Shown here piece by piece: positions 1 through 36,835 of a stretch of DNA of 36,835 nt (its first letter is position 1; every line of letters starts with the position of its first letter). The position numbers were made by a program, and so were the translations under genes. Source of the DNA: Caldivirga sp. (lineage in GTDB: Archaea; Thermoproteota; Thermoprotei; Thermoproteales; Thermocladiaceae). The notes under the pieces were generated by a model, which was not told the DNA's origin, ran no database searches, and saw only the letters and a list, made by a program, of their open reading frames with translations. Location of the stretch: assembly GCF_023256255.1 (NCBI RefSeq), contig NZ_JAGDXD010000032.1, positions 1-36,835 of the forward strand, read 5' to 3'.

Positions 1-346
1 TAAACCAATACAAGCCACGCCTAAGATAAACAGTCAAAACACCAGAACCATTAGGAAGAACTTGAACACTCCAATTATCAGCTAGTAGTGGCCACCACTT
101 ACCATTAAGTGTATTGTATGCTGCTAATGCTGTCCATGTTTCAGCACGGCCCATTAAATTGTCTGGGTCATATGGGTTCCAGACTGGTACACCTGGGGCG
201 TAAACTATAGTTGTGGGTATAGCAGCCGTTATTTGAGTCTGTTGGGCATAAACCGCTTTAACGGATAGTACTAGGAGTGCTATTAAAACTAGTAATAAAC
301 CATAGGCTACTTTAACCCCCATTGAACCATGACTTTTACTTAACAT
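1..346 (-). CDS. ABC transporter solute-binding protein (family 5 type), N-terminal part only
   Basis: This gene runs off the left edge; only the first 115 codons are present. The ATG at 344-346 (read on the minus strand) opens a signal peptide of a short basic stretch, a hydrophobic core and an A-x-A-like end at VYA before QQ, about residue 34. The mature start has the IVYAPGVPVWNPYDPDNLMG pattern, followed by a WPLLADNWSV segment and an LTVYLRRGLYWF segment. The same blocks occur in the two other solute-binding proteins of the window (5318-7636 and 34681 to the end), so this is a third paralogue. Family-5 proteins bind peptides or oligosaccharides outside the membrane for an ABC importer; the glycan genes next door favour sugar. 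A GGTGAG Shine-Dalgarno-like run lies just upstream of the ATG. It is divergent from the gene at 553. The C-terminus cannot be seen. Confidence 0.85.
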   Translation of the reverse strand, partial: MLSKSHGSMGVKVAYGLLLVLIALLVLSVKAVYAQQTQITAAIPTTIVYAPGVPVWNPYDPDNLMGRAETWTALAAYNTLNGKWWPLLADNWSVQVLPNGSGVLTVYLRRGLYWF

Positions 347-349
347 GTG

Positions 350-355
350 CTCACC
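350..355 (-). promoter_or_regulatory. Shine-Dalgarno-like site of the left-edge solute-binding protein
   Basis: On the minus strand this reads GGTGAG, ending three bases before the ATG at 346. It matches the GGTGA core complementary to archaeal 16S rRNA 3' ends. I see no strong TATA box at the leaderless distance here, unlike most genes of the window, so this mRNA may carry a short leader. Spacing is tight, so confidence is moderate. Confidence 0.4.
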
Positions 356-511
356 AGACTAATAGGTAATTACTTCTGCCTAATAAGGTCATATTCAGAC
401 GATGTACAATGCTAACTATAATGTATCTAAGGTGGTATAATAATTGAGTTTAGCTGAGTTTAATTGTGTTTAATTTAAATTTACATTATTGCATTAGGGG
501 TTGAATAGATG

Positions 512-527
512 CTATATTATTAATATT
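512..527 (+). promoter_or_regulatory. TATA-like region of the gene at 553
   Basis: The AT-rich CTATATTATTAATATT run is the best TATA-like segment upstream of the ATG at 553. The left half would start the mRNA about 11 nt before the ATG, where a GGTGGAG run (539-545) could serve as ribosome binding site; the right half would give a leaderless mRNA. It is probably the promoter of the two-gene unit 553-3198. Confidence 0.4.
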
Positions 528-552
528 AAGTATCCTTTGGTGGAGTTAAGTT

Positions 553-2013
553 ATGGGGACTAGGTGGGTAATCCTTATTGTAGCAGTAGTAGTCATTATT
601 TGCGTGGGGTTACTTATCATTATGCGCATTACCTCGCCTTTAGGGGAAACTATGGTTTCGAAGCAACACACCTACATTGTGATGGAGTATAAACCCTTCT
701 TCCCATCATACGGATTATCCAGTGAGGCAGTACCGTTGACTGCCTACTGGAGTAATACATCAGCGATTATTGAACAGGAGGCGTTATGGTTAAGTTGGGC
801 TGGTGTTGATGCGATTTTAATTGACTGGAGTCCAGCAACAATGGTTAATAATATTACGTGGATTAATTGGCTTTACATTGACCATACCACGCAGTTACTT
901 GAGGTTTACCATGAAATGGACTTAGCCCACTTACCCCACCCTAAGGTCATTATCCTTGTGGGTATTGATAATGGGCCGCATAGGGCTAGTATCCAAGTCT
1001 TAAACTACATACTTAACTGGATATATACGCACTATGTTGAGAACCCTGATTTAAACAGTTCACTATTCTACTATGATGGTAAGCCAGTCCTAGTTATGCT
1101 TGACGGTAGCTTCACTAACCACACGTTTAAGGATCCTAGATTCACAATATTCTTCATGGGCTTTCACCTTGAGAATATTATGAATGCGCCGCCGTGGAAG
1201 CCTTACCACGGTAATCCATGGTGTTACTGGAGTTGGATGGATGGTATTTTAACGCCGGTGGTTGTGCATTGTAATGGTTCATCATTAGCTGTTACTGTTT
1301 CAACAGCCTTCTTCCCAGACATTAAGCCTAATGATGTTGGGTGGACTGCGCCGGGTGCTGTGGGTAGGGAGAATGGTGCAACTTTGATTCAGGAGTGGGT
1401 TATCCCAATGATCTATAGGCCTAGATTCATAATTGTGAGTGACTGGAATCAATTCTCCGGCGAATGCCTACACTCAACTGGACCCTACCTAGATCAGTAT
1501 AGTCCAGAGTATTCGCAGGATATTGAGCCAACGTTTCTAAACAGTACAGGATGCATGAGTAAGTGGCGGGGTGGATGGGGGTATTATTACCTTGTGCTTT
1601 TGAAGGCATTAATAATGCTTTACAGTGGTGAGACACCTAATGCAACCATTATGGCTATTGCTTACCCACTGAATAATTACACGATATACACGCAGCAGTC
1701 ATCAGTATTAAATACCACAAAAAATTATATTGTGTTAAATGGCTACATTATGCCCATTAGGTGGGCTTACGTTGGTAAGGCTCCAAGTAGCTTCACCGTA
1801 ATATTGGATGGTAAGGTCATCGCCACTAACCTTACTGCAACATGGTTTATGCTTAACTTATATAATTTACCTAAGGGTTGGCATACAGTGAAGGTTATAT
1901 CAAATGGTGCTATAACATACTTCAACCTAACGGAGGCCTACTATGAGTTAGTTAATGCCTCCAGTAGGCCATTGCCCTGTGAAGCTGAGGTTTCATTCTA
2001 CTATGCAGGCTAA
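553..2013 (+). CDS. Membrane-anchored, secreted GH99/GH71-like glycosidase candidate
   Basis: The 486-residue protein begins with one hydrophobic segment (about residues 5-25) that should act as a signal anchor; the rest would lie outside the cell. The body has features of the GH99/GH71-like TIM-barrel superfamily: a GVDAILIDWS strand near residues 84-93, a strand ending in Asp (LVMLDGS, about 180), and a SDWNQFSGE motif (about 296-304) followed by a DQYSPEYSQDIEPT-type segment. The last 100 or so residues look like an accessory beta-domain. Many N-x-S/T sequons and several Cys support an extracellular place. The stop is followed within about 12 nt by the oligogalacturonate-lyase-like gene, so they are probably co-transcribed. 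The substrate is unknown; the family assignment rests on motif resemblance only, and it could be a non-catalytic glycan-binding relative. Confidence 0.6.
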   Translation: MGTRWVILIVAVVVIICVGLLIIMRITSPLGETMVSKQHTYIVMEYKPFFPSYGLSSEAVPLTAYWSNTSAIIEQEALWLSWAGVDAILIDWSPATMVNNITWINWLYIDHTTQLLEVYHEMDLAHLPHPKVIILVGIDNGPHRASIQVLNYILNWIYTHYVENPDLNSSLFYYDGKPVLVMLDGSFTNHTFKDPRFTIFFMGFHLENIMNAPPWKPYHGNPWCYWSWMDGILTPVVVHCNGSSLAVTVSTAFFPDIKPNDVGWTAPGAVGRENGATLIQEWVIPMIYRPRFIIVSDWNQFSGECLHSTGPYLDQYSPEYSQDIEPTFLNSTGCMSKWRGGWGYYYLVLLKALIMLYSGETPNATIMAIAYPLNNYTIYTQQSSVLNTTKNYIVLNGYIMPIRWAYVGKAPSSFTVILDGKVIATNLTATWFMLNLYNLPKGWHTVKVISNGAITYFNLTEAYYELVNASSRPLPCEAEVSFYYAG

Positions 2014-2025
2014 TGGGTGGTAAGT

Positions 2026-3198
2026 ATGGTTAAGGGTACTGTCATTAGGTTGAAGCCAATTGAGTACGCTGATCCTGAGACTAAGGTTCAGGTTATTAAC
2101 CTTACAGGCGATTTGGGTGGGTCAAGGCATCCATACTTTACTCAGAATTTATTCACGAGAGGTGGTGAGGCCATGGTTATTTCCTCAATGGTTAAAGGTG
2201 AGTGGCAACTCTTCCTACTTAGGCTTTACGATAATGAGGCCATTCAATTAACAGAAGACCCTGGAGGCACCCCACCCAGTAAGCCTTGCCTAGACGCTGT
2301 ACATAATGTCATCTACTACTGGGTTAAGGGTGGTGTACTTAAGAGGATTCATATAGATGACTTAAGCGATGAAATCATTTATAAAATACCAAGGAACTTT
2401 AATGGATCAATACTATCCTGTTCAAACGACGGCAACTACATAGCCTTTGCCTACAGCGAAGTGTTTAAGGATAGGTTCAGTGAATTTCAGGTTAGGGAAA
2501 GCTTCAAGTTAAATATGTTCCTTAAGCCCAGGAGCATTATAATTAGGCTTAACACTGCAAGGAATGAGTCCGACGTTATTTGGGGTGAGGATGAATGGAT
2601 TACTCACGTTAACATTAACCCGATTGACCCTAACGTGATCCTATTTAATCATGAGGGACCCTGGTACTTGGTTCAGAGAATGCATATTGTTAAGGCTGAT
2701 ACCTATGAGTATTGGCCACTATATGTGCAGAGGCGTCTCATTGAGATGGTTGGCCATGAATTCTTCACGAATGATGGACGCGTAATTGCACAGTATGGTA
2801 AGCGTTCAAGGCCAGGTAGTGGTAATTGGGTTTACTATGACATGTTCATTAACATTGATGGGTCAGATTTAAGGTTATTTAAGTACCCAGGCCCTAAGCC
2901 AGGGCACATAAAGGCTAATAGTACGGCTAAGATGGCTGTTGGGGATAGGGGTTACTTAACTGGTGATTTTAAGGATGGGGACAAGTACATAGCCTTAATT
3001 AAATATAATGAGGTTGAGCTTAAGGTTGATATGACATTACTCTGCAGGCATGATTCATCATGGACTAATGATGCGCACCCCCACCCAATATTTACACCAA
3101 ACGACGAATACGTGGTCTTCACTTCAGATAAGGGTGGGAAACTGAACGTATACCTCTGTAACGTTAAGGATAGGGTTAAGGAATTGGGATGGTTATGA
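2026..3198 (+). CDS. Oligogalacturonate lyase-like seven-bladed beta-propeller
   Basis: The sequence follows the oligogalacturonide lyase (Ogl) family along its length: the early NLTGDLGGSRHPYFTQ and LFTRGGE segments, FNHEGPWYLVQRMHIV, GHEFF, GHIKANSTAKMAVGD, and a C-terminal LCRHDSSW and HPHPIFTPNDEYVVFTSD pattern. Family enzymes cleave short 4,5-unsaturated oligogalacturonides by beta-elimination in the cytoplasm, using a Mn2+ held by three His and one Gln. Counted from the ATG, the three metal His appear as H294, H351 and H353, and the base-type Arg in QRMH as R218, but the Gln position seems to be Asn (N348). There is no signal peptide, as expected. I chose the ATG at 2026; an in-frame GTG at 2017 is possible. 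It is tightly linked to the upstream gene and converges on the GH2 gene. Confidence 0.82.
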   Translation: MVKGTVIRLKPIEYADPETKVQVINLTGDLGGSRHPYFTQNLFTRGGEAMVISSMVKGEWQLFLLRLYDNEAIQLTEDPGGTPPSKPCLDAVHNVIYYWVKGGVLKRIHIDDLSDEIIYKIPRNFNGSILSCSNDGNYIAFAYSEVFKDRFSEFQVRESFKLNMFLKPRSIIIRLNTARNESDVIWGEDEWITHVNINPIDPNVILFNHEGPWYLVQRMHIVKADTYEYWPLYVQRRLIEMVGHEFFTNDGRVIAQYGKRSRPGSGNWVYYDMFINIDGSDLRLFKYPGPKPGHIKANSTAKMAVGDRGYLTGDFKDGDKYIALIKYNEVELKVDMTLLCRHDSSWTNDAHPHPIFTPNDEYVVFTSDKGGKLNVYLCNVKDRVKELGWL

Positions 3199-3203
3199 TA
3201 ATG

Positions 3204-4880
3204 TTACTTTAATTTTAAGAATAACTCAGCCACAGTCCTAGTGGCTAACTTGGGTCTCCTATCCCTAGTGTATAATCCTTTAGTATTCAGTATCACTCTC
3301 CTTGGGTTCTGTGGGGTCCTGAAGTCTGCGTAGTTCCATATGTGTAGTCCCCTTACGTATGGTTTCTTTGCTAATTCCTCAATGTACCTTCTTAGGAATA
3401 ATTCCTGGTACTCCTCACTCCACGCTACTGGTGGTTCATGGTGTAGTCCAGGATACCCCTCTGCCCCGAATTCCGTTATTATTATTGGCTTATCCGGTAT
3501 CATTGAGTGAACCTTCTCAATAAGCTCAATAAGCCTACCCACGCCAGCCTCAACATCACCAGTCTCACTATACCAGCCAAAGTAGGTGTTTAGGGCTAGT
3601 GCATCACCTAGGCCTAGCGCCTTATCCTCAAGGTGCCTATGTGAAGTGTATATGACTGGCCTAGTTGGGTCTAGGCCCTTAACATGCTTAATTAACTCAC
3701 CTAGAAACACCCTAGCCTCATCAATAGTGCTGTTTGGTTCATTAGCAACACTATACATGACTACGCTTGGCCTATTCCTATGCTGCCTAACCATCTCACT
3801 AATAACCCTCTTAGCCTTCTCCAAGTAGGCCGCATCCTTGAAGTGAATATCCCTAAGCCCAACAAGCGGTGCCTCTAGGATTACCAGCATCCCGAATTCA
3901 TCAGCTAAATCAAGGTGGGCGTTGGAGTATGGGTAGTGGCTTGTCCTGAAGGAGTTCGCGTTAAGCCTCCTCATGTTGTAGAAGTCCCTTATTAAGACTG
4001 GGCCAGGTAGGGCTCTGCCGAATATTGGGTAATCCTCATGCCTACCGAAGCCCTTAAGGAATATTGACTCACCGTTAAGGTAGAATCCACTTGGCTTAAC
4101 CTCAAAGGTCCTGAAGCCAACTCTCTCAATAACCTCATCAACAGCATCACCACCCGTAATTAACCTAACACTCAACCTGTAGAGCGTTGGGTGCTCAATG
4201 GACCATGATTCAACACCCTTAACGTAATCCTCAAAAGACCCCCCAGAAGCCCTACTGTAAACCACTGAACCAGACTCATCGGTAAGCTCAATGCTTAGGC
4301 TATAGGGCCTACTGCAGTTTACAGTTGGCTCAACCCTAAGGTAACCATCATGCCTAGTAACAACTATTAAATCATCGATGAAGCAGTCACGCGTGAACTC
4401 AAGGTAAACAGGCCTATGAATACCACCGTAGTGGAAGAAGTCGAAGTATGTTGAGTTCAAGCCCTCCCCGGGTGGTATGTTAGTTGGCCTTAACGTATTA
4501 TCAATCTTCACGGTGATCCTATTCCAGCCACCATAATTCAGCCTAGGTACCTTAAACTTGAACATCGTGAATGAACCCTCATGATCACCAAGGTACTCCC
4601 CATTAACCCAAACCCTAGTTAAGTAACCAGCACCCTCAAATACAAGCCATGGTGTTAAGCCATTAAACTCCCTAGGCACGTGAAAATCATACTCATACCA
4701 AGCAACACCAGAGTACTGATCCCAATCGGGATTCTGCTCATTCCAACTAGCCGGCACATAAACCCTACCGGAAGCCTCAAAACCCCTAAACCAACCACCA
4801 GACTCACCAGCATCACTCGGATCAAGCCTAAAACCCCAAAAACCACCTAACTCCAACCTAAACCTAACACCAACAACCAT
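3204..4880 (-). CDS. GH2 beta-glucuronidase-like glycosidase
   Basis: A 558-residue GH2 protein with the usual order: N-terminal jelly-roll sugar-binding domain (about 1-160), immunoglobulin-like domain (about 165-260) and catalytic TIM barrel (265-558). Catalytic residues are visible: acid/base E381 in SVANEPNS and nucleophile E470 in IITEFGAEG. The GFGRHEDYPIFGRA and FRTSHYPYS blocks are typical of beta-glucuronidases, and the C-terminal LNTKGLYTRDRRPK carries the N532-x-K534 pair that reads the uronate carboxylate in this subgroup. It likely releases glucuronate, or a related uronic acid, in the cytoplasm; no signal peptide is seen. A TATA box TTTAAAG (4904-4910) centred 27 nt upstream gives a leaderless mRNA starting at this ATG. 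It is convergent with the lyase-like gene and divergent from the solute-binding protein. Specificity beyond a uronic acid cannot be read. Confidence 0.88.
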   Translation of the reverse strand: MVVGVRFRLELGGFWGFRLDPSDAGESGGWFRGFEASGRVYVPASWNEQNPDWDQYSGVAWYEYDFHVPREFNGLTPWLVFEGAGYLTRVWVNGEYLGDHEGSFTMFKFKVPRLNYGGWNRITVKIDNTLRPTNIPPGEGLNSTYFDFFHYGGIHRPVYLEFTRDCFIDDLIVVTRHDGYLRVEPTVNCSRPYSLSIELTDESGSVVYSRASGGSFEDYVKGVESWSIEHPTLYRLSVRLITGGDAVDEVIERVGFRTFEVKPSGFYLNGESIFLKGFGRHEDYPIFGRALPGPVLIRDFYNMRRLNANSFRTSHYPYSNAHLDLADEFGMLVILEAPLVGLRDIHFKDAAYLEKAKRVISEMVRQHRNRPSVVMYSVANEPNSTIDEARVFLGELIKHVKGLDPTRPVIYTSHRHLEDKALGLGDALALNTYFGWYSETGDVEAGVGRLIELIEKVHSMIPDKPIIITEFGAEGYPGLHHEPPVAWSEEYQELFLRRYIEELAKKPYVRGLHIWNYADFRTPQNPRRVILNTKGLYTRDRRPKLATRTVAELFLKLK

Positions 4881-4903
4881 GATTACTCTGGAGTATAGGC
4901 AGG

Positions 4904-4910
4904 TTTAAAG
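4904..4910 (-). promoter_or_regulatory. TATA box of the GH2 gene
   Basis: The minus strand reads CTTTAAA, centred 27 nt before the ATG at 4880, which fixes that ATG as a leaderless start. Confidence 0.6.
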
Positions 4911-5290
4911 TATTGAATGAGGATTCTTAGTTTACCTCAGAATACGGTTAACTTAGGTTGACTGGACTAGTAGGCTTTGGAAGAGGAGAGGTTATAGGTG
5001 ATTTTTAAGGTAGGTGAGTTTTCATTGCTTAATGGATTATTATTTACCGCTTTCAGTTACTTTAAGTAACATTATTAACGGTATATAACCTTTAAGGCCC
5101 TAATAATTATGCAGCATTAATGCAGGTATGTGATATAGCGCTTAGAGATTGAAACCTTGCTTATGGACGTTTAGATCCTTGGACTTAATATAAAGTATTA
5201 TTAATCAAAGTAATATTTATTAGCATATTAATATAATACTATTGAAATACTTGGTAATGATGAGGTATCGTACAATTGTATTAATACATA
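4911..5290. other. AT-rich intergenic region between divergent GH2 and solute-binding-protein genes
   Basis: About 380 bases without a convincing gene. It lies between two outward-facing promoters and is therefore the natural place for shared operators, but I found no clear long palindrome. A short run near 5143-5158 ending in GATTGAAACC looks like the end of a CRISPR repeat, but it occurs once only. No tRNA or ncRNA signature was seen. Confidence 0.5.
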
Positions 5291-5298
5291 TTTATAAA
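5291..5298 (+). promoter_or_regulatory. TATA box of the complete solute-binding-protein gene
   Basis: TTTATAAA, a near-perfect crenarchaeal TATA box, centred about 24 nt before the ATG at 5318. This implies a leaderless, strongly expressed mRNA, as expected for an abundant surface binding protein. Confidence 0.75.
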
Positions 5299-5317
5299 TC
5301 ACTACTGCTACTACTTA

Positions 5318-7636
5318 ATGATGAAATCAATAATAGTAGCTCTAGGGATGTTAACTTTAGCAATAGTGTTATCTAGTGTAGTTTATGCACAAGAGTTCAC
5401 CGCCATTAATTCACAGTCATCAACCTACATTTACTCCCCTGGAATACCTGTATGGAATCCTTACACTCCAGGTAATTTAATTGGTACTTTAGGTACGTGG
5501 ATGCCTATGGCTCTCTATAATCCTATTACTAATGAGTTTTGGCCTGTTTTGGCTAGGAATTGGAGTATTCAGCTTCTTCCTAATGGTTCAGGTGTCTTTA
5601 CTGTTTACCTTAGGAATGATGTTTACTGGTTTAATGGTACTGCAGTAATGCCCTTCACTGCCTGGGACGTTTACACAGAATTCTACATTGGCGTTAAGGT
5701 GTTTAAGTACTTTTACCCATTCATGCAGCCCCAGTACGCTGATGAAGATGTTAGAGTAATAAACAACTACACAATACAATTCCTATTCCAGAAGTGGAGC
5801 CCCACTGAATGGATTTTCATACTTACAACAGCAATATCAACACCATATGAGGCTTGGAAACCCATAGTGGATAAGCTTAAGACAGTTAGTGCGGCGCAGG
5901 CCTTAACTTATGCTAATAATGTAACTGAGTTCGTTCCACCATACTGGAGCCTATACCCATATTACTTAACGTTCATCAGTACTAACACTATGGTTGAGAA
6001 ACTTGAGCCAATGTACTTTAACGGCATACCCCTATTGGCTACTTGGGTTAAGATATTCCCATTCAACACCTTTAGTTATTACCCAGAGGTTGATTCAATA
6101 TTCCCTGGTGGTAATACTCAAGATTTAGCCCTTGAAATTGCCGGTAAGTCTAATTGGGGTTATGTTGGTTTAAGTTCATCCCAGATTCAGACCGTCATGC
6201 AGCATGGTTTCGAGAACATTAATCTATATGCGTACTCCACGTATGGTATTGCAATTAACCCCTATAACTTCCCGACAAACAACATGTGGCTTAACTTAAA
6301 GTTTAGGCAAGCATTACTGTATGTCCTAAATAGAACTGCCATAACTGCTTCATGGGGTTTACCCGGTGTACCGAATTCATCATGGATAATGCCAATGTGG
6401 CATAATACACCTAGCCCAGATTACATATTTAGTACTTTCCCACAATCCGTGCGTAGCCTTATAGTTACGTTTAACGTTAATTGGAGTAAGGCTGCTGAAA
6501 TACTTGAGAGTGCAGGATTCTATGAGAAGAATGGCCAATGGTATACACCAAGTGGCCAACCAATAACAATGACGTTAATGGCCCCAGCCCAGTTCACTAA
6601 CCAAATGACCTCCATGTCGACTGCAACAGTAGAATTAACTGAGTTTGGAATACCCACTAAGCTACTTGGTGAGGATGTAGCCACGTATCCTAGTAGAATC
6701 TTAATTACTGGTGATTACCAGGCAGCGGATTACTTCGGTCCTGGGATTGAAAGTTACTACACAGGCTTCACATCATGGGTTAATCCATTTGACAGCAACC
6801 TATTCATAAACACTTCACTTGCCTACCCATTCCAGTGGCCTAACGGTACATGCACACCAGTAAGCCTGCCTTCGCTTCAATTACCCAATGCAACATTGGT
6901 AACGTGCATTAATAGTACGTTAGGTTGGATTAATGTGAGTAACTTGGAATTAGTGTACTATGCAGCTACACCAGGGAGTAAAGAGTATGAGGTTGCGACG
7001 GAAGTATTATTCGCATGGTGGCAATACTTCGTACCTCAGATAATGTGGGGTGAGAAGCTTGAGCCTCAGCAGGTTGATCCACACGTCTATGATATTGATT
7101 GGGCTTATAAATGCTCTAATGCGCCGAGTGTTCAAATGCCTATTGGTCCAGCTAACCTATTCGCTCAATTCGTAATAATGCCACCACAGCAGATTATTGG
7201 GCTACAGGCTGGTGTTTGGATGCCTGGTCCATTATTCTTCGGCGGCATCACCCCACCCGGCGTAATACCTCCCTTAGCTGAGGCCATGCTTAATGGCTCC
7301 CTATGGACTAAGTACGCAAACTACGCATCCTTCCTAGGAGTATCACCAGGCAGTTTCAACATGGCCTGCATAGCCTCATACTTCCACACAACGTACACTC
7401 CAGTGACAACCATGACCACTTCAACTACAACAACCACTACTACAACAACCACTGCCGTAACAACAGCCACCACCACAGTCACTTCAACAGTCACATCAAC
7501 AAGCACATTAACAACCACAACAACAGCAGTAACAACAGTAACCGTGACTAAGCCAGTAGTATCAACAACATTAATAGCAGGAATAATAGTAATAGTCATA
7601 GTAATAGCAGCAATAATAGCACTAAGAAGAAGATAA
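5318..7636 (+). CDS. ABC transporter solute-binding protein (family 5 type) with Thr-rich stalk and membrane anchor
   Basis: A 772-residue secreted protein. Residues 1-24 are a signal peptide ending VVYA before QEF. Residues 25 to about 690 form the binding domain, with family-5 hallmarks such as WPVLARNWSI, DVYWFNGTAV and repeated F/W-rich segments; this family binds peptides or oligosaccharides. Residues about 691-750 are almost only Thr, Ser and Val, a stalk probably O-glycosylated in this setting. A final hydrophobic helix (about 751-769) followed by RRR anchors it with the binding domain outside. Two close paralogues sit at the two ends of the window. No permease or ATPase gene is nearby. 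The position between a uronate-type GH2 gene and a Bat-type regulator suggests an oligosaccharide, perhaps uronic-acid containing, as ligand; that is inference. Confidence 0.88.
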   Translation: MMKSIIVALGMLTLAIVLSSVVYAQEFTAINSQSSTYIYSPGIPVWNPYTPGNLIGTLGTWMPMALYNPITNEFWPVLARNWSIQLLPNGSGVFTVYLRNDVYWFNGTAVMPFTAWDVYTEFYIGVKVFKYFYPFMQPQYADEDVRVINNYTIQFLFQKWSPTEWIFILTTAISTPYEAWKPIVDKLKTVSAAQALTYANNVTEFVPPYWSLYPYYLTFISTNTMVEKLEPMYFNGIPLLATWVKIFPFNTFSYYPEVDSIFPGGNTQDLALEIAGKSNWGYVGLSSSQIQTVMQHGFENINLYAYSTYGIAINPYNFPTNNMWLNLKFRQALLYVLNRTAITASWGLPGVPNSSWIMPMWHNTPSPDYIFSTFPQSVRSLIVTFNVNWSKAAEILESAGFYEKNGQWYTPSGQPITMTLMAPAQFTNQMTSMSTATVELTEFGIPTKLLGEDVATYPSRILITGDYQAADYFGPGIESYYTGFTSWVNPFDSNLFINTSLAYPFQWPNGTCTPVSLPSLQLPNATLVTCINSTLGWINVSNLELVYYAATPGSKEYEVATEVLFAWWQYFVPQIMWGEKLEPQQVDPHVYDIDWAYKCSNAPSVQMPIGPANLFAQFVIMPPQQIIGLQAGVWMPGPLFFGGITPPGVIPPLAEAMLNGSLWTKYANYASFLGVSPGSFNMACIASYFHTTYTPVTTMTTSTTTTTTTTTTAVTTATTTVTSTVTSTSTLTTTTTAVTTVTVTKPVVSTTLIAGIIVIVIVIAAIIALRRR
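7388..7569 (+). repeat. Thr-codon low-complexity tract (stalk of the solute-binding protein)
   Basis: An ACA/ACC/ACT-rich tract coding for about 60 residues that are mostly Thr. It is a protein stalk between binding domain and membrane helix. The same kind of tract begins at 36774 in the right-edge paralogue. Such DNA is prone to length change by slippage or recombination between paralogues. Confidence 0.8.
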
Positions 7637-7708
7637 GTATTTTAGTCCTGCTTAAAAATCACTAGAAATTATTTTCTTCTTCACTTGTTTAGGGATTTGA
7701 GCTAAGGT

Positions 7709-8422
7709 TTAAGAGTTATTGTCCTCAATGTTAAATAGTGTTCTTATTATTTTGTTTAAACTGTTCCTTATGTATTCATCTAATGTAGCCTTGGATAGGC
7801 CTAATTCTTTAGCTAATTCATCAAGCTTAATTCTCCTAGGAATCTCAAAGAAGCCTCTTCTGTATGCGTGCCTCATTATTCTTAACTCTCTGGGGCTTAG
7901 GAGGAGCAGTGCTTTACTCATTACCGCTGGCATTAAATCATTAATGTTAATTTTATCTACATTAACGTGATTGACATTACCGTTCCTACTAATCATGTCT
8001 ATGAATGCTGATGTTGATGATTTACTTGGGAAGATGAAACCCCAGTGTTCAATACCGTTCTCGTAAATTGCCTTAACCTCAATGCCGCCTAGGACATGGG
8101 CCATGTACCTTGTACTATCCCCTGCATCACCCTTAAGTACAATTTGAATATTCTTGGGATAACCGTAGTTAAGCGGCTTAATGCCTAAAATAGCCTTAAT
8201 GTTCCTATGCCTACTAATGATATTCATGATTCTCCTTAAATCAGCCTTACTCCAAACCTTTAAAACAGCAAACTCAAGTACGTAATCCCTGGATGCGTCA
8301 ACATACGTGTTAAACACATTGAAGGTGTGGTCAATATCACTAGTTTTAATTGTCCAATCAGTTAAATGCTCGTAATCAAATTCAATATAATTATACTCAC
8401 TTCTCTTAGTGAATAACCACAT
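7709..8422 (-). CDS. Bat-type helix-turn-helix transcriptional regulator
   Basis: 237 residues. The C-terminal part (about 175-230) matches the bacterio-opsin-activator type HTH: LSPRELRIMRHAYRRGFFEI, then IPRRIKLDELAKELGLSKAT and DEYIRNSLNKIIRTLF, with the recognition helix at GLSKATLDEYIRNS. The N-terminal 170 residues form an alpha/beta region without a motif I recognise; in this family it usually senses a signal or ligand. A CTTTAATT box (8443-8450; AATTAAAG on the coding strand) about 24 nt upstream gives a leaderless ATG. The gene is convergent with the solute-binding protein and stands alone, so it is a plausible local regulator of the glycan genes. The link to those targets is inference only. 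Confidence 0.78.
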   Translation of the reverse strand: MWLFTKRSEYNYIEFDYEHLTDWTIKTSDIDHTFNVFNTYVDASRDYVLEFAVLKVWSKADLRRIMNIISRHRNIKAILGIKPLNYGYPKNIQIVLKGDAGDSTRYMAHVLGGIEVKAIYENGIEHWGFIFPSKSSTSAFIDMISRNGNVNHVNVDKININDLMPAVMSKALLLLSPRELRIMRHAYRRGFFEIPRRIKLDELAKELGLSKATLDEYIRNSLNKIIRTLFNIEDNNS

Positions 8423-8546
8423 GTTTAATTAAAATCTTAAGGCTTTAATTAATTTTTCTACCTTAATAATTATTAAATAGAACCATTAGCATTAAATAGG
8501 AAGTTAAGGGAGGATTCAGTTAAGACATTGTGTGAGTAAAAATTAC

Positions 8547-9725
8547 CTAAAAACCAAATTCGGTACTCCTTCTATAGAGAAGTGAACCTATTATTGTTGT
8601 TGCAAGAACCATTATTAGTATTAAACCATAATCGCTTAGGTCCAGTATGCCGCTTGATAAGCCGATTGAGGCAATCACTAACCCCATTTCACCCCTAGGT
8701 ATCATACCTAGTGATGCGGTTAATGCACCTATTGGGTTCCTTAACTTAACGTAGGCGAATGGGTAAACCCCAATCATCTTGGCCGCAATAGCTAATGCTG
8801 AGACTATTAAGGACTGGGTAATGACTGTTGCATTAGTTATTACCCTGAAATCCATCTGGAGACCTATGGTTATGAAGAATATTGAACCAAATATGGCTAG
8901 TAAAGCATCAATTGATGCCCTAACCCTACTTGCCTCCTTACTTTCAGCCACCGCCACGCCAGCTATGAATGATGCTATGACTGCTGAGAAACCTAAGGAT
9001 ACCATTGAAACCACAAACCCAAAAAGCACTATGAGTGATGCGTAAACCATTAAGTACTCATTAATCCTATTAAGTAGCCTGGGTATTACTATTATTGATG
9101 ATGCTAGGAAGATTACCCAAAGTATCAATATTTTAATGACGCGGAGCGTGAACCCCATCATTGAGTCGGCATTAGGGCTAGCGTATAATGAGGAGAGCAG
9201 CATGAGTGCAACTACGTCGTCCATTGAGGCAGCGGCTATGAGTACACCTGTGCTTGGGAGGGAATGAAGCCTCTCCCTCTCAATGATGTTAGCAACCACA
9301 GCTAGGCTGGTGGGTGCCGTTGATAAGGCTATGAAGGATGCTGCACCTTGGCCAATGCCAATGCTGCTAACGTACCAGTAGACAATAATGTAAGGGACTA
9401 GCGCACCGGCTATAGCAGCCATTAACCCAAGTAACCCACCCTTCCTAAGTGAGGATAATCCGTGCTCAAGCCCTGAAGCAAAGAGAAGCAGTATTACTGA
9501 GAATTCTGATAGGAATATGACGTAGTTGTTTATTGAGAATAAGTTAACGTGGAATAGGGTGTTAAGGACCCCACCCAGTGCATAGGGGCTTAGGGCAATG
9601 CCAGTCAGTAACTCAGCCACAATGCTTGGGTACTTGTACTTGGCTAGTATTAGGCTGAGGGATTCTGCAGTGGTCACTAGTATTGAGAATTCCAGTAGTG
9701 TTAAGTATATTGATCCAACAACCAT
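8547..9725 (-). CDS. CPA2-family cation/proton antiporter (NapA/KefB-like membrane part)
   Basis: 392 mostly hydrophobic residues with about 11-13 membrane helices. Family signatures: YPSIVAELLTGIALSP near the start, the ion-binding pair D169-D170 in AAASMDDVVAL, FFITIGLQMDF, and MIPRGEMGLVIASIGL near the C-terminus. The DD pair suggests electrogenic Na+/H+ exchange of NapA type. There is no C-terminal RCK/TrkA nucleotide-binding domain, so it is not a complete KefB. A palindromic CTTTAAAG box at 9749-9756 is centred 27 nt before the ATG. It is divergent from hemL, to which it has no obvious functional link; its likely job is pH or sodium homeostasis in the cytoplasmic membrane. Confidence 0.87.
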   Translation of the reverse strand: MVVGSIYLTLLEFSILVTTAESLSLILAKYKYPSIVAELLTGIALSPYALGGVLNTLFHVNLFSINNYVIFLSEFSVILLLFASGLEHGLSSLRKGGLLGLMAAIAGALVPYIIVYWYVSSIGIGQGAASFIALSTAPTSLAVVANIIERERLHSLPSTGVLIAAASMDDVVALMLLSSLYASPNADSMMGFTLRVIKILILWVIFLASSIIVIPRLLNRINEYLMVYASLIVLFGFVVSMVSLGFSAVIASFIAGVAVAESKEASRVRASIDALLAIFGSIFFITIGLQMDFRVITNATVITQSLIVSALAIAAKMIGVYPFAYVKLRNPIGALTASLGMIPRGEMGLVIASIGLSSGILDLSDYGLILIMVLATTIIGSLLYRRSTEFGF

Positions 9726-9748
9726 TACGTAACCGGCTTATAATAAGT

Positions 9749-9756
9749 CTTTAAAG
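9749..9756. promoter_or_regulatory. Self-complementary TATA box between antiporter gene and hemL
   Basis: CTTTAAAG reads the same on both strands. Leftward it is correctly spaced (27 nt) for the antiporter ATG at 9725. Rightward it would start transcripts near 9778, close to an in-frame TTG at 9776 of the hemL frame. Confidence 0.5.
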
Positions 9757-9784
9757 CGTAATCCCACTTAGCTCGTTGAGGAAA

Positions 9785-9792
9785 GCTTTAAC
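9785..9792 (+). promoter_or_regulatory. TATA box that favours the ATG at 9815 as hemL start
   Basis: GCTTTAAC centred about 26 nt before the ATG at 9815. It supports a leaderless hemL starting there and not at the upstream TTG at 9776. Confidence 0.5.
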
Positions 9793-9814
9793 CGTCCACA
9801 GCTTAACCCTAATC

Positions 9815-11107
9815 ATGGCTACTGATGCGGCTGAATTATTTAAGGAGGCGTTAAGCCTATTCCCAGGCGGCGTTAATAGTCCGGTTAGGGCAATGAAGCA
9901 TCTGCCGACTCCACTTATTGTTAAGAGGGCTGAGGGCGCATTCCTCTACACGATTGAGGATGCTAAGCTTATTGATTACTGCATGGGCTTTGGCCCCCTA
10001 ATCCTAGGGCACAGGCACCCCACCGTCCTTGAGACTGTTAGGAGGGCCCTTGAGGATGGGTGGCTTTACGGTGCATTAACAAGTAATGAGGTTGAGTTAG
10101 CTAAGGAAATTAGCAGTAACATGAGGAGCGTTGAAATGATTAGGTTCGTTAACACTGGCACTGAAGCAGTGATGAATGCTGTCAGGTTGGCTAGGGGGTT
10201 TACTGGGAGAAAGTACATTGTTAAATTCGAGGGTAATTACCACGGCGCATTCGACTATGTCCTAGTTAAGGCGGGAAGCGGAGCGGCTACCTGGGGTGTT
10301 CCAACAAGCGCAGGTATCCTTGATGACGCCGTGAAGTACACCCTAGTAGTCCCCTATAATGATGTTGAAGCCTTGGAGAGGGTTTTCAGGGAGCATGGAA
10401 GCGAAATAGCGCTACTCCTAGTGGAGCCTATAGCAGGTAACTATGGTCTAATAATACCAGAACTGGGGTTCATTAAGGCAACGAGAGAATTAACTGAAAG
10501 GTATGGAGCGCTACTCCTCTTCGACGAGGTCATAACCGGGTTCAGGGTTGGATTAAGTGGGGCACAGGGCTTATTCAACATTAAGCCGGACTTAACCACG
10601 CTGGGTAAGATAATTGGGGGAGGGTTCCCAATAGGCGCCTTTGGGGGTAGGAGGGATGTAATGAGTATGGTTACTCCCCAGGGCCCAGTCTATAATGCAG
10701 GTACCTTTAATGCTCACCCAATATCAATAATAGCTGGGTTAACCACCATAAGGGTGATTAAGGGTGGTGGGGTTTACGAGGTTGCTAATGAGGCTGCTGA
10801 GAGGGTTTCCAAGGCAATACTTGACTCGGCCTCAAGAAGCGGCTTCAACGTGGTGGTTAAGAGGGTGGCTTCAATGTTCCAATTCTACTTTAAGAATGGT
10901 GACGTGAAGACCCCTGCGGATGTTAGGGCAAGTGATGAGAAGCTTTACCTAGCCTTCCACAGGGAGGCGTTAAGTAGGGGTGTTTACTTCACCCCAAGTC
11001 AATATGAGGTTAACTTCACCTCAGCGGCTCATAGTAGGGATGTGGTTGATGAAACCATTAGGGTTATTGAGGAGTCATTCAAGGCTCTTAAAACCCAAAT
11101 CCAATAA
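9815..11107 (+). CDS. hemL: Glutamate-1-semialdehyde 2,1-aminomutase
   Basis: This PLP enzyme converts glutamate-1-semialdehyde to 5-aminolevulinate, the second step of C5-pathway tetrapyrrole synthesis in the cytoplasm. Visible signatures: ALSLFPGGVNSPVRAM at the start, FVNTGTEAVMNAVRLAR, FEGNYHGAFDYVLV, LLLFDEVITGFRVG, and the PLP Schiff-base lysine K265 in TTLGKIIGGGFPIGAFGG. The 430 residues from the ATG match the family's usual length of about 425-430. I chose the ATG at 9815 because family members begin just before the ELFKEAL helix and a TATA-like box lies 26 nt upstream; an in-frame TTG at 9776 would add 13 unrelated residues. An MFS transporter gene follows after 38 nt. No other tetrapyrrole gene is in the window. 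Confidence 0.95.
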   Translation: MATDAAELFKEALSLFPGGVNSPVRAMKHLPTPLIVKRAEGAFLYTIEDAKLIDYCMGFGPLILGHRHPTVLETVRRALEDGWLYGALTSNEVELAKEISSNMRSVEMIRFVNTGTEAVMNAVRLARGFTGRKYIVKFEGNYHGAFDYVLVKAGSGAATWGVPTSAGILDDAVKYTLVVPYNDVEALERVFREHGSEIALLLVEPIAGNYGLIIPELGFIKATRELTERYGALLLFDEVITGFRVGLSGAQGLFNIKPDLTTLGKIIGGGFPIGAFGGRRDVMSMVTPQGPVYNAGTFNAHPISIIAGLTTIRVIKGGGVYEVANEAAERVSKAILDSASRSGFNVVVKRVASMFQFYFKNGDVKTPADVRASDEKLYLAFHREALSRGVYFTPSQYEVNFTSAAHSRDVVDETIRVIEESFKALKTQIQ

Positions 11108-11145
11108 CCCAGAAACACTTATTAAGCTTACTCAACACATGCCCC

Positions 11146-12456
11146 GTGTCAACGGGTGAGGTTAAGGCAAGGTACTACACTTTAGCCTCAGTATCAACAA
11201 TGCTTGCATGGGGCCTCGAGTACTATGACATAATAGTGTTCTCAACCCTCTCCCAAATACTTGAGGGTGTCTTTAGACTTAGCCTAGTCACTGTTTGGTT
11301 CGCCTTCGCCATAACATACTTCGCAAGGCCACTGGGCGCATTAATCTTCGGTTACCTTGGAGATAGGTTCGGTAGGAGGACTACCGCAGCCATTGATGCA
11401 GCGTTAATGGGTGCAGCCAGCTTAGCTATTGGTCTCCTACCCACCTACGCTCAAATAGGTATTGCAGCGCCCATTGCCCTATACGTAATTAGGTTAATCC
11501 AAGGTATTGGACTTGGCGGTGAAGCTGGTGGTGGAGCTACCTGGGCCCTTGAGCAGGTTAACCCCAGGTGGAAGCCAATACTCAATGGTGTAATGTACAG
11601 TGGCTTATCCTGGGCAGTCTTCCTAGCAGGGGCAATAAGCATCCTGGTTGAGGGAAGTATAGGTTACACTGCCTTTGTAGCTAGTGGGTGGAGGATACTA
11701 TTCTACATAGGTGCCGTGCTAGCGCTAGTGGCGCTTGTAATTAGGGTATTTGGTATTGAATCCCCAGAGTGGCTTAAGGCTAGGGAATCAGGTTCATTGA
11801 GGAAGGTTCCCTTAGCCAATAGGAGGGTTTGGGGAGTAAACATGCTAATCCTAATACTGATAAACCTAGGCTTAACAATATACTACTACGGTGGCTTAGG
11901 CTACTGGCCGTACGTACTACCAAGACTCATTGCCCCCAGTCTAGGAGTAAGCGCTAAGGTCGCCGATACTTACGCGTATTGGCTAGTAGTCTACGGGGGT
12001 ATTGGGGCAGTTATAGGTGAGGTTCTAAGCGGCTTAGTGGTGCTTAAAACGGGTGTTAGGGGGAGTTTCCTCTACCCAGCCATACTACTGGCCTTAACTG
12101 CGCCGCCAGCAGTCTACCTGGCCTTTGCCCTAAGCCCAAGCGCCTACTACGCCTCATTAATAACAGGCGTATTATTTGGCTTAGCCGCAGCCCCACAGAC
12201 AATGTACTTCACGGCGCTCTTCCCAGTGGAGAGTAGGTGGTCCGCGGTTTCACTGGGTTGGAACATTAATGCTGCCATTGGGCCCTTTGGTTCATTAGCC
12301 TTAGCCCTACTGGTTAAGGCAACAGTGGGTTCACCCTACTCATACTTAACTGGTTCATTAATAATGATGCTTGGTGCACTCCTGGTAGTGGTTGGTTCAT
12401 TAATTAAGCCAAGTAACATATACGCTAAACCTGGTGAATACTACATACACAAGTGA
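11146..12456 (+). CDS. MFS transporter, metabolite:H+ symporter (MHS/ProP-like) type
   Basis: 436 residues, about 12 membrane helices. The N-terminal half has the MHS pattern: an ARPLGALIFGYLGDRFGRRT motif between helices 2 and 3, a GLLPTYAQIGIAAP stretch, and IRLIQGIGLGGEAGGGATWA in helix 4. Such proteins take up small organic acids, osmolytes or sugars with protons; the substrate cannot be told. The start is a GTG with a CTTATTAA box (11118-11125) centred about 25 nt upstream, so it has its own promoter though it follows hemL closely on the same strand. A T6 tract after the stop (12474-12479) may end transcription. Confidence 0.85.
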   Translation: MSTGEVKARYYTLASVSTMLAWGLEYYDIIVFSTLSQILEGVFRLSLVTVWFAFAITYFARPLGALIFGYLGDRFGRRTTAAIDAALMGAASLAIGLLPTYAQIGIAAPIALYVIRLIQGIGLGGEAGGGATWALEQVNPRWKPILNGVMYSGLSWAVFLAGAISILVEGSIGYTAFVASGWRILFYIGAVLALVALVIRVFGIESPEWLKARESGSLRKVPLANRRVWGVNMLILILINLGLTIYYYGGLGYWPYVLPRLIAPSLGVSAKVADTYAYWLVVYGGIGAVIGEVLSGLVVLKTGVRGSFLYPAILLALTAPPAVYLAFALSPSAYYASLITGVLFGLAAAPQTMYFTALFPVESRWSAVSLGWNINAAIGPFGSLALALLVKATVGSPYSYLTGSLIMMLGALLVVVGSLIKPSNIYAKPGEYYIHK

Positions 12457-12473
12457 TGAGTTAAAGTCCTTAA

Positions 12474-12479
12474 TTTTTT
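12474..12479 (+). terminator. T-tract terminator candidate after the MFS gene
   Basis: A run of six T shortly after the stop at 12456, the usual form of an archaeal intrinsic terminator. No stem-loop is needed or seen. Confidence 0.4.
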
Positions 12480-12561
12480 ATTGAGTTATTACTAAGTCAT
12501 AATGCTGGTGGTTATGTTACCATGAGTTAAAACTTTAAAGTTAATTGGGGTTTAACTTAAC

Positions 12562-12927
12562 GTGGATTCTTCCACTAAGGCTAAGGTTAGGGAAGAGTAT
12601 GAGAAAGCTGTACTTGAAGTGTTAAGGGGGAGTGTTAAGGCGCCTTACGACGCCTACATTAGTGAATTCATAGATCAATTAATGGTCATGGTTGAGAAGC
12701 TTAATAATTCCGATGTTGAGACCAGGAATAAGTTCAGGTATGGTTTAAGTATTTTAACTAGCCCAAACAGTAAGCCAAACATAATTAGGGCTAAGATAAA
12801 CGCCTACTACGCTTACCTAGTCTACAGGGGCTATACTTCAGCCTACAATATTCTAAAGAATAAGTTAGTGGCTGGTGGGGAGAGCCTATACACGTGGATT
12901 AGAATGTACAGGAGCCTCAACGTATGA
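12562..12927 (+). CDS. Small helical protein of unknown function
   Basis: 121 residues, predicted from composition to be mainly alpha-helical and charged, without Cys, signal peptide or membrane segment. I recognise no family. A tyrosine-rich helix (INAYYAYLVYRGYTSAYNIL) stands near the C-terminus. It is likely a real gene because a CTTTAAAG box (12533-12540) is centred about 26 nt before the GTG start, and codon use matches its neighbours. It faces the 1408-residue NTPase gene tail to tail with 49 nt between them. Whether it works with that protein cannot be told. Confidence 0.65.
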   Translation: MDSSTKAKVREEYEKAVLEVLRGSVKAPYDAYISEFIDQLMVMVEKLNNSDVETRNKFRYGLSILTSPNSKPNIIRAKINAYYAYLVYRGYTSAYNILKNKLVAGGESLYTWIRMYRSLNV

Positions 12928-12976
12928 TTAAATCATAGCGCTAACATGAGGCATAATCCCCTTAATGGGCTTAACC

Positions 12977-15900
12977 CTAGACTGGAAGTAAGTATAGGTG
13001 AAGCTTAAGGAGCGTTAAATTAATGTCATTAAGCCTACTATTACCATTAATGTAGTGGTTAATTAATTCATTAAGCCCCCTCATCAATACACTAATGTAG
13101 GAGCCACTGTGTAGTTCACTGAAGTAGTGTAACGCAGTCTGAGTAATCATAAGATGCTTCACATCATTATTCAACACACCCTTAACTAAATGGTTAAGGG
13201 TCACTAGGTGGCTTAAAGATGGTTTATTAGCGGCAATCAACTCAATAGCAGTATTAACGCCACTTAGGCTCATTAACTGTTCAACCTCGCTTACTAACTC
13301 AGGTTTAATGATTCTCCTTAAGGAACCTAGCAATAATCTGCTTCCACCGTCTCTTAAATGGGACACTAATTCTAGGCATTCATCCTTATGTTCACTCAAT
13401 TCTCCACATTCTCTGGTGGCCTCATGTTCATTAACCATACCGTAGGTTAATTCAAGGGCTGGTTTAAGGTAACTTGAAGCATGCTTAATCATCATGCTTC
13501 TGTACTCATCCTCAAAGTTAATCATCCTGTCTAGGCTTAAGGAGAGGATTGGGGCTGTTAAGGCCATTATCTCCAGGTCCTGGATACTACTCATTAACTC
13601 CCTAAACAGTTCCTCAGTTAAGCCTCCTCCAATAGCCAGTGCAGTTAAGTATTGTGAAGCCAGTGCTGAGGTTAATTCTGGGGTTAACTTATCAATATTA
13701 TTCTTAGCCTTAACCCAGAGTTCACCTGAACCCTTAATTAACTCACCTAAGTCACCGTACCTTAGGAACCTGGACCTTGTGGATAAGGCCATTGATGCGA
13801 ACTCATACTCCTTCTCAAGCCCCAGTTCCCTATATGCTGACTCAGCCTTGTTTAAGTAGGACTCCGCTTCATTGAACTTGGCCTTAGTGAACATTACCCT
13901 ACCCCTCTCATAGTTTATGAAGGCTAAGCCCTCCTTAATGAAGTAGCTTAATGAGGCTTCAGGAGGACCCACGTACCAGCTCTCCAGGTACTGCCTAACA
14001 TCATCATTCATTGTTAATTCACTGAAGGCTGACTCAGCCCTATTGAGGAGTCCCCAAGCCTCGTCGTAGTAGCCATGAATCTCGTAGGATTCTGAAATAC
14101 TTTGGTAGGCCTCAGCCTTAGCTAAACTACAGGCGCTTGGCCTAGTTGAACATAGTTCCTCAATAAGCCTAATACCTCTATCCAGCATTTTAATCGCCTC
14201 TCCAGTGTCCTTATCCCTAGCTAGCATTGCTAAGATTTCAACAGTATTAATTGCAGCCACTGGGTCCTTAATCATTAACCCTACGTTACTCATTAAGTAA
14301 TCCTCGAAGTCAATCACGTGGCTTTCAGCAAGCCTCCATAGGTAATTTGAAGCAGCCCTTAATGCAGCCTCATTATCCTTAATTACACTTAGCAGAGGCT
14401 TGAACTCCAGGTATATTGATCTTGCATACGCAGGCAACCTATGCACAACCTCATGAAGTATAGTGAAGGCTTCGGCTGCGCATTCCTTAGCCTCACCACT
14501 TACCGTAGCCGCCCAGGTTAAGCCAAGTAGGTTAAGTAGCATTTTATCGGTGACTTCACCAGTACCCTTAACATCACTTAAATTAGCTTTAATTAAATTA
14601 CATAAGTTATAATTCCTAAGTAGGTTCCTTAACATGTTAATGAAGCCATCGTACTCAATGACCTTATTAACCGCCTCAGGTATGCGTGAACCAAGGAACA
14701 TTAGTCTCCTTAGTAGGTTACAGTTGAACTCGCTGGAGTCTTGGTGAATACCAAGCCTAATTAAGGTTAATAGCCTAGTGGTCTCGGTTAGGCAATTACT
14801 GCTCATTGCTTTAACCAATCTGCCTGCCAAGTAACCTGCAGTTAACTTAAGGGTTTCATCCAGTGACCTAATGCCTTCACCCTGTTCTCTGCATTTAAGG
14901 CAGGCTAAGGCCTCCTCAATAGCCTCCCTACTACTCTTACTTAGGCCACTTAAGTTGAGGTTCATTAATCCTCTTATAGCCTCCTCAACAACATCCTCAT
15001 GCCTAATTGATGCCCATTCAGCTAGGGATGCATCAAGCTCGGTTGAATCGCCCTCAATATAAGCTGGTATTTCCATAGCCCACCTAATCGGCATTTCACC
15101 CAAGTGAGCATGAATTATGAGTGGGTAAGTAAACCTCCTCTTAGTGTTCAAGTCCTGTTGATTCAATAAGCCTTCGTAAATGTAATACCTCATGAATGAT
15201 GCAGCATCCCCAGCGCCCTTGCTTAGTAATTCCTCAACATCATTAACGCTGCAACCGTTTTCCCTAAGCGCCTTACCAACGTAGACGGCCATGAGGGTGT
15301 AGGAGTCGTAGTCAATAATACCCTTAACATGCTCATTACCCTTATTGAAACCATTCACTAAATTAACTAACTCACCCTCGCTTAAACTACAGCCGCTGTA
15401 ATTGAGTATTATACCCTTCAATAGATCTGGGTCTCTTAGATCAATAGCTACCTCACTTAACTCACTACCTAATTCACTCAACTCATCCTTAGCAATATCC
15501 TTCAAGTCATTTGATAGGATAAGAACAATAGGTACCTTAAATCCCCTCCTCCCTGAAACCCTCCTTAGAATTGCCGTAAACTTAATGAACCTGGTTAAGT
15601 CATCAACAGTTACGACACTTTCCTCAGGTTTAGGTGATTGAATAGTGTAGAAGCCCATTTCCGATGGATCAAATAGAATAACCATCCTTGGGCCAATACC
15701 CTTACTAACGGCATCAATGCTTGGTTTAATTGGCACATAATTGAGTTGAATCACTGAATCGATTAGGTTCTTTTCAAGAGCCTTAGATAACGTATACTTA
15801 ACTAGGGTTGATTTACCAATACCCTTACTACCGCTTATTAAAACCACCTTACCCTCCCTTAAGCCATCCATCACCCTACCACTGTATTCAATGAACCTGT

Positions 15901-17203
15901 CAGTCAACACTAAATGCCTTAATTCCCCATGAACATCAATAATCATTGAATCCAAGTTAACCCCCATATCCTCTGGTTTACTGTAAACCTCACCCTCAAG
16001 TCTACTAACCCTAATTAACTCCTCAATTCCCTTTAACCTACTCTCATGCTCCTTTAAGGTTGATTCAAGCCTATTAACAGTATCCCTTAACTCCTTAATT
16101 TCCCTATTAACCTCATCTTTAATTGCACTTAACCTACCTAGAATATTATCAAGCGCCTGCCTATTGCTAAGCATGTTGAAGAAGCTGTAGACATCCATGG
16201 AATTTAGGCCCATTGCTTGGCTAATCTCAAAGGACAATATGCGCCTAAGGTCTTCGTTAAGCTTACCCCAATCATCAGCAACCTGGATGAGTTCATCAAT
16301 GTATGACCTTGATTCTGAATTAGCAATAATGGTGCTCACTATGGCGCTAGCTACGCCGCCAACCAGTGAACCCACACTGGGTATTATAATGTTCATTACG
16401 CCACTAATTCTGGATGCTAAGGCTGCTAATTTCTCGGCTAATTCTTCAAACTCCCTTGAACTTACTACCCAGGCGCCGCTGCTTATTAAGCCACCTAATG
16501 CACCAGCCCCAATACCCTCTACGATACTCCTCCTTAAGCCGAGTCTACTGGCTAATCTACCGTATGCTTCCAACTGCCTAATGAGTTCACTAGTATTAGA
16601 GATTCCTAGGATAAGTAAACTAGGTACGTGGTACTTGATTCCAAGCCAATTGAATCGAGTTAACTTAAGTAGGTCCTCAGGTGCACTACTTGAACTTACT
16701 CCTACTTTTCTTTCAATCTCTTTAACGAATTCAAGGGCCTCTTCATCACCCATCCAGTAATACGTAGTCTCCGCATCTTTACCATGCTTCCTATACGTCT
16801 CCACTAAGTGCCTAATTATTGGTTCAGGTACGTAACCAAGCCTATTAAATACATGCTCAACGATTACCCCAGCCTTATCCTCAATCCCAGCCTCCTTTAA
16901 GGCTCTGTGTGCATCACTAATGCTTAATGCATTGATACCAGTGCTTAATCTACTCAAGAATGACCTAAATAACCTGGTGAGATCCCTCGGCTGCTTCTCA
17001 CGACTACTGACTACATCATCAATAGCTTGGGCACTTAACCCAGCAAGCTTAATTAGCGTTGACTTACCTGAACGAGGTGGGCCAATAACAATAATCCTTA
17101 CGCCTCTTTTACTTAATTCCCTTAATTCACTAATCTTCCTAATTACGTATCCTGTACACGCAATTGACTGATCACTACAAGTAACCTCTTCACTACTGGC
17201 CAA
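12977..17203 (-). CDS. Giant STAND-like protein with two P-loop domains, coiled coil and helical-repeat tail
   Basis: 1408 residues of unknown function. Order: P-loop 1, GPPRSGKST (41-49); an alpha-helical part; two Gly-rich hydrophobic segments (about 228-247 and 268-294) that look membrane-inserting; a coiled coil (about 355-400); P-loop 2, GSKGIGKST (458-466), with Walker B-like RMVILFDPSE (D512) and a sensor-like VLILSND (N565); then about 800 residues of helices, TPR-like around 1030-1190 (repeated A/Y-rich pairs such as YDEAWGLLNRAESAF and FNEAESYLNKAESAY). Coupling a P-loop switch to superhelical repeats is the plan of STAND signalling ATPases, including defence (Avs-like) and apoptosis-type proteins; a second N-terminal P-loop with membrane-like hairpins is unusual. 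The start is a TTG with AAACTTAAAACT (17235-17246) further upstream; an alternative start is possible. It stands alone, so its role is unknown. Confidence 0.8.
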   Translation of the reverse strand: MASSEEVTCSDQSIACTGYVIRKISELRELSKRGVRIIVIGPPRSGKSTLIKLAGLSAQAIDDVVSSREKQPRDLTRLFRSFLSRLSTGINALSISDAHRALKEAGIEDKAGVIVEHVFNRLGYVPEPIIRHLVETYRKHGKDAETTYYWMGDEEALEFVKEIERKVGVSSSSAPEDLLKLTRFNWLGIKYHVPSLLILGISNTSELIRQLEAYGRLASRLGLRRSIVEGIGAGALGGLISSGAWVVSSREFEELAEKLAALASRISGVMNIIIPSVGSLVGGVASAIVSTIIANSESRSYIDELIQVADDWGKLNEDLRRILSFEISQAMGLNSMDVYSFFNMLSNRQALDNILGRLSAIKDEVNREIKELRDTVNRLESTLKEHESRLKGIEELIRVSRLEGEVYSKPEDMGVNLDSMIIDVHGELRHLVLTDRFIEYSGRVMDGLREGKVVLISGSKGIGKSTLVKYTLSKALEKNLIDSVIQLNYVPIKPSIDAVSKGIGPRMVILFDPSEMGFYTIQSPKPEESVVTVDDLTRFIKFTAILRRVSGRRGFKVPIVLILSNDLKDIAKDELSELGSELSEVAIDLRDPDLLKGIILNYSGCSLSEGELVNLVNGFNKGNEHVKGIIDYDSYTLMAVYVGKALRENGCSVNDVEELLSKGAGDAASFMRYYIYEGLLNQQDLNTKRRFTYPLIIHAHLGEMPIRWAMEIPAYIEGDSTELDASLAEWASIRHEDVVEEAIRGLMNLNLSGLSKSSREAIEEALACLKCREQGEGIRSLDETLKLTAGYLAGRLVKAMSSNCLTETTRLLTLIRLGIHQDSSEFNCNLLRRLMFLGSRIPEAVNKVIEYDGFINMLRNLLRNYNLCNLIKANLSDVKGTGEVTDKMLLNLLGLTWAATVSGEAKECAAEAFTILHEVVHRLPAYARSIYLEFKPLLSVIKDNEAALRAASNYLWRLAESHVIDFEDYLMSNVGLMIKDPVAAINTVEILAMLARDKDTGEAIKMLDRGIRLIEELCSTRPSACSLAKAEAYQSISESYEIHGYYDEAWGLLNRAESAFSELTMNDDVRQYLESWYVGPPEASLSYFIKEGLAFINYERGRVMFTKAKFNEAESYLNKAESAYRELGLEKEYEFASMALSTRSRFLRYGDLGELIKGSGELWVKAKNNIDKLTPELTSALASQYLTALAIGGGLTEELFRELMSSIQDLEIMALTAPILSLSLDRMINFEDEYRSMMIKHASSYLKPALELTYGMVNEHEATRECGELSEHKDECLELVSHLRDGGSRLLLGSLRRIIKPELVSEVEQLMSLSGVNTAIELIAANKPSLSHLVTLNHLVKGVLNNDVKHLMITQTALHYFSELHSGSYISVLMRGLNELINHYINGNSRLNDINLTLLKLHLYLLPV

Positions 17204-17355
17204 TTAAATCATCTGAAACTACTGTATTGTAGACAAGTTTTAAGTTTAACTACGCATTAATACATAGAATAAATTATTAAACACAATACTACAGTGATTC
17301 CATTATTCTATTCACTTAAAGCATCTTAATAAATGTGCTAACGAGTTTGCTTGCA

Positions 17356-17373
17356 TCATTAATGCATTAATGA
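17356..17373. repeat. Perfect 18-bp palindrome
   Basis: TCATTAATGCATTAATGA equals its own reverse complement. It lies 27 bp beyond the mqnC stop and about 150 bp upstream of the 1408-residue protein's start, on the same strand order. It could be an operator for a dimeric repressor. A long AT-rich palindrome may also arise by chance in such DNA. Confidence 0.5.
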
Positions 17374-17400
17374 GGTATGCTTACTAATGAGCGATAATGC

Positions 17401-18477
17401 TTAATCATAAACTTTAACTACCCTGTACCAATTATCCCTCTCAGCTGGCTTAAACCCAGTGGACTTAATTAGGGAAGCTACGTAATCCCTTGTGAATGTT
17501 GGTTTACCCAACCCAGTAGCCGGTATAACCCTCTCCTCGTATAGTGTTCCACCGAAGTCGTTTGCACCAAATTTAAGCGCTAACTGGGCTGCATCAAGGC
17601 CATTGGTTAACCAGCTTGATTGAATGTTAGGTAACTCACCCTTAAACACTAGTCTAGCCACCGCCACTACCCTAAGTAATGTGGCTGAGGTTAATGGGTA
17701 GGGAACCTTATTCGTTAATTCACTATTACCTGGCTCAAAATTCCATGCAGTGAAGGATAAGAAACCGTGGGTCTTCCTCTGTAGGCTAATTATCCTATAT
17801 AAGTGTTCAGCCCAGTCCGCCTTAGACTCAACATGCCCATACATCATTGTTGCATTACTCATTATACCTAACCCATGGGCAATCTCCATAATGTTTAACC
17901 AAGTGTCAGCGCTAATCTTATGTGGGGCAATAATCCTCCTAACCCTATCCACCAGTATCTCCCCACCACCCCCAGCTAGCGTATCCATTCCAGCAGCCTT
18001 AAGCCTCTCAAGAACCTCCCTGTAACTCATCCTGTGTTTCCTAGCCAGGTAATCAACCTCAATGGGGCTTAAACCATGGATAGCGACATGGGGGAGCCTA
18101 GCCTTTAAAGCCCTGAATAACTCCTCATAGTACTCAATGCCTAATTCAGGGTTAATACCACCCTGCACCAGCACTTGCCTAATGCCGAAGGCTGAATCAA
18201 CCTCAGTTACAAGCTTAACGGCGTAATCCACACTCATAGTGTATGCCTCAGGGTGCTTAGGTGGCCTGTAGAAGGCGCAGAAACTGCAGGCTATTGTGCA
18301 GACATTGGTGTAATTCAGTATTAGGTTTGGTATGAAGGTCACCACACCATTAAACAACCTCCTGGTTAATTCCCCTGCAGCCATGCCCAGGTCCCATAGG
18401 TTCAATTCAAGGAGCTCCTCAATATCAGGGGGCTTCAACTCCTCACCGCTAAGGGCCTTCTCCAATGCCTGACTCAT
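17401..18477 (-). CDS. mqnC: Cyclic dehypoxanthine futalosine synthase (radical SAM)
   Basis: 358 residues. In the futalosine route to menaquinone, MqnC cyclises dehypoxanthine futalosine. The radical-SAM cluster motif is C60-x3-C64-x2-C67 (TIACSFCAFYRPP), in an NYTNVC context characteristic of the MqnC/MqnE/CofH group. QGGINPELGIEYYEELFRAL, GGGGEILVDRVRRIIAPHK, SNATMMYGHVES and FTAWNFEPGNSEL are the MqnC-type versions of the shared motifs, whereas MqnE has a GGFHP-type segment. A GTTAAAG box (18501-18507 on the minus strand) is centred 27 nt before the ATG. It is divergent from mqnE and mqnA, with 101 nt between them, so the three form one pathway cluster with two promoters. Confidence 0.88.
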   Translation of the reverse strand: MSQALEKALSGEELKPPDIEELLELNLWDLGMAAGELTRRLFNGVVTFIPNLILNYTNVCTIACSFCAFYRPPKHPEAYTMSVDYAVKLVTEVDSAFGIRQVLVQGGINPELGIEYYEELFRALKARLPHVAIHGLSPIEVDYLARKHRMSYREVLERLKAAGMDTLAGGGGEILVDRVRRIIAPHKISADTWLNIMEIAHGLGIMSNATMMYGHVESKADWAEHLYRIISLQRKTHGFLSFTAWNFEPGNSELTNKVPYPLTSATLLRVVAVARLVFKGELPNIQSSWLTNGLDAAQLALKFGANDFGGTLYEERVIPATGLGKPTFTRDYVASLIKSTGFKPAERDNWYRVVKVYD

Positions 18478-18500
18478 TGGTTATTAAGTTAAATTTGGTT

Positions 18501-18507
18501 CTTTAAC
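18501..18507 (-). promoter_or_regulatory. TATA-like box of mqnC
   Basis: On the minus strand GTTAAAG, centred 27 nt before the ATG at 18477; it forms the left half of the divergent mqnC/mqnE promoter region. Confidence 0.5.
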
Positions 18508-18548
18508 TTTAACTCAAGGGTTCACTAACCTGGATTTATTGGGTTAAG

Positions 18549-18559
18549 TTTTTTAAATT
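18549..18559 (+). promoter_or_regulatory. TATA box of mqnE-mqnA
   Basis: TTTTTTAAATT centred about 25 nt before the ATG at 18579, giving a leaderless mqnE message. Confidence 0.55.
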
Positions 18560-18578
18560 AGTCCAATAGTAGTCAATA

Positions 18579-19673
18579 ATGTGCACCATTAATGATGTTA
18601 GGAACGCGGTTGCCAATGGGGTTAGTAAAACAGATGCCTTAAGCCTATTCACTCAATGCGACTTCCGGGTATTGGCTAAGGTGGCTGATGAATTAACGGT
18701 GAAGGTGACGGGGGATACAGTGACCTTTGTTAATAATGTTGTTATTAATTACACTAACGTTTGTGTGGCGCAATGCCCAATATGCGCCTTCTACAGGCCT
18801 AAGGGCCACCCTGAAGCCTACTTGAGGAGTCCCCAGGAGGTTGTTAAGGGTGTTCTTGAGGCTAAGGCTAATTATGGTGTTAGTGAACTGCACATTAACG
18901 GTGGCTTTCACCCTGACTTAACCATTGAGTACTTTGAGGAGTTATTCAGTAGCGTTAAGAAGGCTGCCCCTGAAGTCACAATTAAGGGGCCGACTGCGGC
19001 TGAAGTGGACTTCTACGCTAAGATTTGGCGCATGAGTACTAGGGAGGTTCTTGAACGCTTTAAGACTGCCGGATTAGATGCATTATCCGGGGGTGGGGCT
19101 GAAATCCTTAGTGAGGATGTTAGGAGGATTATAACCCCATACAAGTTTAACGCTGAGGCTTGGTTGCGGATTTCCCATGAGGCCCATGAATTAGGCTTGA
19201 GGAGTAACGCAACAATGATGTATGGGCACGTGGAGGAGCCACACCACATAATAGACCACCTCTTCTCAATAAGGAGGCTGCAGGAGGAGACTAATGGAAT
19301 ACTACTCTTCATTCCTATTAAGTTCGTTCCATGGAACACTAAACTGTATAGGGATGGGTTAGTTAAGGGTCCTGCACCCGTTGAATTGGATGTTAAGGTT
19401 ACTGCAATGTCAAGGATAGTGCTTGGTGGAACTATTAAGAGGATTGGGGCCTACTGGACCTCAGTGGGTAAGAGGCTGGCTTCAACGCTCCTACTGGCTG
19501 GGGCTAATGACTTAGTTGGAACCATGATTAATGAACAGGTGCTTAGGCAGGCTGGCTCAAGTGAACCCTTAAGGCCAACTACGGTGGCTGAGTTAGCTCA
19601 CATTGTTAGGGAGGTTGGTAGGAGACCAATGGTTAGGGATACGTTTCACACGAGGTTAATTGAGGTGAATTAA
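18579..19673 (+). CDS. mqnE: Aminofutalosine synthase (radical SAM)
   Basis: 364 residues. MqnE joins the enolpyruvyl-benzoate product of MqnA to S-adenosylmethionine, giving 6-amino-6-deoxyfutalosine. The cluster motif is C62-x3-C66-x2-C69 (VAQCPICAFYRPKGHPEAY). ELHINGGFHPDLTIEYFEEL is the MqnE-type GG(F/L)HP block, followed by GGGAEILSEDVRRIITPYK and SNATMMYGHVEEPHH. It overlaps mqnA by one base (TAATG), so the two are translationally coupled, which is strong context for the call. Distinguishing MqnE from MqnC rests on these motifs and on having one copy of each. Confidence 0.86.
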   Translation: MCTINDVRNAVANGVSKTDALSLFTQCDFRVLAKVADELTVKVTGDTVTFVNNVVINYTNVCVAQCPICAFYRPKGHPEAYLRSPQEVVKGVLEAKANYGVSELHINGGFHPDLTIEYFEELFSSVKKAAPEVTIKGPTAAEVDFYAKIWRMSTREVLERFKTAGLDALSGGGAEILSEDVRRIITPYKFNAEAWLRISHEAHELGLRSNATMMYGHVEEPHHIIDHLFSIRRLQEETNGILLFIPIKFVPWNTKLYRDGLVKGPAPVELDVKVTAMSRIVLGGTIKRIGAYWTSVGKRLASTLLLAGANDLVGTMINEQVLRQAGSSEPLRPTTVAELAHIVREVGRRPMVRDTFHTRLIEVN

Positions 19674-20410
19674 TGAGGGTTGCTAGGCTTAAGTACGCCC
19701 ATAGTGATCCATTATTCAAATACTCCGGTTTAAACCCAGTACCCACTAGTAATAATGAGTCAATTAAACTCATACTTGAGGAGGAGGTTGACGTAGCCTT
19801 CGTACCATTAACATACGCTGCCCACCACTGTGATGTAATCAACATGGTCCCGTACTTCGCGGTATACAGTAAGGGGCCTGTACTTTCAGCGAGACTCTTC
19901 AGGGGTTCCGGTAGGGGTTACGCAGCCATAGAGGACACTAGCGTTAATGCTGGTGCATTATCAGCACTAATGGGGGTGAGCTTCGAGAGGGTTTCAGACC
20001 CCTATGATGCTTTAAGGAGGTATGAGGGCGTGTTGGTTATTGGAGATGAAGCCCTAAGGATGACTGCATTGGGCTTACCCTACATTGTTGATGTTGGGGA
20101 ACTTTGGGAGGAGAGGATTGGTAAACCCCTCGTCTATGCTGTTATGGTTGCGAGGATTGGTGCGGATAATGGTGAGTTAATGAGGGTGATTAACGGTATT
20201 AGGAGGTCACTTAACTCATTCATGGTTAACCCTGAACCACTAATTAGGGAGGTAGCTGGTAGGCTTAACGTACCTGAGTGGGTGGTTAGGGATTACTTAA
20301 TGAAGAGCATTAGGTATGAGGTTAATGATGAGGTTATTGATGGAATTAACACCGAGCTTGAAATACTTAAGTTACCTAAATGTATACGCGTACTACCCCG
20401 TCAGTGTTAG
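19673..20410 (+). CDS. mqnA: Chorismate dehydratase of the futalosine menaquinone pathway
   Basis: 245 residues with the periplasmic-binding-protein-like fold of MqnA/MqnD. MqnA removes water from chorismate to give 3-[(1-carboxyvinyl)oxy]benzoate, the first pathway step. Signatures: the early LKYAHSDPLFKYSG start, DVAFVPLTYAAHH, YEGVLVIGDEALRM and DVGELWEERIGKPLVYAVMVARIG. The GDEAL and GELW...GKP(L/F)VYA blocks are the MqnA forms. There is no signal peptide, so it is cytoplasmic. The ATG shares its A with the mqnE stop. The stop is one base from the stop of the convergent sulfoquinovose gene. MqnB and MqnD are not in the window. Confidence 0.83.
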   Translation: MRVARLKYAHSDPLFKYSGLNPVPTSNNESIKLILEEEVDVAFVPLTYAAHHCDVINMVPYFAVYSKGPVLSARLFRGSGRGYAAIEDTSVNAGALSALMGVSFERVSDPYDALRRYEGVLVIGDEALRMTALGLPYIVDVGELWEERIGKPLVYAVMVARIGADNGELMRVINGIRRSLNSFMVNPEPLIREVAGRLNVPEWVVRDYLMKSIRYEVNDEVIDGINTELEILKLPKCIRVLPRQC

Positions 20411-20411
20411 T

Positions 20412-21578
20412 TCAAGTCCTCCACTTAATCCTCGGCTTAAGAACATTGGCCTTAGCCTCAATTCTACTCCTATACTTAGCTAAGTCCCTTAATATACCTT
20501 TAGCCTCATCCCTCATATTCCTCCTTAAACCATACATGCCTAACCTAGGCAACACCCTCCTCTCAGGCTCATAATTTAAGTCATCCTCAGGCTCCACCCT
20601 AGGGTTAGGTAAATGAACCACCTGGGGCTCGTAACCTAACACTTCCCTACTTGCCTCCTTAACCAACTCAGCAATACTATTGAGCGTAAGTATCTCCCTA
20701 TAGTGGTAAACCGTCCTGTATTCACTGTCGCTTGGGGGATTCTCGAGGAGGAGCGTTAGGGCTTCAATAGTATCCTCAAGTGACGTGAAGCCCTTCTTCT
20801 GAAGCCCACTACCGTAAACCGTTAACTCATGCCCCACAACCGCCTCTGCGCAAAACCTATTGAACACAGTACCCCACACGTCATCAAAATCAAACCTCGT
20901 GAATAATTCATCGGAAACAATGTCACTAGTCCTCGTACCATAAACGGGCCCCTGGTGGAAGTCAGTTACTGTTATGCCCCATAGTTTATTAGCGTAAACA
21001 AGCATGAAGGAGTCGAATACCTTACTCCAGTGGTACCATGAACCAGCCCACCTAGGTACAAGTATCCTATCCTTAACGCCATTTATTACTGCCTCAATGA
21101 AGGCGTCCTCAGGTAGTTTAAAGGCTGGGTAACCGAATTCACCTAGTGTACCCATTTTAAGTAAGTGAATCTTCCTGTTAATGTCCCTTATTGAGTAAAC
21201 CACGTTGAGGGTGGACTTAAGGTTATTCACCATTGTGTAGGAGGCGTGGTTAACATCAATCATGGAGTATGGGGCTGAACGCTGCTCAGCGAAGTGAACA
21301 ATGGCATCAGGCCTGTGCGCGTCAATAATGTGCCTTACGGAGTCGTAGTCAGTGACGTCTGCCTCATGGAAAATTAACCTTGATCCATAAACCTCCTCAA
21401 CAGCCTTAACCCTATCCTCCATGCTTAATATTGGTAATGCAGACCATGAACCAACCTCCTCAACAGCCCTCCTAGTGTAGAAGTTATCAACACCAATAAC
21501 TTCATGACCCCTCCTCGCAAGCCTAAGCGCAAGCGCCCAACCCAAGTAACCATCTATACCAAGTATGAGAACCTTCAC
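20412..21578 (-). CDS. agl3: UDP-sulfoquinovose synthase (SQD1/Agl3 type)
   Basis: 388 residues, an NAD-dependent short-chain dehydrogenase/reductase. It converts UDP-glucose and sulfite to UDP-sulfoquinovose. The NAD motif is G7-x2-G10-x2-G13 (LGIDGYLGW). Catalytic T144 (KMGTLGEFGYP), Y182 and K186 (WAGSWYHWSK) fall at nearly the same spacing as in plant SQD1. Other SQD1-specific blocks are HFAEQRSAPYSMI, FDFDDVWGTVFNRFC, VGHELTVYGSGLQKKGF and the PNPRVEPEDDLNYEPE-like tail. In Sulfolobus the homologue Agl3 supplies sulfoquinovose for the S-layer N-glycan; the same use is likely here. The start is a GTG with an AAATATAAAT box (21601-21610) centred 26-27 nt upstream. No glycosyltransferase lies beside it. 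Confidence 0.93.
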   Translation of the reverse strand: MKVLILGIDGYLGWALALRLARRGHEVIGVDNFYTRRAVEEVGSWSALPILSMEDRVKAVEEVYGSRLIFHEADVTDYDSVRHIIDAHRPDAIVHFAEQRSAPYSMIDVNHASYTMVNNLKSTLNVVYSIRDINRKIHLLKMGTLGEFGYPAFKLPEDAFIEAVINGVKDRILVPRWAGSWYHWSKVFDSFMLVYANKLWGITVTDFHQGPVYGTRTSDIVSDELFTRFDFDDVWGTVFNRFCAEAVVGHELTVYGSGLQKKGFTSLEDTIEALTLLLENPPSDSEYRTVYHYREILTLNSIAELVKEASREVLGYEPQVVHLPNPRVEPEDDLNYEPERRVLPRLGMYGLRRNMRDEAKGILRDLAKYRSRIEAKANVLKPRIKWRT

Positions 21579-21600
21579 AAGCAGCTCATGTACCCCAACT

Positions 21601-21610
21601 ATTTATATTT
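21601..21610 (-). promoter_or_regulatory. TATA box of the UDP-sulfoquinovose synthase gene
   Basis: Minus strand AAATATAAAT, centred about 27 nt before the GTG at 21578, which supports that non-ATG start as leaderless. Confidence 0.6.
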
Positions 21611-21756
21611 GACTCACATTAAGTCAATACCCAAGCCTCACCGCATGTATTTAAACCTAGAATTGAAAGAATTTGCAGGTTAATCTACGGTAATTTAGCC
21701 TTAAGGCAATAACCCTAATCCCTATTACCCATCTTAGCCCTCAGCGACTTTCCCTA

Positions 21757-22047
21757 TTACGCTAACCTATATACCCTACTCTTCTTATCGTAAATCAACA
21801 CTATTGGCGCATTAAGGCTGGGTATTACTATGACTTCATTAATCCCCTTAACCGTCTGCGTATTATTGGCTTCATAACCAGTCAACCCCACTATGGCATT
21901 GATACTGCTTGCATTATCCTTAAACCTTAATAGTGTGCCTATTGCTTTCACGCTTCCCCTTATGCTCATTTCACTCACCTCGAGTACACTTCCGGGGTTA
22001 GGCTTTATATAGGTTTTGGTGTAAACAGTCGAATACTCAATAGACAC
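21757..22047 (-). CDS. Small conserved-looking protein of unknown function
   Basis: 96 residues, probably mostly beta-strand (SVLEVSEMSIRGSVKAIGTL, then EVIVIPSLNAPIVLIYD), without Cys, signal peptide or membrane helix. I do not recognise the family. Support for a real gene: a GTG start with a TAATATATAAT box (22066-22076, minus strand) centred about 24 nt upstream, neighbour-like codon use, and no better frame on the other strand. It lies downstream of the pcna-priS unit on the same strand but with its own promoter. A nucleic-acid-binding role would suit the small beta-rich form and position, but this is a guess. Confidence 0.6.
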   Translation of the reverse strand: MSIEYSTVYTKTYIKPNPGSVLEVSEMSIRGSVKAIGTLLRFKDNASSINAIVGLTGYEANNTQTVKGINEVIVIPSLNAPIVLIYDKKSRVYRLA

Positions 22048-22138
22048 TATTGCATAATAAATAAATTATATATTAAATGCACGGTTAATAATGCGCCTCA
22101 ACACGATGAAGCAACGCCTATGCGCATGGATTCAAGCA

Positions 22139-23185
22139 TTATTCAGCTAACTGAGCTAAACCCATTAATATTAAGTACACGGCCACATAGGTCGGTTCAC
22201 TAGCCTCCTCACCCGGTTCCTTAATGTGCATTGATTCACCAAGCACCCTACTTACCTGTAGTCTCCTCGTTAACCTAATCCTCGGGTTACCCTTCCTGAA
22301 GGCTATTGCCTTATCCACTATCGACTCAATGCCCTTCTCAAGGTCACTTAGGTTTAATTCCCCAGCCACTAGGCCGGTTTTACCATGGAGGCTATTAGGC
22401 ATCCTCATTAACCTATTGGTGTCTATTGTGACGACTTCATCAATGTGAATAGTTAAGCCACTTCTAATCTCCTCACCCTTATCCCTAATTAAACCAACGG
22501 TAACCTTACCCAGTTTAGAAGCCTCGGCGAAAACCCTCCCAACGCTACCATACACCTTATTCAGTAGGTTAACGTTAAATGGCCCCAACTCAATAACAGT
22601 TGCCCTACCCTCCCTGTTAATTAGTATTTGCCTAGTTAAGTCAACTTTACTTGTTAAGTAATCCACAATCATCCTCCTCTCATCCTGAGTTAGGTTAATT
22701 ACATCCTCAGGGCCCTCCACGTGAACGTGGAAACCCCTATGCCCTGAAAAGGCTACTCTAAGGTACTTCTCCTCAATGCCAAACTCATACCTCAACACGT
22801 CAATGAGCTTAATAACCTCACTTAACGCATCATTAAGGCACTCAACAGTAACCAACTCAACCCCCCTACAGTTATCGGTGGGTAGGTGGTCGCCATCAAT
22901 GTCGAAGACTAGGTCAGCCCCAAGCCACCCCTTCGCATCCATTTCACTTGCCGAGGGGTTGCTGAAGTAGGCGCTTGATAAGTAGAGGTTTCTTGGAATC
23001 CTCTCATTAATGAAATTCCTTAACTCTGTCCAATTCCTGAAACCCAAGTGCCTAATCATTGATTGCCCAGTGAAGGGCTGGTAGGCTAGCTCCCTAGCCT
23101 CAATCCTTGGTACGCCAGGGGGTTTGAAGTAATTCCTGTAGTAGTTTTTGAATAAAACCTCAACATACTTAAGGGATTCATCCAT
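22139..23185 (-). CDS. priS: DNA primase small (catalytic) subunit
   Basis: 348 residues of the archaeo-eukaryotic primase catalytic subunit, which makes primers for DNA replication together with PriL (not in the window). The metal-binding acidic pair is D95 and D97 in DLVFDIDGDH. The SGHRGFHVHVEGP motif follows about 75 residues later, and NSLHGKTGLVAGEL is the conserved C-terminal block. Early YYRNYFKPPGVPRIEARELA matches the usual N-terminus. The ATG overlaps the pcna stop by one base (TAATG), so translation is coupled to the sliding clamp; both act at the fork. No promoter of its own is seen. Confidence 0.95.
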   Translation of the reverse strand: MDESLKYVEVLFKNYYRNYFKPPGVPRIEARELAYQPFTGQSMIRHLGFRNWTELRNFINERIPRNLYLSSAYFSNPSASEMDAKGWLGADLVFDIDGDHLPTDNCRGVELVTVECLNDALSEVIKLIDVLRYEFGIEEKYLRVAFSGHRGFHVHVEGPEDVINLTQDERRMIVDYLTSKVDLTRQILINREGRATVIELGPFNVNLLNKVYGSVGRVFAEASKLGKVTVGLIRDKGEEIRSGLTIHIDEVVTIDTNRLMRMPNSLHGKTGLVAGELNLSDLEKGIESIVDKAIAFRKGNPRIRLTRRLQVSRVLGESMHIKEPGEEASEPTYVAVYLILMGLAQLAE

Positions 23186-23937
23186 TACTCTATCCTTGGA
23201 GCCACGAAGTACGCTAATGTGCCACCACCCGATATTTCGAAGGTTAATGCGAGAGGCTTCTGGGTGGCGAACTCCACTGTAACTATGTCGCTTATTTGAA
23301 ACGCCCTATTAACAATGTCTGATAAGTAATCTACACTGTAGGTTGCTGTAGCGGTCTCCTTATTATCATACTCAAACAACACTTCCCCACCCTTCTCAAA
23401 CTTAATCTCAGTCTCACCCCTATCACTGGAGGCCCTTATGTATAAGCCATCCTCCTTACCCTCGAATTTAGCGGCATCAGCAATAACCTCCACATCCCTT
23501 ACAGCCTGCCTTAAGGCATCGCTGGCTAACTTAGCGGTAACTGTGAAGACTACTTTAGGTGTTGGTAATTGCTCAACAGGAATGTCTATTAGGGGTAGTT
23601 TAATGGTTCTAGTGACCTTACCGCTCATCCTTATCTTAAGGCTATTCTCCTCAACCTCAAAGGTGACGCTACTACCCTTACCAGCCCTCTGCAGTATCTT
23701 CTTAACCTCACTGAAGTTAACACCAATGTTAACGTCCTGGTCAACGTCAGGGTACTCGTCGAAGGCCGTCCTAGGCATGTATAAGTCAACCATGGCTGTC
23801 CTAGATGGGTCAAGGGCCCTAAGCTTAACCCCATCCTTAGTTACCGTTAAGGCTGACTCCTCAACAAGCACAGCCACTGCATCCATTATTAGGTACCACT
23901 CCTTACCATCAGGGTAAGTTAACCTAACACTACTCAC
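23185..23937 (-). CDS. pcn: DNA polymerase sliding clamp (PCNA)
   Basis: PCNA encircles DNA and tethers polymerase and other replication proteins. Hallmarks: LDPSRTAMVDLYMPRTAFDEY in the first domain, LPLIDIPVEQLPTP before the interdomain connector, a lysine/acid-rich second domain, and the C-terminal tail LAYFVAPRIE. I chose the GTG at 23937 (250 residues) over the in-frame ATG at 23952, because the TATA box at 23958-23965 is centred about 25 nt before 23937 but only about 10 nt before 23952, and because family members begin a few residues before the YP-(D/N)-(G/A)-K-(E/D) segment. Crenarchaea usually have several PCNA subunits forming a heterotrimer; which one this is cannot be told. The stop overlaps the priS start. 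Confidence 0.93.
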   Translation of the reverse strand: MSSVRLTYPDGKEWYLIMDAVAVLVEESALTVTKDGVKLRALDPSRTAMVDLYMPRTAFDEYPDVDQDVNIGVNFSEVKKILQRAGKGSSVTFEVEENSLKIRMSGKVTRTIKLPLIDIPVEQLPTPKVVFTVTAKLASDALRQAVRDVEVIADAAKFEGKEDGLYIRASSDRGETEIKFEKGGEVLFEYDNKETATATYSVDYLSDIVNRAFQISDIVTVEFATQKPLALTFEISGGGTLAYFVAPRIE

Positions 23938-23957
23938 AAGCACTACCACCATTTGGA

Positions 23958-23965
23958 TTTTATAA
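23958..23965 (-). promoter_or_regulatory. TATA box of pcn-priS that decides the pcn start
   Basis: On the minus strand TTATAAAA. Its centre is about 25 nt from a GTG at 23937 and too close to the ATG at 23952 for that codon to be on the mRNA of this promoter. Confidence 0.65.
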
Positions 23966-24002
23966 GGCTTACGACCCTTAACCCAGGTAATAGCTGAGAA
24001 CC

Positions 24003-24010
24003 ATTAAAAA
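24003..24010 (+). promoter_or_regulatory. TATA-like box of the HIT-protein gene
   Basis: ATTAAAAA centred about 28 nt before the ATG at 24035, favouring that ATG over the in-frame GTG at 24026. Confidence 0.5.
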
Positions 24011-24034
24011 GAACCCAGGGAGGGGGTGGAAAAC

Positions 24035-24487
24035 ATGGATGAATGCGTCTTCTGCAGGATAATAGCTGGGAAGGCCCCAGGCTACATAGTTTACGAGGAT
24101 GAGGAAACAATAGCAATACTGGACAAGTACCCTATAAACAAGGGTCACGTACTAGTCATGCCTAAGAGGCATTACAGGGATATTTTCGAAATACCCCCTG
24201 AAACACTCTGCAGAGTAACGAAGACTGCTAAACTCATAGCTAAGGCAGTGGCTAATGGGCTTAAGGCTGATGGTGTTAGGCTTATTCAGAATAATGGCTC
24301 CTCAGCAGGGCAGGTGGTGTTTCATTTCCACGTCCACGTGATACCATACTACGGCAGCGGCTATAGGTCACATAGAGTAGAGTTAAGCAGGGAGGAGGCA
24401 ATTGAGGTGGTTAGTAAGGTCACGGAAGCCTTAAGGAACCTTAAGGGAGATACGGCTCCTAAGGACGAGGGGGAGTCTAGCGGTTAA
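24035..24487 (+). CDS. HIT-family nucleotide hydrolase/transferase
   Basis: 150 residues. The histidine-triad motif H97-F-H99-V-H101-V (VFHFHVHVIP) forms the nucleotide-phosphate active site; its middle His is normally the nucleophile. The N-terminal CVFCRIIAGKAPGYIVYEDE block and YPINKGHVLVMPKRHY are typical of Hint/HIT proteins that hydrolyse AMP-linked small molecules; the paired Cys can bind zinc with two His. I chose the ATG at 24035 from the TATA spacing and family starts; a GTG at 24026 would add three residues. It is divergent from pcn-priS. The tail after residue 135 is short and charged. The true substrate is unknown. Confidence 0.92.
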   Translation: MDECVFCRIIAGKAPGYIVYEDEETIAILDKYPINKGHVLVMPKRHYRDIFEIPPETLCRVTKTAKLIAKAVANGLKADGVRLIQNNGSSAGQVVFHFHVHVIPYYGSGYRSHRVELSREEAIEVVSKVTEALRNLKGDTAPKDEGESSG

Positions 24488-24552
24488 TGAAACCTACTGT
24501 TATGCTCCCTAAGAATTCTAAGGCAATTTCTAAACCTAATCAGCAGTAATTG

Positions 24553-24560
24553 TTAAATAT
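24553..24560 (+). promoter_or_regulatory. TATA box of the secreted-protein gene at 24585
   Basis: TTAAATAT centred 28 nt before the ATG at 24585, which favours that start over an in-frame GTG at 24570. Confidence 0.5.
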
Positions 24561-24584
24561 TTTCAGTTAGTGAATTTAACCTTA

Positions 24585-25523
24585 ATGAGCAAGTCTCCAG
24601 TGCTGGCTATAGTCTTAGCCCTATCAGTAGTAATACTTATTACCTTAGTTTTAACCATCCTGCTGATGCATCATTCAGCCACATCAACCAGTGAGGCTAA
24701 GTTAATAATGTGGATTGTACCATGGGGCGCCGGCAACTACACTGTGCCTTCCTGGGCCATACCTGGCGTTGTGTTGGCTTACCAGTGTAATGACCCCTCA
24801 GCATCCATGCCGTGGATAAACTGGGCCCTTTACACAATTCAACAATACGTTAATGAAGATAAGCCAGTCTTCATTAATATTTTCTGCGAAATCTACCAGC
24901 CATCATACAGGTGGAGGGGGACTTTGGATTACATTAATGTCCCACAGTTCATTATAGAGGATTTAAAGAAGATGGATCCAAGTGGTAAGGGACTTTACAT
25001 AGGCTTCAGTGAGGAGGCTGCCTGTGTGGCTAATGCTACCTGTAGGGGTAGCATGATTAAGATTTATAATGAACTTAGGGGTGAATTCCCTGAGGCAGGC
25101 TTCTTCTACTACGCTAGTGATGGTGAGAACGCTAATGATGTATTAGCCTTAGCTAAGGGGGCTAACTTAACCCTGGTTGGTTACGATATTTGGGATTACA
25201 GGTACGTGAACGGTGTAGTCACTGTCCCGGAGTACTTAATCAATAATCTTAATACTCTTAAGTCCAGTGGGTTCAACATAATTGTTGGGGAGGTTGGATT
25301 CAGGTACTGTGATGAACGCGCCTATGTTGATCCAGCTAACTGGAACGTGAAGTTCACTTGGAACTGCACTGCGCCAGCAGTATACATGAGTCAAGTATTA
25401 GGTGAGTTAAGCAGTAGCCTCCACCCAACCTTCATAGGTGTTTGGGCTTGGAATGATAATACCTTTGGCGTACTCTTCAACCCCTATTTGATTAGTGCCC
25501 TTGAGAACTACACTAAGGGTTAG
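24585..25523 (+). CDS. Secreted membrane-anchored protein, possible TIM-barrel glycosidase
   Basis: 312 residues. One hydrophobic segment (about 6-28) is a signal peptide or anchor; the rest should be extracellular, with six to eight Cys and several N-x-S/T sites. A TIM-barrel-like rhythm of strands is suggested: AKLIMWIVPWG, KPVFINIFCEIY, KGLYIGFSEEA, EAGFFYYASDGEN, NLTLVGYDIWDY, NIIVGEVGFRYCDE and FIGVWAWND. Two Glu at strand ends, in GFSEEA and VGEVGF, are placed like the acid/base and nucleophile of clan GH-A enzymes, but I recognise no family. It shares layout with the secreted proteins at 553 and 32536 without clear sequence identity. The 3' end overlaps the convergent Taw1 gene by 11 nt. 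Confidence 0.6.
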   Translation: MSKSPVLAIVLALSVVILITLVLTILLMHHSATSTSEAKLIMWIVPWGAGNYTVPSWAIPGVVLAYQCNDPSASMPWINWALYTIQQYVNEDKPVFINIFCEIYQPSYRWRGTLDYINVPQFIIEDLKKMDPSGKGLYIGFSEEAACVANATCRGSMIKIYNELRGEFPEAGFFYYASDGENANDVLALAKGANLTLVGYDIWDYRYVNGVVTVPEYLINNLNTLKSSGFNIIVGEVGFRYCDERAYVDPANWNVKFTWNCTAPAVYMSQVLGELSSSLHPTFIGVWAWNDNTFGVLFNPYLISALENYTKG

Positions 25524-26577
25524 GCTTCTCAATCCACCTATCAATGTACCTATCCATGTTCTGTAGCACAGTTATTCTTGAATTGGGGTCCTCATCCATG
25601 AAAATGAACCTTAAGCCTCTTGACTCAAGGGCCCTCAGTAGGCTTAGGCTCCATTCCTTAACCTCCTCATGCCTTAGCATGTTATCCTTAGTTAACTTGA
25701 AGACTGAGTGGCCCAGGTGCATGTAGGACTTAGGTTCAATGAAGTGTGGGTTACCTATAGCCAGTACCTCGGCGAATTGACCTAGTAACTCGCCGCTGGT
25801 GTTCCAACCCTTAATTAGGGTTATTCTAACCACAGTTCTAGTGGGTACTTTAGCCAGTAGTTCAAGGCTCCTTAACACCCTATCCCAGGCATCATCCCTA
25901 TGCAGCACTGGGTTAGCTATCCTTAGGAATAATTCCCTATTTGGGGCGTTTAGGCTTAGGTATAGTTGAGTGGGTAATGCGTCTTCACGCCAAAGCCTCT
26001 CAATCATCTCAGGGTAAAGCCCATTGGTGACTAGGAACACTGACTTAGTGTTTGGAAGAGACTTAATGTACTTTATGAGTTCAGGTAACCTAGGGTACAT
26101 TGTAGGTTCCCCTGATAGTGAAATTGCCCAGTGGGTTGGTTGAAGAGCCTCATTAACCTTAACCCTACTACTCTTAGCGTGACCAAAGTAACCTGAAAGT
26201 AGCCTCCTCCTCTCCTTAAGTATACCGTTAACCATCTCCACAGGATCCATGACCTCCTGAACCATTGGCTCATAGGGATCAAAGGATTCTGAGGGTCTCC
26301 AACAGTATACGCACTTATTACTACACATCATCCCCACAGGCCCCATTTCAACACACCTATGTGAACCACCAACTGGGGCGCCGTAGAACTTAACCTTATA
26401 GCAACTTGGCCCACCTGTTAAGGCACTCTTAGTCCAGTGGCATAATTCAACGGTTGCATGACCGAAGACTCCGTAGTGCGCCTTCTTAAGCATTGGTAAA
26501 GCATCAACACTAATCCTTACCTTACCCTCAATGAACTCATGGTACCTCAACTTAACCTTAACTTCAGCACCCTCCAC
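25513..26577 (-). CDS. taw1: tRNA 4-demethylwyosine synthase (radical SAM)
   Basis: 354 residues. Taw1/TYW1 condenses N1-methylguanosine-37 of tRNA-Phe with pyruvate to form the tricyclic 4-demethylwyosine. The radical-SAM motif is C85-x3-C89-x2-C92 (MMCSNKCVYCWRP). The second iron-sulfur cluster needed for pyruvate is suggested by C46-x12-C59 and C75. Other family blocks are HWAISLSGEPTMYPRLPELI, VFLVTNGLYPE, TQLYLSLNAPN and RITLIKGWN. The start is GTG, with a TTATAAAG box (26600-26607; CTTTATAA on the coding strand) centred 27 nt upstream. The spacing from the second to third N-terminal Cys (x15) is longer than the x12 of Pyrococcus Taw1. Confidence 0.95.
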   Translation of the reverse strand: MEGAEVKVKLRYHEFIEGKVRISVDALPMLKKAHYGVFGHATVELCHWTKSALTGGPSCYKVKFYGAPVGGSHRCVEMGPVGMMCSNKCVYCWRPSESFDPYEPMVQEVMDPVEMVNGILKERRRLLSGYFGHAKSSRVKVNEALQPTHWAISLSGEPTMYPRLPELIKYIKSLPNTKSVFLVTNGLYPEMIERLWREDALPTQLYLSLNAPNRELFLRIANPVLHRDDAWDRVLRSLELLAKVPTRTVVRITLIKGWNTSGELLGQFAEVLAIGNPHFIEPKSYMHLGHSVFKLTKDNMLRHEEVKEWSLSLLRALESRGLRFIFMDEDPNSRITVLQNMDRYIDRWIEKPNP

Positions 26578-26599
26578 ACCCCATAGGACTTAACGTAAG

Positions 26600-26607
26600 T
26601 TATAAAG
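26600..26607 (-). promoter_or_regulatory. TATA box of taw1
   Basis: Minus strand CTTTATAA, centred about 27 nt before the GTG at 26577. Confidence 0.6.
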
Positions 26608-26795
26608 TTTTCTTAACTGAAGTGAAAAAGCTGAACACAGGGTATGAATAATCCCTAGGCTTTACGGCATGTGAGTGAATTAGCCTTAACCGTATGAAGC
26701 AGTATCCGCTATGGGTTAATTTAAATCAGTGCCTAAAGTAAAATACCTTAACAATGCGCCTCTGGTTCCTGAAACTTTTATTATGCACGGAAAGG

Positions 26796-26803
26796 TTATA
26801 TAG
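26796..26803 (+). promoter_or_regulatory. TATA box of the GH57 gene that decides its start
   Basis: TTATATAG centred about 26 nt before a GTG at 26825. The in-frame TTG at 26816 is too close to lie on this mRNA. Confidence 0.55.
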
Positions 26804-26824
26804 GGTTTCATTAAATTGGTCTAC

Positions 26825-28636
26825 GTGAGGGCGTTAATTGATGTTGATAGTCCAGTTCACAGGGTGGGGGATGAGGTTGAGGTTAAGGTTAGGTTAATTA
26901 ACGATTCCCACTCATCAATCAACGTTAACTTAACCCTAGATTACCTGCTTGAGGGTAGGCACGTTGACTCATGGGGAGGGTCAGCCCTAGCCCTACCTGG
27001 TGAGGCAACCACCGTTAAGGCATCATTCACGGTGAGTGAAGCTGGGCTTTGGGTCATTAGGCTTAATGGCGACGCAGGGGGTAGTAAATTCACTGAGTCA
27101 ATTAAGGTAAGGGTTATTGAGGGTGGAAAGCCCATTAGGCTCGCGTTAGTTTACCACATGCATCAACCCCCCTGGTACATGAGTGACGGTAGGTACTACG
27201 CTGATTGGGCGTTCAGGTACGTTCATGCACCCATTATGGCGCCCTTCTTCAACGGTGGCCCATACCTATTCCACGCGTTCTTGAACGATAAGTATAGTAG
27301 CGTTAAATTAAATATCCACTTATCCCCAAGCCTACTTAAGCAGTGGGTTGATGCCGTTGAGAAGGGTTACACGCTCATTAATGGTGAAGTCCACTCAAAG
27401 AATAGCAGTGAAGTCAACACCATAGCTAAGGTACTTGACATGTATAGGACCCAGGCAAATAGGGGTCAGTTAGATATTTTATCAAGCGTCTACGCCCACA
27501 CAATACTGGGTTACTTAACTTCAAGGTATGAGATGATTGATGTTGTTGATGAGGAGTTAGGAGTAGGCATGGAGGTCACTAAGAGTGTTCTTGGAGTTGA
27601 CCCGGTTGGCGTCTGGACCCCTGAAATGGCGTGGAGCATGGAGCTGCTTGATATTTACGAGAAGCATGGTGTTGGCTACACTGTACTGTGTGGTGGTAAC
27701 CACTTCCCTGGGGTTCAGGGGGATAGGGGGAGTATTTACGAGCCCTATAGCCTAAGCGGTAAGTTAACGGTCTTCTTCAGGGATGAGAAATTAAGCGATA
27801 TTTTATCCTTCCAGAATAATATTCCTGATGAGAAGACGGCTGTGAAGCTTGCGGCAATGCTCAGTAGATCTATTATTGAGACTAACGGTGAACTAGTAGT
27901 CATAGCTCTTGACGGTGAGAACTTCATAGCAATGTCCAAGACACCTGCAATGGTTGGTTTAATGCTTGATAAATTGTACTCATACATTAGTAGAATGCAG
28001 GAGTTAGGCCTCATTGAGACGACTAGGCTTAGTCAAGTTAACATACCTAAGAGGAACATAACCTTCATACCCACAACCTCCTGGTTAGGGGGCTTCACGA
28101 AGTGGGATGGTGAGAGGAGGGAGCATGCGGAATACTGGGTTAAGGTTATTGACTCCTACAGGTACTTAAGGGGGCTTGAGGAGGCCTTAGGAGGTAAGAT
28201 CAATGAGGCTAGGTACGCCCTATGGCATGCCCTCGACAGTGACTTCTGGTGGGCTGAGTTCTGGAACCCTGACTTAATTAATCACTGGATTGGGGAACTC
28301 CGTAGAATACTGGATTCAAGGTTCAAGATAGCGATGAGGCCCCTTAGGGAGGTTTACGATGGCTTCATTAACAGGCCCATTGATGTTGAGTTAGAGTTCG
28401 ACAACGGCATGGATAGTAACGTTAAATTCAGGTTAATGTGCCTTGACACGCAAGTGGACTTAACAATACAACCTGGTTCATCAAGAGTCAAGTGCAGCAT
28501 AGTGCCAAGGTTAGCTGGCTCATATAGGGTACCAATATTCGTAGTCTCAAGTAACTACATTTACCTGCAATCCTACATAACCTTAAACGTAGCCCATAGT
28601 AGGGATCCACCGGAATACAAGAATCATAAACCTTAA
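26825..28636 (+). CDS. GH57 alpha-glucan enzyme with N-terminal beta-sandwich domain
   Basis: 603 residues from the GTG. Residues 1-100 look like an Ig/CARDB-like beta-sandwich. The GH57 barrel follows: conserved region 1 at YHMHQPPW (HQP 113-115), the nucleophile E267 in VGVWTPEMAWS, the acid/base D363 in VVIALDGENF, and a region-5-like WHALDSDFWWAEFWNP. A second beta-sandwich closes the protein (about 520-595). GH57 enzymes act on alpha-glucans as amylase, branching enzyme, glucanotransferase or amylopullulanase; the WTPEMAWS context resembles the alpha-amylase-like group, but the activity is uncertain. No signal peptide is seen, so it is probably cytoplasmic and acts on stored or imported glucan. 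It has a promoter of its own. Confidence 0.88.
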   Translation: MRALIDVDSPVHRVGDEVEVKVRLINDSHSSINVNLTLDYLLEGRHVDSWGGSALALPGEATTVKASFTVSEAGLWVIRLNGDAGGSKFTESIKVRVIEGGKPIRLALVYHMHQPPWYMSDGRYYADWAFRYVHAPIMAPFFNGGPYLFHAFLNDKYSSVKLNIHLSPSLLKQWVDAVEKGYTLINGEVHSKNSSEVNTIAKVLDMYRTQANRGQLDILSSVYAHTILGYLTSRYEMIDVVDEELGVGMEVTKSVLGVDPVGVWTPEMAWSMELLDIYEKHGVGYTVLCGGNHFPGVQGDRGSIYEPYSLSGKLTVFFRDEKLSDILSFQNNIPDEKTAVKLAAMLSRSIIETNGELVVIALDGENFIAMSKTPAMVGLMLDKLYSYISRMQELGLIETTRLSQVNIPKRNITFIPTTSWLGGFTKWDGERREHAEYWVKVIDSYRYLRGLEEALGGKINEARYALWHALDSDFWWAEFWNPDLINHWIGELRRILDSRFKIAMRPLREVYDGFINRPIDVELEFDNGMDSNVKFRLMCLDTQVDLTIQPGSSRVKCSIVPRLAGSYRVPIFVVSSNYIYLQSYITLNVAHSRDPPEYKNHKP

Positions 28637-28682
28637 CACCTAGGTTACCTAACCGCCTCCTAGTGAGGGAGGTTACGTTCAG

Positions 28683-29543
28683 TTAACTGAGACTATATGG
28701 GCAGTGAGACCTGTGGTCACATGCCCTACACTTACCTGGACTTGGACTTGGTGTAGCGTTCCTTAATCCTAGCCAGTAGTCCACAGCCCACTCCGTTTCC
28801 CTCATGAATTCTACGGTTTCCCTTACCTTAACAACATGCATCATTACCCCATTACTTAACCTACTGCGGTTAACTCCACTGGTGAATGCTTTAATTAATG
28901 CCTCAACATAGTCAACCACCCGAACCCCAATGCCCCTGATAATCTTAACGACAAGCGCCCCCTCAACCCCCAGCCCCATCATCCTTAGGAAGTGGTAGTA
29001 GGCCTCAACCTGATACGCCTCCCTTGGTTCAAGAAACCCAAGCCTATTAACTCTATTCGTAGTCTTAAGTTCAATCACTAACCAGGGTTTACCATCCCTG
29101 TTAATTATCAAGTCCGGTAAGCCTAGGATTGGTACACCCTTAATTAAGGCTACTACGCTCCTCTCCTCAATGTAGGGTTTAGTGAAGTCTGCTTTACCAA
29201 TCCAGTTCCTCATCCTCATGTTGAAGAAGGAAACCCCCTCCTCCCCCCTATTAACCACCACTGGGTCCCAGCCTGGTTCAAGGCTGAATTCACCTGCAAT
29301 ATCGCCGAATTGCCTAGCGTGCTCGTATAATCCATCAATGGCCTCATTACCGATAACCCTACCCTTAGTGAAGTCCAGGTGAATCCTGTACTCGCAGAAC
29401 TTCAATTGAACGGCTAATTGATTAACCATTAGGAATAAGACACCATGCTTAAGCCTTGGAATAAGGTAACTGGCTTCACCCCACTTAAGAATCGGCTTAC
29501 CTTCAATAAGGTTTAATTCGGGCACTTGGCTAATAACCCCCAT
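28683..29543 (-). CDS. Solitary Cas4-like PD-(D/E)xK nuclease with iron-sulfur cysteines
   Basis: 286 residues. The RecB/Cas4-type nuclease core shows GLPDLII (D144), VIELKTT (E158-x-K160) and Q178 in AYQVEAYYHFLRMMG. One Cys early (C50 in LKFCEYRIHL) and three at the end (C272-x2-C275-x5-C281, KCRACDHRSHCPY) repeat the Cas4 arrangement for a 4Fe-4S cluster. At 286 residues it is longer than usual Cas4 (about 180-220), with extra sequence before the core. No cas1, cas2 or CRISPR array is near, so it is best seen as a stand-alone Cas4-family nuclease, perhaps for DNA repair or mobile-element work. It follows the winged-helix gene by 4 nt and is surely in the same operon. Confidence 0.8.
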   Translation of the reverse strand: MGVISQVPELNLIEGKPILKWGEASYLIPRLKHGVLFLMVNQLAVQLKFCEYRIHLDFTKGRVIGNEAIDGLYEHARQFGDIAGEFSLEPGWDPVVVNRGEEGVSFFNMRMRNWIGKADFTKPYIEERSVVALIKGVPILGLPDLIINRDGKPWLVIELKTTNRVNRLGFLEPREAYQVEAYYHFLRMMGLGVEGALVVKIIRGIGVRVVDYVEALIKAFTSGVNRSRLSNGVMMHVVKVRETVEFMRETEWAVDYWLGLRNATPSPSPGKCRACDHRSHCPYSLS

Positions 29544-29547
29544 TACA

Positions 29548-29886
29548 CTATTGCCCCTTGTAAGATTTATAACTATTAATAATTTGAATTAATTCATCCC
29601 AATGCTTGAAAACATCATCAGAGAGGTAGTAGGGTGAACCATAGCTATTATTAATTCTGTTGACGAAACCATGCTTCCCTAGAACCATTAAGTGGTATTT
29701 AATTGTCTTATAATCCACGCCTAATTCCTTAGCCAACTGATTAATATTCATAGGTCTCTCCCTAAGCTTCTCAATAATCCTAAACCTAACCTCAGCGCCC
29801 CTTGAATTAATGAACAACCAAACCACAGTGCTGAACCTGCTACATGATTCCCTAATGGTTAAACCATCCTTAGGCCCAGTACCCAT
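29548..29886 (-). CDS. Winged-helix transcriptional regulator (ArsR-like)
   Basis: 112 residues. The HTH is FRIIEKLRERPMNINQLAKE (about 36-55) followed by LGVDYKTIKYHLMVLGKHGFV, with the recognition helix at YKTIKYHLMVL and a wing at NRINNSYGSPYYLSD. This is the usual small archaeal ArsR/winged-helix type, which binds DNA as a dimer. No metal-binding Cys cluster is obvious. A CATAAATA-type box (29908-29917 on the minus strand) about 26 nt upstream gives a leaderless ATG. It is the first gene of a bicistron with the Cas4-like nuclease and probably autoregulates it. Confidence 0.8.
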   Translation of the reverse strand: MGTGPKDGLTIRESCSRFSTVVWLFINSRGAEVRFRIIEKLRERPMNINQLAKELGVDYKTIKYHLMVLGKHGFVNRINNSYGSPYYLSDDVFKHWDELIQIINSYKSYKGQ

Positions 29887-29907
29887 CCTTACTTAAAGGT
29901 ATTGCCC

Positions 29908-29917
29908 TTATTTATGC
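29908..29917 (-). promoter_or_regulatory. TATA box of the regulator / Cas4-like operon
   Basis: Minus strand CATAAATAAG, centred about 26 nt before the ATG at 29886. Confidence 0.55.
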
Positions 29918-30244
29918 TTTTCCATAATTAAGCTCCTTAACTCACCTCCTGAGTATGGTATTTAGCGATTTAATAATAATTAGTATGCAGACCTTAATCC
30001 CAATTTCGAACCCCTTAAGTAGCCCATGGTTAGCAGTATTAGGTTTAACAGTTATCAACACCAATGCAGGAACCTACGGCAGAATTTAAAATTGAACATT
30101 GAATTAAAGCTTAGTTCACCGAGGTTCAAGTTCTGTACTAGGAGTCGTGCTCTTCTTAGTTACTATGATTGATTCCTTAAAATTAGGATGTAGAATCCTG
30201 GAATTTCAAGGGTGAAATTAATCAAGGTGAAGTGGCTGGGGAAA
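29918..30244. other. Intergenic region upstream of tRNA-Asn with a possible 34-codon ORF
   Basis: About 330 bases without a secure gene. On the plus strand 29985-30089 holds an ATG-initiated frame of 34 codons with a hydrophobic middle (SSPWLAVLGLTVINTNAG) ending RI; it could be a small membrane peptide or the broken start of a lost membrane protein. I saw no array, tRNA or clear hairpin. Confidence 0.35.
29985..30089 (+). CDS. Possible small hydrophobic peptide or gene fragment
   Basis: A 34-codon frame whose residues 9-27 could cross a membrane. The composition (PLSSPWLAVLGLTVINTNAG) looks more like a real membrane segment than random AT-rich DNA, and a weak GGTATTTAGC box lies about 25 nt upstream. 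It may be the N-terminal remnant of a transporter. Evidence is thin and no family is recognised. Confidence 0.2.
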   Translation: MQTLIPISNPLSSPWLAVLGLTVINTNAGTYGRI

Positions 30245-30252
30245 ATTTAAAA
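30245..30252 (+). promoter_or_regulatory. TATA box of tRNA-Asn
   Basis: ATTTAAAA in an A-rich run, centred about 28 nt before the first base of the tRNA. Confidence 0.65.
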
Positions 30253-30276
30253 AAGCAATAAGCAGGAACCATCAAA

Positions 30277-30353
30277 GCCGCCGTAGCTCAGCCTGGTGGA
30301 GCGGCGGGCTGTTAACCCGTAGGTCCCGGGTTCAAGTCCCGGCGGCGGCGCCA
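30277..30353 (+). tRNA. tRNA-Asn (anticodon GTT), CCA encoded
   Basis: The full cloverleaf folds: acceptor GCCGCCG/CGGCGGC, D stem GCTC/GAGC, anticodon stem GCGGG/CCCGT (one G-T pair) with loop CTGTTAA and anticodon GTT, variable AGGTC, T stem CCGGG/CCCGG with loop TTCAAGT, discriminator G at 30350 and an encoded CCA at 30351-30353. There is no intron. It is very GC-rich in its stems, as in hyperthermophiles. Its 3' flank holds a decayed transposon. Confidence 0.95.
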
Positions 30354-30384
30354 GGGCATGTTCCTAGAATTGAATGATTCTCGA

Positions 30385-30951
30385 TTACCATTTATGATCA
30401 CGATACCTCCTATTTACTTTTAACTTTGTTGAATTTAAATGATCATTCTTCTCTCTTGGGGTGGATAAAGTACAACGACCTCCTCCTCGTCTTGATGGGT
30501 GTGGTTTTTCTTTGGGTGGTTCATTGCCTTCATTCTCATTGCTCCGCTCGTTCAGTGGTAGGTCATTGAGTTGCCCCCACTCCCGGATCCTTGGGACTCA
30601 GGGGTATGTAGGGCATCCTCCTACGGGAACACGCTTAATTAAAACATTAATAGAATTTAAATCTTCACCCCACCCCTAGAAGAGGCAAGGCTTGCCGTTC
30701 TTTTTATGATCATGAGCAATAATACCAAGCCCCCTCACACCATTAAATGAGGCTACAATATTCCTCATTAACCTTGAGGGTTCAATCATTAGCTTCCTAG
30801 ATTTAAGTCCTGAAAAATCACCTGTACATAACAACTCAATTACATTAACATTATCCTCAAGCCTATTAATGCATTCCTGCATCCTACTAATGATTTTACC
30901 TCTATTAACTTTACCTGCACCCCACTTCTTAACCTAGTGACAAGAACATAA
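30385..30951 (-). pseudogene. Degenerate TnpB-type (IS200/IS605 OrfB) transposase remnant
   Basis: On the minus strand one reading frame runs from about 30951 to 30385 but is broken by in-frame stops at 30676-30678 and near 30600. Just after the first stop comes GWGEDLNSINVLIKRVPVGG (from about 30675), which matches the last RuvC motif D-x-N-A-x-x-N-(I/V)-L and the basic tail start of TnpB proteins. A charged Asn/Glu/Arg-rich tail follows to TAA at 30385. Upstream in the same frame, DFSGLKSRKL resembles the EDL-x-GL-(K/R)-x-R segment of the second RuvC motif. The space between is far too short for the normal zinc-finger region and full TnpB length (about 400 residues), so an internal deletion plus point decay is likely. 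The intact N-terminus is missing. The TnpB call rests on the C-terminal motif; the upstream part is less sure. Confidence 0.5.
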
Positions 30952-31026
30952 TCACCAAGCTTATGTGGCTAATAGCCACTTTTCATGTCTATTGGTCACT
31001 TGGCTTCATTACTCCTTCTTCCCTCT

Positions 31027-31045
31027 CCCCGCGCCATCTACGGGG
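31027..31045 (-). repeat. Hairpin near the presumed left end of the TnpB-type element
   Basis: CCCCG at 31027-31031 pairs with CGGGG at 31041-31045 around a 9-base loop. It lies upstream of the transposase remnant in transcription order, where IS200/IS605 elements carry a subterminal hairpin. The surrounding 30952-31084 has no secure gene, only out-of-frame scraps that may be further transposase remains. Confidence 0.35.
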
Positions 31046-31084
31046 CTATAAGTTATAAGTTATTAGATTTTAAACTCTTTTAAA

Positions 31085-32455
31085 TTAAATTACTATTGGT
31101 TCTATTCCTTTTTTGCTTAGTGTGTATTCTAGTTCTTTGGTGTAGTCTCCATACGCCATTACCCAGTGAAATCCCCTCAACTCCCTGATTAGTCTCCTCC
31201 AGTCTCCGTTTACCTCTAGTTCGACCTGTGTTCTGCATGCCGGATACTGTGGTGTGTCAACTATCTTGCCCCTGAATATTACCCACTTCCTACCGTTGAA
31301 TGCTGGGTTAACTACAGTTACTAACTGCCCCTTCCTCATAATGACCCTTATTGCGGCACCCTCATCAGACTCGTAGTGGGTTACTAATTCGGCTGGTTCA
31401 GCATCAACACCACTCATCCTCCTTGGTGCTGTGCAGTGGGCCATTAGGACTATGCCATTATGCGGGTATGTTGGGTTACCGAAGAAGACTGGCTTACCTG
31501 ATATTAACCTGAGCAGTAGGTATGCTGGTATTGCCACGAAATCAGCCTCACATATTCCTGCATAACCCTCATCATTCAGGACGCTGTAGCTTAGGCATGG
31601 TGGGGTCTTGGCTATTTTAATGACTTGATTCATGCATCCTGGCGACGTCACGGCAACAGCATCATACTTACGCATAATCCTAAGTAAAGCCTCCCTAAGC
31701 ACGAACGCCCTCTCAACATTAGTTAAAGGTATCTTAACCGTAATCCCACTTGAAGACAAGTACTCATTCATAGTCCTCTTAACAGAATCCATAGCCTCCT
31801 GACTCGACTCAATCGCCTTAACCTCACCCTCAAGTTCACCATACGGTACTGTGACTATGTCCAGTCTCCAAACCTCCCTAGCCAATTCAGCAGCCTTACC
31901 ACCAACCTCCCACCCACCAACACCACCAATACTGACGATTCTCAACCCCTCAATATTCTTTAAGGCATACAGCGCCCTAAGCCTAATCGCCAATTCACCG
32001 TAATCATCAACCACGATGTCATCGTAGCTCAGCCACGGTTGAGAAGGCTCATCATTAATGTTCATCCTAATGAAGCGCGCATGAATTATCTCATGCCAAA
32101 GGTAATATTGACCACTCCTATGCCTAATGAAGACTAACGTAGGCCTCCTAGAGGCAATAACCCTAATATGCTCAATCCAACCACCAGCCGCGTAGAGGAC
32201 GACAACATCACTTGAATCAACATCACTTAAAACACCCTCAACCTCACCCACACTACTAACCGCGGAGACCGGCTTAACCACTATTGGGAATTCGAGACTC
32301 CTTGAGAGGGACTCAAGCTCACTACTAATCCTAGAAACCTCAGAATCAACATTAAGCCCATCACCCCAATTCCTCCAGCTAGAATACTCAACCCTAGAGT
32401 ACCTAGAGTAAAGCAGTATAGGCTTAATGGTAAGTGGGGAACCGCGCAAACCCAT
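31085..32455 (-). CDS. L-fucose/L-arabinose isomerase-fold protein
   Basis: 456 residues. The general course matches the FucI/AraA superfamily: an N-terminal Rossmann-like region (VVVLYAAGGWIEHIRVIASR), a middle RIVSIGGVGGWEVG segment, then GYAGICEADFVAIPAYLLLRLISGKPVFFGNPTYP and GIVLMAHCTAPRRM, which resemble the metal-site and substrate loops (Glu/Asp and His) of the family. Such enzymes interconvert aldoses and ketoses in the cytoplasm, but many family members here are remote and their substrate unknown. A CTTTAAAA box (32476-32483; TTTTAAAG on the coding strand) about 25 nt upstream gives a leaderless ATG. It is divergent from the secreted-protein gene and close to GH130, suggesting hexose or deoxyhexose breakdown. 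Confidence 0.72.
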   Translation of the reverse strand: MGLRGSPLTIKPILLYSRYSRVEYSSWRNWGDGLNVDSEVSRISSELESLSRSLEFPIVVKPVSAVSSVGEVEGVLSDVDSSDVVVLYAAGGWIEHIRVIASRRPTLVFIRHRSGQYYLWHEIIHARFIRMNINDEPSQPWLSYDDIVVDDYGELAIRLRALYALKNIEGLRIVSIGGVGGWEVGGKAAELAREVWRLDIVTVPYGELEGEVKAIESSQEAMDSVKRTMNEYLSSSGITVKIPLTNVERAFVLREALLRIMRKYDAVAVTSPGCMNQVIKIAKTPPCLSYSVLNDEGYAGICEADFVAIPAYLLLRLISGKPVFFGNPTYPHNGIVLMAHCTAPRRMSGVDAEPAELVTHYESDEGAAIRVIMRKGQLVTVVNPAFNGRKWVIFRGKIVDTPQYPACRTQVELEVNGDWRRLIRELRGFHWVMAYGDYTKELEYTLSKKGIEPIVI

Positions 32456-32475
32456 AATAATGACGCATTAAGGCA

Positions 32476-32483
32476 CTTTAAAA
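32476..32483 (-). promoter_or_regulatory. TATA box of the isomerase-like gene
   Basis: Minus strand TTTTAAAG, centred about 25 nt before the ATG at 32455. Confidence 0.5.
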
Positions 32484-32505
32484 CATTGCTTCATCAATTA
32501 AAATA

Positions 32506-32513
32506 CTTAAAAA
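32506..32513 (+). promoter_or_regulatory. TATA box of the secreted-protein gene at 32536
   Basis: CTTAAAAA centred about 26 nt before the GTG at 32536, supporting that non-ATG start. With the box at 32476-32483 it makes a compact divergent promoter pair. Confidence 0.5.
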
Positions 32514-32535
32514 CACATGAGCATGCTAATTAATT

Positions 32536-33540
32536 GTGGTGATTAGAATTAAACCCTACGTAATTTTAATAGTGGCACTACTTGTTGCTGCATTAGTAAT
32601 AGTAATGAGTTCCACAACCCATGCCCACGTTAGCCTCCTAAACTCATCATTTACCGGTATAGTCTACATATTGCCCTCTGAGAATTCAACTCCCTATTGG
32701 GCACGTACTTTCAGTGATAGAGTATTTTTCTACGTTTACGCCAATTTAAGCTTGTATGAAGATTCCATTAATCATGACTTCAAGGTGATTAGGAGCGCTG
32801 GCTATAGTTTCATTGTTGTTGTCATACCGTTGGCTGACCATTCATACCCATATTACTACCCTAACCTTAACTTAATCAATGAATTAGCCTACGTGAATCA
32901 TTTGAAGGTCATGTGGGCTATATTCCCTAAATGGCTCCTTGGATCAGAGTGGGATTACTTGTACGTTAACTCAACAGTCTACAGTAAGCTGGTTGAGTTA
33001 ATGTCGTATTTGGCTAGTTTGAATTCAACGTATAGGATTGCAGTATGGTATGGGTGGCCTCCATCAGCCGTGCCATTAAACTACTGGTGTAGTGTGAAGT
33101 TACTGAGTAGTTACTTGAATTCACTACCAGCCGGCATTAGGGAGCGTTACGTGGTTTGGATTGACCAACCCTTCGATGAGTATGTTAATGAGTGTGGTGT
33201 GCCAGGCCTACTGAACTCAATGAATGTGCCTGCGGTTACTGAGGAGTATTCAACAATGAATGTGTACTATTGGTATTCAACATTCCGTGAGCAGTACGTG
33301 ACCACGGGCATTTGGAATGCGCCTAATGTTGAGGCTTGGTGCGCGGGCTTTGATGGTAGAGTTGCCCCAATACTATTTAACATTAGGCATGTGAATCCGC
33401 AATACTATAAGCCGAGGATCATAATAGTTTGGATATATTGGGATGTTAATGATGGGTCAGGTGAATTATATAGGGCGTTAACACCAGGTGGGTTGGCGAA
33501 TCCAATTAAGTGCGTGAGTCAAATTCACGTGAATGGTTAA
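32536..33540 (+). CDS. Secreted protein of unknown function, TIM-barrel-like
   Basis: 334 residues with an N-terminal signal peptide or anchor (about 7-30, ending near THAHV). The mature part is Tyr/Trp-rich with alternating strands and helices: YSFIVVVIPLADHS, HLKVMWAIFPKWL, YRIAVWYGWPPS, RYVVWIDQPFDEY and PRIIIVWIYWDVNDG. Asp and Glu at strand ends (IDQPFDEY, VTEEYST) could be catalytic, and the Trp/Tyr content suits sugar binding, but I recognise no family. It is followed after 40 nt by the GH130 gene on the same strand, then by a solute-binding protein, so it is probably an outer glycan-processing or glycan-capturing protein of this module. Confidence 0.6.
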   Translation: MVIRIKPYVILIVALLVAALVIVMSSTTHAHVSLLNSSFTGIVYILPSENSTPYWARTFSDRVFFYVYANLSLYEDSINHDFKVIRSAGYSFIVVVIPLADHSYPYYYPNLNLINELAYVNHLKVMWAIFPKWLLGSEWDYLYVNSTVYSKLVELMSYLASLNSTYRIAVWYGWPPSAVPLNYWCSVKLLSSYLNSLPAGIRERYVVWIDQPFDEYVNECGVPGLLNSMNVPAVTEEYSTMNVYYWYSTFREQYVTTGIWNAPNVEAWCAGFDGRVAPILFNIRHVNPQYYKPRIIIVWIYWDVNDGSGELYRALTPGGLANPIKCVSQIHVNG

Positions 33541-33551
33541 GTGGTTTAATG

Positions 33552-33559
33552 CTTATTAA
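33552..33559 (+). promoter_or_regulatory. TATA-like box of the GH130 gene
   Basis: CTTATTAA centred about 26 nt before the ATG at 33581, so the gene may have its own leaderless message. Confidence 0.45.
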
Positions 33560-33580
33560 TTAACTCAACTCACTTTACGT

Positions 33581-34633
33581 ATGAGTAATGCGGTTGATAG
33601 GCTACTTAATAGGGCTAGGGAATTACTAAGTGGGGCTAGGGGCATTAGGCGTAATATTGTTGACCCCGTGTTTAAGAGGGTTGCCTTAATAACGCCTAGT
33701 GATGTTAATGTTGTTAATTACCCACGTAGGCCAGTTGAGGTTTTTAACCCGGCTGCTGTGCTTAATGGTGATGAGTTATTAATCTTCCCCAGGATCATAT
33801 TCGATTACCTCAACTACGTCTCAAGCATAGGCCTAATTAGGCTGAGGGTGAGTGACTTGATTAATGGCGTGTTAACTAAGCCCATTGAGGCGAGGTTAAT
33901 AATGTGGCCCAGGGAGCTTTGGGAGTTTAGGGGTTGTGAGGACCCTAGGGTTATTAAGTATGGTGATGATTACTTAATGCTCTACACTGGTTGGGGTTAT
34001 TACTTAACCGGGGATGAGCTTAAGCCTAGGGCTCATCAAGCCCTTGCGGTACTTAACAGTGGGTTTGAGGTCACTGGGAGGGGTTTCTTCAGGATTAGGA
34101 CTATTAACAATGATTACTACACGCCCGACTTCTGGAAGGATTCAGCCTTCATTAGGGTTAACGGTGATTCAGCCTTAATGTTAACTAGGCCTAACATTAA
34201 TGGTGTTGAGGTTGGTTGGGTTGGTTATGCTGATTTAAGGGATTTAACGGTTAGTGAGGATTCAATGAAGCCAATCCTACCCTTCGAGGATTTTGAATTT
34301 AAGGTTGGTTGGTCAACTAATGCTGTTGAATTATCCAAAGGCGAATACCTGGTGGGTTGGCATGGGGTCGTTAAGGAGGATTACTCATACAGGAATGGGT
34401 TAGCGGTGGTTAATGATGATGGTGAATTAATAGCCATCAGCAATTACCTACTAGCGCCAGGTGGTTTAGTGGAGGAGTATGGTGATAGGCCGAGGGTGGT
34501 GTTTGGTGATGGTTTAATTAAGTATGGTGAGTGGTTAATGTGGGTTGGTGGTGTAAGTGACTACGCCGTGGGTGTATATTTGACAAACATTAATAATGCA
34601 TTAAATTCAATTAAGTACATTAAGAAATCATAA
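33581..34633 (+). CDS. GH130 glycoside phosphorylase/hydrolase-like protein
   Basis: 350 residues, a five-bladed propeller of the GH130 family. Conserved blocks: VEVFNPAAVL (about 53-61), FRGCEDPRVIKYGDDYLMLYTGW with the catalytic Asp D121 of EDPR, FWKDSAFI, LVGWHGVV and LMWVGGVSDYAVGVYLT, the last matching the GGADxxIGVA-type end. Known members phosphorolyse or hydrolyse beta-mannosides (beta-1,4 or beta-1,2). No signal peptide, so cytoplasmic. Phosphorylase against hydrolase depends on phosphate-binding basic residues that I cannot assign safely here. Flanked by a secreted protein and a solute-binding protein, it probably acts on an imported mannose-containing oligosaccharide. Confidence 0.82.
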   Translation: MSNAVDRLLNRARELLSGARGIRRNIVDPVFKRVALITPSDVNVVNYPRRPVEVFNPAAVLNGDELLIFPRIIFDYLNYVSSIGLIRLRVSDLINGVLTKPIEARLIMWPRELWEFRGCEDPRVIKYGDDYLMLYTGWGYYLTGDELKPRAHQALAVLNSGFEVTGRGFFRIRTINNDYYTPDFWKDSAFIRVNGDSALMLTRPNINGVEVGWVGYADLRDLTVSEDSMKPILPFEDFEFKVGWSTNAVELSKGEYLVGWHGVVKEDYSYRNGLAVVNDDGELIAISNYLLAPGGLVEEYGDRPRVVFGDGLIKYGEWLMWVGGVSDYAVGVYLTNINNALNSIKYIKKS

Positions 34634-34651
34634 TAAACCATTGAAACAAAG

Positions 34652-34659
34652 CTTAAATA
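34652..34659 (+). promoter_or_regulatory. TATA box of the right-edge solute-binding protein
   Basis: CTTAAATA centred about 26 nt before the ATG at 34681; leaderless message. Confidence 0.6.
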
Positions 34660-34680
34660 CATGCATACATACAGTAAACT

Positions 34681-36835
34681 ATGTCTCCTAAAATCAAAAC
34701 CTACATCCTACTAGCAATAGCAGCAGTGGCGTTAGCGTTAGGAGTAACAATAACCCACGCCCAACAGAAGCCTCAGATAATACAGGCAATTCCAGGCACA
34801 TTGATTTACGCCCCCAGTGGACCTAACTTTAACCCATATGCCCCAAGTAATCTTATTGGAACTAGTACTACCTTTATGCCTCTTGCAATGTATAATCAAT
34901 TCACTGGTGTTCTTTATCCCATTTTGGCTGAGAACTGGACTGTATTTCCACAGAACAAGACTTTCATAATTTACCTTAGGCACGATCTCTATTGGTTTAA
35001 TGGTTCAGCGACAATGCCGTTCACAGCATGGGATGTTTACGCTGAATTCTATATTGGTGTTAAGGCCTTTGGATGGTATTACCCATGGCTTAACGCTTCC
35101 CTCGTTGATGATGAGATTAAAGTGCTCAATAACTACACCATTGAGTTCATTTTCCAGAGGTGGAGTCCGCAGCAGCCATACTTCATACTGACTACTCCCA
35201 TAGCGACTCCTTGGCCCATCTGGAAACCTATAGTAGATGAGTTGAAGACCATGAATGCTACCCAAGCATCGAAATTCTCATATAACATTACTAAGTTCGT
35301 TGCGCCATACTGGGCATTAGCACCATATTACATGTCATCAATAGGCTCAAGCTATATTAACCTTCAACTTGAGCCCAATTACTTCAATGGTGTACCATTA
35401 TTAGCATCCTGGTACAAAGTGTTTCCATTTGCAGCGTGGCAATACTACTCACCAACATTCATAATATGGTTTACTGGAGGTAATACGCAATCAATGACTG
35501 CTATGATGGCTGGTAAGGCAGCGTACTCATGGGTTGGTTTATCTCAACAGCAGGTTGAAACTGTTGAGAAGGCTGGTGTTGGTGTAATGCTAACCCCAGA
35601 CTTTGGTGCTGGGGCATTGATAGTTAATCCGCTAATCTACCCATTCAATATTCCTCAGGTTAGGCAAGCATTCCTATGGATATTGAATAGGACTGAGATA
35701 GCTGAATCATGGGGATTAATGGTGGTTTACCCAGAATGGATTAATACACCTACAGAATTTTACTTGGTTAATGGTATACCTAACGTTATCCTCTACTACC
35801 CTAAGTCCTTGGCCGATGAGGTAGTTATTTACACGGCTAATTGGACTAAGGCTGCCCAATTGCTTGAATCAGCTGGGCTTTATAAGAAGGGTAATCAATG
35901 GTACCTACCGAATGGTACACCATTAACATTAACTATAATTGCGCCAAGTGGCTGGACCGACTGGGTAACGATGGCCTCTGTTATTGCAAATGAGTTAACT
36001 GAATTTGGAATACCAACGAAGGTAATATCTCTGGATACTGGCGTATATTGGGGTACCACATTCTGGGGTACTTCATGGGAGGCTGCTGAGACTTGGACAC
36101 CAACTGCTAAGGGTTATCCAAGTATTTGGATGGCTTGGAGTTGGCCATGGTGGATAATGGGAGGCACCTACGAATGGGGAGCTGCTTATCCCTTTGCGTT
36201 CCCAAAGGTTGTTAATCATACTTTAGTGGGTTGGTATTGTGAACCAGTCATAATGAGTAACTTACCAATCCCTAATGGCACAATAGTTACTTGTGTTAAT
36301 TCAACATTCGGTTACTTCAATACGACCAACTGGCAGAATGCGGAATACGTTGTAGAGCCTGGTAGCCCAGAGTTTGAGGAGTTGGCTAAGGTGCTCTTCG
36401 CCTGGTGGGAGTACTATGCACCAGAGGTTGCATTTGAAGCTGAGCTTAAGCCACCAATGTACTCAAAGAGCTTCTTCGATCCTAATTGGCTTTATGATTG
36501 TCTTCCAGTACCTTCAAGGGAAACCATTATCTACCAGTCACCATATGGATTCCCATGGGGCAGCTCAGCCGATTGGCTAATATACTCTGGTGGTGTTGCG
36601 CCACCTAATGAAATCCCACCACTAGCGCAATTAATAGTTAATGGCTCATTATGGACTAAGTACCCACTATATGCATCATTCCTAGGACTAACACCAGAAT
36701 TTGGAACTAACATAACGCAGGTGCAGGCTTGTGTTGCTTCGTACTTCCATATTCCGTATACTCCAGTAACGTCAACCACAACTACTTCAACGACTACAAG
36801 TACTACTACTTCACCTACCACTACTACAACAACCA
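34681..36835 (+). CDS. ABC transporter solute-binding protein (family 5 type), C-terminus cut by window end
   Basis: 718 codons are visible without a stop. The signal peptide is residues 1 to about 27, ending THA before QQ. The mature part parallels the protein at 5318-7636 block by block: LIYAPSGPNFNPYAPSNLIG, LYPILAENW, YLRHDLYWFNGSATMPFTAW, TGGNTQSMTA, FRQ/VRQAFLWILNRTEIA, LLESAGLYKKGNQWY and LWTKYPLYASFLGL. The last visible residues begin a Thr/Ser-rich stalk, so a membrane anchor should follow outside the window. The ATG is decided by a TATA box 26 nt upstream. It lies 47 nt after GH130 and is likely the capture protein for that module's sugar. No permease or ATPase gene is visible; one could follow beyond the edge. 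Confidence 0.88.
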   Translation, partial: MSPKIKTYILLAIAAVALALGVTITHAQQKPQIIQAIPGTLIYAPSGPNFNPYAPSNLIGTSTTFMPLAMYNQFTGVLYPILAENWTVFPQNKTFIIYLRHDLYWFNGSATMPFTAWDVYAEFYIGVKAFGWYYPWLNASLVDDEIKVLNNYTIEFIFQRWSPQQPYFILTTPIATPWPIWKPIVDELKTMNATQASKFSYNITKFVAPYWALAPYYMSSIGSSYINLQLEPNYFNGVPLLASWYKVFPFAAWQYYSPTFIIWFTGGNTQSMTAMMAGKAAYSWVGLSQQQVETVEKAGVGVMLTPDFGAGALIVNPLIYPFNIPQVRQAFLWILNRTEIAESWGLMVVYPEWINTPTEFYLVNGIPNVILYYPKSLADEVVIYTANWTKAAQLLESAGLYKKGNQWYLPNGTPLTLTIIAPSGWTDWVTMASVIANELTEFGIPTKVISLDTGVYWGTTFWGTSWEAAETWTPTAKGYPSIWMAWSWPWWIMGGTYEWGAAYPFAFPKVVNHTLVGWYCEPVIMSNLPIPNGTIVTCVNSTFGYFNTTNWQNAEYVVEPGSPEFEELAKVLFAWWEYYAPEVAFEAELKPPMYSKSFFDPNWLYDCLPVPSRETIIYQSPYGFPWGSSADWLIYSGGVAPPNEIPPLAQLIVNGSLWTKYPLYASFLGLTPEFGTNITQVQACVASYFHIPYTPVTSTTTTSTTTSTTTSPTTTTTT
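36774..36835 (+). repeat. Start of a Thr-codon low-complexity stalk tract
   Basis: ACA/ACT/ACC-rich codons like those at 7388-7569, cut by the window end. Confidence 0.7.

What the first reader, a model, noticed from the sequence alone, without database searches (positions are those of the whole stretch)
12977..17203. 1408-residue dual P-loop STAND-like protein: candidate undescribed signalling or defence system
The sequence shows two separate P-loops (GPPRSGKST at 41-49 and GSKGIGKST at 458-466), a Walker B-like FDPSE and sensor-like Asn with the second, a coiled coil between, and about 800 residues of helical/TPR-like repeats. STAND ATPases are known to couple one NTPase switch to a repeat sensor, often in antiviral or cell-death signalling. 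A second N-terminal P-loop joined to hydrophobic hairpins is not the usual plan. The defence role is inference: no nuclease or protease effector is fused or adjacent.
Basis: partly seen in the sequence, partly recalled or inferred. Interest (0 to 1): 0.7.

Follow-up and report, generated by a model that had tools for sequence, protein, structure and literature searches.

The report
Archaeal NLR-like STAND sensor, swappable front
This single archaeal gene encodes a large switch protein built like the immune sensors of bacteria, plants and animals; its relatives are patchy, often broken, sit beside antiviral genes and swap their front ends, so it is probably an undescribed antiviral sensor of hot-spring archaea, although no experiment has tested that.

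Summary
The ORF is real: 1408 codons, TTG start, MINUS strand, in a Caldivirga-like archaeon. It has two P-loops, a conserved hydrophobic segment, a coiled coil, an nSTAND3-type NTPase and a ~630-residue C-terminal helical superhelix (AlphaFold pLDDT 84; best PDB look-alikes are TPR domains). It is a divergent member (at most 25% identity) of a family of ~1300-1700 aa proteins in Thermoproteales, Thermofilum, Sulfolobales and a few other archaea. The family is patchy, multi-copy and often pseudogenised. The complete genome of a congener lacks the gene: the same flanking genes lie about 200 bp apart. Neighbours of relatives hit 112 PADLOC defence models against 16 for an equal set of control genes (BrxL, type IIG restriction, DUF1156 methylase/SNF2 helicase). 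The N-terminal module varies: P-loop type (window), a 'GSSR' type, truncated, and in one Vulcanisaeta protein a SIR2 domain, the only SIR2_2 match in 45 genomes of the order. So P-loop 1 is not a family hallmark; it occupies the effector position. Best reading: an NLR/Avs-like intracellular sensor, nearest to Avs5 (SIR2-nSTAND3-TPR) but with another effector module. Function is inferred; the window copy is solitary among housekeeping genes. New variant of a known kind.

The parts
12977..17203 (-). Whole gene, 1408 codons plus stop, TTG start; STAND/NLR-like protein
   Evidence: family
16529..17203 (-). N-terminal module (aa 1-225), type A: NTPase-like with P-loop 1; sits in the effector position
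   Evidence: (AAA_22, 27.4 bits against cut-off 27); poor AlphaFold confidence
17057..17083 (-). P-loop 1, GPPRSGKST (aa 41-49)
   Evidence: sequence; G41 P42 P43 S45 G46 K47 invariant in 12 type-A proteins
16460..16516 (-). Weak hydrophobic segment 1 (aa 230-248)
   Evidence: Kyte-Doolittle 1.30 over 19 residues
16334..16390 (-). Hydrophobic segment 2 (aa 272-290); counterpart in nearly all full-length family members
   Evidence: Kyte-Doolittle 1.91
16010..16162 (-). Coiled-coil helix (aa 348-398)
   Evidence: AlphaFold helix
15344..15991 (-). nSTAND3-like STAND NTPase core (aa 405-620)
   Evidence: Pfam nSTAND3 29.5 bits against cut-off 27.2, aligned over aa 443-486 only; AlphaFold pLDDT mostly 75-93, lower in loops near 491-531
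15806..15832 (-). P-loop 2, GSKGIGKST (aa 458-466)
   Evidence: G458 G461 G463 K464 S465 invariant in 18 homologues
15659..15673 (-). Walker-B position, FDPSE (aa 511-515)
   Evidence: D512 P513 invariant, E515 not
14999..15301 (-). Helical region after the NTPase (aa 635-735): lid / winged-helix position, with the family's GYTLIARYVG-like motif
12980..14998 (-). C-terminal TPR-like superhelix (aa 736-1408; confident from about aa 781), presumed sensor
   Evidence: AlphaFold pLDDT 83.7; Foldseek LGN TPR TMt 0.69, STAND-TPR 6mfv
12933..17379 (.). Stretch absent from congener G001, where about 200 bp joins the same flanking genes (accessory insertion)

Best explanation
It is an NLR/Avs-like intracellular defence sensor. 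Shown: tripartite layout, membership of a patchy and often broken family beside defence genes, exchangeable N-terminus, empty site in a congener. Inferred: the C-terminal superhelix binds an invader's (virus or plasmid) protein; this releases the nSTAND3-type NTPase, which exchanges nucleotide and oligomerises through NTPase and coiled coil; the oligomer switches on the N-terminal part. For the effector, my commitment (about 0.35 on its own) is that clustering of the conserved hydrophobic segments perturbs the membrane, with the type-A P-loop domain gating it or assisting oligomerisation, so that the infected cell stops growing or dies.
For: nSTAND3 match to P-loop 2 and a TPR superhelix, the same two parts as Avs5 (PMC12931631). 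One relative carries SIR2_2 at its N-terminus (E 1.2e-12), the only SIR2_2 match in 45 genomes of the order. N-terminal types do not follow the tree: starred branches force at least 4 changes of type A (one C label there is an assembly gap). Neighbours of relatives match 112 PADLOC families against 16 for controls at E<=1e-15; BrxL and a type IIG enzyme adjoin L030, an Eco57I-type methylase lies near L031, a DUF1156 methylase near L033, an SNF2 helicase near L035. Three of five genomes of the genus have the family, two lack it; broken copies in G021, G032, G020, G023. Empty site in G001. Conserved hydrophobic segment in all N-terminal types.
Against: The window copy is alone among metabolic and replication genes, with no defence gene beside it. 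It is the most divergent member (25% identity at best, branch 1.9). No PADLOC Avs model matches it. The nSTAND3 match is only 2 bits over its cut-off and covers 44 residues. The N-terminal module is unsolved: AlphaFold below 50, no PDB relative. The SIR2 swap rests on one protein of an incomplete MAG. Some neighbours (HerA/VirB4-like) look like DNA-transfer genes rather than defence. No function was tested.
Confidence: 0.68

Rival explanations
1. Same sensor, but the N-terminal P-loop domain is itself the toxic enzyme (an NTP-consuming or nucleotide-modifying effector), and the hydrophobic segment is only a membrane anchor or packing helix.
For: P-loop 1 is invariant in 12 type-A proteins and lies where the SIR2 relative carries its enzyme. 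SIR2 in Avs5 depletes NAD (PMC12931631).
Against: About half of the relatives have a 'GSSR' sequence there or no such domain yet keep the hydrophobic segment. No enzyme family matched beyond AAA_22 at its cut-off. The SIR2 protein also keeps a P-loop after its SIR2 domain.
Confidence: 0.22
2. A gene of mobile or DNA-transfer elements (exclusion, stability or competition function) rather than a host antiviral gene.
For: In Vulcanisaeta (L023, L028, L041, L044) it lies in a same-strand block with a HerA/VirB4-like ATPase and a multi-TM protein, in several degraded copies. Such genes form the Ted DNA-exchange system (PMC9905601). The gene is an insertion in the window.
Against: G007 has the ATPase and TM genes without the STAND gene. 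Most other relatives lie beside restriction, methylase or BREX genes. No integrase or transfer gene flanks the window copy. Defence genes are commonly carried by mobile elements, so the two readings overlap.
Confidence: 0.12
3. A non-immune STAND regulator (MalT-like signalling or transcription control).
For: STAND-TPR proteins include regulators (general knowledge of the STAND class). Truncated-type relatives lie near a Csa3-like CARF-HTH regulator.
Against: No DNA-binding domain was found; patchy, multi-copy and pseudogenised; N-terminal module includes SIR2.
Confidence: 0.1
4. A housekeeping AAA+ machine (ClpB/ClpC-like disaggregase) with two ATPase domains.
For: Foldseek lists ClpB/ClpC first.
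Against: TM-scores about 0.2 on a model whose N-terminal part is below 50 pLDDT; absent from the complete G001 genome and the 98%-complete G002; P-loop 1 lost in many members.
Confidence: 0.02

Closest known systems
Avs5 / AVAST type 5 (SIR2 - nSTAND3 - TPR/Sel1)
   Same: nSTAND3-type NTPase and C-terminal TPR superhelix; one family member (Vulcanisaeta, L058) also carries SIR2_2 at the N-terminus
   Different: Window protein has no SIR2 but an N-terminal P-loop domain, hydrophobic segment and coiled coil; no PADLOC Avs model matches
STAND NTPases in general, incl. Apaf-1, bacterial NLR-like proteins and the archaeal STAND-TPR protein 6mfv
   Same: effector - NTPase switch - repeat sensor; Apaf-1 (1z6t) and Avs5 (9jap) appear in the Foldseek list
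   Different: Walker B reads hhhDPS with no conserved Glu; a second P-loop domain at the N-terminus; conserved hydrophobic segment
Plant CC-NLRs and other NLRs with membrane-acting N-termini (analogy only)
   Same: coiled coil and hydrophobic N-terminal part ahead of the switch
   Different: no sequence relation shown; analogy from memory
Ted/Ced DNA-transfer systems (PMC9905601)
   Same: Vulcanisaeta relatives lie within a HerA/VirB4-like ATPase plus multi-TM block
   Different: the STAND protein is not a described Ted component and G007 has the block without it

Membership tests
STAND NTPase class | P-loop NTPase of STAND type between a variable N-terminus and C-terminal repeats | tested here: met
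   nSTAND3 29.5 bits (cut-off 27.2); TPR-like superhelix
STAND NTPase class | Walker B with acidic pair / catalytic Glu and conserved sensor | tested here: inconclusive
   Asp512 invariant, but followed by Pro-Ser; Glu and sensor Asn not conserved
STAND NTPase class | Nucleotide-dependent oligomerisation | not testable with these tools
   needs purified protein
Avs5 | nSTAND3 domain (PF20720) | tested here: met
   over aa 443-486 only
Avs5 | N-terminal SIR2 (PF13289) | tested here: not met
   no SIR2 in window protein and none in its genome; present in one relative
Avs5 | C-terminal TPR/Sel1 repeats | tested here: met
Avs5 | match to a curated Avs model | tested here: not met
   no Avs hit in PADLOC at E<=0.1 for the window protein, nor at E<=0.01 for five relatives
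Defence-associated gene family | neighbours enriched for defence genes over controls | tested here: met
   112 against 16 PADLOC families in 111 and 112 genes; not at the window locus itself
Housekeeping AAA+ protein | present in all relatives at a fixed locus | tested here: not met
   empty site in G001; patchy in genus and order
KAP NTPases (membrane P-loop NTPases) | KAP NTPase Pfam match | tested here: not met
   not among Pfam hits at E<=0.1

The most novel reading that the evidence does not exclude
A previously undescribed archaeal NLR-like immune family, in which the same nSTAND3-TPR chassis is combined with at least three different N-terminal modules, including an uncharacterised NTPase effector coupled to a membrane-acting segment: in effect a two-NTPase immune receptor.
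Probability: 0.4. Interest if true: 0.78.

Novelty: new variant of a known kind. Interest (0 to 1): 0.58.

Why it matters
Defence systems beyond CRISPR and restriction are poorly known in archaea: nearly a third of archaeal genomes show none (PMC12988326 abstract). A fast-turnover NLR-like family in hyperthermophiles with exchangeable effectors, one of them SIR2, would extend the receptor logic of plant, animal and bacterial immunity to Thermoproteales. It would also offer heat-stable proteins for structural work and an uncharacterised effector module.

Tried and rejected
Whole-protein PDB search found nothing credible (E above 0.5); N-terminal profile search gave only coiled-coil and generic P-loop noise. 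The search for related loci with the single sequence found nothing; with the family alignment it gave 12 loci. No relative in IMG/VR viral contigs. Foldseek of the N-terminal/STAND model gives mixed AAA+ hits; not used beyond 'AAA+/STAND-like'. An ORC/Cdc6-like sensor ('ILGISN', aa ~200) was considered and dropped because it does not align with the other type-A proteins. Homology of type-A and type-B N-termini: hhalign probability 2.5%, so not claimed. HerA/'mad8' neighbours were first read as defence (MADS), then discounted as likely DNA-transfer or housekeeping genes (NurA beside L021). Labelling L027 and L054 as truncated was corrected: L027 is a type-A gene with an assembly gap, L054 has its N-terminus in a separate frame. 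Three neighbours match a pAgo model but were not identified individually.

Full report
OBSERVATION. The ORF at 12977-17203 is on the minus strand: 1408 codons with a TTG start. Both P-loops are exactly as reported. Pfam places nSTAND3 on P-loop 2 (29.5 bits, cut-off 27.2, aa 443-486) and AAA_22 on P-loop 1 (27.4 against 27, aa 37-106); both are borderline and rest on the P-loop surroundings. PADLOC gives only generic NTPase hits and no Avs model. AlphaFold models the STAND core (about 405-620, pLDDT mostly 75-93, loops lower) and the C-terminal superhelix (736-1408, mean 83.7) well, but not residues 1-250. Foldseek places the C-terminus among TPR superhelices (LGN 4wne, TM 0.69 on the target) and lists the STAND-TPR protein 6mfv. 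The STAND-containing model gives mixed AAA+ hits, including EfAvs5 (9jap) and Apaf-1 (1z6t).

FAMILY. A single-sequence search hit 18 of 61 relatives. A profile of 18 members (A1) finds long, near-complete or clearly homologous copies (E<=1e-180) in 13 of 45 genomes of the order; weaker profile hits are mostly unrelated P-loops. In the genus, G000, G003 and G004 have members, while G001 (complete) and G002 have none. A scan of named genomes gives Caldivirga, Vulcanisaeta, Thermoproteus, Thermofilum, a Sulfolobales archaeon, Methanodesulfokora and a Calditenuaceae archaeon; a phylum search adds further genomes of family f31. Copies are often several per genome and often broken: G021 copies are split into 2-4 frames, and G032, G020 and G023 copies carry internal stops. 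Conserved core: GxxGxGKS, hhhYDPS with Asp-Pro invariant, LPxDLY, FL..I...YSGC and GYTLIARYVG.

N-TERMINAL MODULES. Type A (window, G025, G038, G034, G006, G013, G324 and others) keeps GPPRSGK[ST]; G41 P42 P43 S45 G46 K47 are invariant in 12 proteins. Type B (Thermofilum, Thermoproteus, Methanodesulfokora) has GSSR or a similar sequence at that position; profile comparison does not support A-B homology (2.5%). Type C (L031, L038) lacks the module and has a Csa3-like CARF-HTH gene nearby upstream (TIGR01884 E 1.1e-8, below its cut-off). One Vulcanisaeta protein (L058, 1703 aa) begins with SIR2_2 (E 1.2e-12), then a further P-loop (GHSSTGKT), a hydrophobic segment, coiled coil, STAND and repeats. 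It is the only SIR2_2 match in 45 genomes of the order. On a tree of the shared part, starred branches force at least four changes of type A and two of type B. I had labelled L027 and L054 as type C in that tree; one search shows that one is an assembly gap and the other has its N-terminus in a separate frame, so the exact counts are approximate, but A and B remain intermixed. In nearly every full-length member a hydrophobic stretch (Kyte-Doolittle up to 2.4) lies about 160-250 residues before the STAND P-loop; in the window it is aa 272-290.

LOCUS. In G001 the same neighbours (121-aa ORF and MqnC-like gene; flanks 86% identical) are separated by about 200 bp and no gene; in the window by about 4.5 kb carrying only this gene. 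In G003 and G004 the two flanks lie on different contigs with other neighbours; in G002 both contigs end at this point, so its state is unknown. The window gene is thus an accessory insertion among housekeeping genes (futalosine/menaquinone, MFS, aminotransferase, PCNA, primase).

NEIGHBOURS OF RELATIVES. Beside L030: BrxL and a type IIG restriction-methylase. Near L031: an Eco57I-type methylase. Near L025: a methylase. Near L033: a DUF1156 methylase. Near L035: an SNF2 helicase with NERD. Near L036: a NOV_C/sacsin-type ATPase. For 111 genes within four ORFs of 16 relatives, 112 PADLOC families match at E<=1e-15; for 112 control genes from 14 arbitrary loci, mostly of the same genomes, 16 match, most of them from one methylase or from housekeeping look-alikes. 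The unit is families matched, not genes, and one methylase or helicase can match many models, so the ratio overstates the gene-level enrichment; in the neighbour set, however, several models match 2-4 different genes, in the controls never more than one. HerA/VirB4-like neighbours are discounted: in Vulcanisaeta they sit with a multi-TM protein in a Ted-like DNA-transfer block, and G007 has that block without the STAND gene.

MECHANISM. Shown: architecture, conserved P-loops, family behaviour, module variation. Inferred: sensing by the superhelix, nucleotide-driven oligomerisation, effector action. Because the hydrophobic segment persists through all N-terminal types while P-loop 1 does not, membrane perturbation is my first choice for the common output, with the P-loop domain as a lineage-specific addition or gate (about 0.35). 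An enzymatic P-loop effector is the main rival (0.22).

COMPARISON. Avs5 is SIR2 - nSTAND3 - TPR/Sel1, senses a phage protein and depletes NAD (PMC12931631). The window protein meets the nSTAND3 and TPR tests and fails the SIR2 and Avs-model tests; it is therefore Avs5-like in plan but not filed as Avs5. No description of the family was found in the paper searches made, with the limit that most subscription papers are not held. The 2026 archaeal defence survey does not mention STAND, NLR, SIR2 or Avs as whole words.

VERDICT. A real, divergent member of an NLR-like archaeal family; defence role probable, not proven; new variant of a known kind.

Noticed in passing
L023:2674-15714 (also L028, L041, L044): Vulcanisaeta block of ~122 aa, ~168 aa, HerA/VirB4-like ~697 aa, multi-TM 427 aa, STAND gene and a 1431-aa multi-TM protein, several copies degraded in G021: looks like a Ted/T4SS-like DNA-transfer element.
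   Followed up: partly
L031:10037-10864, L038:8403-8903: Csa3-like CARF-HTH regulator upstream of the type-C STAND genes (directly adjacent in L038), suggesting possible second-messenger control.
   Followed up: partly
L034:1642-11834; L057:1-14089: Type-A and type-B family members side by side in one locus in two unrelated genomes.
   Followed up: no
L038:17224-18819, L043:14350-16868: A Ser/Thr-kinase-like protein (L038) whose relative in L043 lies next to a VWA protein, near family members.
   Followed up: no
L036:3977-7174: 1065-aa sacsin/HATPase plus NOV_C protein between two family fragments/members.
   Followed up: no
window:553-2013 and window:24570-25523: ORFs of 486 and 317 aa with no Pfam match at E<=0.001.
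   Followed up: no
window:35266-36530: About 1.3 kb without an ORF of 80 aa or more and no Rfam match; unexplained gap.
   Followed up: no
window:12928-17400 against G001, G003, G004: The site is empty in G001 and a synteny break in two other congeners, so it may be an insertion or rearrangement hot spot.
   Followed up: partly
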